The translations under genes and the position numbers were made by a program. This document shows positions 1-53,372 of a DNA stretch of 53,372 nt, piece by piece (the stretch's first letter is position 1; each line of letters starts with the position of its first letter). This stretch comes from Lachnospiraceae bacterium (GTDB taxonomy: Bacteria; Bacillota; Clostridia; Lachnospirales; Lachnospiraceae). The notes below the pieces were generated by a model. The model was not told the DNA's origin. It ran no database searches and saw only the letters and a list, made by a program, of their open reading frames with translations. Location of the stretch: positions 1 through 53,372 of the forward strand of contig JAFYHV010000049.1 of the NCBI GenBank assembly GCA_017538995.1, read 5' to 3'.

Positions 1-93
1 TACAAAGAAGGCAAGAGTAACGTGGCTATCGCCAAAGAACTCGGAATCGGAGTTGGCGAAGTTAAGCTTGTAATCGATTTGGCAAATATGTAA
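1..93 (+). CDS. C-terminal end of a DUF6115-type protein (5' truncated)
   Basis: The window opens inside a reading frame that ends at a TAA at 91-93. The 30 visible residues contain VAIAKELGIGVGEVKLVIDL, which reads like a small helix-turn-helix: a family of sites 'IAKxLGIGxGEVKLVIDL' closes DUF6115 proteins of Lachnospiraceae. The gene stops 24 bp before the next start, so the two are probably cotranscribed. In related genomes a DUF6115 gene sits just upstream of the MltG-like gene and rpsB, which fits here. Its function is unknown; the helix-turn-helix reading is an inference from the short tail only. Confidence 0.6.
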   Translation, partial: YKEGKSNVAIAKELGIGVGEVKLVIDLANM

Positions 94-117
94 ATACTTT
101 TAAGGATTAATTCTTTT

Positions 118-741
118 ATGAACGTTAAATCTTATCTTAAAGGTATCGGAGTCGGAATTATTGTTGCTTCTCTGATACTTATAATAGCCGGAAATATAAA
201 TAACCGTATGTCTGATGCGGATGTGATAAAAAGAGCGAAAGAGCTCGGAATGGTCGAAGCATCGGCAGTGAATCAGAGTACTGAAACAGTTGTAACTGCA
301 AATACTGAAGAAACAAAGGAAAATGCAGAAGCTGAAACCAAAGAAAATTCTGCAGAAACCTCTACGGTAGAAACAACCGAAGATAAAACCCTCGTTGAAA
401 GCAATACTACAGATACTGATACAGACACATCCGAAGATACAAAACCTGAGGATGCAAATGTTTCAGAAGATAATGTAGCAGATTCTAATGCAACAGACGA
501 AACAACTGATACAGCTACAGAAAACATCGGTGAAACAGTAAAAGTTGAAGTCAGATCGGGCATGAGTTCGGAATCGGTATCACTTGCGGTAAAGAATGCA
601 GGACTTGTTGATGATGATACCGAGTTTAACAAATATCTTTGTGAGAACGGATATGACAAAAAGTTGAGAGTCGGTTCTTTCGATATTCCGTCGGGTTCTG
701 ATTTCGAAACAATATCGAAATATCTGTGCGGAATTAAATAG
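118..741 (+). CDS. Membrane-anchored MltG/YceG-like protein lacking the catalytic domain
   Basis: A 207-residue protein with one N-terminal membrane segment (about residues 10-25) and then a very acidic, Thr/Glu/Asp-rich linker (about 50-140). A C-terminal segment of about 65 residues follows (from VKVEVRSGMSSESVSLAVKN). It resembles the LysM-like substrate-binding region at the start of the YceG/MltG endolytic transglycosylases, including the 'LRVGSFDIPSGSDFETI' pattern. The downstream catalytic domain of full MltG (usually 330 residues or more in total) is absent, so it should not be assumed to cleave glycan. It may bind wall or act as a regulator. AAGGA at 101-105 serves as ribosome site for the ATG. 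It follows the DUF6115 gene closely and is closed by the terminator at 765-794. Confidence 0.7.
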   Translation: MNVKSYLKGIGVGIIVASLILIIAGNINNRMSDADVIKRAKELGMVEASAVNQSTETVVTANTEETKENAEAETKENSAETSTVETTEDKTLVESNTTDTDTDTSEDTKPEDANVSEDNVADSNATDETTDTATENIGETVKVEVRSGMSSESVSLAVKNAGLVDDDTEFNKYLCENGYDKKLRVGSFDIPSGSDFETISKYLCGIK

Positions 742-764
742 TTTTATTTCTTTTATGATGTTTA

Positions 765-794
765 AAGAAACCCCTTGCATAAAGGGGTTTTCTT
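765..794 (+). terminator. Rho-independent terminator after the MltG-like gene
   Basis: A 12-bp stem (AAGAAACCCCTT with AAGGGGTTTTCTT, one bulged T) around a GCATA loop, 23 bp after the stop codon. The T-rich right arm supplies the U tract. Its loop overlaps the proposed -35 box of the rpsB promoter. Confidence 0.75.
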
Positions 795-804
795 ATGTTA
801 TAAT
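775..804 (+). promoter_or_regulatory. rpsB-tsf promoter
   Basis: TTGCAT (775-780), an 18-bp spacer, and TATAAT (799-804) preceded by TGT, an extended -10. Transcription should begin near 811, leaving a leader of about 95 nt before rpsB. The -35 lies in the loop of the upstream terminator. Confidence 0.7.
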
Positions 805-810
805 CCGTAT

Positions 811-906
811 GTTGCGCTATAAATACACACGTATGCTGTTTTAAGCCTTGGTGCCCAGAGGGTTTGGCTAAAAGCATACGGAGGAAAAACCAAGGAGGAA
901 AATTAA
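811..906 (+). promoter_or_regulatory. Structured rpsB leader, candidate S2 autoregulatory element
   Basis: The leader contains a perfect 8-bp stem, CGTATGCT (830-837) with AGCATACG (873-880). It continues inward through TTTAAGCC with GGCTAAA (840-847/866-872) to a small CCC-AGA-GGG hairpin. Just inside the main stem, CCTTGGT (846-852) is fully complementary to ACCAAGG (889-895), which overlaps the Shine-Dalgarno AAGGAGG (892-898) of rpsB. That pairing would hide the ribosome site and compete with the inner stem. Autogenous control of rpsB-tsf by S2 through leader RNA is known in gammaproteobacteria; this element was not matched to a named family, and regulation by S2 is inference. Confidence 0.55.
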
Positions 907-1656
907 ATGAGCGTTATTTCAATGAAACAGTTACTCGAGGCAGGTGTGCACTTTGGACACCAGACTAGAAGATGGAACCCTAAGATGGCTCCTTATATTT
1001 ATACCGAGAGAAACGGTATTTATATTATCGATCTTCAGAAGTCTGTTGGTAAAGTAGACGAAGCATACAATGCAATTTCTGAAATTGCACAGGCAGGAGG
1101 AACTGTTCTTTTTGTTGGTACAAAGAAGCAGGCTCAGGATGCTGTAAAGACAGAAGCAGAGCGTTGCGGTATGTACTATGTTAATGAGAGATGGCTTGGT
1201 GGTATGCTTACAAACTTCAAGACCATCCAGTCTTCAATCGAAAGACTTAAAGCTATCGAGAAGATGAGCCAGGACGGAACATTCGAAGTTCTTACAAAGA
1301 AGGAAGTTGCTAAGCTTCAGAAAGAATGGGACAAGCTTGAGAAGAACCTTGGCGGTATCAAGGAAATGACAAGAATTCCCGATGCTATCTTTGTAGTAGA
1401 TCCCAAGAAGGAAAAGATCTGTGTACAGGAAGCTCATTCACTCGGCATTACTCTTATCGGTATCGCTGATACAAACTGTGATCCCGAAGATCTTGACTAT
1501 GTAATTCCCGGTAACGATGATGCAATTCGTGCCGTAAAACTTATCGTAAGCAAGATGGCTGACGCTATCATCGAAGCTAACCAGGGCGAAATTATGACAG
1601 ACATCGAAGCTGAATCGGCAGAAGCTGATGCTGAACTTGATGCAGAAGAAGCATAA
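907..1656 (+). CDS. rpsB: 30S ribosomal protein S2
   Basis: A 249-residue protein, the usual length for bacterial S2. It starts with the family pattern [20 protein letters not shown] and carries [35 protein letters not shown] and the [13 protein letters not shown] stretch. It lies on the 30S head/platform interface and is needed for S1 docking and mRNA binding. A strong AAGGAGG is placed 8 bp before the ATG and is predicted to be masked by the leader. The C-terminal 20 residues are Ala/Glu-rich and acidic, as in relatives. tsf follows after 49 bp without a terminator, the conserved rpsB-tsf operon. Confidence 0.98.
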
Positions 1657-1705
1657 TTAACAATCGTTACAATAAATCAGATTTTATACAAGGGAGGAAA
1701 TAAAC

Positions 1706-2785
1706 ATGGCAGCTATTACAGCTAGTATGGTAAAAGATTTAAGAGAAATGACCGGCGCAGGAATGATGGATTGCAAGAAGGCTCTTACAGAAGCTGACGG
1801 CAACATGGATGCAGCCGTAGATATACTTAAAAAATCAGGTGCAGCTAAGATGGAAAAGAAAGCAAGCAGAATCGCAGCAGAAGGTATTGCGAGAGTTGCT
1901 TGTGACAATGGTGTTGCAGTTGTAGTTGAAGTTAACTCAGAAACAGACTTCGTTGCTAAGAACGAAGTATTCCAGACATTCGTACAGGATGTTGCTGATA
2001 AAGCACTTGCAAGCGGATTAAACGGTGGTGCAAACGGTGAAGACGTTGCTGCATTACTTGACGGTGGCCTTCAGGCTGAATTCGCTGACAAGACTCTTAA
2101 GATTGGTGAGAAGCTTTCCTTCAGAAGATTCGAAAGAGTTGCAGGCGACGAAGTTGCTACATACATCCATGGCGGCGGAAAGATTGGTGTTCTTGTTGCT
2201 GCTACAGGCGCTAACGGCGATGCAGTTAAAGAAGCTCTTACAAACGTAGCTATGCAGGTTGCAGCTATGAATCCTACATACATCTCAAGAAATGACATCT
2301 CTGCAGATGAACTTGCAAAGATCAAAGACATCACTCTTGAGAGCGCATTAAACGATGCATTCACATTACCTAAGCCCATCCTTAACAAACTTCTTGAAGA
2401 AGCAGTTAACGGTTCAGCTTGGAGTGATGAAGACAAGAAAGCTTACGAAGAGAACAAGACAAACAAGTATCTTCCTAACTTCATTTCAGATGTAGGTAAG
2501 GCTGCTCTTGCTCAGGCAGCGCTTGCTAAGAAGGAAGAGATTTCCGGCGATAAGATTTTCGCAGGTCTTGTAGAAGGTCGTATTTCAAAGCAGCTCAAAG
2601 AAATCTGCTTACTTGATCAGGTTTATGTTAAAGCTGAAGACGGAAAGCAGAGCGTTGCAGCTTACCTTAAGAGCGTTGATGCAAACATCGTTATCTCCAA
2701 GTTCGTTCGTTTCGAAGTTGGTGAAGGTATGGAAAAGAGAAATGATGACTTCGCAGCAGAAGTTGCAGCTCAGGCTAACGCATAA
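1706..2785 (+). CDS. tsf: Elongation factor Ts
   Basis: Nucleotide exchange factor for EF-Tu. The N-terminal UBA-like domain reads MVKDLREMTGAGMMDCKKAL followed by TEADGNMDAAVDILKKSG, and the EF-Tu contact motif TDFVAKN sits near residue 80. The C-terminal half ends with ISKFVRFEVGEG. At 359 residues it is longer than the roughly 283-310 residues common in bacteria. The extra length lies about residues 205-265, between the ADELAKIKD segment and the EGRISKQLKEICLLDQ segment, and is Lys/Glu/Asn-rich. The start has a GGGAGG ribosome site (1692-1697). A strong terminator follows at 2804. Confidence 0.96.
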   Translation: MAAITASMVKDLREMTGAGMMDCKKALTEADGNMDAAVDILKKSGAAKMEKKASRIAAEGIARVACDNGVAVVVEVNSETDFVAKNEVFQTFVQDVADKALASGLNGGANGEDVAALLDGGLQAEFADKTLKIGEKLSFRRFERVAGDEVATYIHGGGKIGVLVAATGANGDAVKEALTNVAMQVAAMNPTYISRNDISADELAKIKDITLESALNDAFTLPKPILNKLLEEAVNGSAWSDEDKKAYEENKTNKYLPNFISDVGKAALAQAALAKKEEISGDKIFAGLVEGRISKQLKEICLLDQVYVKAEDGKQSVAAYLKSVDANIVISKFVRFEVGEGMEKRNDDFAAEVAAQANA

Positions 2786-2803
2786 TTAAACTTTAAAGAT
2801 TTC

Positions 2804-2836
2804 AAAGCGTCATGCAAAAGCATGGCGCTTTTTTTA
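2804..2836 (+). terminator. Terminator of the rpsB-tsf operon
   Basis: AAAGCGTCATGC (2804-2815) pairs with GCATGGCGCTTT (2820-2831), with one U-G pair, around an AAAA loop and followed by a T run. It lies 19 bp after the tsf stop. Confidence 0.9.
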
Positions 2837-2898
2837 TGGCATATTACAAGATATTGTGGTTGACATATTACGCACAAACTAATGTCTAAAAATAGCAT

Positions 2899-2927
2899 TT
2901 GAATACTCATTTTCATTGTGTTATTAT
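2899..2927 (+). promoter_or_regulatory. Promoter of the deacetylase-bactofilin pair
   Basis: TTGAAT (2899-2904), a 17-bp spacer and TATTAT (2922-2927). The TTG of the -35 box also opens the longest possible reading frame of the next gene, which argues against using that TTG as its start codon. Confidence 0.6.
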
Positions 2928-2973
2928 ATCTTTTGCACACCCGTTGCTTTACATAATTTCTCGAGGTCTTGAT

Positions 2974-3912
2974 ATGGAATCTAAAGATAATATTCAATAT
3001 ACTGAATTCCGCAAAAAAAGAATAAAATTCTTCAAGAGACTCATCATTTTTTTGGTGTGCTTTTTTATTGCTGTGCCCAATGTTCTTTGCGCACTGAATT
3101 TTTATTATCTGTATAAAACAAATTCTTCGCTTTCATCCCTTGCTGAAGAACTTAATATCTTAAAGATTACAGAGACTGAAATGGTTGCTTCAAATGAAGT
3201 AAACTCGACACCTGTTGTAACAGCAAATGTTGATAAGGATTATGTTTTACGAGTTAAATCCGATGCTGAAGAATACGAAGGCTATCAGAGAGTTTATCTT
3301 ACATTCGATGACGGCCCGAGCAAATATACCAATGAACTTCTTGATATACTAGATAAGTACAATGCAAAGGCTACATTCTTTGTGCTTGCTCAGGATGGAT
3401 ACGACGAAGAATATCAGAGAATTATAAATGACGGTCATACTTTAGGAATCCATTCTTACAAGCATGTCTACAGCGATGTATATTCAAGTTATGACGGATT
3501 TAAGGAAGATGTTGATTCTATCTATGCATTTGTAGAAGAGAAAACAGGTGTTAAGCCCTTATTCTACAGATTCCCCGGCGGAAGCTCCAATACAATCTAT
3601 AAGGGCGAGAAACAGGATCTCTTAAAATATCTCGACGAGAAAAACCTGGTTCATTACGACTGGAATGTTACAAGTAATGACGCTACATACGGTGGACTTT
3701 CAAAGAGCCAGATTGCAAATAATATTTTAAAGAATATCGGAGACAAAGAAGAAGCGGTTGTTTTAATGCATGATGCAAACGACAAGCATTCTACCATTGA
3801 AGCTCTTGAACTTGTATTCGAAAGCCTTCAGACGAAAGATAATGTAGTATTTTTGCCGATTACGGAATATACCGAACCGGTCCAGCACATAAAAGAAAAA
3901 ACAGAGGAATAG
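2974..3912 (+). CDS. Membrane-anchored polysaccharide deacetylase (CE4, NodB homology)
   Basis: A 312-residue protein with an uncleaved N-terminal membrane anchor (about residues 18-42) and an extracellular NodB domain (about 105-300). CE4 motifs visible: TFDDGPS (110-116, catalytic Asp and metal Asp), HSYKH (160-164, metal His pair), RFPGG (from R199), a WNVTSND segment and LMHD near the end. The family removes N-acetyl groups from peptidoglycan GlcNAc or related glycans outside the membrane, often raising lysozyme resistance. I chose the ATG at 2974 rather than the TTG at 2899, because the TTG lies in the promoter and the upstream peptide is untypical. The ribosome site (CGAGG) is modest. 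The bactofilin gene follows after 6 bp. Confidence 0.9.
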   Translation: MESKDNIQYTEFRKKRIKFFKRLIIFLVCFFIAVPNVLCALNFYYLYKTNSSLSSLAEELNILKITETEMVASNEVNSTPVVTANVDKDYVLRVKSDAEEYEGYQRVYLTFDDGPSKYTNELLDILDKYNAKATFFVLAQDGYDEEYQRIINDGHTLGIHSYKHVYSDVYSSYDGFKEDVDSIYAFVEEKTGVKPLFYRFPGGSSNTIYKGEKQDLLKYLDEKNLVHYDWNVTSNDATYGGLSKSQIANNILKNIGDKEEAVVLMHDANDKHSTIEALELVFESLQTKDNVVFLPITEYTEPVQHIKEKTEE

Positions 3913-3918
3913 TGTATT

Positions 3919-4821
3919 ATGGGGTTTTTTAATGATTTAAGAGAAGATCTTGCATCTGCAGTCAATCAGCTGACTGATGACAAATCCGAAAATGATATCG
4001 AGATTTCATCAAAGCAGATGAAAGATGAAATAGCAAAAAAAGAAAAGAAGAATAAAAAAGATAAACGCAATAACGAAAATCTTGAGCATGAAATCAAGAA
4101 TTATCTTAATATTTCCGAAGAAAGCGAAGAGGCTTCAAAAGAAGAAAACAATTCTGAAGATAATTCGTACAATCTTGAAATGAATTCTGATTACGGATTT
4201 GAAAACACATCTAACGAAGCGAATGCTCCTATTGAGGAAAAAGTGTTTGAAAATGTAGTTGAAGAAGAGTTTGTTGGTTCAGAGGAATCGGATAATATTA
4301 CAGAAGAGGCTAAAGATTTTATGGAGAATACTTTTATATCCAACGATCAAACTGCATATGATGCTGAAACAAGCAATGATTACAGCATTATCAGTAAAGG
4401 CAGCATTGTTCACGGAGGCATTGATACAACAGGCAGCATCGAAATTCACGGTATAGTTGAAGGCAGCGTAAAAGCTAACGGAGAACTTATTTTATCAGGT
4501 TCAATTACCGGTAATGTTGAAGCTCTTATAATCTCTGTAAACGCAGGAAAGATTCGCGGAAATGTAAAAGCATATAACGGCATTTATATAAGTGAAGATT
4601 CAATTCTTATCGGAGATATTGAATCCACAGAAGCTGAAATCGGCGGTGCAGTTAAAGGTAAAATCGATGTAAACGGACCTGTAGTTCTTAAGTCTGATGC
4701 AAAGGTTTTAGGAGATATCGACTGCAAGAGCGTACAGATTAATAATGGCGCAGTTATAGAAGGAAAATGTTCACAGAAATATGCTGATGTTTCGCCCAGC
4801 AAATTCTTTGAGAACCTGTAA
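3919..4821 (+). CDS. Bactofilin with a long acidic N-terminal extension
   Basis: A 300-residue protein. About 160-275 form the bactofilin (DUF583, polymer-forming cytoskeletal) right-handed beta-helix, seen as repeated Gly/Ile steps such as SIVHGGIDTTGSIEIHGIV, EGSVKANGELILSGSI and AEIGGAVKGKIDVNGPV. Residues 1-155 are charged, Glu/Asn/Ser-rich and probably disordered. Bactofilins polymerise without nucleotide and position wall enzymes at the membrane. The gene directly follows the deacetylase, with a GAGGAA ribosome site inside the end of that gene, so the two are probably coexpressed and the filament may localise the deacetylase (inference). Most bactofilins are 120-200 residues, so the extension is notable. 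Confidence 0.88.
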   Translation: MGFFNDLREDLASAVNQLTDDKSENDIEISSKQMKDEIAKKEKKNKKDKRNNENLEHEIKNYLNISEESEEASKEENNSEDNSYNLEMNSDYGFENTSNEANAPIEEKVFENVVEEEFVGSEESDNITEEAKDFMENTFISNDQTAYDAETSNDYSIISKGSIVHGGIDTTGSIEIHGIVEGSVKANGELILSGSITGNVEALIISVNAGKIRGNVKAYNGIYISEDSILIGDIESTEAEIGGAVKGKIDVNGPVVLKSDAKVLGDIDCKSVQINNGAVIEGKCSQKYADVSPSKFFENL

Positions 4822-4826
4822 GGTAA

Positions 4827-4854
4827 TTGACAAACATTTAATATTATTTATAAT
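4827..4854 (+). promoter_or_regulatory. Near-consensus promoter of the small RNA opposite the toxin
   Basis: TTGACA (4827-4832), 16 bp, TATAAT (4849-4854). Both boxes are perfect consensus. It starts 6 bp after the bactofilin stop, and no + strand gene follows for 450 bp, so its product should be a small RNA starting near 4861. Confidence 0.8.
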
Positions 4855-4860
4855 TAAATT

Positions 4861-4946
4861 AGGTGCTACCGATAGACGGTTGCCAAAGTTGAAATTAAAA
4901 AAAGTTTTAATAACCGCTCAGTAGCATTGGGCGGTTATTTTTTTGC
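4861..4946 (+). ncRNA. Predicted ~85-nt antisense RNA (antitoxin RNA)
   Basis: Transcription from the consensus promoter should start at the A of AGGTGCTACC (4861) and end at the terminator ending near 4946. The first 25 nt can form a hairpin pairing CTACCG with CGGTTG across an ATAGA loop (one mismatch). The 3' half is antisense to the last codons and terminator of the minus-strand toxin mRNA. No ribosome site or reading frame is visible in it. Its convergent arrangement, small size and strong promoter resemble RNA II of the par/Fst systems and RatA-type antitoxin RNAs. The RNA itself is inferred, not observed. Confidence 0.65.
4909..4946. terminator. Bidirectional terminator shared by toxin mRNA and antisense RNA
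   Basis: AATAACCGC (4909-4917) pairs with GCGGTTATT (4931-4939), extended by three inner pairs around a GTAGCAT loop. On the + strand it is followed by a T run. On the minus strand a run of seven T follows after a 5-nt gap. The toxin stop codon lies in the right arm. Confidence 0.8.
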
Positions 4947-5030
4947 ATCTTTTATGATCTTGTAAACAAGACCAATAAGAGCGATTATCATTATAATTAA
5001 CTGAATTAAATCAGTTAAAGTAACGTTCAT
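4935..5030 (-). CDS. Small hydrophobic peptide, putative type I toxin (holin-like/Fst-like)
   Basis: A 31-codon frame encoding MNVTLTDLIQ, then a single hydrophobic helix LIIMIIALIGLVY, and a basic tail KIIKDAKK. This is the layout of Fst-, TxpA- and 'putative holin-like toxin' peptides: short polar head, one membrane helix, charged tail. The start is supported by AAAGGGGGTGAT (5034-5045), a strong ribosome site 3-7 bp before the ATG. An extended -10 promoter lies at 5118-5146. The mRNA of about 200 nt is convergent with the antisense RNA at 4861. It is below the size most gene callers report. The membrane-toxin role is inferred from architecture; no homology search was possible. Confidence 0.7.
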   Translation of the reverse strand: MNVTLTDLIQLIIMIIALIGLVYKIIKDAKK

Positions 5031-5110
5031 CGCATCACCCCCTTTCCTAAGAATGAAGGGTGAGCACCCTTCGAAAAAGGGTAACCGCCTACCGTTTCAT
5101 GGTAACACCT
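5031..5110 (-). promoter_or_regulatory. Structured 5' leader of the toxin mRNA
   Basis: Read on the minus strand, the leader starts AGGTGTTACC, the same 10 nt (one change) as the antisense RNA. A perfect hairpin GAAGGGTG/CACCCTTC follows (5055-5072). TCACCC from that arm can instead pair with GGGTGA of the ribosome site (5034-5045), which would block translation. GGCGGTTA near the 5' end (5082-5089 on this strand) is perfectly complementary to TAACCGCC at the 3' terminator (4930-4937), a possible long-range 5'-3' lock like those of several type I toxin mRNAs. Structures were paired by eye. Confidence 0.5.
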
Positions 5111-5117
5111 AAAAAAG

Positions 5118-5146
5118 AGTATAACAAATTTCAATTTTATTGTAAA
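5118..5146 (-). promoter_or_regulatory. Toxin promoter
   Basis: On the minus strand: TTTACA, 17 bp, TATACT, with TGT just before the -10. Transcription should begin at 5110-5111, exactly at AGGTGTTACC. Confidence 0.7.
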
Positions 5147-5238
5147 TAATATACAATAGATATTCAAAATAGTTAGAATAATGCACAAATTATTTTGCTA
5201 TATTCTTTAAAATAAATATAGTTAGAAAATATTTAATT

Positions 5239-5247
5239 TGTTATAAT
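5239..5247 (+). promoter_or_regulatory. Extended -10 promoter for pyrH
   Basis: TG-T-TATAAT at 5239-5247, with no good -35 box. It gives a leader of about 47 nt before pyrH. The stretch 5147-5238 is very AT-rich and holds nothing else recognised. Confidence 0.5.
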
Positions 5248-5301
5248 AAGTAATGGATAAATATTAAAAATATTTCTTTTGAAAATATAGGAGTTTGCAG
5301 T

Positions 5302-5994
5302 ATGCGTATACTTTTAAAATTAAGCGGCGAAGCTTTAGCCGGTGAAAAGAAAACAGGATTTGACGAAGAAACAGTTTTAATGGTTGCCCGTCAGGTAAAA
5401 GAGATTGTAGACAGAGGAACCGAAGTCGGAATTGTAATCGGCGGCGGAAACTTCTGGAGAGGCAGAACAAGCGAAAACATTGACAGAACAAAAGCAGATC
5501 AGATTGGTATGCTTGCGACTGTTATGAACTGCATTTATGTATCTGAGATTTTCAGATCTGTAGGCCTTGAAACAAATATCCTTACACCTTTCGAGGTTGG
5601 TTCTTTTACGAAGCTTTTCTCCAAAGACAGAGCCAATAAATATTTTAAAAGAGGCCAGGTTGTATTCTTTGCAGGCGGTACCGGACATCCTTATTTCTCA
5701 ACCGATACACCTTCGGTTTTAAGAGCCATCGAAATTGATGCGGATGTTGTTCTTCTTGCCAAATCAATCGACGGTGTTTACAGCGACGATCCGAAGAAAA
5801 ATCCCAACGCCGTTAAGTACGATGAAATCAGCATTAACGATGTAATTGCGCAGAACCTTCAGGTGGTTGATATGACAGCATCAATCCTTGCAAGAGACAA
5901 CAAAGTTCCGATGTGGATTTTCCCTCTGTTCGAAGAGAACTCAATTGTTAATACACTTTACGGCGAATTCAACGGAACCAAAATCACCGTATAA
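5302..5994 (+). CDS. pyrH: UMP kinase
   Basis: Phosphorylates UMP to UDP with ATP, a cytosolic hexameric amino-acid-kinase-fold enzyme that starts supply of UTP and CTP. The 230-residue length is normal. The N-terminus LLKLSGEALAG, the GGGNFWRG loop (about 48-55), the DQIGMLATVMNCIYV helix and GGTGHPYFSTDT are family hallmarks. The start ATG has GGAG at 5290-5293. It is followed by frr, the usual neighbour, but separated by its own promoter. In many genomes pyrH lies straight after tsf; here the envelope genes and the toxin locus are inserted between them. Confidence 0.97.
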   Translation: MRILLKLSGEALAGEKKTGFDEETVLMVARQVKEIVDRGTEVGIVIGGGNFWRGRTSENIDRTKADQIGMLATVMNCIYVSEIFRSVGLETNILTPFEVGSFTKLFSKDRANKYFKRGQVVFFAGGTGHPYFSTDTPSVLRAIEIDADVVLLAKSIDGVYSDDPKKNPNAVKYDEISINDVIAQNLQVVDMTASILARDNKVPMWIFPLFEENSIVNTLYGEFNGTKITV

Positions 5995-5999
5995 ATACA

Positions 6000-6028
6000 T
6001 TGGAATTAAAACGAAAATATAGTATAAT
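6000..6028 (+). promoter_or_regulatory. frr promoter
   Basis: TTGGAA (6000-6005), 17 bp, TATAAT (6023-6028), in the 80-bp gap between pyrH and frr. Confidence 0.65.
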
Positions 6029-6074
6029 AAACAGGTAGTTTTGAATTAAAAATATTCATACACAAGGGGGTTTT

Positions 6075-6626
6075 ATGAAAGAACAACTCGTTATTTATGA
6101 TGATAAGATGAAAAAGACCATAGAGCATCTTGCAGCTGATTATCAGACAATCCGTGCAGGAAGAGCCAATCCTCATGTACTCGACAGAGTTATGGTGGAT
6201 TATTACGGAACCATGACACAGATTCAGGGTGTCGGCAATATTTCCGTTCCCGAACCCAGAGTAATCCAGATTGCTCCGTGGGAGAAGAAACTCATAAAAG
6301 ACATCGAAAAAGCTATCATGGCTTCAGATGTCGGAATTACACCTTCTAACGACGGTAACGTTATCCGTCTCGTATTCCCCGAACTTACAGAGGAAAGACG
6401 TAAGGATCTCGTAAAAGAAGTAAGAAAGAAAGGTGAAGAAGGCAAGGTTGCCATCAGAAATATCAGACGTGACGGTAACGATGCATTTAAGAAGCTTTCC
6501 AAGACAGAAATTTCCGAAGACGAAATCAAAGATTTACAGGACGAACTTCAGAAATTAACAGATAAGTATATCAAAGACATTGACAATCTTATTGAAGAGA
6601 AAGCTAAGGAAATCCTTACAGTTTAA
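6075..6626 (+). CDS. frr: Ribosome recycling factor
   Basis: Splits post-termination ribosomes together with EF-G. The 183-residue length is typical (about 185). Domain I helices are visible, with the conserved TIRAGRANPHVLDRVMVDYYG near the start, and the NISVPEPRVIQIAPWEK segment of domain II. ELTEERRKDLVKEVRKKGEE and the 'VAIRNIRRDGND' signature lie in the second half. AAGGGGG (about 6063-6069) is the ribosome site. It has its own promoter in the gap after pyrH. Confidence 0.97.
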   Translation: MKEQLVIYDDKMKKTIEHLAADYQTIRAGRANPHVLDRVMVDYYGTMTQIQGVGNISVPEPRVIQIAPWEKKLIKDIEKAIMASDVGITPSNDGNVIRLVFPELTEERRKDLVKEVRKKGEEGKVAIRNIRRDGNDAFKKLSKTEISEDEIKDLQDELQKLTDKYIKDIDNLIEEKAKEILTV

Positions 6627-6651
6627 AACATTCGGTTTTTATGATATAATG
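6623..6651 (+). promoter_or_regulatory. Promoter of the uppS operon
   Basis: TTTAAA (6623-6628, overlapping the frr stop), 17 bp, TATAAT (6646-6651) with TGA before it. The predicted start is close to 6658, just before the hairpin at 6661. Confidence 0.55.
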
Positions 6652-6660
6652 TACTTTAGT

Positions 6661-6691
6661 ATAAGCGTTCAATGTATGATTGAACGCTTAT
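6661..6691 (+). terminator. Perfect 13-bp inverted repeat between frr and uppS
   Basis: ATAAGCGTTCAAT (6661-6673) and ATTGAACGCTTAT (6679-6691) around GTATG, followed by AATTTTG. It could be the frr terminator, although the T run is weak. It could also be a hairpin at the very 5' end of the uppS mRNA, since it follows directly on the promoter at 6623-6651. I cannot decide between these. Confidence 0.55.
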
Positions 6692-6723
6692 AATTTTGTA
6701 GAGTAATTTTATGAGGAACTATA

Positions 6724-7434
6724 ATGGATAATTTGAAGATTCCGCGTCACGTTGCGGTTATTATGGACGGCAACGGAAGATGGGCAAAATCAAAAGGTCT
6801 TCCCAGAAAAATGGGTCATGTTCAGGGTGGAAAAAACGTTGAAGACATGCTTTATGTCTGCGATGATTTAGGCATCAAATATTTTACGGTTTATGCTTTT
6901 TCCACTGAAAACTGGAAAAGAAGCGAAGATGAAGTTGCAGCTTTGATGACATTACTTAGAAGTTATTTGTCATCAGGCTTTAAGAAAGCCGCAAAAAACA
7001 ATGTTCGTATTCGTATAATAGGTGACAGAACAAGACTTGCTCCGGATATTCAAAAGCTTATCGAGGATCTCGAAGAGGATTCAAAGAATAACACAGGCTT
7101 ACAGTTCCAGATTGCCATCAATTACGGCGCAAGAGATGAAATCGTAAGAATGATGAAAAGGACCGCTGAAGACATAAAGAGCGGCAAGTTGAATCCTGAA
7201 GATATTAACGAAGATTATATTTCTAATAATCTTGATACAAAAGATATTCCCGATCCCGACCTTCTTATCAGAACGAGCGGCGAAGAGAGAATATCAAACT
7301 TCTTACTCTGGCAGATTGCATACAGCGAGTTTTATTTTGCGGATTGCCATTGGCCTGATTTTAACAAAGACGAGCTCATAAAAGCTATAGAAGCATACAA
7401 CAAGAGAGACAGGCGTTTCGGTGACGCAAAATAA
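6724..7434 (+). CDS. uppS: Isoprenyl transferase (undecaprenyl diphosphate synthase)
   Basis: Cis-prenyltransferase that condenses FPP with eight IPP to the C55 lipid carrier for wall synthesis. The catalytic MDGNGRWA motif is at residues 14-21 (Asp15). It also has VYAFSTENWKRS, the IAINYGARDEI segment, and a C-terminal PDLLIRTSGEERISNFLLWQ signature. The length of 236 is usual. GAGGAAC (6713-6719) precedes the ATG. It is the first gene of a tightly packed lipid/isoprenoid operon, with cdsA starting 11 bp later. Confidence 0.96.
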   Translation: MDNLKIPRHVAVIMDGNGRWAKSKGLPRKMGHVQGGKNVEDMLYVCDDLGIKYFTVYAFSTENWKRSEDEVAALMTLLRSYLSSGFKKAAKNNVRIRIIGDRTRLAPDIQKLIEDLEEDSKNNTGLQFQIAINYGARDEIVRMMKRTAEDIKSGKLNPEDINEDYISNNLDTKDIPDPDLLIRTSGEERISNFLLWQIAYSEFYFADCHWPDFNKDELIKAIEAYNKRDRRFGDAK

Positions 7435-7445
7435 GGGGACTTACA

Positions 7446-8339
7446 ATGTTTTGGAAAAGATTTTTCAGCGGTGCGATAGTGCTTGGCCTGACCGTACTAT
7501 TCGGTTCTTTGGGTGGACCGTTCCTTGCTTTGGCATTGGGCGTTTTATCTTCGGCCGCTTATCTTGAATATACAAAAGCCAGCAGAGTGCGTGAGGAAGG
7601 ACATCGTGTAAACGGCTTCGAATATATCGGAGTTGTTACGATTATCCTTTATTATGGTATGCTTCTTTTGTTCTCCATTGTAGATTATATTCCAAAAGTA
7701 ATATCTGACTGGCTTTTTACATCTAACGGATTCTTTACGAATTACACGATTGTTCTGCTTGCTATTTTTACAATCGGTGTTATTTGTATTCTTTGTACCT
7801 ACATTTTCTGGTATCCGAAATTCAACGCCAATCAGGTGGCCGGAGGCATCTTCGGACTTATTTATACTACTTTTATGATGTCGTTTATTTACTACACCAG
7901 AGAGTCTGTAGACGGCATTTGGTTTATATGGGTTATCTTTATCACGTCATGGGTTTCCGACACGTGTGCGTACTTTGTAGGCTCAGCAATCGGCAAACAC
8001 AAGATGACTCCGAGACTTTCTCCCAAAAAGAGCTGGGAAGGCGCGGTAGGCGGAATTATCGGTTCAGGTATTGCTACAGCAATCTTTGGACTTATCTATG
8101 AGATTAACCATGACAGAAGATTTTTAATGATTCCTATTTTCTTCTTGATTGGTTGTATCGGCGCATTTATCTCAATGTGCGGCGACCTTGTAGCTTCTGC
8201 TGTTAAAAGAAATAATAATGTAAAGGATTTTGGAAATGTAATTCCCGGTCACGGCGGAATTTTAGACAGATTTGATTCGGTTCTTTTTACCGCTCCGACC
8301 GTGTATTTTATGATAGTGTTGTTCCTGGTAAATAAATAA
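7446..8339 (+). CDS. cdsA: Phosphatidate cytidylyltransferase (CDP-diglyceride synthase)
   Basis: Integral membrane enzyme converting phosphatidic acid and CTP to CDP-diacylglycerol, the precursor of all phospholipids. The 297-residue protein shows about eight hydrophobic helices. The conserved cytoplasmic SPKKSWEGAVGG lies near residue 190, and the C-terminal signature runs GDLVASAVKRNNNVKDF...PGHGGILDRFDS. A frame-+2 shadow inside it has no support. A short unknown gene separates it from dxr, whereas in many relatives dxr follows directly. Confidence 0.95.
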   Translation: MFWKRFFSGAIVLGLTVLFGSLGGPFLALALGVLSSAAYLEYTKASRVREEGHRVNGFEYIGVVTIILYYGMLLLFSIVDYIPKVISDWLFTSNGFFTNYTIVLLAIFTIGVICILCTYIFWYPKFNANQVAGGIFGLIYTTFMMSFIYYTRESVDGIWFIWVIFITSWVSDTCAYFVGSAIGKHKMTPRLSPKKSWEGAVGGIIGSGIATAIFGLIYEINHDRRFLMIPIFFLIGCIGAFISMCGDLVASAVKRNNNVKDFGNVIPGHGGILDRFDSVLFTAPTVYFMIVLFLVNK

Positions 8340-8371
8340 TTGTTTTTGTATTGCTAGTTGAGGGTTACCGA

Positions 8372-9058
8372 ATGACAAAGAAAAAATTAATAATCATCAT
8401 AATTGCTGTTGCAGCTGTTGTTCTGGCGGTATATATACCTGCCGTCATGATTTTCTTTGGCTCTAAAACTAAAGACGGCTTTGCTTATGATAACGGAACA
8501 CTTTATGATGACAGTGAATCTGCGGCTAAGGAAAAGTCAGAAGATAACAAAAAGTCTGCAGAAGGCCTTATAGTCACGTATACCTGTGATAAAAACAATA
8601 TGTGTGGCTTTGAAGAGGTTGATGTTTATGAAAACAGAGTAGACCTTATTTTTGATAAAAAAATTCTTGATTCCAGTGCTGAAAAATACGGAGGAAGTTT
8701 TAAAAATACGGTTAAAGGAATATACAGTACAAAAGCAGAACTGATTGTACTGAATGCTTACCCTCATGTAACTGGAATTCCCTCAGCAACTTCGGATAAC
8801 ACACAATATATCGTTACTGTTCCTTATTCTTACAATAAAGAAGACATCAGGGATCCCGAAGAAGTTGTTAAAGCGGTTAAAGTGGCGCTTAATGATACAT
8901 TTTATATAGATTTTTATGATGCGCGAATCGTAATTACGACTCAGTATGAGAAGAATGGCAATTATGAAATGTTAAATCAGTGGTATGATGAAAAGGAATG
9001 TGTCTGGGGAGATATAAAGTCCGTACCTTTAGACCATAAACTGGACGATTTACTTTGA
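8372..9058 (+). CDS. Unknown single-pass membrane protein in the uppS operon
   Basis: A 228-residue protein I do not recognise. It begins MTKKKL, followed by a strongly hydrophobic segment (about residues 5-30) ending near FFGSKTKD, then a short Lys/Glu/Ser-rich linker and an extracytoplasmic domain with no motif I can name. The domain has a pair of cysteines about seven residues apart (TYTCDKNNMCGF). An in-frame TTG at 8351 exists, but ATG 8372 has GAGGG at a good distance and starts right at the basic head of the membrane segment. Tight packing between cdsA and dxr (16 bp to dxr) means it is cotranscribed with lipid and isoprenoid genes, but this does not show a role in them. Confidence 0.8.
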   Translation: MTKKKLIIIIIAVAAVVLAVYIPAVMIFFGSKTKDGFAYDNGTLYDDSESAAKEKSEDNKKSAEGLIVTYTCDKNNMCGFEEVDVYENRVDLIFDKKILDSSAEKYGGSFKNTVKGIYSTKAELIVLNAYPHVTGIPSATSDNTQYIVTVPYSYNKEDIRDPEEVVKAVKVALNDTFYIDFYDARIVITTQYEKNGNYEMLNQWYDEKECVWGDIKSVPLDHKLDDLL

Positions 9059-9074
9059 TTATATTGAGGATATT

Positions 9075-10223
9075 ATGAAAAAACTGGTTATTTTAGGGTC
9101 GACCGGTTCTATCGGAACTCAGACCTTAGAGATAGTAAATGATAAAAAAGAAGATTTTGGCGTACTTGCTCTTGCTGCATATTCTAATGTCGATCTGATG
9201 GAAAAGCAGGTCAGAGAGTTTATGCCTTCTTACGTTGTTTTATACATGGAGAGTGCTGCCAAAGATCTTGAGGAAAGAATTAAAGATCTTAATGTAAAAG
9301 TTTTATCAGGCATGGAAGGTCTTGAATATATTTCAACGCTTGATGAATGCGATATGCTTGTTGCAGCAATGGTCGGAATGATTGGTATAAGGCCTACAAT
9401 AGCTGCAGTTAAGGCAGGCAAGGATATCGCCCTTGCCAACAAGGAAACTCTGGTAACGGCAGGCCATATTATTGTTCCTTTATGTAAGGAAAACAATGTG
9501 AATTTATATCCTGTAGACAGCGAGCATTCGGCTATTTATCAGTGCTTAAAAGCACAGGATTGTAAAATGGTCGATAAGATTCTTTTAACTGCAAGCGGCG
9601 GACCTTTCCTTGGCAGAAAATACGATGAATTAAAAGATGTATCCCTAAAAGATGCTCTCAATCACCCTAACTGGGCAATGGGCAAGAAGATTACAATTGA
9701 TTCTGCTTCTCTTGTTAATAAGGGCCTTGAAGTCATCGAAGCTAAATGGCTTTTTGATGTTGATATAGAAGATGTTGAAGTTATCATTCATCCTCAGAGT
9801 ATTATTCATTCAATGGTTCAGTTTAAAGATAACGCAGTGCTTGCTCAGCTTGGTTTACCCGATATGAAACTGCCCATTCAGTACGCTTTATACGAAGGCA
9901 ACAGACAGCCAATGCCCGAGAGAAAAATTGATTTCTTCTCGCTTTCAAAACTTGATTTTTTAAAGCCCGACCATGAGACTTTCAAAGGCATAAAACTTGC
10001 TATTGATTCTTATAACAGAGGCTATATTTATACAACGGTATTTAATGCGGCTAATGAAATAGCAAACAGATATTTCCAGGAAGGACGCATTAAATTCCTT
10101 CAGATTTACGACATAATCGAAGATGCTTTAACGCTTGACTTCGATACTCACAAGACTCCGACACTTGATGAAATACTCGATGTCGAGAGCAAAGTTTACG
10201 ATTATATTTCCGAGAAATATTAA
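9075..10223 (+). CDS. dxr: 1-deoxy-D-xylulose 5-phosphate reductoisomerase
   Basis: NADPH-dependent second step of the MEP isoprenoid pathway, forming 2-C-methylerythritol 4-phosphate. The NADPH site GSTGSIGTQTL is at residues 8-18. ANKETLV, the metal/substrate segment VDSEHSAIYQCL, LTASGGPFLG, HPNWAMGKKITIDSASLVNKGLE and the HPQSIIHSMV stretch are all present. The length of 382 is normal. A GAGGATA ribosome site precedes the ATG. ispG of the same pathway lies two genes downstream. Confidence 0.97.
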   Translation: MKKLVILGSTGSIGTQTLEIVNDKKEDFGVLALAAYSNVDLMEKQVREFMPSYVVLYMESAAKDLEERIKDLNVKVLSGMEGLEYISTLDECDMLVAAMVGMIGIRPTIAAVKAGKDIALANKETLVTAGHIIVPLCKENNVNLYPVDSEHSAIYQCLKAQDCKMVDKILLTASGGPFLGRKYDELKDVSLKDALNHPNWAMGKKITIDSASLVNKGLEVIEAKWLFDVDIEDVEVIIHPQSIIHSMVQFKDNAVLAQLGLPDMKLPIQYALYEGNRQPMPERKIDFFSLSKLDFLKPDHETFKGIKLAIDSYNRGYIYTTVFNAANEIANRYFQEGRIKFLQIYDIIEDALTLDFDTHKTPTLDEILDVESKVYDYISEKY

Positions 10224-10232
10224 AGGCATAAA

Positions 10233-11336
10233 ATGGACTTATCAATACTCTGGACTATTATTTCTTTTATAGTGATTTTCAGTGTAATCGTCATCGGTCA
10301 TGAAGGCGGTCATTTTCTTATTGCCAGATTAAACGGAATAAGAGTCATTGAATTTACTGTCGGACTCGGACCAAAGATTTTGCATTTCAAAAAGGACGGT
10401 ACCGAGTTTTCTTTACGTGCGCTTCCTTTCGGTGGAGCATGTATTTTTGAAAATCCTGATGAAATCGATGAAGAAGAGGAAGAAAAAGAGGTAGAAGAAA
10501 AGCTCACAAAAGATATTGAAATTGATAAAAGAAACAAAAACTTCAATGAGGCAAGCGTATTTTCGCGAATTGCCACAGTTTTTGCGGGACCGTTTTTCAA
10601 TATTATTTTAGCTTATTTCCTCGGACTTATCGTTGTATTCTTCTGTGGTGAAGTAGGTACTAAAGTCGATCTTGTAACTCCTGGGTATCCAGCAGAAGCC
10701 GCAGGAATTCAGGCTGGAGATGAAATCATAAAAATCAACGGCGAGAGAGTTTATCTTTTCTCCGAAATCAGACTTATTACATATCTTGATAACGCTGATG
10801 TATTTGAAATTGAATATAAAAGAGACGGTCAGATTTATAAAACAACACTGGAACCCAAAGCAAACGGTCAGCAGAGATTGATCGGTATTCAGTCAAAGGA
10901 TTATGTGGACTGTTCGAATTTTAAAGTATTTAAGTATTCTGCATTGGAAGTCAGATACTGGCTTAAAGTTACATTTAAATCTTTAAGAATGCTTTTTACA
11001 GGCAAACTTAAAAAAGACGATCTTGCTGGACCGGTAGGTGTTGCGCAGGTAATTGATACGACTATCGAAGAAACAAAGCAGTACGGTGTTGCCACTGTTG
11101 TTTTAAACATGGTTAATATTGCGCTTCTTTTATCAGTGAACCTTGGAATCATGAATCTTTTGCCTTTTCCGGCACTTGACGGCGGAAGACTTTTGTTCCT
11201 GTTTATAGAAGCTATTATAGGTAAAAAAGTGCCGAGGAAAGTAGAAGCCTATATTCATGTTGCGGGAATCATAGTACTGCTTATTTTATCGTTATTTGTT
11301 TTGGCAAATGACATTACAAAGTTCTTCAGATATTAA
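10233..11336 (+). CDS. rseP: Site-2 intramembrane metalloprotease (RseP/RasP type)
   Basis: Zinc protease cutting transmembrane segments of anti-sigma factors and signal peptides. HEGGH (residues 23-27) gives the two His ligands and the Glu. The third ligand motif LDGGR is around residues 315-319. One PDZ domain occupies about 150-225 (VTPGYPAEAAGIQAGDEIIKI). The loop at about 70-100 is unusually acidic (DEEEEEKEVEEK). Four or so membrane segments are evident. In this operon position (after dxr) it is the standard Firmicutes arrangement. The next gene lies 194 bp away, a gap that shows AT-rich sequence and a small TGTCC/GGACA hairpin (11496-11513) but no clear promoter. Confidence 0.95.
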   Translation: MDLSILWTIISFIVIFSVIVIGHEGGHFLIARLNGIRVIEFTVGLGPKILHFKKDGTEFSLRALPFGGACIFENPDEIDEEEEEKEVEEKLTKDIEIDKRNKNFNEASVFSRIATVFAGPFFNIILAYFLGLIVVFFCGEVGTKVDLVTPGYPAEAAGIQAGDEIIKINGERVYLFSEIRLITYLDNADVFEIEYKRDGQIYKTTLEPKANGQQRLIGIQSKDYVDCSNFKVFKYSALEVRYWLKVTFKSLRMLFTGKLKKDDLAGPVGVAQVIDTTIEETKQYGVATVVLNMVNIALLLSVNLGIMNLLPFPALDGGRLLFLFIEAIIGKKVPRKVEAYIHVAGIIVLLILSLFVLANDITKFFRY

Positions 11337-11530
11337 ATTTAAAATTATCATATACAATATGTTTTAAAGGATTTGTAAAAGATTTACAGATTTTGTAATT
11401 TCAATTAAATTTCAGAAAAGATTTTCCACATATTTGATAATCAAAAATCGTGAGATTTTAACGAAAATAAATTAATCGCAGGATATTATGTAAACTGTCC
11501 GTACAATTGGACACATGAAAGGAATATAAT

Positions 11531-12583
11531 ATGCAAAGAAAATTAACGAGGGAGATAAAGATTGGTAATGTAGCTATCGGTGGAAACAATCCCATAGCGA
11601 TTCAGTCAATGTGCAATTTTCCTACTGAAGATACAGAGAAGAATGTCGAGCAGATACTGGCTTTGGAAAAAGCAGGCTGTGAGATTATAAGACTTACGGT
11701 TCCCACAGAAGAAGCTGCAGTTTCTTTCGGGAAGATTAAGAAAAGAGTACATATTCCCTGCGTTGCGGATATTCATTTTGATTATAAAATGGCTATTCTG
11801 GCCATGGAAAACGGCGCAGACAAGATTAGAATTAACCCCGGTAATATCGGCGGTAAAGAAAAGTTAGCCGAAGTTGTAAGAGTTGCCAAGGAAAGAAATA
11901 TTCCTATCCGTGTAGGTGTTAATTCGGGTTCTCTTGAGAAAGAACTTGTTGCAAAATATAACGGAGTTACAGCTCAGGGCCTTGTAGAATCAGCGCTTGA
12001 TAAAGTCAGAATGATAGAAGAGGAAGGCTATGAAAACATAGTCATCAGTATCAAATCTTCTAATGTTCCTATGTGCGTCGAAGCATATGAGAGAATCAGT
12101 GAAGTCAGCGACTATCCTCTGCACGTTGGAATAACCGAGGCAGGCACGATTTATGCAGGTAATATTAAATCTGCAGTAGGCCTTGGAATTCTTTTACACG
12201 AAGGGATAGGCGATACAATAAGAGTTTCCCTTACAGGTGATCCTCTTGAAGAAATTAAGTCCGCGAAGTATATTTTACGTTCTTTGGGACTCAGAAAAGA
12301 AGGCATAGAAGTTATTTCATGTCCGACCTGCGGCAGAACGAAAATCGATTTAATCGGTCTTGCAAATCAGGTTGAAGAAATGGTAAAAGATTATCCGCTT
12401 AACTTAAAAGTTGCTGTTATGGGCTGTGTAGTAAACGGACCCGGTGAAGCGAAGGAAGCGGATATAGGAATTGCAGGCGGTATTAATGAAGGCCTGCTTA
12501 TTAAGAAAGGCGAAATTGTCAAAAAGCTCCCTCAAAGCGAACTTTTAGGAGCACTCAAGGCGGAGCTTGACAATTGGAAATAG
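11531..12583 (+). CDS. ispG: 4-hydroxy-3-methylbut-2-enyl diphosphate synthase (flavodoxin)
   Basis: Penultimate MEP-pathway enzyme, a 4Fe-4S protein. The TIM-barrel half begins with the typical RKLTREIKIGNVAIGGNNPI and IAIQSMCNFPTEDT. The cluster ligands are visible as C264 and C267 (CPTCGR) and C299 (MGCVVNGPGEA). The length of 350 is usual for the short bacterial form. A GAAAGGA ribosome site lies before the ATG. polC starts 9 bp after its stop. Confidence 0.96.
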   Translation: MQRKLTREIKIGNVAIGGNNPIAIQSMCNFPTEDTEKNVEQILALEKAGCEIIRLTVPTEEAAVSFGKIKKRVHIPCVADIHFDYKMAILAMENGADKIRINPGNIGGKEKLAEVVRVAKERNIPIRVGVNSGSLEKELVAKYNGVTAQGLVESALDKVRMIEEEGYENIVISIKSSNVPMCVEAYERISEVSDYPLHVGITEAGTIYAGNIKSAVGLGILLHEGIGDTIRVSLTGDPLEEIKSAKYILRSLGLRKEGIEVISCPTCGRTKIDLIGLANQVEEMVKDYPLNLKVAVMGCVVNGPGEAKEADIGIAGGINEGLLIKKGEIVKKLPQSELLGALKAELDNWK

Positions 12584-12592
12584 GAGTGTTTT

Positions 12593-15500
12593 ATGGATAA
12601 TTTGTTTTTGGAAGTTTTTCCCGAAGTAAAACTTGATTCTAAAATAAAAGAAATAGCTGCTCAGTGCAAAATTATTAAAATTTCCAAAAGCAAAGAGTCC
12701 GATACAGTCCGTGTTCTGCTGGAATCCAAATATCTTATTTCATACAAGAATATCGACAAGCTCGAAACTCTACTTGCCAAATGGTATTTTGAAGAGTACT
12801 CGAAGGTCGAAATTTATCCTCAGTTTGTATTATCCTCTCAGTACAATTTACAAAATCTCTGGGATGAGTATTCGGAGACGATTCTTTTTGAATTAAAAAA
12901 TAAATCGCCTCTTTTATATACTATTCTCTCAAGAAGTGATGTGGTTTTTGAAGATGTTAATCACATGTTTCTTTATATTGAAGAAGGTATGGTTTCCGAA
13001 ACCCATTCCACAAGACTTGAAAATGCTCTTAAAACTTATCTTTTCGGACGTACCAATGTTGAGGGAAGCATTACGATTGAATACAAGGAATCTACAACTC
13101 ATGAAGTAAAAGAAGAATTCGATCATGAAGTTGATATGATTATCCAGAATTACGCCAAGAAACATGCACCCGTTGAAGTTGATGAAGATGAAGAGATGCT
13201 TGGTGATGCAGGCGCTAAAACTGTTGCTGAAAAACCTGCAGAGAAAAAGGCTGAACCTGCAGGAAAGCCCGCTCCTGAGAGACTAAAATATAAAAAGAAT
13301 TCATCGCAAGCTTCTGTTTCTGGCTACGGCAGAAAGTTTGTACGTTCCGACAAGCCAGGTGTTTTATACGGCGATTCTGTTGACGGTCCTTTTACAGATT
13401 TAGTTGATATTAAGAGTGAAATCGAAGGCGTTTGTGTCAGAGGCAAAGTTATAGCTTTTGAAGATAAAGCTCTTAAAAACGAAAATCATATGATTCTTTT
13501 TGATTTGTATGATATGACTGATTCGATTTCGTGTAAACTAATGCTTTACCCTGAGTTTTATGAGCAGGGCAAAAACCTTATAAGAGAAGGCATTGAAATA
13601 GCTGTAAAGGGTAGCATTTCAATGGATAAATATGACAATAACGAACTTGTGTTATCACGAATAAAAGGTATTGAAGCATCAAGTATTGAAAAACACGAGA
13701 GACATGATATTTCTCTTAAGAAAAGAGTCGAACTTCACTGCCATACCAGATTTTCCGAAATGGATGGTATTTCCAAGGAAGATGAACTTGTAAATCTGGT
13801 TGCAGACTGGGGCTGGTCTGCTATTGCGGTTACAGACCACGGTGTAGTACAGGCTTTACCCAAAGTCGACCATATTATGCATGATAAATTCAAAGAAAAA
13901 CCTTTCAAACTCATCTGTGGTATGGAAGGTTATCTTGTGGATGATGATTTTGATGCTGCGGTAAATGTTAAAGATCAGACACTTGCAGATTCTTTTGTAG
14001 TGTTTGATATTGAGACTACAGGCATTTCGCCTTATAAGCATCAGATTATTGAAATAGGTGCCGTAAAAGTTGTAAACGGAGCTATTAAGAATACTTTCTC
14101 GACATTTGTTAATCCTCATGTTCCGATTCCTTTTGAAATCGAAAAGCTTACAGGAATTCATGAGAATATGGTTTGCGATGCTCCTGATATTTCGGAAGTT
14201 CTGCCTAAATTTATGGACTTCTGCGAAGGGTGTGCGCTGGTTGCTCACAATGCAAAGTTTGATGTTTCGTTCATTAAAGAAAACTGCAAGAGATTAGGAA
14301 TAGAGTTTGATAAGACCTGGCTTGATACGATTATTATGGCGAGAGCTCTGCTTAAGGATTCATCCAAGTTCGGCCTTGAAGCCGTGGCTCATAAACTTAA
14401 ATTCAAATTCAGCAAAGATGAACATCACAGGGCTGTAAACGATGCGGATATTACTGCAAAAATATTCGTTGAATTTATTCATATGCTCCTCGGACAGAAA
14501 GTATTATCCCTAAAAGAATTAAACGATTTTGTAAAGAATACGCCTGAGTCCATCAGAAAGATGAGACCTTACCATGTTTCTATCCTGGTAAAGAATGAAA
14601 CCGGCAGAATAAACTTAAACAGACTTGTTTCAGAGTCTCATATTAAATATTTTTACAAATCGCCCAAGATTCCCAGATCTTTGCTTCAAAAGTACAGAGA
14701 AGGACTTATTATCGGTTCTGCATGTGAAGCGGGTGAACTGATGGAAGCTATTCTTGAAGAAAAGTCTGAAGCTGATATTTCTCATATTGTTGATTTTTAT
14801 GATTATCTCGAAATTATGCCTATTGCTAATAACGAGTTCATGAAATATAAGACTAATCCGATGTATAAAAACATTCAGACGGATGAAGATTTAAGGGATA
14901 TTAACAGAACCATTATTAAACTCGGAGAGCAGTTTAACAAACCTGTCTGCGCTACCGGTGATGCGCACTTCTTAAATCCTGAAGACGAGATTTACAGAGA
15001 AATTATTCATATGAATAAATTCAATAAGAAATCCGTTAAGAAAGAGGATTTGGAAGAGACTCGTGATGATGAGCAGACATTAAATACTTCAAAACTTCAG
15101 AAGGAACTTGAAGAAAAGCAGCCGCCTTTGTTTTTAAGAACGACTGCGGAAATGCTTGATGAATTTGATTATCTGGGAGCACAGAAAGCGGAAGAGGTTG
15201 TTATTACCAATACCAATCTTATCGCAGATATGTGCGAGGATATCTGCCCTACATCAAATGAAAAATGTCCTCCCGAACTTGAAAACTCGGAAGAAAAATT
15301 AAGACAGTGCTGTTATGAAACCGCTCATCAGATTTACGGTGAAAATCTTCCCAAGGAAGTTGAAGACAGACTTGAAACAGAGCTTACCGGTATTATTAAT
15401 AACGGTTATGCCGTTCTTTATATGATTGCCAGAGAACTTGTTCTTAAGTCTGAAGAGGATGGTTATCTGGTAGGTTCCAGAGGTTCCGTTGGTTCTTCGT

Positions 15501-17176
15501 TTGTTGCTACAATGTCCGGCATTACGGAGGTTAATCCTCTTCATGCGCATTATTATTGCAAGAACTGTCATTACAGTGATTTTGATTCCGAGATTATTAA
15601 GAGCTTTGCATGTATGTCAGGATTTGACTTGCCTGATAAAGACTGTCCTGTGTGCGGTACCAAACTTTCCAAAGCCGGATTTGATATTCCGTTTCAGACA
15701 TTCCTTGGTTTCTCCGGCGATAAAGAGCCTGATATTGACCTAAACTTCTCAGGTGAATATCAGGGCAAGGCTCACAGATATACAGAAGTTTTGTTCGGCA
15801 AAGGCCATACATTCCACGCAGGAACCATGTCCGGTGTCGCAGATAAAATGAGTATTGCATACACCCACGACTTCTTTGAATCAAAAGGCATTCATAAAAG
15901 AAACTGTGAGATTATGCGTATCGCAAAAGGCGTTGAAGGTGTAAGAAAGACAACCGGTCAGCACCCCGGCGGTATTGTAGTTCTTCCTCACGGTCGTGAA
16001 ATCTACGAATTCACAGCCATTCAGAAGCCTGCAAACGATATGAATACCGATGTTATCACAACTCATTACGAGTATCATGACATCGATAAGAACCTTTTAA
16101 AACTGGATATTTTAGGTCATGTCGATCCTACGATGATGAAATGTCTTGAGGACCTTACAGGAACCAACTGTCGTGAAATACCTCTTGATGATAAGAGAGT
16201 TATGAGTATTTTCCAGACAACGACTGAACTTGGATATGAACCAAATGATATTGACGGGCTTGTTTTAGGATGTCTTGGTATTCCCGAATTTGGTACGAGA
16301 AATACCATGAACGTTCTTCTTAAAACCAAACCTCAGACATTCACCGACCTTATCAGAATTTCAGGTCTTACTCACGGTACAGGTGTGTGGGATAAAAATG
16401 CTGAGCGACTGATTGATGAAGGAAAAGCCGACATTACCGGCGTAATTTCAACACGTGACGATATTATGACGTACTTAATAGATAAGGGTGTTGAAAGTTC
16501 CGAAGCATTCTCCATCATGGAAAATGTTCGTAAAGGTAAAGTTGCAAAGCATAAGGTTGATGATAAATGGAAAGTATGGAAAGAAGATATGCTTGCCAAT
16601 AATGTTCCTGACTGGTACATCTGGTCGTGCGAACAGATCCAGTACATGTTCCCTAAGGCACATGCTGCTGCATACGTTACCATGGGCTGGAGAGTAGGAT
16701 ATTATAAGGTATATTATCCGCTGGCATATTATGCAGCATATTTTTCTATCAGAGCAACCAAGTTTTCATATGAAACAATGTGCCAGGGCTTACAGTACTT
16801 AAGACAGAATATGCAGTTCTTACAAAGTCTCCCTAAAATGTCCAAGACCGAAGAAGATACGCTTGACGATATGAGACTTGTAGAAGAGTTTTATGTTCGC
16901 GGATTTGAGTTTACTCCGATTGACTTAAAGGTTGTTAAGCCGGATAAGTTCCAGATAATAGACGGTAAACTGATGCCTTCCTTAAAGAGTATTGAAGGTA
17001 TTGCAGATACTGCGGCTAAGAATATAGTAGAAGGCTGCAAAGATGCTTCATTTACTTCACAGGCAGATATGAAGAGAAAATGTAAGATCGGTGATTCCGT
17101 ACTGGATAAGCTTGTCAGTCTCGGTATTATTAAAGACCTTCCGAAGTCCGATCAGCTAAGTATATTTGATATATAA
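12593..17176 (+). CDS. polC: DNA polymerase III alpha subunit, PolC type
   Basis: Replicative polymerase of Firmicutes with built-in proofreading. The 1527-residue protein reads in PolC order: N-terminal domain, then an acidic/Lys linker (about 195-240) and an OB domain (about 275-365). The PHP domain follows with ELHCHTRFSEMDG (about 380), interrupted by a DnaQ-like 3'-5' exonuclease that begins VFDIETTG (about 470). The zinc-binding cysteines YCKNC and CPVCG are at about 987-1023, and the polymerase core contains PDIDLNFSGEYQ (about 1045). The C-terminus ends in a helix-hairpin-helix and a LSIFDI-type tail, close to the clamp-binding motif seen in PolC. It ends the uppS operon. Confidence 0.98.
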   Translation: MDNLFLEVFPEVKLDSKIKEIAAQCKIIKISKSKESDTVRVLLESKYLISYKNIDKLETLLAKWYFEEYSKVEIYPQFVLSSQYNLQNLWDEYSETILFELKNKSPLLYTILSRSDVVFEDVNHMFLYIEEGMVSETHSTRLENALKTYLFGRTNVEGSITIEYKESTTHEVKEEFDHEVDMIIQNYAKKHAPVEVDEDEEMLGDAGAKTVAEKPAEKKAEPAGKPAPERLKYKKNSSQASVSGYGRKFVRSDKPGVLYGDSVDGPFTDLVDIKSEIEGVCVRGKVIAFEDKALKNENHMILFDLYDMTDSISCKLMLYPEFYEQGKNLIREGIEIAVKGSISMDKYDNNELVLSRIKGIEASSIEKHERHDISLKKRVELHCHTRFSEMDGISKEDELVNLVADWGWSAIAVTDHGVVQALPKVDHIMHDKFKEKPFKLICGMEGYLVDDDFDAAVNVKDQTLADSFVVFDIETTGISPYKHQIIEIGAVKVVNGAIKNTFSTFVNPHVPIPFEIEKLTGIHENMVCDAPDISEVLPKFMDFCEGCALVAHNAKFDVSFIKENCKRLGIEFDKTWLDTIIMARALLKDSSKFGLEAVAHKLKFKFSKDEHHRAVNDADITAKIFVEFIHMLLGQKVLSLKELNDFVKNTPESIRKMRPYHVSILVKNETGRINLNRLVSESHIKYFYKSPKIPRSLLQKYREGLIIGSACEAGELMEAILEEKSEADISHIVDFYDYLEIMPIANNEFMKYKTNPMYKNIQTDEDLRDINRTIIKLGEQFNKPVCATGDAHFLNPEDEIYREIIHMNKFNKKSVKKEDLEETRDDEQTLNTSKLQKELEEKQPPLFLRTTAEMLDEFDYLGAQKAEEVVITNTNLIADMCEDICPTSNEKCPPELENSEEKLRQCCYETAHQIYGENLPKEVEDRLETELTGIINNGYAVLYMIARELVLKSEEDGYLVGSRGSVGSSFVATMSGITEVNPLHAHYYCKNCHYSDFDSEIIKSFACMSGFDLPDKDCPVCGTKLSKAGFDIPFQTFLGFSGDKEPDIDLNFSGEYQGKAHRYTEVLFGKGHTFHAGTMSGVADKMSIAYTHDFFESKGIHKRNCEIMRIAKGVEGVRKTTGQHPGGIVVLPHGREIYEFTAIQKPANDMNTDVITTHYEYHDIDKNLLKLDILGHVDPTMMKCLEDLTGTNCREIPLDDKRVMSIFQTTTELGYEPNDIDGLVLGCLGIPEFGTRNTMNVLLKTKPQTFTDLIRISGLTHGTGVWDKNAERLIDEGKADITGVISTRDDIMTYLIDKGVESSEAFSIMENVRKGKVAKHKVDDKWKVWKEDMLANNVPDWYIWSCEQIQYMFPKAHAAAYVTMGWRVGYYKVYYPLAYYAAYFSIRATKFSYETMCQGLQYLRQNMQFLQSLPKMSKTEEDTLDDMRLVEEFYVRGFEFTPIDLKVVKPDKFQIIDGKLMPSLKSIEGIADTAAKNIVEGCKDASFTSQADMKRKCKIGDSVLDKLVSLGIIKDLPKSDQLSIFDI

Positions 17177-17191
17177 ATATGTATCTTTTAT

Positions 17192-17225
17192 GAGGAGGGA
17201 TTATTATCATTTGATAATTTTCTCC
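17192..17225 (+). repeat. Hairpin downstream of polC
   Basis: An inner ATTATC/GATAAT stem with an ATTT loop continues outward as GGAGGGA paired with TTTCTCTCC (one G-U pair and a small internal loop). No T run follows, so it is not a classical terminator. It may slow or process the polC message or be an operator. Confidence 0.45.
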
Positions 17226-17266
17226 CATAGATAAAATATGACCCTCTAATGTCTGCACTTTATACA

Positions 17267-17295
17267 TTGTGAGAGACGTATATTTTTGCTATAAT
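17267..17295 (+). promoter_or_regulatory. Flotillin promoter
   Basis: TTGTGA (17267-17272), 17 bp, TATAAT (17290-17295) preceded by TGC. The start point would be near 17302. Confidence 0.65.
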
Positions 17296-17341
17296 TCAAG
17301 AAAGTCAAAGCATTAAGAGTATTAAAAAGGAGGAATTCAAA

Positions 17342-18829
17342 ATGCCAGAGACAGTTGGAACATTAATTTGCGTAATAGCGGTAGTTTTGTTAATCTTCAT
17401 AGCTCTGTTGGCTGTCATCATCGCCTCAGGCTACGTTAAGGCTCCCCCTGATACAGCATATATTATTTCAGGTTTCAAAAAAGAGCCTAAGGTTTTAATC
17501 GGTAGAGCAGGTATCAAGTTACCTTTCCTTGAAAGAAAAGATATGCTGCTCGTAAAGCAGATGTCAATCGATATCAAGACAAACGGTTATATCCCGACAC
17601 TCGATTTCATCGGTGTAGATATCGACGCAATTGCTAAAGTTCGTATCATGACGGACGACAAAGGCATCAAGCTTGCAATGAAGAACTTCCTTAACATGAA
17701 CGAAAAACAGATAGCCGAAGCGCTTACTGATTCCCTTCAGGGTAACATGCGTGAGATTATCGGTACCGTTTCACTTAAGGAACTCTGTAACGACCGTAAA
17801 AAATTCGGTGATGAAGTTCAGACTAAAGCTCAGATCGACATGAACAACCTCGGTATCGAGATCATTTCATGTAACATCCAGAGAATCGAAGATAAGAACG
17901 ACCTCATCAATGCCCTTGGTCAGGACAACATGTCACAGATTCAGAAGAGCGCTTCAATTGCACGTGCTCAGGCTGAAAAAGACGTAGCAATCGAGCAGGC
18001 TAAAGCAAAACAGCTTGCAAACGAAGCAAACGTTAACGCTGAAACAGATATTGCTGAGAGAAATAACCAGCTCGCTATTAAGCAGGCTGAACTCAAGAGA
18101 GAAGCCGACATTAAGAAGGCTGAAGCTGATGCAGCATATCGTATTCAGGAAGAAGAACAGCGTAAATCAATCGAAGTTGCTTCCGCTAACGCAGACATTG
18201 CTAAGCAGGAAAGAGAGATTGAACTTAAGCAGAAAGAAGCTTCCGTTAAGGAACAGGAACTTGCTGCTACAATCAGAAAGAAAGCTGATGCTGATAAATA
18301 CGAAGCACAGCAGATGGCTGACGTTGAACTCTACAGAAAACAGCAGGAAGCAGAAGCTATGCGTGCACAGGCTGATGCAGCTAAGTATGCAGCAGAGCAG
18401 GAAGCTGAAGCTATCAGAGTAAAAGGTATCGCAGAAGCTGAAGCAATCAGAGCTAAAGCAATCGCTGAAGCTGAAGGTATTGAAAAGAAAGCTCTTGCTC
18501 AGGCTAAGATGAAAGAGGCTTCAATCCTTGAAATGTACTTCTCAGTACTTCCTCAGATCGCAGAGAACGTTGCAAAACCTCTCGCAAGTGTAGACAAAAT
18601 TACCATGTACGGCGAAGGCAATTCTGCTAAGATGGTATCAGATATTGTTAATTCGACAACTCAGATTTCTGAGGGACTTACACAGGGTCTTGGAATCGAT
18701 ATCAAGACACTTCTTTCCGGAGCACTCGGCGGAGTAGCATATTCCGCAGCAACCAATGCAAAAGCAAAGGCTGACGATGCAAAGGATGTAAAAGAAGACA
18801 ACTTCAAAGAAGTTGAAACAGAAGAGTAA
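17342..18829 (+). CDS. Flotillin-like SPFH-domain membrane protein
   Basis: A 495-residue protein with one N-terminal membrane segment (about 5-30), an SPFH/band 7 domain (about 35-210), and a long Ala/Glu/Lys coiled coil (about 215-400). The coiled coil contains the flotillin repeat type (AEAEAIRAKAIAEAEGI), and a Gly/Ala-rich C-terminus follows. Bacterial flotillins (FloT, YqiK) scaffold ordered membrane domains and influence secretion and signalling. The AAAGGAGG ribosome site is 8 bp from the ATG. It stands alone: its own promoter, a terminator at 18873, and no NfeD partner next to it, whereas NfeD often accompanies flotillins. Confidence 0.92.
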   Translation: MPETVGTLICVIAVVLLIFIALLAVIIASGYVKAPPDTAYIISGFKKEPKVLIGRAGIKLPFLERKDMLLVKQMSIDIKTNGYIPTLDFIGVDIDAIAKVRIMTDDKGIKLAMKNFLNMNEKQIAEALTDSLQGNMREIIGTVSLKELCNDRKKFGDEVQTKAQIDMNNLGIEIISCNIQRIEDKNDLINALGQDNMSQIQKSASIARAQAEKDVAIEQAKAKQLANEANVNAETDIAERNNQLAIKQAELKREADIKKAEADAAYRIQEEEQRKSIEVASANADIAKQEREIELKQKEASVKEQELAATIRKKADADKYEAQQMADVELYRKQQEAEAMRAQADAAKYAAEQEAEAIRVKGIAEAEAIRAKAIAEAEGIEKKALAQAKMKEASILEMYFSVLPQIAENVAKPLASVDKITMYGEGNSAKMVSDIVNSTTQISEGLTQGLGIDIKTLLSGALGGVAYSAATNAKAKADDAKDVKEDNFKEVETEE

Positions 18830-18872
18830 TTCGACTGTAAATTAAAAAAAATGGTGGTTAACACCTGAGTTT

Positions 18873-18903
18873 ACCGGGACTTCGAAAGAGGTCCCGGTTT
18901 TTA
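18873..18903 (+). terminator. Flotillin terminator
   Basis: ACCGGGAC (18873-18880) with GTCCCGGT (18891-18898), loop of 10 nt, followed by TTTTT. Confidence 0.88.
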
Positions 18904-19015
18904 TATGTGTAAATTCTATTTTATTGCGATTATAAGGCTTTAGATGTAAAATATAGGTATTAAATTCGATATTATTTTAGTGTTTTTGATGCGTTGTTTT
19001 TAATAGGGGGAAAAT

Positions 19016-20068
19016 ATGAGAAAACGTGATTTATTTCGAATTATAATTTCTGTATTTGCTATATGCCAGTTATTACTTTTTGCATCATGCGGACATCCTC
19101 CGGGATATCCACGTGATTATGAAAAAATATCTGAGAGCGTTAAAAAAGCAGTTATTGATTATGTGCTTGAGCAGGATCCAAGTCTGACTGAGGAAGATAT
19201 AGGTTTTTATGGTGTAGATATTCTTAGGACACCATGTGTTTCTTATAAAGTTAATCAACGGGCTTATTTGGCAGTTTTTAATGTCCATAAAGATGGAAAT
19301 AAATATATCACAAGTATTGATTATAATTCATATTATACAAATGAAATTAAAAAATTATTAGAGGAAAAACTTACTAATGATATTGAAAATTCCGGTATCT
19401 TCGATAATGTTGAATACGAGATAGATTATTCACTATGTAACTTTGGAATATATTATTCTTTTCCATCACCCGATGAAGTTATTCCGAATAATCTTACACC
19501 GGAAAATTTTGATGAAATATACTATGCCGACGGCGAAAAATTTGATTTTTTCGAAAATGGTAGAGATGAATGGGTTGAAATCAAAATCAACTGTTTTTCA
19601 GGATCTGATAATTTAGATAAAACGAAGGTAAAAGAGTTTTTTGAAGAACATTCTAATGGATTTCTTCGTAAATGGGAGTGTGTGGAATATTCAACTGATT
19701 TATCGACATGTACGCCTTTAGACGTAAAATATATTACAGGTTTATATGGTTACGTGGATCATAATAATTTTGAGTATAGTTTAAAATCTTGTGAATACTC
19801 TTGTGAGAAAGTGAATGATAACCTATATGTTATTGCTAGTAACTCAAACAAATATTCGTATACAGATAACCGGTTAACATTCGGACCTCGTGACGGCAAC
19901 CTTTACATTATTTATGAAAAAGAAGACGGGAGGGACCGACCGGGTATAACACATACGTATCCTAATGGTTCTTCTGATAGAGACCAATGGGAAGATACAC
20001 GAACAGCAAATTTGTTTAGTGTAGAAGTACCTTACGGAAGTGATCAATTAATATATTCATTCGATTAA
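19016..20068 (+). CDS. Unrecognised lipoprotein in an AT-rich island
   Basis: A 350-residue protein with a classic lipoprotein signal: MRKRDLFR, a hydrophobic core, then LLFASC with the lipid-modified Cys at residue 25. It is therefore predicted on the outer face of the membrane. The remaining sequence is Asn/Tyr/Asp/Ser-rich with several cysteines in the last third, and I know no family for it. Codon choice is clearly more AT-ending than in flanking genes (for example ATA, TTA, AAT). The AGGGGGA ribosome site is strong. It is monocistronic, flanked by terminators at 18873 and 20159. Base use unlike neighbours and no visible partner suggest acquisition by transfer or a fast-evolving surface gene. 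Confidence 0.75.
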   Translation: MRKRDLFRIIISVFAICQLLLFASCGHPPGYPRDYEKISESVKKAVIDYVLEQDPSLTEEDIGFYGVDILRTPCVSYKVNQRAYLAVFNVHKDGNKYITSIDYNSYYTNEIKKLLEEKLTNDIENSGIFDNVEYEIDYSLCNFGIYYSFPSPDEVIPNNLTPENFDEIYYADGEKFDFFENGRDEWVEIKINCFSGSDNLDKTKVKEFFEEHSNGFLRKWECVEYSTDLSTCTPLDVKYITGLYGYVDHNNFEYSLKSCEYSCEKVNDNLYVIASNSNKYSYTDNRLTFGPRDGNLYIIYEKEDGRDRPGITHTYPNGSSDRDQWEDTRTANLFSVEVPYGSDQLIYSFD

Positions 20069-20158
20069 TATTATACTAATTAATATATAACGGAGTCTTA
20101 TTATGAAAAGTTTAAAAAAGTATATATGAACAGGATATATATCGAATATTAGTCATAA

Positions 20159-20189
20159 AAGAGGGGTAAGAAATTACCTCTCTTTTTAG
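20159..20189 (+). terminator. Terminator after the lipoprotein gene
   Basis: AAGAGGGGTAA (20159-20169) with TTACCTCTCTT (20174-20184), one G-U pair, GAAA loop, followed by a T run. Between the lipoprotein stop and this hairpin lies only an 8-codon frame (ATG at 20104) with a ribosome-like GGAG. Confidence 0.85.
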
Positions 20190-20220
20190 GATTTTAACTG
20201 ATATATTTTTAACATACTAT

Positions 20221-20249
20221 TTGTCATGATATTGGCTTCGTGGTATAAT
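20221..20249 (+). promoter_or_regulatory. thrC promoter
   Basis: TTGTCA (20221-20226), 17 bp, TATAAT (20244-20249) preceded by TGG. The leader is only about 25 nt, so no riboswitch or T-box can fit before thrC. Confidence 0.65.
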
Positions 20250-20281
20250 ATATTGACATTATTTTTGAGATTGGAGACAAC

Positions 20282-21772
20282 ATGGATATACGTTACAAAA
20301 GCACAAGAGATGATTCTAAACTCGTAAGTGCTTCTTATGCAATCATAAAAGGTATCGCTGAAGACGGCGGTTTGTTTATGCCGGATCAGTTTCCTTCACT
20401 GGAAATAAGCCTTGAAGAACTTTCAAAGCTTGATTATAAAGGTGTTGCCTACGAAGTTATGAAACTTTTCTTTTCGGATTTTACGGAAGAAGAACTTCAT
20501 TACTGCATCGAAAATGCGTACGATTCAAAATTTGATACTGAAGAAATAGTTCCGATGTCTTACGTGGACGGAGCTTATTATCTTGAGTTATTCCACGGTT
20601 CAACAATTGCTTTTAAGGATATGGCTCTTTCAATTCTGCCTTATCTTATGAAAACAGCTGCAAAGAAGAATAACATTAATGAAAAAATCGTTATTCTTAC
20701 AGCTACAAGCGGTGATACAGGAAAAGCTGCACTTGCAGGATTTGCAGGTGTTGATGGCGTGAAAATTGTTGTATTTTATCCGAAGGGCGGAGTATCTGCC
20801 ATTCAGGAAAAGCAGATGGTAACACAGGTTGGCGACAATGTAAAGGTTGTCGGAATCACCGGTAACTTTGATGATGCGCAGACGGGTGTTAAAAACATCT
20901 TTGGTGATAAGGAATTTAACGAAAAGATTAATAAAGCAGGCTACAGATTTTCATCTGCAAACTCTATTAATATCGGACGTCTTATTCCTCAGGTTGCATA
21001 TTATGTATATGCATATGCAAATCTTTTAAAGAACGGAAAGATTGAAGAAGGCGATCTGATTAATTTCGTAGTTCCCACCGGTAACTTCGGAAATATCCTT
21101 GCAGGTTATTTTGCAAAGAGAATCGGTATTCCCGTAAACAAACTTATCTGTGCTTCAAACGAAAATAAAGTTTTATATGATTTCTTTGAATCAGCAGTTT
21201 ATGACAGAAACAGAGATTTCATTCTCACAACATCACCCTCAATGGATATTCTTATTTCTTCCAACTTTGAAAGACTTATTTACTTATCCTGCGGATGCGA
21301 CAGTGAAAAGAATAAATCTTTTATGAGCGATCTTAAAGAAAAAGGCTCTTATACAGTAACAGAAGATATGAAGAAATTCATAGACGAAAGTTTTATCGGC
21401 GGATTTGCTTCGGAAGAAATGGTTTCAAAGCAAATTAAGAATGTATTTGATAAAACAGGTTATGTGCTTGATACTCATACCGCAGTTGCAAGTGCAGTAT
21501 ATGAGAATTACGTGAATTCCACAAAGGATGATACAACTTCTGTAATTGTTTCGACTGCATCGCCTTATAAGTTTACAAGAGCAGTGCTTTCATCAATAGA
21601 CGGTATTAAGCATGATGAAGATGATTTTGTGCTGGTTGATAAGTTAAATGAGCTTTCGGGTATTGAAATTCCCAAGGCTGTAAACGATATCAGAAACGCA
21701 CCCATTCTTCATAATACTGTCTGCGACAAAGAAGACATGAAGAAGGAAGTAGAAAACTTTCTTGTATTATAA
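20282..21772 (+). CDS. thrC: Threonine synthase
   Basis: PLP enzyme converting O-phosphohomoserine to threonine. The 496-residue length matches the longer 'class II' form typical of Clostridia and E. coli-like ThrC. The N-terminal segment has YKSTRDDSKLVSASYAIIKG and AEDGGLFMPDQ. The PLP lysine lies in HGSTIAFKDMAL (Lys112). The phosphate-binding segment TATSGDTGKAALAGF and the Asn-rich FVVPTGNFGNILAGYFAK follow. Its GGAG site lies just before the ATG. A response-regulator gene starts 28 bp later and may be cotranscribed, with no obvious functional link. Confidence 0.96.
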   Translation: MDIRYKSTRDDSKLVSASYAIIKGIAEDGGLFMPDQFPSLEISLEELSKLDYKGVAYEVMKLFFSDFTEEELHYCIENAYDSKFDTEEIVPMSYVDGAYYLELFHGSTIAFKDMALSILPYLMKTAAKKNNINEKIVILTATSGDTGKAALAGFAGVDGVKIVVFYPKGGVSAIQEKQMVTQVGDNVKVVGITGNFDDAQTGVKNIFGDKEFNEKINKAGYRFSSANSINIGRLIPQVAYYVYAYANLLKNGKIEEGDLINFVVPTGNFGNILAGYFAKRIGIPVNKLICASNENKVLYDFFESAVYDRNRDFILTTSPSMDILISSNFERLIYLSCGCDSEKNKSFMSDLKEKGSYTVTEDMKKFIDESFIGGFASEEMVSKQIKNVFDKTGYVLDTHTAVASAVYENYVNSTKDDTTSVIVSTASPYKFTRAVLSSIDGIKHDEDDFVLVDKLNELSGIEIPKAVNDIRNAPILHNTVCDKEDMKKEVENFLVL

Positions 21773-21800
21773 ATTTGAATATAACTAAAATGAGGGAAAT

Positions 21801-23144
21801 ATGGACCGTAAGAAACATATTCTTATCGTCGATGACGTAACTACAAACTTAAAAGTGGCTGCTGATGTGTTAAAAGATCATTATCAGCTTTCCATGGCCA
21901 AATCCGGTCAGCAGGCGCTTGATTTCTTAAAGAAAGCAAAGCCTGATCTGATTCTTCTTGATGTCAGGATGCCCGGAATGGATGGCTATGAAACACTTGA
22001 ACATATTAAGTCTAATTCTGAGACCGCAAATATTCCTGTTGTATTTCTGACTGTAGACGATCAGAGAGAAAGCGAAATAAAAGGTCTTAAAATGGGTGCC
22101 ATGGACTTTATTTTAAAGCCTTTCGAGCCCGAAATCATGCTTTCGAGAATTGAGAAAATTCTTCAGATTGAAGATTTGAGAAGAAACCTTTCCAATTCTG
22201 CCAAGAAAGATCCGCTTACAGGCCTCTGGAACAGAAAGTTCATGGAAGACGATATTGAAAAATACTTCCTTACAAAGAATAAAGGCGTGTTCCTTCTTTG
22301 TGATATAGATAATTTCAAATTCGTCAATGATACATACGGACATGTATTCGGTGACAATGTGCTTTGCAATTTTGCCAAGATTTTAAAGAGCACTGTAGGT
22401 CCCAGAGATATGGCAGGACGTATAGGCGGTGATGAATTTGCCGTATTCTTAAAAGGCGAATATACAGACGATGAAATTAATTCATACTGCGATATTCTTA
22501 TGAAAGCAGTACATAACGATATGAAGGATCCGACGGAACTTTCCTACAATCCTTCAATTTCTATCGGTATTTCTGTTTCACCTGATGACGGTATCGATTT
22601 TAATACTATTTATCACAGAGCAGATAAAGCTCTTTACTATGTAAAACAGAACGGTAAAGATTCCTATCATTACTACAAACAGAGAGAAGAATATCTTAAC
22701 AATACCATTGAGAACTTCAACAGCGAACAGGATCTTTCAAGACTTGAAGGATTCATGAAAGAGAAGAGTTATGAGAATGGTGCTTTAAGAGTTGAATACG
22801 AAGGATTTAAGAATATCGTTCATTTCGTACAAAGAACTATAGCAAGATCTAATCAGACAGTATGGATGATTCTTTTTACACTTACACATTCAGGTCCTGA
22901 GAAACTTTCTACAGAACAGCTTGAAGAAGCTATGCAGCAGGTTGAAAGAGCTATAGTTGTATCTTTAAGAATGGGAGATGTTACAACCCAGTATTCATCT
23001 TTCCAGTATGTAACGCTTCTTATGAATGCCAATGAGGAAGATTCAAGAGGAATAGCTCAGAGAATTATACTTACATGGCAGGAATTGTCAGAAGATAAGT
23101 ACATGACGCTTACATATGATTTAAAGAATATAGTTCCAAAGTAA
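21801..23144 (+). CDS. Response regulator with GGDEF diguanylate cyclase domain and an extra C-terminal domain
   Basis: A 447-residue cytosolic protein. The receiver domain (about 5-120) has Asp pair DD at 11-12, the phospho-acceptor D54 (LILLDVRMPGMDG) and Lys in LKPFEP. The GGDEF domain (about 130-290) has the intact signature RIGGDEFAVF, with GGDEF at 209-213, indicating c-di-GMP synthesis. The product-inhibition I-site RxxD expected just upstream is not there (GPRD instead). Residues about 305-447 form another folded part, with segments such as RVEYEGFKNIVHFVQR and MQQVERAIVVSLRMGD, that looks like a second degenerate GGDEF-related domain; I am unsure. A bidirectional terminator follows. 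Confidence 0.92.
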   Translation: MDRKKHILIVDDVTTNLKVAADVLKDHYQLSMAKSGQQALDFLKKAKPDLILLDVRMPGMDGYETLEHIKSNSETANIPVVFLTVDDQRESEIKGLKMGAMDFILKPFEPEIMLSRIEKILQIEDLRRNLSNSAKKDPLTGLWNRKFMEDDIEKYFLTKNKGVFLLCDIDNFKFVNDTYGHVFGDNVLCNFAKILKSTVGPRDMAGRIGGDEFAVFLKGEYTDDEINSYCDILMKAVHNDMKDPTELSYNPSISIGISVSPDDGIDFNTIYHRADKALYYVKQNGKDSYHYYKQREEYLNNTIENFNSEQDLSRLEGFMKEKSYENGALRVEYEGFKNIVHFVQRTIARSNQTVWMILFTLTHSGPEKLSTEQLEEAMQQVERAIVVSLRMGDVTTQYSSFQYVTLLMNANEEDSRGIAQRIILTWQELSEDKYMTLTYDLKNIVPK

Positions 23145-23148
23145 AATA

Positions 23149-23175
23149 AAAAACGACTCATGATGAGTCGTTTTT
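23149..23175. terminator. Bidirectional terminator between the REC-GGDEF gene and citrate synthase
   Basis: AAAAACGACTCA (23149-23160) and TGAGTCGTTTTT (23164-23175), a perfect 12-bp stem with a TGA loop and A/T runs on both sides. It serves both convergent genes. Confidence 0.92.
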
Positions 23176-23177
23176 CT

Positions 23178-24539
23178 TTATCTTTTATACATCGGAATGT
23201 ATTTCTGATCTTCCATAATCGGTTTGTATGCAGGTCTTATAATTTTTCCGTTATTTGAAAGCTCTTCGAGTCTGTGAGCAGACCAGCCTACGATTCTTGC
23301 GATTGCAAACATAGGAGTGAAGAGTTCTGAAGGAAGACCGAGCATGTCATATACAAATCCGGAATAGAAGTCTACGTTTATGCAGACGCCCTTGTACATC
23401 TTTCGCTCGGAAGAGATGATTTTAGGAGCAAGTTCTTCAACTTTGGAGTAAAGGCCAAATTCTTTTTCGAGACCCTTTTCTTTTGAAAGCATCTCTACAT
23501 AGCTCTTAAATACCTGAGCACGAGGGTCGCTGGTTGAATAAATCGCATGTCCGACACCGTAGATAAGACCCTGATGATCAAATGCCTCTTTGTGAAGAAT
23601 CTTTCTTAAGTATTCACTGATCTGTTCTTCGTCTTCCCAGTCGGCAACTTCTTTTTTCATCTCTTCAAACATCTGTACAACCTTGATGTTTGCTCCACCA
23701 TGACGAGGCCCTTTAAGCGATCCAATCGCAGCTGCGATAGCAGAGTAGGTATCGGTTAAAGTAGAAGTTACAACGTGGGTTGTGAAGGTTGAATTGTTAC
23801 CGCCGCCGTGCTCCATATGAAGTACCAGAGCAAGGTCTAAAAGCTTTGCTTCAAGCGGTGTATACTTGCTGTCGGCTCTTAATAGTGATAGTATATTTTC
23901 AGCTGTTGAAAGCTTGGGATTCGGTCTGTGAATAAAGAGCGAATTTCCGTCATGATAATGGCTGTAAGCCTGATATCCGTAAATGGCAAATTCAGGGAAA
24001 AGCGCAATTAACTGTAGACACTGTCTTAATACATTCGGTAAAGAAGTGTCATCAGCACGATCATCGTATGAATATAATGTCAGAACGCTTCTTGCAAGAG
24101 TGTTCATCATATCCTTACTGGGAGCCTTCATGATAATATCACGAACAAAGCCCGTAGGAAGAGAACGGTAATCCGCAAGGATTTCCTTAAAAGAATCGAG
24201 CTGACTGTTGGTAGGCAGTTCGCCGAAGAGAAGCAGATAAGTGATTTCTTCAAATCCGAATCGGTCTTCCTCAGTAAATCCTTTTACGAGATCTTTTACA
24301 TTGTAACCTCTGTAAAAAAGTTCTCCGGGTAATGGAATCTGCTCGCCGTCAACGATTTTATTTGCACGTACATCTGATATATGAGTAAGTCCCGTAAGGA
24401 CACCGCGGCCGTTTAAATCTCTTAAACCGCGCTTAACATCATACTGTACGAATAATTCATTATCAATTATGCTTTTTTCGAAAGACTTGTCTGCAAGATT
24501 TATGATTTCGGGTGTAATTTCACTGTGTTTACTTGACAT
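23178..24539 (-). CDS. gltA: Citrate synthase (Si-type)
   Basis: Condenses acetyl-CoA with oxaloacetate to citrate. The 453-residue protein begins with a 'YDVKRGLRDLNGRGVLTGLT' segment and continues IPLPGELFYRGYNVKDLV. The catalytic His regions are seen in LHMEHGGGNNSTFTT and GVGHAIYSTSDPRAQVF, which also holds the catalytic Asp (TSDPRA). GPRHGGANIKVVQMFEEM is typical of the long clostridial branch. AAAAGGAGG lies before the ATG. It has its own promoter at 24606-24634. No aconitase or isocitrate dehydrogenase is adjacent; in anaerobes of this group it usually serves glutamate synthesis. Confidence 0.94.
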   Translation of the reverse strand: MSSKHSEITPEIINLADKSFEKSIIDNELFVQYDVKRGLRDLNGRGVLTGLTHISDVRANKIVDGEQIPLPGELFYRGYNVKDLVKGFTEEDRFGFEEITYLLLFGELPTNSQLDSFKEILADYRSLPTGFVRDIIMKAPSKDMMNTLARSVLTLYSYDDRADDTSLPNVLRQCLQLIALFPEFAIYGYQAYSHYHDGNSLFIHRPNPKLSTAENILSLLRADSKYTPLEAKLLDLALVLHMEHGGGNNSTFTTHVVTSTLTDTYSAIAAAIGSLKGPRHGGANIKVVQMFEEMKKEVADWEDEEQISEYLRKILHKEAFDHQGLIYGVGHAIYSTSDPRAQVFKSYVEMLSKEKGLEKEFGLYSKVEELAPKIISSERKMYKGVCINVDFYSGFVYDMLGLPSELFTPMFAIARIVGWSAHRLEELSNNGKIIRPAYKPIMEDQKYIPMYKR

Positions 24540-24605
24540 TTAGGCAATCCTCCTTTTTAACTAGTAGCACGTTTGGTAAACATAACTTGAAAACGCGGTA
24601 TTAAT

Positions 24606-24634
24606 ACTATAGCATATATAAAAATATAATTCAA
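24606..24634 (-). promoter_or_regulatory. Citrate synthase promoter
   Basis: On the minus strand TTGAAT, 17 bp, TATAGT, with TGC before the -10. The boxes are at 24629-24634 and 24606-24611. Confidence 0.6.
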
Positions 24635-24680
24635 AAGTATTCATCAAAGTTAACAAAAAGTTTACATAATAGAGGAAAAT

Positions 24681-26462
24681 ATGAGATTAATTGAATGTAT
24701 CAGAGAAGAAATGCAGAATGTGGGATATGACTGGTATTTAACGAAAGATTGCGACCCGCATATGAGCGAATATGTGAATGATTATTATAAATTCAGAAGC
24801 TTAATTTCCGGTTTTACGGGTTCAAACGGAACTCTGGCTGTCGGTCTTGAGAAAGCATACCTTTTTACAGACGGAAGATATTTCATTCAGGCTGAAAAAG
24901 AACTTGAGGGAAGCGGAATTGAACTCATGAAACTTTCTACTCCTGGCTTCCCGTCCATAAAAGAATTTGTAACTAACCTCATAAAAGAAGGACTTACCGT
25001 TGCATGCCCTTCTGAAATTTTTTCGTATAAAGAAATCCTTGATTACGGTTTTAATGCACTTGATAATGATAATTCTGTTTTTCTTGATGCATATTATAAA
25101 TTCAAAGGAGAAGAATATCCGAAGCCTCAGATCGATGATACTGTAGAGTTTTTATCAGAAGAACTTACAGGGGAGAGTACCGAGAAGAAGATTGAAAAGA
25201 TCAGAAAATACTTAATTGATAATGAGATTTTCTATTATTTCAGTGCATCTTTAGACAGTAATATGTGGCTGTTAAACATCCGTGGAAATGCTATTAAGTA
25301 TAATCCAATGGCGTTCAGTTATGTGATGGTTACGCCTCGCGAAGCGTGTGTGTTTATTTTTGATAATGAAGGAAAATACAGAAGAGAAGAGATTTTAAAT
25401 GACACGCGAATTCATTTAAGTAAAAACTTTGATGAAACCATTGATCTTTTCAAGAAAGAGCGCATCAACTGTTTTTTATACGAGCATTTTGAAAAGTTTT
25501 TAGCGAATCTTCCCGGTTCAAGAAGAGCCTGCTTTGCATTTGATAAAATGCCGGCTAAATTTGCACGTATTTTAGAAAATAAAAACTATCAGTTAATTAA
25601 TTCTGACTGCAATGTTTCACGCCTTCAGGCTATGAAGAACGAAACCGAGATTAATAACTTAAGAGAAGCATATTCAAAAGACAATAAAGTAGTCAGTGAA
25701 TTCCAGAAATGGGTTAAAGAAAATGACGTTACAAACATGAACGAATATGACCTTATGAAGCGCCTGGATTCAATGAGGCTTTACAATTCTGACTGTAGAG
25801 ATTTATCTTTTGATACAATTTCGGCTTCAGGTCCAAATGCGGCTATGATGCATTATGAATCTAAAAAAGATGATTGCTCTGAGATTTTAAAAGACAATCT
25901 TTATCTCTTTGATTCAGGCGGACAGTGGATAGGAGGGACAACGGATATTACAAGAACCGTTGCAATCGGTACTCCCACTTACGAAATGAAACATGATTAT
26001 ACAAGAGTTGCCAGAGGTATGCTTGCACTTATGAATGCTGTATTTATCGAGGGCTGCAGCGGACTTAATCTAGATATTTTGGCAAGAGAACCGATGTGGG
26101 AAGAAGGCGACGATTATAAATGCGGCACAGGCCACGGTGTCGGATATATGCTTTCGGTTCATGAAGGTCCTCATGCTATAAGATGGATGCAAAAGCCTGT
26201 CGGAAGAGAAGCTGTATTAAGACCCGGAATGCTTGTATCTGATGAGCCCGGTATTTACAAAGAAGGCAAGTACGGAATCAGAATAGAGAATATCTTGCTT
26301 GTAAGAGAAAAGTGCGAGACAGAAGACGGAAGGTTTTTATGCTTTGAATGTTTGACATATGTTCCTTTGGACGAAGATCTTCTTTTACGAGATGAAATGA
26401 GTGATAAGGAAATCATGTGGCTCGACCATTATCAGAACGCCTGTTTAAGCCGAAGCGTATAG
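24681..26462 (+). CDS. Xaa-Pro aminopeptidase family protein (M24B, three-domain form)
   Basis: A 593-residue cytosolic metallopeptidase of the eukaryotic/clostridial APP1 layout: two creatinase-like N-terminal domains (about 1-150 and 160-310) and a C-terminal pita-bread catalytic domain (about 315-560). Metal ligands are visible: the first Asp in LFDSGGQW, the second in TTDITRT, His in GTGHGVGY and HEGPHAIR, and two Glu in DEPGIY and RIENIL. It releases N-terminal residues preceding proline. RBS GAGG lies 5 bp before the ATG. It is divergent from citrate synthase (141-bp gap). Confidence 0.93.
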   Translation: MRLIECIREEMQNVGYDWYLTKDCDPHMSEYVNDYYKFRSLISGFTGSNGTLAVGLEKAYLFTDGRYFIQAEKELEGSGIELMKLSTPGFPSIKEFVTNLIKEGLTVACPSEIFSYKEILDYGFNALDNDNSVFLDAYYKFKGEEYPKPQIDDTVEFLSEELTGESTEKKIEKIRKYLIDNEIFYYFSASLDSNMWLLNIRGNAIKYNPMAFSYVMVTPREACVFIFDNEGKYRREEILNDTRIHLSKNFDETIDLFKKERINCFLYEHFEKFLANLPGSRRACFAFDKMPAKFARILENKNYQLINSDCNVSRLQAMKNETEINNLREAYSKDNKVVSEFQKWVKENDVTNMNEYDLMKRLDSMRLYNSDCRDLSFDTISASGPNAAMMHYESKKDDCSEILKDNLYLFDSGGQWIGGTTDITRTVAIGTPTYEMKHDYTRVARGMLALMNAVFIEGCSGLNLDILAREPMWEEGDDYKCGTGHGVGYMLSVHEGPHAIRWMQKPVGREAVLRPGMLVSDEPGIYKEGKYGIRIENILLVREKCETEDGRFLCFECLTYVPLDEDLLLRDEMSDKEIMWLDHYQNACLSRSV

Positions 26463-26553
26463 TCAAAATCACTATATTTAGGGCAAAAACGTCTTTCAAT
26501 TATACATATATGTAAAACTTTTGTTATATAAATATCAATTATAAGAAAGTCTA

Positions 26554-26582
26554 TTGACTTTAAAACTAATTATTTTTATACT
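26554..26582 (+). promoter_or_regulatory. pckA promoter
   Basis: TTGACT (26554-26559), 17 bp, TATACT (26577-26582). The leader of about 70 nt before pckA shows no clear structure. Confidence 0.75.
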
Positions 26583-26658
26583 ATTTAGCGGTGCATAATA
26601 TTCCTAAAATAGTAATATTAAGGAGATTATAAAATAAATTTAAAAAGGAGTTTTACTT

Positions 26659-28269
26659 ATGGCAAACATCGATTTAACAAAGTATGGTATCAATGCTGCT
26701 GAAATCATCCACAACCCTTCATATGAATTCTTATATGATGAAGAAATGAAGGCAGACCTTACAGGTTTTGAAAAGGGTGTTGAGACAGAACTCGGTACAG
26801 TTAATGTTATGACAGGTATTTATACCGGTCGTTCACCTAAAGACAAATACATTGTTATGGATGAGAATTCCAAGAACACTGTATGGTGGACATCAGACGA
26901 ATATAAGAACGACAACCATCCTATGAGCGAAGAGACATGGGCAATCGTTAAGGATCTTGCTAAGAAGGAACTTAACGGAAAGAGACTTTTCGTTATGGAT
27001 ACATTCTGTGGTGCTAACAAAGACACAAGAATGGCTGTTCGTTTCATCATGGAAGTTGCTTGGCAGGCTCATTTCGTAAAGAACATGTTCATCCAGCCTA
27101 CAGAGGAAGAACTTGCAAACTTCGAGCCTAACTTCGTTGTTTACACAGCTTCACTTGCAAAAGTAGACAACTACAAAGAACTCGGCCTTAACTCCGAAAC
27201 ATGTGTTGCATTCAACACAACAAGCCGTGAGCAGGTTATCCTTAACACATGGTACGGCGGCGAAATGAAGAAAGGTATGTTCTCAATGATGAACTACTAT
27301 TTACCTCTTCAGGGTATCGCTTCAATGCACTGCTCAGCTAATACAGATATGGAAGGTAAGAACACAGCAATCTTCTTTGGTCTTTCCGGAACAGGTAAGA
27401 CAACACTTTCCACAGATCCTAAGAGACTCCTTATCGGTGATGACGAGCACGGCTGGGACGACAACGGCGTATTCAACTTCGAAGGCGGATGCTACGCTAA
27501 GGTTATCAACCTTGACAAAGAATCAGAGCCCGATATCTACAACGCAATTAAGAGAAACGCTCTTCTTGAGAACGTTACTGTTGATGCTAACGGCAAGATC
27601 GATTTCGCTGACAAGTCCGTAACAGAAAACACACGTGTTTCTTATCCTATCGAGCACATTGATAACATCGTTAAGAAAGTTAACGGTATTTCAGCAGGTC
27701 CTGATGCAAAGAATGTTATCTTCCTTTCAGCAGATGCATTCGGAGTACTTCCTCCTGTATCAATCCTTACACCTGAACAGACACAATACTACTTCTTATC
27801 AGGCTTCACAGCAAAGCTTGCAGGTACAGAGCGTGGTATTACTGAGCCTACACCTACATTCTCAGCTTGCTTCGGTCAGGCATTCCTTGAGCTTCATCCT
27901 ACAAAGTACGGTGAAGAACTTGTTAAGAAGATGCAGAAGAGCGGCGCTAAGGCTTACCTTGTAAACACAGGTTGGAACGGCACAGGCAAGAGAATCTCCA
28001 TTAAGGATACTCGTGGTATCATCGATGCAATCCTTAACGGCGACGTTAACAACGCACCTACAAAGAAGATTCCTATCTTTGATTTCGAAGTTCCTACAGA
28101 GCTTCCCGGTGTTGATCCTGCAATCCTTGATCCTCGTGATACATACGCTGATGCTTCTGAGTGGGATGCAAAGGCTAAGGATCTTGCAGAAAGATTCATC
28201 AAGAACTTTGGCAAGTACACAACAAATGATGCCGGTAAGGCACTTGTTGCAGCTGGTCCTCAGTTATAA
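26659..28269 (+). CDS. pckA: Phosphoenolpyruvate carboxykinase (ATP)
   Basis: Interconverts oxaloacetate plus ATP and PEP, CO2 and ADP; in fermenters it often runs toward CO2 fixation. The 536-residue protein has the family motifs [12 protein letters not shown] (about 54), a substrate-site [20 protein letters not shown] stretch, [14 protein letters not shown] (the kinase-1a loop, about 240), and the kinase-2 motif [11 protein letters not shown]. The adenine loop is in the FGVLPPVS and [10 protein letters not shown] region. Codon use is strongly biased (GAA, AAG, CTT, GCT, few rare codons), like rpsB and tsf in this window, suggesting high expression. AAAAAGGAG is its ribosome site. Strong promoter and strong terminator. 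Confidence 0.98.
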
Positions 28270-28295
28270 TTTTCATACTTGTTTAACATACAAAG

Positions 28296-28328
28296 AAGCA
28301 GGGTTTTCGGACCCTGCTTTTTATTTTG
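28296..28328 (+). terminator. pckA terminator
   Basis: AAGCAGGGT (28296-28304) with ACCCTGCTT (28311-28319) around TTTCGG, followed by a T-rich tract. Confidence 0.92.
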
Positions 28329-28428
28329 TCTTTATAAAAGAAGCAAATTTTAGTATTATATTATTGGTTAATTGATTATTTCACATTTTCTTCACGATAT
28401 TTGTATAAAATTGATGATTGGAGAAAAT

Positions 28429-28452
28429 ATGTCTTTTACGGAGGACCTATGA
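28429..28452 (+). CDS. Possible 7-codon leader peptide overlapping the response regulator start
   Basis: ATG at 28429 has its own GGAG (28420-28423) at good spacing and encodes MSFTEDL before a TGA that overlaps the next ATG (ATGA, 28449-28452). The response regulator ribosome site (GGAGG) lies inside this tiny frame, so translation of the leader could reopen or couple it. It may be chance. Confidence 0.3.
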   Translation: MSFTEDL

Positions 28453-29129
28453 AAAAATCAAAAATACTTGTGGTTGATGATGAACAGAGAATGCGTAAAA
28501 TCATCAACGACTTTCTTACAAAAAATGATTATGATGTTATCGAAGCCAAGGATGGCGAGGATGCGCTTGAAAAGTTTTTCGGTAACAAAGATATAGACTT
28601 AATAATTCTTGATATCATGATGCCCAAACTCGACGGCTGGGGCGTATGCAAGGAAATCAGAAAAGAATCTAAGGTGCCCATCATTATGCTTACAGCAAGA
28701 AGTGATGAATCGGATGAGCTTTTGGGATTTCAGCTTGGCGTGGATGAGTATATATCGAAACCTTTTTCACCTAAGATTCTTGTTGCCAGAGTTGAAGCTA
28801 TTTTAAGAAGATGCAAGGGCATTTCTTCTGAAGATATTATTGAGTGCGACGGTATTGTAATGAACAGACTGACGCATGTAGTTACCGTGGACGGCAAAGA
28901 AGTTGATTTTTCTTTTAAGGAATTTGAACTTCTTGCATATTTCCTTAATAATCAGGGTATTGCACTTCCAAGAGAAAATATCTTGAATAATGTCTGGAAT
29001 TATGATTATTACGGCGAGGACCGTACGATTGATACTCACGTTAAAAAGATAAGAGCTAAGCTTGGAAGTAAAGGCCATTATATAAAAACCATCTGGGGAA
29101 TAGGATACAAGTTTGAAACACTCGATTAA
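28449..29129 (+). CDS. OmpR/PhoB-family response regulator
   Basis: A 226-residue DNA-binding regulator. The receiver domain (about 4-120) has DDE acidic pocket D10-D11, phospho-acceptor D55 (LIILDIMMPKLDGW), the conserved T (IIMLTARSD) and K (ISKPFSP). A winged-helix effector domain (about 130-226) shows FSFKEFELLAYFLNN, RTIDTHVKKIRAKLG and IKTIWGIGYKF. I chose ATG 28449 instead of an in-frame upstream start at 28401, because GGAGG lies 7 bp before it and the first domain strand starts there (KSKILVVDDE). It overlaps the partner kinase by 17 bp. Confidence 0.94.
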   Translation: MKKSKILVVDDEQRMRKIINDFLTKNDYDVIEAKDGEDALEKFFGNKDIDLIILDIMMPKLDGWGVCKEIRKESKVPIIMLTARSDESDELLGFQLGVDEYISKPFSPKILVARVEAILRRCKGISSEDIIECDGIVMNRLTHVVTVDGKEVDFSFKEFELLAYFLNNQGIALPRENILNNVWNYDYYGEDRTIDTHVKKIRAKLGSKGHYIKTIWGIGYKFETLD

Positions 29130-30567
29130 AAAACAATTTGCTTTTATATTTATAATGATTCTTTCGGGAATCGTTCTTCTTAGTATGATTGCAAATCTTT
29201 TATTCTTCAAACAGTTTTATATTCAAAATAAAGTAAAAAGTATTAATAATGCTTATAAATTAATTAATAATGCCAGTATTGACAATAAACTTATGGATCC
29301 GGATTTTCATGAAGAATTACTGTTTCTTTGTGAAACTTCGGATCTTTCTGTTGCTATTCTTGATAACAACGGCAATGTAATCACAACGGTTAAAGCCGAT
29401 GACGAAACTTTTATTGACATGATTACAGGACCTACGTTTTCGTTTATTAACGAAGGCGGAAGTAAACCATCAGTTGAGATTGTTAACGATCCTTTCTTTA
29501 ATAACAAATATCTGGAGATGAAAGGATATCTGGACCACAATGAAGCATTTATCATAAGATGCGCAATTATCTCGGTTGAAGATAATGTATCGGTTACAAA
29601 CAGATTTATCTTTTATGTGGCCTTATTTATGCTTCTTATTGGCATTATTCTGATTATTATATTTACCAACAGAATTACAAAGCCTATTGTGAAACTGACC
29701 GATATATCGTCCAAAATGGCTAATCTTGATTTTGACACAAAGTTTGATTCAAAAGGCATTAATGAAGTCGATATGCTCGGAGAAAATATGAATGAAATGT
29801 CAGATAAACTGGAAAAGACAATTTCTGAGCTTAAGAGTGCCAACAGCGAACTTTTACGAGATATCGAGAGAAAAAACAGAAACGAAGAAATGCGTAAAGA
29901 GTTTCTTGCGAATGTATCACACGAATTAAAGACTCCGATAGCGCTGATTCAAAGCTATACCGAAGGCCTCAAAGACGGAATTATTGAGGATGAGGAGAGT
30001 AGACAGTATTATCTGGACGTAATTATAGATGAAGCCGGCAGAATGAATAATATCGTAAAAGAAATTATGTCTCTGTCAGAGCTTGAATATGGTAATAATC
30101 CTATTGAAATTGAAAGATTTGATATAGTTGAAATGATCAAAAATAAAATTTCTTCGGGAAAACTTCTGATGGAAATGAAAGAAGTTGAAGTAATTTTCGA
30201 GAATACAGATGAAAGCGTATTTGTCTGGGCAGATGAACCGAAGACGGAAGATGTTTTTATGAATTATCTTTCAAATGCATTTCACTATTGCGAAGGCGAA
30301 AAAAAGATTAAAGTTTTCCTTGAAAAGAAGGATGATGATATAGTCAGAATTAATGTTTTTAATACAGGAAGACAGTTAAGCGAAGAAGAACAGAAGAGGG
30401 TTTGGGATAAGTTTTATAAAGCCGATGAGGCTAGAAGCAGAGACTATGGAGGAACAGGAATTGGTTTATCGGTTGTTAAAGCAATTATGAGTTCCCTTAA
30501 GATGGCTTACGGCTGTTATAACAGTGAAGACGGAGTAACTTTCTATTTTGAACTTCCTACGAAATAA
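29113..30567 (+). CDS. Sensor histidine kinase
   Basis: A 484-residue membrane kinase, partner of the preceding regulator. It has two membrane segments (about 8-35 and 160-185) framing an extracytoplasmic sensor of about 125 residues, then HAMP (ITKPIVKLTDISS), a coiled linker, and HisKA with the phospho-acceptor H270 in VSHELKTPIAL. The ATPase domain has N box NYLSNAFHYC and G2 GTGIGLSVVKAI. The start appears to be TTG at 29113, inside the regulator gene. The next in-frame Met (29155) would cut the first membrane helix. The sensor has no motif I can link to a ligand, so its signal is unknown. Confidence 0.93.
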   Translation: MKHSIKKQFAFIFIMILSGIVLLSMIANLLFFKQFYIQNKVKSINNAYKLINNASIDNKLMDPDFHEELLFLCETSDLSVAILDNNGNVITTVKADDETFIDMITGPTFSFINEGGSKPSVEIVNDPFFNNKYLEMKGYLDHNEAFIIRCAIISVEDNVSVTNRFIFYVALFMLLIGIILIIIFTNRITKPIVKLTDISSKMANLDFDTKFDSKGINEVDMLGENMNEMSDKLEKTISELKSANSELLRDIERKNRNEEMRKEFLANVSHELKTPIALIQSYTEGLKDGIIEDEESRQYYLDVIIDEAGRMNNIVKEIMSLSELEYGNNPIEIERFDIVEMIKNKISSGKLLMEMKEVEVIFENTDESVFVWADEPKTEDVFMNYLSNAFHYCEGEKKIKVFLEKKDDDIVRINVFNTGRQLSEEEQKRVWDKFYKADEARSRDYGGTGIGLSVVKAIMSSLKMAYGCYNSEDGVTFYFELPTK

Positions 30568-30571
30568 AAAC

Positions 30572-30608
30572 GGTGTCAGGCGCGCGAAAGCGTGTCCGAC
30601 ACTTTTTC
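30572..30608 (+). terminator. Terminator after the histidine kinase, GC-rich
   Basis: GTGTC (30573-30577) with GACAC pairs at the base, then GG/CC and CGCGC/GCGTG pairs with single-base bulges, closed by a GAAA tetraloop and followed by TTTTT. It is far more GC-rich than its surroundings. Confidence 0.8.
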
Positions 30609-30621
30609 TTTTATGAGAAAT

Positions 30622-30645
30622 AAAAAAACTCCCATATTTGGGAGT
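30622..30645 (-). terminator. Terminator of the tRNA-Leu gene
   Basis: On the minus strand ACTCCCA and TGGGAGT around AATA, followed by seven T. It sits 2 bp past the tRNA 3' end. Confidence 0.9.
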
Positions 30646-30647
30646 AA

Positions 30648-30730
30648 TGCCGGCGGCGGGACTTGAACCCGCACGTAGTTGCCTACAACAGATTTTGAGT
30701 CTGCCTCGTCTGCCATTCCGACACGCCGGC
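30648..30730 (-). tRNA. tRNA-Leu, anticodon CAA
   Basis: An 83-nt class II tRNA on the minus strand. The acceptor stem GCCGGCG pairs with CGCCGGC, with discriminator A. The anticodon stem-loop has loop CTCAAAA, so the anticodon is CAA (reads UUG). A long variable arm (GTTGTAGGCAAC type) marks it as leucine. The T arm contains GGTTCAAGTCC. CCA is not encoded, so it must be added after processing. It is a lone gene with its own promoter and terminator. Confidence 0.96.
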
Positions 30731-30761
30731 GAATGCCTGTTTTGAGGCTTCACGATTACAT

Positions 30762-30790
30762 AGTTTATCATAAAAAAGAGATATATTCAA
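30762..30790 (-). promoter_or_regulatory. tRNA-Leu promoter
   Basis: Minus strand TTGAAT, 17 bp, TAAACT, with TGA before the -10, about 30 bp upstream of the tRNA. Confidence 0.6.
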
Positions 30791-30857
30791 GAATATTTTA
30801 TGTAGTAAAAAATGCGTTTTTGTTGTAAAATTATAGGGTGTGGACAAAGGAGATATT

Positions 30858-31181
30858 ATGAATTGTTACGAGTGCAAAAAAAGAATAAAAGAATTCCTTA
30901 ACGATTCATTAAATTCCAAAATGACCATTGAATTTGTCAATCATGTGAGAAGCTGCAAGGAGTGCATGGAAGAACTTTCCATCGAGTATCTTGTAAGCGA
31001 AGGTCTTAAGAGACTAGATACGGCCACATCCTTTAATCTCGATCATGAGCTTAACGACAAATTAAATGAAGCTTTATCTAAAGCGAAGTTCAACAGATAC
31101 TTTGGCGTTATATGCGGCATAGTTATTTTTAGTGCGGCCTTTACTCTCGGCCTGGTTCTTTCAACTCTGTTTACTTATTAG
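30858..31181 (+). CDS. Small zinc-finger membrane protein (zf-HC2, anti-sigma-like)
   Basis: A 107-residue protein whose N-terminus has a zf-HC2 ligand pattern: C3-x2-C6 (CYEC), then His and HVRSCKEC, the fold that holds sigma factors in ZAS anti-sigma factors. One C-terminal membrane helix follows (about 82-106, FGVICGIVIFSAAFTLGLVL). ATG 30858 is preferred over a GTG at 30840 because AAAGGAG lies 6 bp before it. No ECF sigma factor gene is in the window, and the next gene, polA, starts 6 bp later, so the pairing with a sigma factor is unproven. Confidence 0.75.
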   Translation: MNCYECKKRIKEFLNDSLNSKMTIEFVNHVRSCKECMEELSIEYLVSEGLKRLDTATSFNLDHELNDKLNEALSKAKFNRYFGVICGIVIFSAAFTLGLVLSTLFTY

Positions 31182-31187
31182 GATTAT

Positions 31188-33776
31188 ATGGAAAAATTAC
31201 TTTTAATTGACGGCAACAGCATTATGAACAGGGCATTTTACGGTGTTCCTGACTTAACAAACGTAAACGGTCTTCATACAAATGCCGTTTACGGTTTTTT
31301 AAATATTCTTTTCAGATTTTTAGACGAGGAAAATCCCGATTATCTTGCAATAGCATTCGATTTACATGCACCGACATTCAGACATAAGCTTTTTGAAGCC
31401 TACAAGGGCACCAGAAAAGGTATGCCTGACGAATTAAGACAACAGGTGCCTTATATTAAAAACCTCGTAAAAGAAATGAATATTAAAACTCTTGAGCTTG
31501 AAGGTTATGAAGCCGATGACCTTTTGGGAACCATGGCTAAAAGAGCTCAGAGCATGGGTATGGAAGTGTCTCTTTTATCAGGTGACAGGGATTTACTTCA
31601 GATTGCGGATGAGCATATTAAGATTCGTGTTCCCAAGACCATAAAAGGTCAGACAACCGTAGAGGATTATTATCCTGCGGACGTTATGGCAAAATATAAT
31701 GTTACACCTTCAGAGTTTATACATTTAAAGGCTCTTATGGGAGATTCGTCCGATAATATTCCGGGCGTTCCCAAAGTTGGTGAAAAGACTGCTTCGGAAC
31801 TTATTATTAAATATCATTCGCTTGACGGTATTTATGAAAATGTTGAAGAGATTTCCAAGGATTCGATCAGAAATTCTCTTAAAGACAATAAAGATTTGGC
31901 ATATTTATGTCTTAAGCTTGCGACTATTGAGACTAATGCACCTGTTTATGTTGATTTCTCCGAGCTTAAGAATGAACTTACATATTCCGAAGGCGGATAC
32001 AACATTCTTCAGGAACTTGGATTAAGAACTTATCTTAAGAAGTTTGAAGACAATATGTCCAAGATAAAGAATGATGTGTCTTTAGATAATTTAACCGTTA
32101 CTGAGATTGAAAGTAACGATGCACTTATGAGTCTTTTAAACGGTGTTAATAATGCATCTGTTTCGCTCGTAAAAGGCACATTCGGTTCGGTTATCGGAAT
32201 AGACGATAAGTTTTATAAAGTATCTTTTATGATGAATATTAATCCGTTTGTCAGAAAGGTATTGTTTGAAGGCGATAACAAGCTGATCGTTTTCAAGGCT
32301 TCTGATGCTTTTGAAATGCTTGAAGATGATGATTTTAAGAAGCAGAGCAAGGATATTGTTAAGAATATCTATGCGCTTGACCTTGCAGCATATCTTTTAA
32401 ACCCTTTAAACAACTCATATACAGCCGAAAGCCTGTTAAGCGATTATCTGGGCATAACTGTCAGAAGTGATTCGCTTGATGCGAAAGAACAGGCTCTGGT
32501 GGCATACGGCTTTAATGAGCTTAAAAAGAATTTTGACGAGAGATTAAACGAGACTGAGCAGTATAAGCTTTATACAGACATTGAAATTCCTTTATCGCTT
32601 GTTCTTTTTGAAATGGAAAAGACCGGTATCTTGGTTGACAGAGCAGGTCTTAAGAAGTACGAGGAAGATCTGACGGTATCAATAGATGCGCTTGAAAAGA
32701 AGATATACGAGGAAGCGGGAGAAGAGTTTAATATTTTGTCTCCGAAGCAGCTTGGCGTGATTCTTTTTGAAAAGATGAATATGCCGAGTTCAAAGAAGAC
32801 CAAGACCGGATATTCGACCTCTGCCGATGTACTTGAAAAGCTTGCGGCTGATTATCCTTTCGTATCAAATATCCTCGAATACAGAACACTTACGAAATTA
32901 AAATCGACTTATGCAGTCGGTCTTGCATCGGCTATAGGTTCTGACGGAAGAATTCATTCACATTTCCTTCAGACCGTGACTGCCACAGGAAGAATTTCCT
33001 CAGCAGAGCCCAACCTTCAGAATATTCCTGTCAGAACTGATTTGGGAAGACAGTTAAGAAAGGTATTTATTCCAAAGGATGGATGCATTTTTGCAGATGC
33101 CGATTATTCGCAGATCGAACTTAGAATCCTTGCACATTTATCTAACGATACAACTTTGATTGATGCGTTCAATTCAGATAAAGATATTCATGCTGTAACT
33201 GCCTCAAAGGTATTTAATGTTCCTATCGATGAAGTTACTTCTTCACAGAGAAGGGCCGCCAAGGTCGTTAACTTCGGTATTATTTACGGTATGTCTTCAT
33301 TCTCTCTTGGACAGGACCTTGAGATTACGAGAAAAGATGCTGAAAAGTATATAAAAGAATATTTCGAAGGCTATCCGGGAATCAGAAAATATCTTGATGA
33401 CTGCGTTGAAAATGCTAAAGAAAAAGGTTATTCGCTGACTGCGTTTTTAAGAAGACGTCCCATACCTGAATTAAAGGCTTCCCAGTTTATGCAGAGGGAA
33501 TTCGGCAAACGTGTTGCCATGAATGCACCTATTCAGGGTACTGCGGCTGATATCATGAAGATTGCGATGATTAATGTAAGAGATGCTCTTAAAAAGAACG
33601 GTCTTACTTCGGAAATACTTATCCAGGTTCATGATGAACTTTTACTTGAAATAAAAACGTCCGAAAAAGAAGAAGTAGTTAAGATTCTTCAGACTGAAAT
33701 GGAAAACGCTTACAAGCTTTCTGTACCTTTAAGCGTGGATTTAAATGTCGGAGAAAACTGGTATGAAGCAAAATAA
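31188..33776 (+). CDS. polA: DNA polymerase I
   Basis: Repair and Okazaki-processing polymerase. The 862-residue protein has the 5'-3' exonuclease (1-~290: LLIDGNSIMNRAFYG, LEGYEADDLLGT, LSGDRDLLQI, MGDSSDNIPG), a remnant of the 3'-5' exonuclease domain (~310-460), and family A polymerase motifs: DADYSQIELRILAHLS, RRAAKVVNFGIIYGMSS and VHDELLLE. The catalytic DxE of the proofreading site (FDTE-type) is missing: the strand reads SVSLVKGTFGS. The remaining exonuclease motifs are also not recognisable. This resembles the Bacillus/clostridial pattern of a non-proofreading Pol I. It precedes coaE, as in many Firmicutes. Confidence 0.97.
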   Translation: MEKLLLIDGNSIMNRAFYGVPDLTNVNGLHTNAVYGFLNILFRFLDEENPDYLAIAFDLHAPTFRHKLFEAYKGTRKGMPDELRQQVPYIKNLVKEMNIKTLELEGYEADDLLGTMAKRAQSMGMEVSLLSGDRDLLQIADEHIKIRVPKTIKGQTTVEDYYPADVMAKYNVTPSEFIHLKALMGDSSDNIPGVPKVGEKTASELIIKYHSLDGIYENVEEISKDSIRNSLKDNKDLAYLCLKLATIETNAPVYVDFSELKNELTYSEGGYNILQELGLRTYLKKFEDNMSKIKNDVSLDNLTVTEIESNDALMSLLNGVNNASVSLVKGTFGSVIGIDDKFYKVSFMMNINPFVRKVLFEGDNKLIVFKASDAFEMLEDDDFKKQSKDIVKNIYALDLAAYLLNPLNNSYTAESLLSDYLGITVRSDSLDAKEQALVAYGFNELKKNFDERLNETEQYKLYTDIEIPLSLVLFEMEKTGILVDRAGLKKYEEDLTVSIDALEKKIYEEAGEEFNILSPKQLGVILFEKMNMPSSKKTKTGYSTSADVLEKLAADYPFVSNILEYRTLTKLKSTYAVGLASAIGSDGRIHSHFLQTVTATGRISSAEPNLQNIPVRTDLGRQLRKVFIPKDGCIFADADYSQIELRILAHLSNDTTLIDAFNSDKDIHAVTASKVFNVPIDEVTSSQRRAAKVVNFGIIYGMSSFSLGQDLEITRKDAEKYIKEYFEGYPGIRKYLDDCVENAKEKGYSLTAFLRRRPIPELKASQFMQREFGKRVAMNAPIQGTAADIMKIAMINVRDALKKNGLTSEILIQVHDELLLEIKTSEKEEVVKILQTEMENAYKLSVPLSVDLNVGENWYEAK

Positions 33777-34419
33777 ATATTTCGTGCTCGGGATTACAGG
33801 CGGAATCGGTTCCGGTAAATCTCTGGCTCTTTCATATCTTCAAAATAAATATAACTGTTTCGTGATTAAGGCTGACGATATCGGGAACGAAGTTAAGCTT
33901 AAAGGCAATGCCTGTTATAAGGATATTATTAAGCTTTTAGGCAAAGAGATTGTAGGAGAAGACGGTGAAATTGATAAAAATCTGATGGCTGAAAAGATTT
34001 TTGCCGATTCAGAACTCGTTGAGAAAGTTAACGATATCATTCATCCTGCGGTCAGAAAAGAAATCGAAAGCCGTATTAAGGTTAATTCCCAAGATCATAA
34101 AATATTCGTAATCGAAGCTGCTTTGCTTTGTGAGGCGGATTATTTTTCTTTGTTAAACGAACTCTGGGAAATAAATGCAACCAAAGAAACACGTATAGAA
34201 CGACTGATGTCTTCAAGAGCTTATTCTTTGGAAAAATGCGAATCAATTATCGGATTGCAGCATTGTTCGGAGTTTTATGAGAAAGCGAATGAAGAGTATT
34301 TAAAAAAGACTAAAAGAAAAGATTATTTCGGTTTAAAAATCATCAATAATGATTCGACACCCGAAGATCTTTATGAACAGATTGACAAAGCGATGGAGGA
34401 AATCAATGGACGCTTTTAA
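33763..34419 (+). CDS. coaE: Dephospho-CoA kinase
   Basis: Last step of CoA synthesis: phosphorylates the 3'-OH of dephospho-CoA. P-loop GITGGIGSGKS is near residue 10. Also visible are IKADDIGNEV, which carries the substrate Asp, HPAVRKEIESRI, and the IEAALLCEAD segment. The 218-residue length is usual. I prefer ATG 33763 to 33745, because GGAG stands 9 bp before it and the true N-terminus begins close to the P-loop. It overlaps the end of polA by 14 bp, so translation is probably coupled. Confidence 0.94.
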   Translation: MKQNKYFVLGITGGIGSGKSLALSYLQNKYNCFVIKADDIGNEVKLKGNACYKDIIKLLGKEIVGEDGEIDKNLMAEKIFADSELVEKVNDIIHPAVRKEIESRIKVNSQDHKIFVIEAALLCEADYFSLLNELWEINATKETRIERLMSSRAYSLEKCESIIGLQHCSEFYEKANEEYLKKTKRKDYFGLKIINNDSTPEDLYEQIDKAMEEINGRF

Positions 34420-36154
34420 GAGCAAAGAAAGCCCTGTATTCGGTTTAAATATCGGCAGCAATGCTGTGACCGGTATTGTCGGATATATGGATAATGACAA
34501 GTTCATAGTTAAAGCGGTTGAATCCTCAGAGCATGAAAAACCTTCGATGATTGACGGTAAGGAAGAAGATATCGAAAGAATTGCCGCAACCATTAAGACC
34601 GTAAAAGAAAGACTCGAAGAGAAATGCGGCTTTCACTTAAAAGATGTCTGTATAGCAGCTTCCGGCCGCTATTTAAAGACTATTAATACTAATGTTGATA
34701 TTACTTTTAGTGACGAACATATTGTTGAGTCTGAAGATATTGTAATACTCAAGCAGAAGAGTCTTGAAAAAGCATTTAAAACTCTTGAAGAAAGATTTGA
34801 ATTCGGCAAAAAGCATTACTGTGTAGGCAAAAGAGTCGACTCCTTTTATCGCAATGATGCTGCTGATACCGATATTCTTGATAAAGAAGCATATAAAATA
34901 GCCGCTGACATGACTTTTATATTCCTTCCTTACGCTGTTGTGGACGGACTTTTTTCTGCGGTTGATATGGCAGGTTTATCAGTTTTAAATCTGACACTGG
35001 AACCTTTTGCAGCAATCGAAACAGCAGTTCCCGAGAAATTCAAATCACAAAATATTGCATTAGTTGATGTCGGAGCATCGGCTAGTAATATCTGTATTTT
35101 AAATGAAGGTTCTGTATACGCGTTTGGTTCTGTATCTGATGCCGGAGATTCTCTTACAGAAATAATTGAGAATTTCTGCATGGTTGAATTCGATGAAGCC
35201 GAGAAGATTAAGAAAGCCATAGATAATGCTGAAGAAGTCGAATACGAAGATATTCTGGGTATGAGTAAGAGTATTTCGAGAAGCGAAGTTCTCGAAATGC
35301 TTGAAACTCCTGTAAAGAACATTACGAAGCAGGTATCAGAGAAAATCATAAAACTAAACGACGGATTTAATGTAGCTGCAGTATTTGTTTTCGGCGGCGG
35401 AGTTATTACAGAAGGATATACAAACGGCCTTTCAGAAGAACTTCAGACGACTGTCAAAAATGTTCATTTACGCGGCGAAGAAGTGATGGAAAAAACTTAT
35501 TTCCTTGATAAGTCATTTGCCAAGGAAGCGCTTCTTGTAATTCCGCTTGGAATATGTTTGCAGTACTTTAAAAACAATAATTCTTTTATGAGTGTTTCTC
35601 TTAATGACGACAGCGTTAAGCTTTTTGATCACGGAAATTTGACGATCTTTGATGCAGTTATGCAGATTGGACTTGATAATCATGCATTGCTTCCGAGACA
35701 CGGAGATGCGCTTGAATTCACATTAAACGGTGAATTAATGTCTGTTAAAGGCGGACTTGGTGAAGCCTGCATCGTTTATCTTAACAACGAGATTTCAAAT
35801 CTTGGCGCCGTATTAAAAGCGGGTGATGAGATTAAGCTTATTCCATCCACTAAAGGTGAAAAAGGAACCGCTACAATTTCCAAGATTAACAAAGGAGATG
35901 CTAAAATCAGTATTTCCGTCAACAACATGAATGTTAATCTGCCTTGTTCTTTTGCGGTAAACGGAAAAGCTGTTACAGAATCTTATAAAATACAACAGAA
36001 TGATAATATTGAAATACTTGACTATATAACAGTGGAACGGGCTCTGGAACTTTTGGATAAGACCTTAAAAGAAGGTCAGACAGTAAAGGTAAATGATATG
36101 CCTGCAGAGGCTGACACAAAAGTTTACTCGGGCGACAGAGTAGAAGTTATATAG
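34406..36154 (+). CDS. FtsA/PilM-like ATPase with extended C-terminal domain
   Basis: A 582-residue protein of the actin-like ASKHA fold: phosphate-1 GLNIGSNAVTGIVG, phosphate-2 ALVDVGASASNICIL and adenosine VFGGGVITEG. The 1C-type region of FtsA is between these. FtsA is usually about 420 residues, and here about 180 more residues follow (from about 400). They are beta-rich, with several Gly/Lys turns that look like tandem small beta-grasp or SAMP-like units. ATG 34406 has GGAGG at 34395-34399 and overlaps coaE by 14 bp. In Lachnospiraceae this gene typically follows polA-coaE. It might serve septum or shape control, but there is no ftsZ partner here. Confidence 0.85.
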   Translation: MDAFKSKESPVFGLNIGSNAVTGIVGYMDNDKFIVKAVESSEHEKPSMIDGKEEDIERIAATIKTVKERLEEKCGFHLKDVCIAASGRYLKTINTNVDITFSDEHIVESEDIVILKQKSLEKAFKTLEERFEFGKKHYCVGKRVDSFYRNDAADTDILDKEAYKIAADMTFIFLPYAVVDGLFSAVDMAGLSVLNLTLEPFAAIETAVPEKFKSQNIALVDVGASASNICILNEGSVYAFGSVSDAGDSLTEIIENFCMVEFDEAEKIKKAIDNAEEVEYEDILGMSKSISRSEVLEMLETPVKNITKQVSEKIIKLNDGFNVAAVFVFGGGVITEGYTNGLSEELQTTVKNVHLRGEEVMEKTYFLDKSFAKEALLVIPLGICLQYFKNNNSFMSVSLNDDSVKLFDHGNLTIFDAVMQIGLDNHALLPRHGDALEFTLNGELMSVKGGLGEACIVYLNNEISNLGAVLKAGDEIKLIPSTKGEKGTATISKINKGDAKISISVNNMNVNLPCSFAVNGKAVTESYKIQQNDNIEILDYITVERALELLDKTLKEGQTVKVNDMPAEADTKVYSGDRVEVI

Positions 36155-36180
36155 ATTTTTACCGGAAGGATTATTTATAA

Positions 36181-36978
36181 ATGAGAATTGCTCCTATAGC
36201 AAGCGGATCAAGCGGTAACTGCATATATGTCGGAGACGACAACACACATATTCTGATTGATGTAGGAATTTCAGCCAGAAATGTGGAAGACGGTTTACAC
36301 GCACTCGATTTATCGCTTGATGATATAGACGCAATACTTATTACTCACGAACATTCCGATCATATAAAAGGCCTTGGCGTACTGGAACGTAAAAGAGAAA
36401 TTCCTATTTATGCTTCCCAGGGTACTATAGAAGGCATTTATTCAACAAAGTCTATAGGCGATTTTAATCGTGACTGTATCAAATCTTTAAGGGATTTGTC
36501 TTCTTTTAGGATAAATGATTTTACATTTAATCCTCATCCTGTAAGTCATGATGCGAATGAGCCTGTCTGTTTTTCTTTTGAAAACAATAATAAGAGAGCA
36601 GCGGTTGTTACCGACCTTGGATGTTATAACGATGAACTGCTTGAGTCTCTTGGAAAGCTTGATTTTATCTTTGCGGAAGCTAACCATGATGTCAGAATGC
36701 TTCAGTTAGGGCCGTATACATATCCGTTAAAGAGAAGAATTCTGTCGGACATCGGCCATTTATCCAATGAAGCGAGCGGAAGATTTATTTCAAGACTCTT
36801 AAATGACGATATAAACAGCATTATGATCGGGCATTTAAGCGATAAAAACAACCTTCCTGACCTTGCATATGAGGCCGTTAAAGTCGAAATTACGATGTCG
36901 GATACAAAATATGACGGACTGGATTTTCCAATTTATGTTGCAAAAAGAAATGAATTGTCTAAAATAGTATATTGTTAA
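36181..36978 (+). CDS. MBL-fold metallohydrolase (WalJ/YycJ-like)
   Basis: A 265-residue protein of the metallo-beta-lactamase fold. It has the metal motif THEHSDH (about 58-64), an Asp in the VVTDLG segment, and the later His in ANHDVRML and IGHLSDKNN. The starting MRIAPIASGSSGNCIYVGDDN is characteristic of the YycJ/WalJ and related single-strand 5'-3' exonuclease-like families. Its function in DNA processing or wall control is inferred from family knowledge only. It follows the FtsA-like gene by 26 bp and probably shares the polA operon. AAGGA serves as ribosome site. Confidence 0.92.
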   Translation: MRIAPIASGSSGNCIYVGDDNTHILIDVGISARNVEDGLHALDLSLDDIDAILITHEHSDHIKGLGVLERKREIPIYASQGTIEGIYSTKSIGDFNRDCIKSLRDLSSFRINDFTFNPHPVSHDANEPVCFSFENNNKRAAVVTDLGCYNDELLESLGKLDFIFAEANHDVRMLQLGPYTYPLKRRILSDIGHLSNEASGRFISRLLNDDINSIMIGHLSDKNNLPDLAYEAVKVEITMSDTKYDGLDFPIYVAKRNELSKIVYC

Positions 36979-37002
36979 ATATATATCAAAGGAGTCAAAA
37001 CT

Positions 37003-37275
37003 ATGAAAAAAACAATTATCACTGTTGTGGGTAAGGACGGCGTAGGCATCATCGCAAAGATCTGTACTTATCTTGCAAACAACAATATCAATATAGAGGA
37101 TATTTCTCAGACTATCACAGGCGGGTTCTTTAACATGATGATGATTACCGATATGAACGCAGCATCAAAGCCCATCGGAGATATTTCCGATGAACTTGCT
37201 CAAATCGGTGAGGAAATCGGCGTTGTAATTAAGTGTCAGAGAGAAGAAATCTTTGATTCCATGCACAGAATTTAA
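37003..37275 (+). CDS. ACT domain protein (UPF0237)
   Basis: A 90-residue, single ACT-domain protein beginning MKKTIITVVGKDGVGIIAKI and containing NNINIEDISQTITGGFFNMM. Such domains bind amino acids and regulate neighbouring enzymes. AAAGGAG lies before the ATG. It directly precedes the DUF711 gene (33 bp), a pair conserved in many bacteria and archaea, so it is likely the regulator or partner of that protein. Confidence 0.95.
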   Translation: MKKTIITVVGKDGVGIIAKICTYLANNNINIEDISQTITGGFFNMMMITDMNAASKPIGDISDELAQIGEEIGVVIKCQREEIFDSMHRI

Positions 37276-37308
37276 TTATCCTAAAAGAAACTAAGGAGAC
37301 GTGAGTCT

Positions 37309-38673
37309 ATGATTAATATAAACGAAGTATCCGAAACCAATGAAATGATAGAAAAAGAAAACCTTGACGTAAGAACTATTACGATGGGTATTTCACTTCT
37401 TGACTGTATTGATTCGGATTTGGAAAAAGTTAAAAAGAACATTTACGACAAGATTTACAAATATGCAAAAAATCTTGTTAAAACCGGTAAGGACATCGAA
37501 AAAGAATTCGGTATTCCTATCGTTAATAAAAGAATTTCTGTTACTCCGATAGCTTTAGTCGGAGCTGCAGCCTGTAAAACACCTTCGGATTTTTCCGAAC
37601 TTGCTGTGGTTTTGGACGAAGTTGCCAAAGCTGTAGGCGTTAACTTTATCGGCGGTTTCTCGGCGCTCGTATCAAAAGGTATGACACCTGCTGATGAAAT
37701 GCTTATTAAATCAATTCCCGAAGCTCTTTCTAAAACTGACAGAGTCTGCTCATCGATTAACTTAGGTTCAACCAAGACCGGTATCAATATGGATGCTGTT
37801 AAGTTAATGGGCGAGATCATAAAAGAAACAGCGGAATATACAAAAGAAAGAGATTCATTAGGATGTGCAAAACTTGTAGTATTCTGTAATGCTCCTGATG
37901 ACAATCCTTTTATGGCAGGTGCTTTCCACGGTGTAACAGAAGCTGACTGCATTATCAATGTCGGTGTATCAGGTCCCGGTGTTGTAAAGACTGCACTTGA
38001 AAAGGTTAGAGGAAAGAATTTTGAAATTCTTTGTGAAACAATAAAGAAGACTGCGTTTAAGGTTACAAGAGTCGGTCAGCTGGTAGCAAAGGAAGCTTCT
38101 GAAAGACTCGGTGTTCCTTTTGGTATTGTAGACTTATCACTTGCTCCCACACCTGCAATCGGTGATTCTGTAGCAGATATTCTTTGTGAAATAGGACTTG
38201 AATATGCAGGCGCTCCCGGAACTACAGCTGCACTTGCGCTCCTTAACGATCAGGTTAAGAAGGGCGGTGTAATGGCTTCATCCTATGTGGGCGGATTAAG
38301 CGGTGCATTTATTCCGGTATCCGAAGACCAGGGTATGATTAATGCAGTTGAAGCAGGTGCTTTAACATTAGAGAAACTCGAAGCAATGACATGCGTCTGT
38401 TCCGTAGGTCTTGATATGATTGCAATTCCCGGCGCTACTAAGGCTACTACAATTTCAGGTATCATCGCTGATGAACTTGCAATCGGTATGGTTAACCAGA
38501 AAACTACGGCTGTAAGAATTATTCCTGTTATCGGCAAAGAAGTCGGAGAGAATGTGGAATTCGGCGGACTTTTAGGACACGCTCCTATAATGCCAATCAA
38601 TAACTTCTCCTGTGATGACTTCATTAACAGAGGCGGACGAATTCCTGCACCGATTCACTCATTTAAAAATTAG
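37309..38673 (+). CDS. PFL-family (UPF0210/DUF711) protein
   Basis: A 454-residue protein of the DUF711 family, distantly like the glycyl-radical/pyruvate formate-lyase fold. Conserved runs include [65 protein letters not shown] and [18 protein letters not shown]. Biochemical activity is not known to me. It travels with the ACT gene just upstream. The ribosome site AAGGAG is about 12 bp before the ATG. A REP-like inverted repeat and a bidirectional terminator follow. Confidence 0.94.
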
Positions 38674-38677
38674 CCAA

Positions 38678-38728
38678 TTGGGGACGGTTCTTAAATGGTA
38701 AAAAAAGCCAAAACGGAACCGTCCCCAA
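38678..38728. repeat. REP-like inverted repeat element
   Basis: TTGGGGACGGTTC (38678-38690) and GAACCGTCCCCAA (38716-38728), a perfect 13-bp inverted repeat with a 25-nt spacer. The GGGGACGGTTC arm is a sequence I associate with REP-type mobile repeats that are mobilised by Y1 (RAYT) transposases in many bacteria. A transposase gene is not in this window. An 11-bp part of the same arm (ATTTGGGGACG) recurs at 43796-43806. Confidence 0.6.
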
Positions 38729-38748
38729 ATGTACTGTTTGTTAAAAAT

Positions 38749-38778
38749 AAAACGAAGGCCATATGACCTTCGTTTTTT
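38749..38778. terminator. Bidirectional terminator between DUF711 and tmcAL
   Basis: AAAACGAAGG (38749-38758) and CCTTCGTTTT (38767-38776) with an 8-nt loop, T run after it and A-rich sequence before it. It serves both convergent genes. Confidence 0.9.
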
Positions 38779-40015
38779 ATTCTATAATTACTATTTCTCT
38801 GGAGAATTCTGATACAGTCGGCGTTCCAAACTTCTCTGAAACAATTGTATCGTAAATATGAGCAGCCTGGATATCGGTTTCAAGCATTTCCATTCCTACA
38901 GGACTTAACTGATGTCTTGCATCCGCAAGCTTTGAAATGATAGGAATAGTAGCCTGTGATTTAAGTGCAGATAAAAGCTCATTTGATGTTTTTTTGAATC
39001 CAAGCATTCTTGCATAGAAGATATAGCCTTCTTCTTTGTATTTCTTCATGGATTCTTTTTTAATATTAAGAAGTATGTGGAGAAGATTTCTTGCAACTCT
39101 TACATACGTAATATCTTTGCTCTTAAGCAAATCGCAGAACTGTGAGTATGATTCGTATTTGTTTAGGTTCTTGATAATCTTGGCCGAGAAATCAGGCGAA
39201 ATATCAAGATATTCTTCGTAGCCCTTTCCTTCATCCAGTAATAACTTGTACTTAAGGATGGAAGAGATGTCCTTATTAAGAACGGGGAATGATTTATCAT
39301 ACTGTTCTTCGAGTATTTTATATACATGGAAAGGTATCTGTGACCTTATGTGTTCAAGTTCGTTTGTTTCTTCAAGAGAAGAACGGATAGCAAGAGATGA
39401 GCAGATAGGATTATCCATCATTCTGTCATGATAACCTGCACCGATTCGAAGATTGGTAACAGGAATTATGGATGATTCAAACTGCTTTAAAGCTCTAATA
39501 TATTCAAATCCCAGAATATTGTTCGGGAAATTCATTGCTTCAACATGTTCATAGGAATTAGGAATTGCTTCTTCAACAGCTCTGACACGAGCAATGGGAT
39601 AGGAGATTCCTTCTTTTACGAGCCCGTGAATAACTTCGGAGATTTCCTGCTTATGATTGATTAAAACATCTGCGATATCGGTTAAAATCTTAATATCGCC
39701 GCATTCGGAACCGAATACAAGGTAATCAACCACACCAAGACCTTTTAAAAGATTGATGGCGCCTGATGCAAAATACTCGGCAGAAGAACATGAATAATAA
39801 AGCGGCATCTCTATTACAAGATCCGCGCCTGCATTTAAAGCCATTCTGGTACGCTGATATTTATCGATTACGGCGGGAACACCTCTCTGGGTAAAATCAC
39901 CGCTCATTACAACGATAATAAAATCGGCACCGGTTAACTGTTTGGCTCTTTTGATCTGAAATTCATGTCCGTTATGCAGAGGGTTGTATTCTGCAATGAT
40001 GGCAGCGACTTTCAT
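38777..40015 (-). CDS. tmcAL: tRNA(Met) cytidine acetate ligase
   Basis: A 412-residue protein of the YlbM family, which makes N4-acetylcytidine at the wobble position of elongator tRNA-Met using acetate and ATP. The nucleotidyltransferase core begins MKVAAIIAEYNPLHNGHEFQ with the HxGH motif HNGH, followed by VVMSGDFTQRG and DLVIEMPLYYSCSSAEYFA. The length is usual (about 400). It lies 3 bp after the DUF1292 gene on the same strand, so the two are cotranscribed, and its own start site depends on that mRNA. Confidence 0.92.
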   Translation of the reverse strand: MKVAAIIAEYNPLHNGHEFQIKRAKQLTGADFIIVVMSGDFTQRGVPAVIDKYQRTRMALNAGADLVIEMPLYYSCSSAEYFASGAINLLKGLGVVDYLVFGSECGDIKILTDIADVLINHKQEISEVIHGLVKEGISYPIARVRAVEEAIPNSYEHVEAMNFPNNILGFEYIRALKQFESSIIPVTNLRIGAGYHDRMMDNPICSSLAIRSSLEETNELEHIRSQIPFHVYKILEEQYDKSFPVLNKDISSILKYKLLLDEGKGYEEYLDISPDFSAKIIKNLNKYESYSQFCDLLKSKDITYVRVARNLLHILLNIKKESMKKYKEEGYIFYARMLGFKKTSNELLSALKSQATIPIISKLADARHQLSPVGMEMLETDIQAAHIYDTIVSEKFGTPTVSEFSREIVIIE

Positions 40016-40018
40016 TAA

Positions 40019-40336
40019 CTAGTCCTCGATAATCTCATCAAACTCCTGGGTATCAAGATATTCGTCAAAAGCGTCTGCAACGGCTTCATATTCGTCATCG
40101 TCCAAGATGGAAATGAGTTCAGGCTCTTCGTTAGGGTCATCAGGATTTTCACTGTAACCGTAAAGCCATACATCGCCGTACAAATCATCTTCTTCGTCAA
40201 CCATGGGAAGAAGAGCAATATAATCTTTACCTTTAACCTCGAAAATTGTAACGACTGCACATGTAACCTGTCTGCCGTCTTCAAGATCGAGATCGACTGT
40301 CATTTCCTCTTCGGGAATTTCATTTAAGTTTGACAT
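40019..40336 (-). CDS. DUF1292 acidic protein
   Basis: A 105-residue, strongly acidic protein (MSNLNEIPEEEMTVDLDLED, later many Asp/Glu). The DUF1292 core is seen in ALLPMVDEEDDLYGDVWLYGY and ISILDDDEYEAVADAFDEY. The function is unknown; the family is frequent in Firmicutes. ATG at 40336 has GGAGG 8 bp before it (minus strand). A longer upstream reading frame overlaps the next + gene and lacks a start site, so it was rejected. Confidence 0.93.
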   Translation of the reverse strand: MSNLNEIPEEEMTVDLDLEDGRQVTCAVVTIFEVKGKDYIALLPMVDEEDDLYGDVWLYGYSENPDDPNEEPELISILDDDEYEAVADAFDEYLDTQEFDEIIED

Positions 40337-40361
40337 ATAATACCTCCGTGCAAACAAATAT

Positions 40362-40389
40362 ATTTTAACATACTTTAAAAAAATTACAA
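40362..40389 (-). promoter_or_regulatory. DUF1292-tmcAL promoter
   Basis: On the minus strand TTGTAA, 16 bp, TAAAAT preceded by TGT. It overlaps the forward promoter at 40374-40402. Confidence 0.6.
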
Positions 40390-40402
40390 TTATGTTTATA
40401 AT
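40374..40402 (+). promoter_or_regulatory. Promoter of the membrane protein-GH13 pair
   Basis: TTTAAA (40374-40379), 17 bp, TATAAT (40397-40402). Its -35 lies in the spacer of the minus-strand promoter. Confidence 0.65.
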
Positions 40403-40432
40403 AATAAGGTCTGATAAGGATTGGAGCAGCCT

Positions 40433-40873
40433 ATGAACGAAATGGAAATCAGAAAATTTATGAAAAAGATAACTACGCTTATGTATTTTTCTTTTGCGCT
40501 CTGGATTTTCATTGTTGTAATTCAGCTTGTTATCGGACTGGTTACTCTTGTCGTAGGTTACGGAGTTGCCACACTTTGTCTGATGGTCTATAACCTGATC
40601 GGTTGTATCAGATACATGAAAATAATCAATACTTTCAAACATTTCAGCACCAAACCCGATGCCGCAGTTGTTGTGTCTTATTTCGAGAATTCTATCGGTG
40701 TGTGCTGGTTATTTATGTTTATCAACCTGATTCTCGGCGGTGTTATCGGATTTGTAGGAAATCTTTATGATCTTATACTTGCTTATTACGTCAAAAGCAA
40801 GAAGATGGATTTACTCAGACCTTCCGGTGTTCCCGGCGAAATCGAAGTACCAAACCCGAGGGATTACGAATGA
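40433..40873 (+). CDS. Small multipass membrane protein, unknown
   Basis: A 146-residue protein with about three to four hydrophobic helices (for example MYFSFALWIFIVVIQLVIGL, TLVVGYGVATLCLMVYNLIG, and WLFMFINLILGGVIGFVG) and a short polar tail ending PNPRDYE. I do not recognise a family. ATG 40433 is preferred to a TTG at 40421 because GGAG is 6 bp before it. The next gene (GH13-like) overlaps its stop (ATGA at 40870-40873), so translation is coupled and the two may act together. Confidence 0.75.
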   Translation: MNEMEIRKFMKKITTLMYFSFALWIFIVVIQLVIGLVTLVVGYGVATLCLMVYNLIGCIRYMKIINTFKHFSTKPDAAVVVSYFENSIGVCWLFMFINLILGGVIGFVGNLYDLILAYYVKSKKMDLLRPSGVPGEIEVPNPRDYE

Positions 40874-42726
40874 TTAATTACAAGCTTGAAAAAGGATATC
40901 CTCATCCGTGCGGAGCAACACCCGTTAAAGACGGTGTTTTATTTGTGTTTGAAAGCGATTCCGACAACAGCGGAATTATTTTAAAGAACAGGAAATCGAA
41001 AACAGTCACAAAAATACCGCTTACCGCAGAATACAGAAACGGTAATATTTTTTCTGTTCTCATAAAAGACATAGAATACGACAAATATCTTTACAGATTT
41101 TATTCCGATGAAAAAGAATTTGCAGATCCTTATTCTTTTACGATTGCTGGAAATGAGAAGTTCGGATTAAAGAAAGATAATTACGAGATTTATTCATCAA
41201 TAGTTAAACTTGATGAAGATAATTTTGACGATAAAAAGCCCGGAATTTCTTTTGAGAATTCAATCTTTTATCTTTTACATGTAAGAGGTTTTACTGCGCA
41301 TTCATCCAGTAAAGTTGAAAGCAAAGGAACTTTTAAGGGAATCCTTGAAAAGATTGATTATCTTAAGGATTTGGGTATTACTACACTTGAACTTATGCCT
41401 GCGTATGAGTTTGAAGAGTATGAAAAGCCTGCTCCCCAAACAGCTCTTTCTGTAGATAATTTAGATTACAAGGCTGACAATAAGATTAATTACTGGGGAT
41501 ATAAAGAAGGCTTTTATTTTGCACCCAAGGCTTCATACTGTGCAACTACAAATCACGTAAAAGAGTTTAAAGAATTCGTTCATGAACTTCATAAAAACGG
41601 CATTGAAGTTGTATTACAGTTCTATTTTCCGGATAAAGTTAAGCAGCATAAGATTTATGAGGTGCTTAAATTCTGGCTTATTAATTATAATGTTGACGGC
41701 TTCCATCTGAAAGGTAATAAGATTCCGTTTACATTTATCGCAAACGATCCCTTATTTGCTGATACGAAACTTTTATACGATTATATTCCCGAGAATGAGA
41801 TTTACGAGGCTGCATTTGTGCCTTCAAAACGTAATTTGAGTTCTTATTCTGATTCTTTTATGTATCAGATGAGAAAAGTATTAAAGGGCGACGAAGGTAC
41901 GTTAAAGGATCTGGTTTATTACACCAAGAATTATCCCGATAAGAGTGCATGCGTTAATTTTATTACCAACTATTACGGCTTTACATTAAACGATCTCGTA
42001 TCTTACGACAGAAAACACAACGAAGACAACGGCGAAAAGAATGTTGACGGATGTGATTATAATTTCTCATGGAACTGCGGTATTGAAGGTAAAACCAAGA
42101 AGAGTTCCGTTATTAAACTTCGTAAAAAAATGATGAAGGATGCTTTGTTCCTTGTATTTTCTTCGAAGGGAACTCCGCTTATCTTGGCAGGTGATGAGAT
42201 TTGTAATACTCAGAACGGTAATAACAACCCTTACTGTCAGGACAATGCTGTAAGTTATATTAACTGGAATTTGACTGTCGAAGCAACGGAGATGCTTGAA
42301 TATACCAAGAAGCTTATCGCTTTAAGAAAGAGTGATTTAAATGCTATTCTTAACCGCGAATTCTCAATGCTTGACAGAGCACATATAGGATATCCGGATT
42401 TATCCTATCATTCGGATGAGGCATGGAAGGCTGATCTTGCTACATATAACAGACATCTTGGCATTATGTATTCAAGTTTTGATGAAAAAGAAGGCAATGT
42501 AACGCTATATTACCTTGCGTACAATTTCTATTGGAAAGAAATTACATTCTCGCTTCCTTACCTTCCTTTATCAGCCAAGTGGGACGTTGTTTTCTCGACA
42601 GGCGATGTCAAGGAAAAAGGAGAGGAGACCGAAGAGACCAAACAGGGCATGAAATTCGAGCTTGAATCAAGATCCTGCGCGGTATTTAAAGTTTCTTTCA
42701 ATAAATCTGTTCTAAATAACAAATAA
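40870..42726 (+). CDS. GH13-like (GlgX/isoamylase-type) protein with lost catalytic residues
   Basis: A 618-residue protein with an N-terminal beta domain (1-~125), a barrel of the GlgX/isoamylase branch and a C-terminal beta domain. Family marks: VRGFTAHSS, GITTLELMPAYEFEEY, SWNCGIEG, ICNTQNGNNNPYCQDNAVSYINW. But the four GH13 active-site regions are degraded. Region I (expected D..NH) reads EVVLQFYFPD. Region II (expected GFRxD with the nucleophile) reads VDGFHLKGN (about 274-282), Lys in place of Asp. Region III (Glu acid/base) reads KLLYDYIPE. Region IV (HD) reads TNYYGFTL. It is probably a non-catalytic glycan-binding or scaffold protein. Start overlaps the upstream gene by 4 bp. Confidence 0.8.
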   Translation: MINYKLEKGYPHPCGATPVKDGVLFVFESDSDNSGIILKNRKSKTVTKIPLTAEYRNGNIFSVLIKDIEYDKYLYRFYSDEKEFADPYSFTIAGNEKFGLKKDNYEIYSSIVKLDEDNFDDKKPGISFENSIFYLLHVRGFTAHSSSKVESKGTFKGILEKIDYLKDLGITTLELMPAYEFEEYEKPAPQTALSVDNLDYKADNKINYWGYKEGFYFAPKASYCATTNHVKEFKEFVHELHKNGIEVVLQFYFPDKVKQHKIYEVLKFWLINYNVDGFHLKGNKIPFTFIANDPLFADTKLLYDYIPENEIYEAAFVPSKRNLSSYSDSFMYQMRKVLKGDEGTLKDLVYYTKNYPDKSACVNFITNYYGFTLNDLVSYDRKHNEDNGEKNVDGCDYNFSWNCGIEGKTKKSSVIKLRKKMMKDALFLVFSSKGTPLILAGDEICNTQNGNNNPYCQDNAVSYINWNLTVEATEMLEYTKKLIALRKSDLNAILNREFSMLDRAHIGYPDLSYHSDEAWKADLATYNRHLGIMYSSFDEKEGNVTLYYLAYNFYWKEITFSLPYLPLSAKWDVVFSTGDVKEKGEETEETKQGMKFELESRSCAVFKVSFNKSVLNNK

Positions 42727-42775
42727 CTGATATAATAAATCGGTTTAAAAAAATACGAAAGATGGTAACTGAAAA

Positions 42776-43780
42776 ATGATTGACAACAAAAAAGTGTTAT
42801 TTTCCGGAATGCAGGCTACAGGGTGCTTAACCTTAGGCAACTATCTCGGAGCATTACAGAACTGGGTAAAATTATCTGATGAGTATGAGTGCTTTTATTC
42901 GGTAGTAGACCTTCATTCGATTACTGTTAGACAGGATCCTGCGGAATTCAGACAGAAAGCAAAAAATCTTCTTGCATTATATATTGCAGCCGGACTTGAT
43001 CCCGAAAAGAACTGTATTTACTATCAGTCACATGTATCGGGACATGCAGAACTTGCATGGATTTTAAACTGCTTTACATATATGGGCGAACTTAACAGAA
43101 TGACTCAGTTCAAAGATAAGTCCGCAAAACATGCAGATAATATTAACGCAGGTTTGTTTACTTACCCTGTTCTTATGGCTGCAGATATTCTTTTATATCA
43201 GACCGATGTTGTTCCCGTTGGTATCGACCAGCTTCAGCATCTTGAACTTACAAGAGATATTGCACAGAGATTTAATTCAATTTACGGAGATGTATTTACA
43301 ATTCCCGAACCTTTCATCGGAAAGACCGGTGCAAAGATTATGTCTCTTCAGGATCCTTTAAAGAAGATGTCCAAATCCGATGAAAATCCCAATGCTTCGA
43401 TTTTCTTAACAGATGACAGAGACACAATCATAAGAAAATTCAAGAGAGCGGTTACAGACTCTGAAGCAATGATTAAGCACAGAGAAGAGCAGCCCGGTGT
43501 ATCAAACTTAATCGAGATTTACTCAGCCTGTACAGGCAAATCCTTCGAAGAAGTTGAAAAAGAATTCGACGGCAAGGGCTACGGCGACTTCAAGCTTGCA
43601 GTAGGTGAGACAGTAGCAGATATGCTTACACCTCTTCAGACAAGACACGCTGAGATTCTTAAAGACAAGGCATATCTTGACGGTATTGTCAAGAACAACG
43701 CAGAGAAAGCACAGTATTTCTCAAACAAGACCTTAAGAAAGGTTCAGAAGAAGGTCGGATTCAACGAAAAAGTAAGATAA
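42776..43780 (+). CDS. trpS: Tryptophanyl-tRNA synthetase
   Basis: Charges tRNA-Trp; class I synthetase. The HIGH-like site TLGNYLGAL is at about 19-27 and KMSKS at 197-201 (KKMSKSDENPN). FSGMQATGCLTLGNYLGAL precedes, and DQLQHLELTRDIAQRFN is typical. The length of 334 is normal. The leader is only 49 bp from the GH13 gene, with no T-box, and no strong ribosome site is visible (weak AAGATGG). It is followed by the duplicated hairpins. Confidence 0.96.
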   Translation: MIDNKKVLFSGMQATGCLTLGNYLGALQNWVKLSDEYECFYSVVDLHSITVRQDPAEFRQKAKNLLALYIAAGLDPEKNCIYYQSHVSGHAELAWILNCFTYMGELNRMTQFKDKSAKHADNINAGLFTYPVLMAADILLYQTDVVPVGIDQLQHLELTRDIAQRFNSIYGDVFTIPEPFIGKTGAKIMSLQDPLKKMSKSDENPNASIFLTDDRDTIIRKFKRAVTDSEAMIKHREEQPGVSNLIEIYSACTGKSFEEVEKEFDGKGYGDFKLAVGETVADMLTPLQTRHAEILKDKAYLDGIVKNNAEKAQYFSNKTLRKVQKKVGFNEKVR

Positions 43781-43795
43781 TTTAATAAAATGACC

Positions 43796-43806
43796 ATTTG
43801 GGGACG
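43796..43806 (+). repeat. Partial copy of the REP-like arm
   Basis: ATTTGGGGACG, matching the outer part of the right-hand arm (read in reverse) of the inverted repeat at 38678-38728. No matching second arm is seen, so it is a half element fused to the hairpin repeat that follows. Confidence 0.4.
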
Positions 43807-43815
43807 TGTGCGGAG

Positions 43816-43888
43816 CACTTGGCGAGGTTTTATCGAGCCTAGTGCGTGCCATGGAATTCCACTTGATAAGGTTTTTTCGAATCTAGTG
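43816..43888 (+). repeat. Tandem hairpin repeat with compensatory changes
   Basis: Two 29-nt copies, 43816-43844 and 43860-43888, both read CACTTG...AGGTTTT.TCGA...TAGTG. In copy 1 the three inner base pairs are GGC/GCC; in copy 2 they are GAT/ATC, so two pairs changed on both sides together. A T.T mismatch is kept in both, as is the A-G-G-T-T-T-T loop. Such paired changes indicate that the folded RNA is what is maintained. Confidence 0.65.
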
Positions 43889-43908
43889 GAATTCCAGTTC
43901 TTTTTTTT
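43853..43908 (+). terminator. trpS terminator (outer stem of copy 2)
   Basis: GGAATTCCACT (43853-43863) and AGTGGAATTCC (43885-43895) form an 11-bp stem enclosing the second hairpin copy, followed by AGTTCTTTTTTTT. Confidence 0.85.
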
Positions 43909-43924
43909 TATTTAAAAATAATTC

Positions 43925-43952
43925 TTGATATATGACAAATATATGATATATT
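43925..43952 (+). promoter_or_regulatory. potD promoter
   Basis: TTGATA (43925-43930), 16 bp, TATATT (43947-43952) with TGA before the -10. Transcription should begin at 43959-43960, at the foot of the hairpin below. Confidence 0.55.
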
Positions 43953-43959
43953 AGACATT

Positions 43960-43989
43960 GATGTTTTCTTACGGAACGTGTGAAACATC
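43960..43989 (+). promoter_or_regulatory. 5' hairpin of the potD leader
   Basis: GATGTTT (43960-43966) with AAACATC (43983-43989), extended by a bulged TC/GA pair, around a 13-nt loop. It would be at the very 5' end of the transcript. A protective or regulatory role is possible; no known riboswitch was recognised. Confidence 0.4.
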
Positions 43990-44037
43990 CGACATTACTA
44001 ACAATTTGTTTTGTCCAAAGGAGGAAAAGAAAAAGAA

Positions 44038-45090
44038 TTGAAAAAAGTGTTTTTGTTTGGTTTACTTGCAACTTTAACAATGCTTCCTATTTTTGGTTGC
44101 AGCAAGGCTTATGAAAACGGCGAAGTCTACGTTTACAACTGGGGTGAATATATCGATCCCGATGTAATCGAGATGTTCGAGAAAGAAACTCAGATTAAAG
44201 TTATTTATGATGAGTACGAAACAAATGAAATGATGTATCCCAAGGTAGAAGCAGGTGCTGTAAATTATGACGTTGTCTGCCCTTCGGATTACATGATTAA
44301 GAAAATGATCGACAACGATATGCTTGCAGAACTCAACTGGGATAACATTCCCAATGCTAAGAATATCGGACAGCAGTATTTCGATACAAGTAAGGAATTC
44401 GATCCCGAAAATAAGTATTCCGTACCTTACTGCTGGGGAACTGTAGGCATTCTTTACAATAAAACCATGGTTGATGAGCCCATCACAAAATGGGAACAGC
44501 TCTGGGATCCTAAGTATAAGAATCAGATTTTAATGCAGAATTCCGTAAGAGATGCTTTTATGGTTGCTCTTAAGTTAAACGGATATTCAATGAACACAAT
44601 CAATATTGACGAGCTTCAGATTGCAAAGCAGTCCTTACTTGATCAGAAGCCTCTTGTTCAGGCTTATGTAGTAGACCAGGTAAGAGATAAGATGATCGGT
44701 AACGAAGCTGCAATCGGTGTTATTTATTCGGGCGAAGCTATCTATACACAGAGAGAGAACGAAAACCTCGTTTATGTAATTCCTGAAGAAGGAACAAACG
44801 TATGGATTGACTCCTGGGTAGTTCTTAAGAACGCTAAGAATAAAGAAAACGCAGAAAAGTTCATCAACTATATGTGCAAACCCGAAATCGCTTTAATGAA
44901 CTTCGATTTCATCACATATTCAACACCCAACGATGCTGCAAGAGAGCTTATAGAGGATGACGATATCAGAAATTCCGAAATCGCATTTCCTGATTTAACT
45001 CAGTATAATAACCTTGAAACATACAAGTACCTTGGTGAAGACGGAGATGAGCTTTACAATTCACTCTGGAAAGAAGTTAAATCCGAATAA
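44038..45090 (+). CDS. potD: Spermidine/putrescine-binding lipoprotein PotD
   Basis: Substrate-binding component of the polyamine ABC transporter. The N-terminal signal (MKKVFLFGLLATLTMLPIFGC, lipidated Cys21) makes it a lipoprotein held outside the membrane. EVYVYNWGEYIDPDVIEMFE is the PotD signature, followed by the YDVVCPSDYMIKKMI and YSVPYCWGTVGILYNK segments. The start appears to be TTG at 44038. The longest frame begins at 44011 but runs through the AAAGGAGG ribosome site, so it was rejected. The 13-bp spacing to the TTG is rather long. It is convergent with potABC, sharing the terminator at 45114. Confidence 0.94.
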   Translation: MKKVFLFGLLATLTMLPIFGCSKAYENGEVYVYNWGEYIDPDVIEMFEKETQIKVIYDEYETNEMMYPKVEAGAVNYDVVCPSDYMIKKMIDNDMLAELNWDNIPNAKNIGQQYFDTSKEFDPENKYSVPYCWGTVGILYNKTMVDEPITKWEQLWDPKYKNQILMQNSVRDAFMVALKLNGYSMNTINIDELQIAKQSLLDQKPLVQAYVVDQVRDKMIGNEAAIGVIYSGEAIYTQRENENLVYVIPEEGTNVWIDSWVVLKNAKNKENAEKFINYMCKPEIALMNFDFITYSTPNDAARELIEDDDIRNSEIAFPDLTQYNNLETYKYLGEDGDELYNSLWKEVKSE

Positions 45091-45113
45091 GGATTACCGC
45101 TCATAAAAAAAAT

Positions 45114-45148
45114 AACCGGTTAACATTTGCTGTTAACCGGTTTTTTAA
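45114..45148. terminator. Bidirectional terminator between potD and potC
   Basis: AACCGGTTAACA (45114-45125) and TGTTAACCGGTT (45131-45142), a perfect 12-bp stem, with A run to the left and T run to the right. It closes both convergent genes. Confidence 0.93.
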
Positions 45149-45155
45149 TTTCATT

Positions 45156-45938
45156 TTATTTTTCTTTTGCTTTCTTTCCGGAGCCCGGAAGAATGTTGAT
45201 TAATATCAGTAATACAAGAACTGTTACAAATATTAATGATGAAAGAGCGTACATTTTAGGATCGATACCTTTTCTAACCTGTGAGTAAATCTTGGTTGAA
45301 AGTGTATCAACGCCTGCGCCTTTGGTGAAGTGTGTAATGATAAAATCATCAATACTCATTGTGAAGGCCATCAGCAAACCTGAGAATACGCCGGGAAGGA
45401 TATCGGGAAATACTACCTTAAAGAATGCTTTAAATGGTGATGCACCGAGGTCCATGGCTGCTTCATATGCTGAAGGATTAAGCTGTTTGATACGAGGCAT
45501 AACGCTTAAGATTACGTAAGGTATGTTAAACGTTATATGCGCCAGTAGTATTGTGGTAAATCCAAACTTTACATTAAAGAAGATGAAGAGAAGCATTAAC
45601 GAAATACCGGTAACGATTTCGGCATTTAACATAGGGATATTTGTGATACCCATCATTAATGTTCTTGCACCTTTTTTAAGACTTGTGATAGCGATAGCCG
45701 CAATTGTTCCGATAAACGTGGAAATAAGTGCGGATAAAACAGCCAGCATCAGAGTGGTAACCAGTGCTTCCATTATTGATGAATCGGAGAGAAGCTTTGT
45801 GTACCACTGGAATGTAAAGCCGCCCCATTTGGCTCTTGATTTCGATTTATTAAACGATAAAACGATTAATACAAGCATCGGAGCATAAAGGAATATGAAG
45901 ATGAGAGCGATATAAATTCTTTTTAAAACATTTGCCAT
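45156..45938 (-). CDS. potC: Polyamine ABC transporter permease PotC
   Basis: A 260-residue integral membrane protein with about six helices. It begins ANVLKRIYIALIFIFLYAPM, and a cytoplasmic EAA loop reads YEAAMDLGASPFKAFFKVVFPDI, the docking site for the ATPase. SLSTKIYSQVRKGIDPKMYAL near the end is PotC-like. The start codon and the PotB stop overlap by one base (45938), so the two are translationally coupled. The order on the minus strand is potA-potB-potC. Confidence 0.93.
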   Translation of the reverse strand: MANVLKRIYIALIFIFLYAPMLVLIVLSFNKSKSRAKWGGFTFQWYTKLLSDSSIMEALVTTLMLAVLSALISTFIGTIAAIAITSLKKGARTLMMGITNIPMLNAEIVTGISLMLLFIFFNVKFGFTTILLAHITFNIPYVILSVMPRIKQLNPSAYEAAMDLGASPFKAFFKVVFPDILPGVFSGLLMAFTMSIDDFIITHFTKGAGVDTLSTKIYSQVRKGIDPKMYALSSLIFVTVLVLLILINILPGSGKKAKEK

Positions 45939-46759
45939 TATAATGCACTCCCTTCTCCGTCTTTATCGAATATGGCGGTGATTATCATCGAAATTATAAT
46001 GAACAGCATAAGCACAATTGAAAGTCCCGAACCTAAGTGCCAGTTCGAATTAAGTGTGAATTCCTGTTCAATAACGTTACCGATAAGCAGGATTTTACTA
46101 CCTCCTAAAAGATCGGAAATAACGAAGGTTGTAAGTGCAGGAACAAATACCATTGTGATACCGGAGATAATTCCGGGAACGCTTAAAGGAAGAGTAACCT
46201 TTAAAAATGTCTGTATTTCGTTTGCTCCTAAATCTCTGGCTGCATTTAAAAGGTTCTTGTCGATTTTACAAAGAACATTGTAAATAGGCAGAACCATAAA
46301 AGGCAGGAAGTTGTAAATCATACCGAATATAATTGCATACGGTGTGTTGATTATTTTAAGAGCAGGCAGATGAATTGTACGAAGAATTGTATTGATTACA
46401 CCTTCGTTTTCCAGAAGTGTCTGCCATGCAAGTGTTCTTAAAAGGAAGTTCATCCACATGGGAAGAACGAAAATAAGAATCATAAGTTTGTTGTTCTTTG
46501 AATTAAGGCTTGAAAGTATCATAGCCAGAGGATAGGAGAGCAACAGACAGATGACTGTACTTATAAATGATAAAAGAAGCGCAATCAAAAGTGATTTGAA
46601 ATGCACGGGCAGAGATATCGATAAGATATTTGCGAATGTGAATTTACCGGTCTTATCTGTTAATCCGAAATAGAAAACCATGATAAGCGGTATGATGATA
46701 AAGGCAATCGACCAGAATGCATAAGGAAGCGAAAGCCATTTGACGAACTTATTCTTCAA
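45938..46759 (-). CDS. potB: Polyamine ABC transporter permease PotB
   Basis: A 273-residue membrane permease with about six helices and the EAA-type loop [22 protein letters not shown]. An ATG at 46777 is in frame, but AGGAGG lies just behind it and is correctly spaced (9 bp) for a TTG at 46759, which I chose. The protein then begins [15 protein letters not shown]. It overlaps the end of potA by 11 bp. An uncorrected start would add six residues (MRRLYK). Confidence 0.9.
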
Positions 46760-47822
46760 TTTGTACAGCCTCCTCATCTTCGCTGGCAGGTTTGTTCATA
46801 ATCTGGATGTTGAAAGGATCAACCTTGATGCCTACCTTTTCGCCTACAGGGAACATCTTTGTGGAATGAACAAGCCATTCATAACCGTTTGCCATAACGT
46901 CCATTTCATAATGAACGCCTTTGAATATTAATGATGTAACTACACCTGAGATTGTTCCTTCTTCGGGACTTACAAGTTCAATGTCTTCAGGTCTTATAAC
47001 TACGTCTACATGAACGTTTTCACCGAAACCGGTATCTACGCATGCAAATTTAGCGCCGAGGATTTCTACAAGCTCGTCACGAATCATAATAGAGTCGATA
47101 ATATTAGAATCACCTATAAAGTCAGCTACGAAAGCGTTTTCAGGCTCGTTGTAAATCATTTCGGGAGTACCGATCTGCTGGATATAGCCCTGGTTCATAA
47201 CAACGATGGTATCTGACATTGTAAGTGCTTCTTCCTGATCGTGTGTTACATATATAAAGGTAATACCAAGTTCGTTTTTAAGTCTGATAAGCTCATACTG
47301 CATGTCCTGGCGAAGCTTTAAGTCAAGCGCACCAAGAGGCTCATCGAGAAGAAGAACCTTGGGTTCGTTCACGATGGCTCTTGCAATTGCGATACGCTGC
47401 TGCTGACCACCGGAGAGTGAATCAGGCATTCTGTTCTCGTAGCCTTCAAGATTAACGAGTTTAAGAGCATATTTAATCTTGTCGTCGATATAAGACTTGG
47501 ATTTATTCTTTATCTTTAAACCGAAAGCAATATTCTCGGCGATATTCATATGCGTAAAAAGAGCATATTTCTGAAAAACAGTATTAAGCTGTCTTTTATA
47601 TGCGGGAAGTTTGGTGATATCTTTTCCGTCAAAAACAACACGTCCGGTATCGGGATTTTCGAATCCTCCGATAATACGCAGAGTAGTGGTTTTGCCGCAG
47701 CCTGAAGGGCCGAGAAGAGTTACAAATTCATTCTCTCTTATGTAAAGATTCATCTCATCGAGAACGAGATGATTATCATAAGATTTTGAAATGTTTTCAA
47801 GAGTAATAAGTTTGTTGCTCAT
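46749..47822 (-). CDS. potA: Polyamine ABC transporter ATPase PotA
   Basis: A 357-residue ABC ATPase with Walker [10 protein letters not shown] (38-46), signature [14 protein letters not shown], Walker [13 protein letters not shown], and the conserved switch His in [12 protein letters not shown]-terminal TOBE-type regulatory domain (about 250-350) is typical of PotA/CysA subfamily members. GGAG lies 7 bp before the ATG (minus strand). It is first in the potA-potB-potC operon. Confidence 0.95.
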
Positions 47823-47866
47823 TTTTGCTCCAATCTGAAATTAAATAGTTCGTAAAAAACATTTTT

Positions 47867-47895
47867 ATTTTATATTATTTGTGTTATTATGTAAA
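47867..47895 (-). promoter_or_regulatory. potABC promoter
   Basis: On the minus strand TTTACA, 17 bp, TAAAAT, about 45 bp before potA. The lactonase gene starts on the other side of this 130-bp AT-rich region. Confidence 0.55.
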
Positions 47896-47951
47896 TTGAT
47901 TTTATATGGATTTTTGCGGATTTTTATATATTTAATCAGTTGGGGGTTTGC

Positions 47952-49007
47952 ATGAGATTCGAAAAATATGTTGCCTATGTTTCAAGCTATACAAAAAGAA
48001 ACAAAATGGGTATTACAATATTTGATGTTGATTTGGAAAAAGGAACTTTCATTTACAGAAATTCCATAGAAATTTCCAATTCGTCATATTTAACCAGTTC
48101 GCATAACGATCAGTTTCTTTATTCAATCACCGATATGGGTGTTAAAAGTTATGAAATTGGTCCGGACGGTGACCTGGATGAAATTAATTTTGCGACCGTT
48201 AACGGCATGAGAGGCTGCTATCTTTCAACCGACTATACAGACAGATATCTTTTTGTTGCAGGATATCATGACGGAAAGATTACGGTTTTAAGAGTCGGTG
48301 AAGACGGTGCTGTAGGCGAAATTACGGATGAAATTTATGTTCAGGGTATGGGCGAGGTTTCTGACCGTTCTTATGTGCCTCATGTCAGCTGCGTTAAGAT
48401 GTCAAGAGACAACAAGTTTCTTTTAGCATCGGATACCGGAATGGATCATGTAAACGTATATGCTCTTAATTATGAGACAGGAAAACTTAAACCCGTAGAC
48501 ATTATCCGTTCGGATGTGAATTCAGGTCCGAGACACATGATTTTCTCGGTAGACAACAAATACGTATACGTTCTTAACGAAATGCAGAATTCCGTTGACG
48601 TATTCACTTATACGGCTCTTGATTCGGGCTATCCCGAATTTGAAAAGATTCAGACAATTCAGACAGTAGATAATTATCATGCTTCAATGTCTGTTTCCAG
48701 AGCTCTTAAATTCAGCGAGGATAGAGAATATATTGTTACTTCATCCGCAGGCGACAATTCGGTTGAAATATTCAAAAGAGATGAGGCAACCGGACTTTTA
48801 ACCAAGATTCTCTGGCTTCCTATAAGCGGTTCGTATCCTAAGGATGCTGCATTATTCCCTGATAAAAAACATCTGGTATCCTTAAACCACGAATCAAGCA
48901 CACTTACATTCTTTAATGTGGATCTTGAAAAAGGACTGCTTTCAATGTGTGCCAAAGAAGTAAAAATCGATTATCCAAACTGTGTGATTTTCCACGGTAT
49001 AAAGTAA
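47952..49007 (+). CDS. Lactonase-family beta-propeller protein
   Basis: A 351-residue protein of the 7-bladed propeller family that includes 6-phosphogluconolactonase (PF10282). Blades are seen as repeated YVSSYTKR, FLYSITDMGVKSYEIG, VPHVSCVKMSRDNKFLLASD and PRHMIFSVDNKYVYVLNE units. Whether it hydrolyses 6-phosphogluconolactone is not decided by sequence. ATG 47952 is chosen because a TTG at 47940 lies within its TTGGGGGT ribosome site. It is divergent from potA. Confidence 0.88.
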   Translation: MRFEKYVAYVSSYTKRNKMGITIFDVDLEKGTFIYRNSIEISNSSYLTSSHNDQFLYSITDMGVKSYEIGPDGDLDEINFATVNGMRGCYLSTDYTDRYLFVAGYHDGKITVLRVGEDGAVGEITDEIYVQGMGEVSDRSYVPHVSCVKMSRDNKFLLASDTGMDHVNVYALNYETGKLKPVDIIRSDVNSGPRHMIFSVDNKYVYVLNEMQNSVDVFTYTALDSGYPEFEKIQTIQTVDNYHASMSVSRALKFSEDREYIVTSSAGDNSVEIFKRDEATGLLTKILWLPISGSYPKDAALFPDKKHLVSLNHESSTLTFFNVDLEKGLLSMCAKEVKIDYPNCVIFHGIK

Positions 49008-49016
49008 GTTTGTTTT

Positions 49017-49892
49017 ATGAGTTTTAAAAGTTTTAAAAAGTTTTTGTTTTCAAATAAAATAAAGTTTTCTGTCGGAACGGTTCTTGTATTGTTCGTTCTT
49101 CTTTTTACTGATATTCCCATTGGTTTCTCAAATCTTATTTTTGCGAGCCAGATGTCGGGCGTGGACGAAGAAGGAAGACCTCTTTACATGCATGAACTTG
49201 AAGAAGAAAGCGTTGATGTGGCTGAAGATTACTCTATAAATACCAATATTGAGCCTGCGGATTTTGAAACGGTTATTTCTAAAAGAATCGCTTCCTTTAA
49301 TCTTGATGACTGGAATTTAATTCTTGTTAATAAGGACAATCCTCTTGAAGCGGATATTGACTGTAAGCTCAGAAGTTTTGACGGTTTTGATGTTGATGAC
49401 CGGATTTATGAAGAGCTTAATGCAATGTTTAATGCTGCCAAAGAAGACGGCGTTAATCTTTTAATGGCCTCGGGCTACAGAAATTTCAACACACAGACTT
49501 ATCTTTATGAAAAGAAGATAGCTTATTTCAGAAGACTGGGTTATTCACAGTCCGAAGCCACTGAAATAGCTTCTATGAAAGTAACTCCGCCTTTGACCAG
49601 TGAGCACGAAACAGGTCTTGCGGTTGATATCGTTAGTTACAGCCATAACTGTACAGATTCTGATTTCGGTAACTGTGAAGCCGGTATATGGCTTAAAGAA
49701 CATTCATTTGAATACGGATTTATTCTAAGATATCCCGAGGGTAAGGAAGATATTACCAAGATTCAGTATGAACCCTGGCATTTCAGATATGTAGGCAAAG
49801 AAGCTGCAGAATTCATTTACATCAATGATCTTACATTCGAAGAATTTGTTGATATGGTTAATGAATATAACGGTGTAACTGCCGAAGAATAA
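49017..49892 (+). CDS. D-alanyl-D-alanine carboxypeptidase (M15B, VanY-like)
   Basis: A 291-residue exported wall enzyme with an N-terminal anchor (about 20-45). The catalytic domain has the M15 zinc motifs: LLMASGYRNFNTQ, SEHETGLAVDIV (His and Asp ligands), and EPWHFRYVG (catalytic Glu and last His). It trims the terminal D-Ala from peptidoglycan stems. It starts 9 bp after the lactonase, with no visible ribosome site beyond GTTTGTTTT, and 18 bp before tgt, so it is probably cotranscribed with both. Confidence 0.94.
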   Translation: MSFKSFKKFLFSNKIKFSVGTVLVLFVLLFTDIPIGFSNLIFASQMSGVDEEGRPLYMHELEEESVDVAEDYSINTNIEPADFETVISKRIASFNLDDWNLILVNKDNPLEADIDCKLRSFDGFDVDDRIYEELNAMFNAAKEDGVNLLMASGYRNFNTQTYLYEKKIAYFRRLGYSQSEATEIASMKVTPPLTSEHETGLAVDIVSYSHNCTDSDFGNCEAGIWLKEHSFEYGFILRYPEGKEDITKIQYEPWHFRYVGKEAAEFIYINDLTFEEFVDMVNEYNGVTAEE

Positions 49893-49910
49893 ATATTTTA
49901 CGAGAATTTT

Positions 49911-51050
49911 ATGAGCGAAAGATTTACCATATTAAAAAAAGAAGGTTCGGCTAAAAGAGGGCGCTTCGAGACCGTACACGGTGTTATCGAAACGCCTGTA
50001 TTTATGAATGTAGGAACCGTTGCAGCAATCAAAGGCGCCGTTTCTACGGAAGACCTTGAAAGAATAGGAACGCAGGTCGAACTTTCAAATACATACCATC
50101 TGCATGTAAGACCGGGCGATGATAAAATAAAAGCTCTTGGCGGTCTGCATAAATTTATGTCGTGGAATAAACCTATTCTTACCGATTCGGGCGGATTTCA
50201 GGTTTTTTCGCTTGCTTCTTTAAGAAAAATAAAAGAAGAGGGCGTTTATTTTGCATCACATATCGACGGCCGTAAAATCTTTATGGGTCCTGAAGAAAGC
50301 ATGAGAATTCAGTCAAACCTTGCTTCGACAATTGCGATGGCTTTTGATGAATGTCCCAATTCAAAGGCTGACAGAAAATATGTCGAGGATTCTGTTGCGC
50401 GAACCACGAGATGGCTTGAGAGATGCAAGGCGGAAATGACCAGGCTTAATTCTCTTGAGGATACTATTAATAAAGAACAGCTTTTATTCGGTATCAATCA
50501 GGGTGCGATTTTCCCTGATATTCGTATAGAACATGCTAAAAGAATCTCGGAACTTGATCTTCCCGGATATGCAATCGGCGGACTTGCTGTGGGCGAAAGC
50601 CATGAAGAGATGTATGAAATAATTGAAAAGACGGTTCCGTACCTTCCTTCAGACAAGCCTGTTTACTTAATGGGTGTTGGAACTCCTGCAAATATTCTTG
50701 AAGCTGTTGAACGCGGCGTGGACTTTTTCGACTGCGTATATCCCACAAGAAACGGCAGACACGCACATCTTTATACAAATCACGGTAAGATAAATCTGAT
50801 GAATGCAAAATACGAGCTTGATGATTCTCCGATAGAAGAAGGATGTCAGTGTCCGACATGTCAGAGATATTCAAGAGCTTATATCAGACATTTGTTGAAA
50901 GCCAAAGAAATGCTTGGTATGCGCCTTTGCGTACTGCATAATCTCTATTTCTACAATAATCTGATGGCAGAAATAAGGGATGCTATTGATAAAGGATGCT
51001 TTGCAGAGTATAAAAAGGCTAAAATTTCATCGATGATGAATGATGAATAA
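49911..51050 (+). CDS. tgt: tRNA-guanine transglycosylase
   Basis: Exchanges guanine-34 of GUN anticodon tRNAs for a queuosine precursor. The 379-residue protein has DSGGFQVFSLASLRKI, with the active-site Asp region, the GGLAVGESHEEM loop, FDCVYPTRNGRHAHLYT (nucleophile Asp), and the zinc site CQCPTCQRYSRAYIRHL. Relatives in Clostridia often sit by queA and yajC; queA is not in this window. yajC starts 76 bp later. Confidence 0.97.
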   Translation: MSERFTILKKEGSAKRGRFETVHGVIETPVFMNVGTVAAIKGAVSTEDLERIGTQVELSNTYHLHVRPGDDKIKALGGLHKFMSWNKPILTDSGGFQVFSLASLRKIKEEGVYFASHIDGRKIFMGPEESMRIQSNLASTIAMAFDECPNSKADRKYVEDSVARTTRWLERCKAEMTRLNSLEDTINKEQLLFGINQGAIFPDIRIEHAKRISELDLPGYAIGGLAVGESHEEMYEIIEKTVPYLPSDKPVYLMGVGTPANILEAVERGVDFFDCVYPTRNGRHAHLYTNHGKINLMNAKYELDDSPIEEGCQCPTCQRYSRAYIRHLLKAKEMLGMRLCVLHNLYFYNNLMAEIRDAIDKGCFAEYKKAKISSMMNDE

Positions 51051-51126
51051 TAATTTCCACTTGTATTATTATTCGAAATAAATTATTGTATTAGTTGTTT
51101 AATTCTAGAAATAAAGGAGTTTAAAA

Positions 51127-51456
51127 ATGTTCAATCTTTTACTTGATGCAGCTGCAAATACTTCCGGTGGCGGTCTTTTAGGAGGCTTCGGAATCTGGGG
51201 AACAGTCGCATATATTGCGATTTTTGGTGTATTTATTTACTTTGTAATTGTCAGACCTCAGAAAAAGGAACAGAAAAAGATACAGTCCATGCTTTCAAAT
51301 ATGGAAGTTGGAGATGCTGTTGTTACTACAAGCGGCTTTTACGGTGTTCTTATCGATATTACAGATGAGGATGTTATTGTTGAATTCGGCAACAACAAGA
51401 ACTGCCGTATTCCTATGAAGAAATCGGCTATCGCTCAGATTGAAAAGGCCGAATAA
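51127..51456 (+). CDS. yajC: Preprotein translocase subunit YajC
   Basis: A 109-residue single-pass protein. The membrane segment spans about 25-45 (GTVAYIAIFGVFIYFVIVRPQ), followed by KKEQKKIQSMLSNMEVGDAVVTTSG, the YajC signature. It binds SecDF and supports export. AAGGAG lies 8 bp before the ATG. It follows tgt, the common order, but no secD/secF follows; instead an L,D-transpeptidase starts 9 bp later. Confidence 0.95.
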   Translation: MFNLLLDAAANTSGGGLLGGFGIWGTVAYIAIFGVFIYFVIVRPQKKEQKKIQSMLSNMEVGDAVVTTSGFYGVLIDITDEDVIVEFGNNKNCRIPMKKSAIAQIEKAE

Positions 51457-51465
51457 GGAGTTTTT

Positions 51466-53043
51466 GTGAAAAGAATCGGTATTATTTTAATTACAATTTT
51501 ATCGTTTCTTCTTATTACGTTTGCGGGGTTATACTTTTTCGGAGTATTTTATTTCAGACACTGGTTCTGTCCGAATACTTACATTAACGGTGTAAATGTT
51601 TCCAACAAGAACTTTAATGTCTGCGATACTTTGATTGCCGACAGCGTGGTAAATCATAATCTCGTCATTGAAGACAGTGACGGGTCTCAGATTTTTGTTG
51701 ACGGCTCCGAAATCTACAGCTATAACAACAACGAAATCGCAAATGCAATTCAGTATATAAAAGACTCACAGAATCCATATCTGTGGGTTAAATGTCTGTT
51801 TGAAAAGCATGAATATGTTTATTATCCCAAGAGATATCTTGACGATAAGAAACTTATGCAGATTGTTACAAATTCAAAACTCGGCAAAAAGGACAGATTT
51901 GATCCTAAAAGACGCGCTGAGATTAAGTACACCGATGAGCGCGGTTATGAGCTTATTGACGATACGCAGAATCTTCTTGACTGGGAACTTTTAAAAGAAC
52001 TTGTAATGCAGGCTTCGGTTGAAGATACAGGTTATATCAATTTAAAAGAAGCTGGTGTTTACAAAGACATCGCAAGATCTGAAGAAGAAAAGAAGCTTTT
52101 ATCCGACTGGGACAAGCTTGAAAAAACTCTTGATTTTAATATGACTTACAAACTTGCAACCGGCGAAGATATCGTTGTTGACGGTGCGGTTATTTCGAAA
52201 ATGCTTTTGCTTGACGAAAACGGAGATTTTGTTTTCGAAGACGGCGAAGCGGTCATTGATTCAGACAAGGTTCTTGCTTTTGTACAGGATCTTTCTGATA
52301 AGTATGACAATTTATATAAGGATAAGTACTTTGATACAACCAGCGGCGGAACGGTTACTATTCCTTATACAAGATACACAACTTACGGCAGTCTTATGAA
52401 TGTAAGAGAGGAAGCCGCAGAGCTTGAATCAATCATTAAGTCTCATAAGAGTCACGGCGAGAGAGAACCTATCTATATCAGAAAAGAAGACCGTGGTACA
52501 TACGCCAACAATTACGGCGGTACTTATGTTGAAGTTGATATTACAAACCAGCATATGTATTACTATGTAAATAATGCACTTGTATTTGATACGGATGTTG
52601 TTACGGGTTGTAAGGCTAACGGAAATATGACACCCGACTGCGTATGCTTTATCCTAAACAAGGCAAGAAATGTAACGCTTATCGGACCCGGATACGAATC
52701 CTTTGTTTATTACTGGATGTGTATCACAGGCCAGATCGGTATCCATGATGCTACATGGAGAAGAACCTTCGGCGGAGAGATTTATCTCTGGGGCGGTTCT
52801 CACGGATGTATCAATACACCTCTTAATAAGATGAGCGAACTCTATGACATGATGGAAATCGGAACACCCGTAATTGTACATCATTATGAGCCTCCTAAAG
52901 TGGAAGAGCCTGAAGAAGCAGAGGAGTTGGAAGATTCCGAAGAAACTGATGAATCTGAAGATAACGAAGCAGAAGAGACCGATACAGAAGATACGGCCGG
53001 CGAAGAAACTACCGAAACAGAAACTTCAGAAGAAACTGAATAA
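51466..53043 (+). CDS. L,D-transpeptidase with peptidoglycan-binding domain
   Basis: A 525-residue membrane-anchored wall enzyme that makes 3-3 cross-links. Anchor about 3-25, an N-terminal PG-binding-4 type region (about 40-320) and a YkuD catalytic domain (about 350-470) with SHGCIN, catalytic Cys448 and His446. The tail (about 475-525) is nearly all Glu/Thr/Asp/Ser, probably disordered. The start is GTG at 51466 with AAGGAG 6 bp before it. It lies 9 bp after yajC, which suggests a joint mRNA. The acidic tail resembles the linker of the MltG-like protein at 118. Confidence 0.94.
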   Translation: MKRIGIILITILSFLLITFAGLYFFGVFYFRHWFCPNTYINGVNVSNKNFNVCDTLIADSVVNHNLVIEDSDGSQIFVDGSEIYSYNNNEIANAIQYIKDSQNPYLWVKCLFEKHEYVYYPKRYLDDKKLMQIVTNSKLGKKDRFDPKRRAEIKYTDERGYELIDDTQNLLDWELLKELVMQASVEDTGYINLKEAGVYKDIARSEEEKKLLSDWDKLEKTLDFNMTYKLATGEDIVVDGAVISKMLLLDENGDFVFEDGEAVIDSDKVLAFVQDLSDKYDNLYKDKYFDTTSGGTVTIPYTRYTTYGSLMNVREEAAELESIIKSHKSHGEREPIYIRKEDRGTYANNYGGTYVEVDITNQHMYYYVNNALVFDTDVVTGCKANGNMTPDCVCFILNKARNVTLIGPGYESFVYYWMCITGQIGIHDATWRRTFGGEIYLWGGSHGCINTPLNKMSELYDMMEIGTPVIVHHYEPPKVEEPEEAEELEDSEETDESEDNEAEETDTEDTAGEETTETETSEETE

Positions 53044-53050
53044 GATATTT

Positions 53051-53082
53051 AACCGGACACAAAAAATGTCCGGTTTTTTATG
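53051..53082 (+). terminator. Terminator after the L,D-transpeptidase
   Basis: AACCGGACA (53051-53059) with TGTCCGGTT (53067-53075) around CAAAAAA, followed by a T run. Confidence 0.92.
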
Positions 53083-53132
53083 TCTTTTATGAGTTATGTA
53101 ACCTTCAGCAAACCCTTTATTTATGGACAAAA

Positions 53133-53160
53133 TTGACAAAGATTTTTATATTGTTAAAAT
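53133..53160 (+). promoter_or_regulatory. Distal serC promoter
   Basis: TTGACA (53133-53138), 16 bp, TAAAAT (53155-53160) with TGT before the -10. Confidence 0.6.
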
Positions 53161-53185
53161 TTTATCATTTTTTGCGTTTTTTGTA

Positions 53186-53214
53186 TTGACTTAATATTTT
53201 TATAAAAGTAAAAT
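53186..53214 (+). promoter_or_regulatory. Proximal serC promoter
   Basis: TTGACT (53186-53191), 17 bp, TAAAAT (53209-53214). The leader of about 62 nt holds a small TACCC/GGGTA hairpin (53233-53245). Confidence 0.65.
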
Positions 53215-53283
53215 ATTGAACGTGAATTTAATTACCCAAAGGGTATTTATTTAAATTTTATTATAAAATTTGGAGGCTATATC

Positions 53284-53372
53284 ATGGCAAGAGTTTACAA
53301 TTTCTCTGCAGGTCCCGCTGTTTTACCTGAAGAAGTTTTAAAAGAAGCAGCAGAAGAAATGATGGATTATCA
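53284..53372 (+). CDS. serC: Phosphoserine aminotransferase, N-terminal end (3' truncated)
   Basis: The window ends after 29 codons. ARVYNFSAGPAVLPEEVLKE is the invariant SerC N-terminus, with NFSAGPA binding the phosphate group. It converts 3-phosphohydroxypyruvate to phosphoserine with PLP. TTGGAGG (53269-53275) gives a good ribosome site. Confidence 0.92.
   Translation, partial: MARVYNFSAGPAVLPEEVLKEAAEEMMDY

What the first reader, a model, noticed from the sequence alone, without database searches (positions are those of the whole stretch)
4827..5146. Compact type I toxin-antitoxin locus between bactofilin and pyrH
A 31-codon membrane peptide gene (4935-5030, minus) with a strong ribosome site and an extended -10 promoter faces a near-consensus promoter driving an ~85-nt RNA (4861-4946) that shares its terminator. 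No other gene lies in the 480-bp gap. This is the arrangement of par/Fst and RatA/TxpA loci. The peptide is too short for most gene callers, so the locus is probably unannotated. Chromosomal position between envelope genes and pyrH does not look like a plasmid or phage remnant.
Basis: partly seen in the sequence, partly recalled or inferred. Interest (0 to 1): 0.8.

Follow-up and report, generated by a model that had tools for sequence, protein, structure and literature searches.

The report
Widespread RNA-silenced membrane-toxin gene pair
Between two ordinary housekeeping genes of a gut or rumen bacterium lies a tiny gene for a membrane peptide facing a small RNA that probably keeps it silent, and relatives of that RNA turn up across the bacterial family Lachnospiraceae without matching any family in the RNA catalogue searched.

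Summary
The peptide gene (4935-5030, minus) is under purifying selection, the facing RNA (4861-4946, plus) has a 12/12 consensus promoter, and 37 of 37 related peptide genes examined face the same kind of RNA. A covariance model of the RNA hits 165 of 396 genomes of the family, Lachnospiraceae, facing Hol_Tox-like peptides and a second kind that Pfam does not recognise. No Rfam family matches at gathering score in the loci scanned. Of 67 strong antitoxin hits, 30 face no intact toxin by the script's rule yet keep the antitoxin promoter; at one orthologous site the toxin's promoter, leader and start are deleted in two genomes while the antitoxin stays. A toxin with an RNA antitoxin predicts that asymmetry. 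Layout is type I toxin-antitoxin-like, but it is not a par/Fst member: the RNAs share a same-sense 5' element that evolves in concert instead of complementary repeats. Transcripts, toxicity and pairing are untested. How the shared element works is open: a strand-swap idea failed its test, a leader-copy idea has weak support.

The parts
4827..4854 (+). antitoxin promoter, -35 TTGACA 4827-4832, -10 TATAAT 4849-4854, 16-nt spacer
   Evidence: 12 of 12 matches; 0 of 200 shuffles reach it
4861..4946 (+). antitoxin RNA, about 86 nt
   Evidence: conserved in sequence and structure; models R1 and R2
4861..4884 (+). 5' hairpin element AGGTGCTACCGATAGACGGTTGCC of the antitoxin (P1 arms, P2 ACCG/CGGT, loop)
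   Evidence: P1 arms coevolve across 52 distinct arm pairs, 0 of 5000 permutations; covariation
4909..4946 (+). terminator hairpin 4909-4939 with T run; its T run is the complement of the toxin's last Lys codons and stop
4935..5030 (-). 31-aa membrane peptide (putative toxin), divergent relative of Hol_Tox PF16935
5038..5047 (-). Shine-Dalgarno segment D (GGAAAGGGGG), predicted buried (unpaired 0.01-0.02)
5055..5083 (-). leader segments A (5073-5083), B (5065-5072), C (5055-5062): alternative pairs A:B with C:D or B:C with A:D, either way hiding D
   Evidence: toxin segment A coevolves with B/C and with D across 55 loci
5079..5110 (-). toxin-leader 5' element AGGTGTTACC..ACGGT-AGGCGGT-TACCC, same-sense copy of the antitoxin 5' element plus AGGCGGT
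5118..5146 (-). toxin promoter TTTACA-17-TATACT with extended -10
   Evidence: alone within chance for this stretch

Best explanation
An intact type I toxin-antitoxin-like module. The minus-strand mRNA (about 5110 to about 4900) codes for a 31-residue single-helix membrane peptide that would harm the cell if made freely. Its Shine-Dalgarno site is folded away by upstream CCC-rich segments of its own leader. The plus-strand RNA (4861-4946), from a consensus promoter, faces it, overlaps the last codons and the terminator hairpin, and silences it, most likely by pairing at the 3' end followed by RNase cleavage (as I recall for TxpA/RatA; inferred). Its 5' hairpin copies the toxin leader's 5' element; I infer, weakly, that the copy competes for leader segment B and so keeps the toxin mRNA closed. 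Supported by sequence evidence: conservation of peptide and RNA, RNA structure, concerted 5' elements, predicted SD occlusion, toxin loss with antitoxin kept. Inferred: transcription, toxicity, pairing route, RNase step.
For: Peptide under purifying selection. 37 of 37 family peptide genes examined face the RNA's 5' motif, recognised with patterns and by eye. Antitoxin hairpin arms coevolve, 0 of 5000 permutations; 59 double-change cells against 2-7 when pairs are slid (alignment fitted to the structure). Loci not used for the models: 25 of 39 R2 hits face a small hydrophobic ORF with SD, against 0.13% of 5481 control places. Asymmetry: 30 of 67 strong antitoxin hits lack an intact toxin by the script's rule, with antitoxin promoters about as good as in the 37 intact ones (mean 10.97 against 11.16 of 12), while none of the 37 peptide genes lacks the RNA motif. 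At one orthologous site G014 and G003 are intact whereas G000 and G005 carry different deletions of toxin promoter, leader and start; at the window's own site G000, G005 and G014 are intact, and G023 and G007 keep the antitoxin with only a toxin remnant. SD less accessible than with shuffled leaders in 25 of 27 loci. Shared 5' element in concert, 0 of 10000 permutations in the first set and in the later set.
Against: No expression or toxicity data. The antitoxin 5' end is not complementary to the toxin leader beyond shuffles. Toxin-strand terminator weak in the window and several relatives. The window antitoxin has lost the CCC of the copied segment (GCCAAAG), so the leader-copy step would be weak here: -3.4 against a cognate mean of -7.27 kcal/mol. 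Cross-pairing of 5' arms fails, and the toxin's own 5' arms do not coevolve. SD occlusion is no better than shuffles in L003 and L016. Permutation tests do not remove shared ancestry. R1 and R2 searches see only loci that still have the antitoxin.
Confidence: 0.84

Rival explanations
1. The peptide is a benign small membrane protein (regulator or stress peptide), and the facing RNA is an ordinary antisense regulator; there is no toxicity.
For: No toxicity data; kinship to Hol_Tox is by annotation and weak for this peptide (15.1 bits against cut-off 23.3).
Against: Repeated loss of toxin promoter, leader and start with the antitoxin and its promoter kept, and no examined peptide gene without the RNA; buried SD; weak kinship to the type I toxin PepG1, 23 of 29 members below cut-off, best 4.4e-7.
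Confidence: 0.11
2. The shared 5' elements are DNA operators of a transcription factor at both start sites, or are homogenised by recombination between inverted repeats, and do not act as RNA.
For: The element lies at both predicted +1 sites and its first part is near-palindromic (AGGTGCTACC); the toxin's own 5' arms do not coevolve as a hairpin.
Against: Antitoxin arms coevolve as a stem; loops differ between the two copies while arms match (by eye), unlike gene conversion; toxin segment A coevolves with leader segments B/C and D.
Confidence: 0.2
3. The orphan antitoxins are kept because they protect, in trans, against incoming or paralogous copies of the module (anti-addiction).
For: Own-genome orphan G000:C158 matches the antitoxin of the intact G014 copy over the aligned stretch and keeps its promoter; searching G000 with the G014 peptide finds only the 13-residue remnant there and two more distant copies.
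Against: Could equally be recent decay; detection is biased to intact antitoxins; no trans test; G000 is 96% complete in 173 contigs. This is an addition to, not a replacement of, the main reading.
Confidence: 0.3

Closest known systems
par/Fst (pAD1, E. faecalis) type I module
   Same: convergent promoters, small hydrophobic peptide with charged C-terminus, small RNA sharing the terminator hairpin, SD hidden by a 5' stem-loop (PMC7472228, passages seen)
   Different: no complementary 5' repeats (tested): the 5' elements are same-sense copies; no PXXXG motif; toxin-strand terminator weak
TxpA/RatA and SprG1/SprF1 type I modules
   Same: small membrane peptide facing a convergent RNA with 3' overlap (layout recalled); NCBIfam PepG1 hits below cut-off in 23 of 29 members. 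PMC8309996 (passages) says SprG1/SprF1 was identified by homology with TxpA/RatA
   Different: shared same-sense 5' element; short overlap (lengths in the known systems recalled, not compared); peptides here 27-36 aa; window peptide far below the PepG1 equivalog cut-off (17.4 against 70 bits)
Pfam PF16935 Hol_Tox (Putative Holin-like Toxin)
   Same: relatives L013, L015, L016, L032 (4 of 10 scanned) and the L107/L112 peptide (1 of 10) pass the cut-off; the window peptide aligns with these relatives
   Different: window peptide itself below cut-off (15.1 against 23.3)
C. difficile type I systems (CD2517.1-RCd8 and others)
   Same: convergent, previously unannotated small toxin genes in Clostridia (PMC6563280, passages)
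   Different: those passages describe a long complementary region; the words 'direct repeat' and 'inverted repeat' do not occur in that review; sequences not compared here

Membership tests
type I toxin-antitoxin (general) | small hydrophobic peptide gene conserved as protein | tested here: met
   hydropathy up to 2.47 over 17 residues, purifying selection
type I toxin-antitoxin (general) | antisense RNA overlapping the toxin mRNA, own promoter | tested here: met
   37 of 37 peptide genes face the RNA motif; promoter 12/12 in the window, weaker (8-10/12) in groups 2 and 3; transcription itself not tested
type I toxin-antitoxin (general) | toxicity of peptide, rescue by RNA | not testable with these tools
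   only indirect: toxin lost and antitoxin kept
par/Fst | direct repeats giving complementary 5' regions | tested here: not met
   alignment-score complementarity p>=0.13 in 24 of 26 loci (p 0.037 and 0.04 in L017 and L029), duplex z -1.42 to 1.55; same-sense similarity p<=0.017 in 26 of 26
par/Fst | PXXXG motif in the hydrophobic core | tested here: not met
   no Pro in the window peptide; no such motif in the alignment consensus; motif as given in PMC7472228
par/Fst | bidirectional terminator | tested here: inconclusive
   hairpin on both strands, T run good only on the antitoxin strand in the window and several relatives
Hol_Tox PF16935 | score over the curated cut-off | tested here: not met
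   15.1 against 23.3; aligned relatives pass, so kinship only by chain of relatives
PepG1 NF041589 | score over equivalog cut-off 70 | tested here: not met
   17.4 bits
TxpA/RatA | toxin homologous to TxpA | not tested
   TxpA sequence not fetched or compared
known Rfam family | gathering score | tested here: not met
   window: only a tRNA; 15 loci of relatives: only a cobalamin riboswitch

The most novel reading that the evidence does not exclude
A family-wide, uncatalogued antitoxin RNA class of Lachnospiraceae that silences several kinds of membrane peptide by copying the toxin leader's own 5' segment in the same sense (leader mimicry) rather than by a complementary 5' end, with many copies living on as stand-alone RNAs that may protect against the toxin.
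Probability: 0.3. Interest if true: 0.78.

Novelty: new variant of a known kind. Interest (0 to 1): 0.62.

Why it matters
Lachnospiraceae are major gut and rumen bacteria (general knowledge). My searches of the held open-access library found no description of this module; [quoted passage not shown] If true, about two in five of the sampled family genomes carry this RNA, one with 11 copies, and the peptides of about 30 residues are likely to be missed by gene callers. The shared 5' element suggests a silencing route that differs from par, and the many natural toxin losses with the antitoxin kept make the question of why orphan antitoxins persist directly testable.

Tried and rejected
Strand-swap model (each RNA's 5' arm pairing with the other's 3' arm): not supported. 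Cognate trans energies are no better than permuted (tox5:anti3 -3.46 against -3.71; anti5:tox3 -3.43 against -3.27, 796 of 5000) and the toxin's own arms do not coevolve (-2.83 against -3.18). par-like complementarity: not beyond shuffles. Long-distance 5'-3' pairing of the toxin mRNA (GGCGGT with AACCGCC): seen in many loci by eye but absent where the terminator is of the ACCCGTC type (L003, L022, L023, L109, L110), so not claimed. Leader-copy model: antitoxin copy against the B/C part 36 of 4000 permutations, against the SD part 181 of 4000, against the whole rest of the leader 159 of 4000; weak, kept as inference. Phage, plasmid and viral-contig origin: no hits.

Rows dropped and errors: 3 of 40 listed peptide matches (G006:C13, G001:C112, G027:C8) lie in frames of 144-542 aa and were set aside as other proteins. 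Of the R1 hits only the 84 down to E 9.7e-4 were classified (49 with an automatic ORF); 67 met 39 bits and promoter 9/12 for the orphan count, and one automatic ORF (G009:C95:23685) was overruled as a glycosyltransferase end. Five of the 30 orphans (L115, L126, L144, L147, L149) keep a long or frame-broken toxin frame. One search left in one misparsed row (L131), one (L188). One search anchored its pattern on the wrong CGGT in most rows, so its result is not used; one search replaced it. In one search, 39 new loci were scored, 14 without a qualifying ORF; three of the 25 counted (L194, L195, L201) look atypical. One search used 22 of the 23 new loci with both an ORF and a leader match; L201 was dropped. 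One search used 33 typed rows: 27 of the 41 and 6 hand-picked of the 22, so its 5'-arm identity figure (0.89 against 0.76) is not an independent test.

Full report
What is there. The minus strand codes for a 31-aa peptide (4935-5030) with a strong SD; the plus strand has a perfect TTGACA-16-TATAAT promoter and an ~86-nt RNA ending in a hairpin and T run. The T run is the complement of the toxin's terminal Lys codons and stop. The toxin mRNA folds far better than shuffles (z -6.18) and the small RNA clearly so (z -2.91). The SD is predicted unpaired at only 0.01-0.02; across 27 loci the mean is 0.14 against 0.30 with shuffled leaders, lower in 25 of 27.

Relatives. The own genome holds two more intact copies, 63.5 and 68.7 kb into contig C136, inside a polysaccharide gene cluster, and an antitoxin-only copy on C158. 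Of 99 genomes searched (own included), 23 have the peptide at E<=0.05. I examined 37 of the 40 listed matches: all 37 face an RNA with the same kind of 5' element; three lie in long frames and were set aside. The peptide evolves as a protein: pS 0.499 and pN 0.154 pooled over ten group-1 genes; L001 and L005 differ by two synonymous changes only. It is a divergent relative of Hol_Tox PF16935: below cut-off itself, 18 of 29 members hit at E<=1, and five relatives' peptides pass the cut-off. The named records that match are all titled Lachnospiraceae, 13 of 13, with the identical peptide in Lachnospiraceae bacterium G41; the family name of the window's genome rests on that.

The small RNA. A model from 16 antitoxins (R1) hits 50 of 99 genomes at E<=0.01. 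Among the 84 hits classified, many face peptides of a second kind (e.g. MLMLTIDGLIAVLALIGTVFGLGYTFGYYHGKSQK); the four of these scanned have no Pfam match over its cut-off and no Hol_Tox match at E<=1. A broader model (R2, 77 sequences) hits 165 of 396 genomes of the family, 138 of 280 genera, at E<=1e-4, up to 11 per genome, but 13 of 299 across the phylum, three of those 13 in the family. In 39 loci not used for either model, 25 face a small hydrophobic ORF with an SD; 0.13% of 5481 control positions do. No Rfam family matches the RNA at gathering score in the window or in 15 loci of relatives. The RNA's 5' hairpin is supported by coevolution: 52 distinct arm pairs, cognate -5.07 against permuted -4.37 kcal/mol, 0 of 5000, and 59 double-change cells against 2-7 when pairs are slid (alignment fitted to the structure).

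Toxin lost, antitoxin kept. Of 67 strong hits, 37 have an intact toxin gene and 30 do not by the script's rule, and the antitoxin promoters are about equally good (means 11.16 and 10.97 of 12). At one orthologous site G014 and G003 are intact, while G000 (the window's own genome) and G005 carry different deletions that remove the toxin promoter, leader, SD and start but leave the antitoxin. At the window's own site, pyrH was found in 29 of 31 genus genomes: three carry the full module, G023 (PyrH protein identical to the window's) and G007 (opposite orientation) keep an antitoxin with a toxin remnant, and the other 24 show no module motif by the script's pattern in the 560 nt before pyrH. Each search is biased to its own part, but not to the other: no examined toxin without antitoxin motif, many antitoxins without toxin.

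Mechanism. Layout and buried SD argue for par- or TxpA/RatA-like control. The par feature of complementary direct repeats (PMC7472228, passages) was tested and not met: the two RNAs' 5' ends are same-sense similar in 26 of 26 loci (p<=0.017), while complementarity stays within shuffles (p>=0.13) in 24 of 26. The copied arm evolves in concert: 41 rows, 32 distinct, 4.38 of 5 letters identical in cognate pairs against 3.16 permuted, 0 of 10000; in 22 rows from loci not used before (19 distinct), 4.32 against 3.41, 0 of 10000. Loops differ while arms agree (by eye). Strand-swapping is not supported. Toxin segment A coevolves with leader part B/C (-9.04 against -6.75, 0 of 4000) and with the SD part (-8.23 against -7.47, 0 of 4000); the antitoxin copy pairs with B/C slightly better than permuted (-6.33 against -5.82, 36 of 4000). 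I therefore infer, weakly, that the antitoxin copy replaces A at B and leaves the mRNA closed, together with 3' antisense pairing. The window's antitoxin has a damaged copy of this segment, so 3' pairing may dominate here. None of the permutation tests removes shared ancestry.

Novelty. Type I modules are well known. What I did not find catalogued or described (Rfam; papers) is this RNA class, its breadth in one family and its same-sense 5' element. Papers: passages of PMC7472228, PMC6563280, PMC8309996 and PMC11318856 were seen; all other papers as search listings only. [quoted passage not shown] Listing in T1TAdb or in work outside the library cannot be excluded.

Noticed in passing
window 4780-4909, plus strand: No plus-strand terminator-like site between the bactofilin stop and the antitoxin promoter, so bactofilin transcripts may read through the antitoxin and end at its terminator.
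   Followed up: no
L004 (G000:C136:62000-70500): Both other own-genome copies of the module sit among glycosyltransferase and nucleotide-sugar genes (by the look of the proteins); copies in several relatives abut what looks like the same glycosyltransferase start.
   Followed up: partly
G000:C20:25-43 (L212): Exact 19-nt match to the antitoxin 5' core at a contig end, possibly a further copy cut by the contig edge.
   Followed up: no
L143 (G078:C1:68517-71993): Five antitoxin copies in about 2 kb; by the script two with an intact toxin ORF and three with toxin remnants.
   Followed up: partly
L121, L140, L142, L146 and other leaders: Leaders of second-kind and some other toxins share a TTACATAGAAA..GAAATC-like segment between leader segment C and the SD, of unknown role.
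   Followed up: no
L019 39-239: Cobalamin riboswitch near the G043 copies, ordinary.
   Followed up: no
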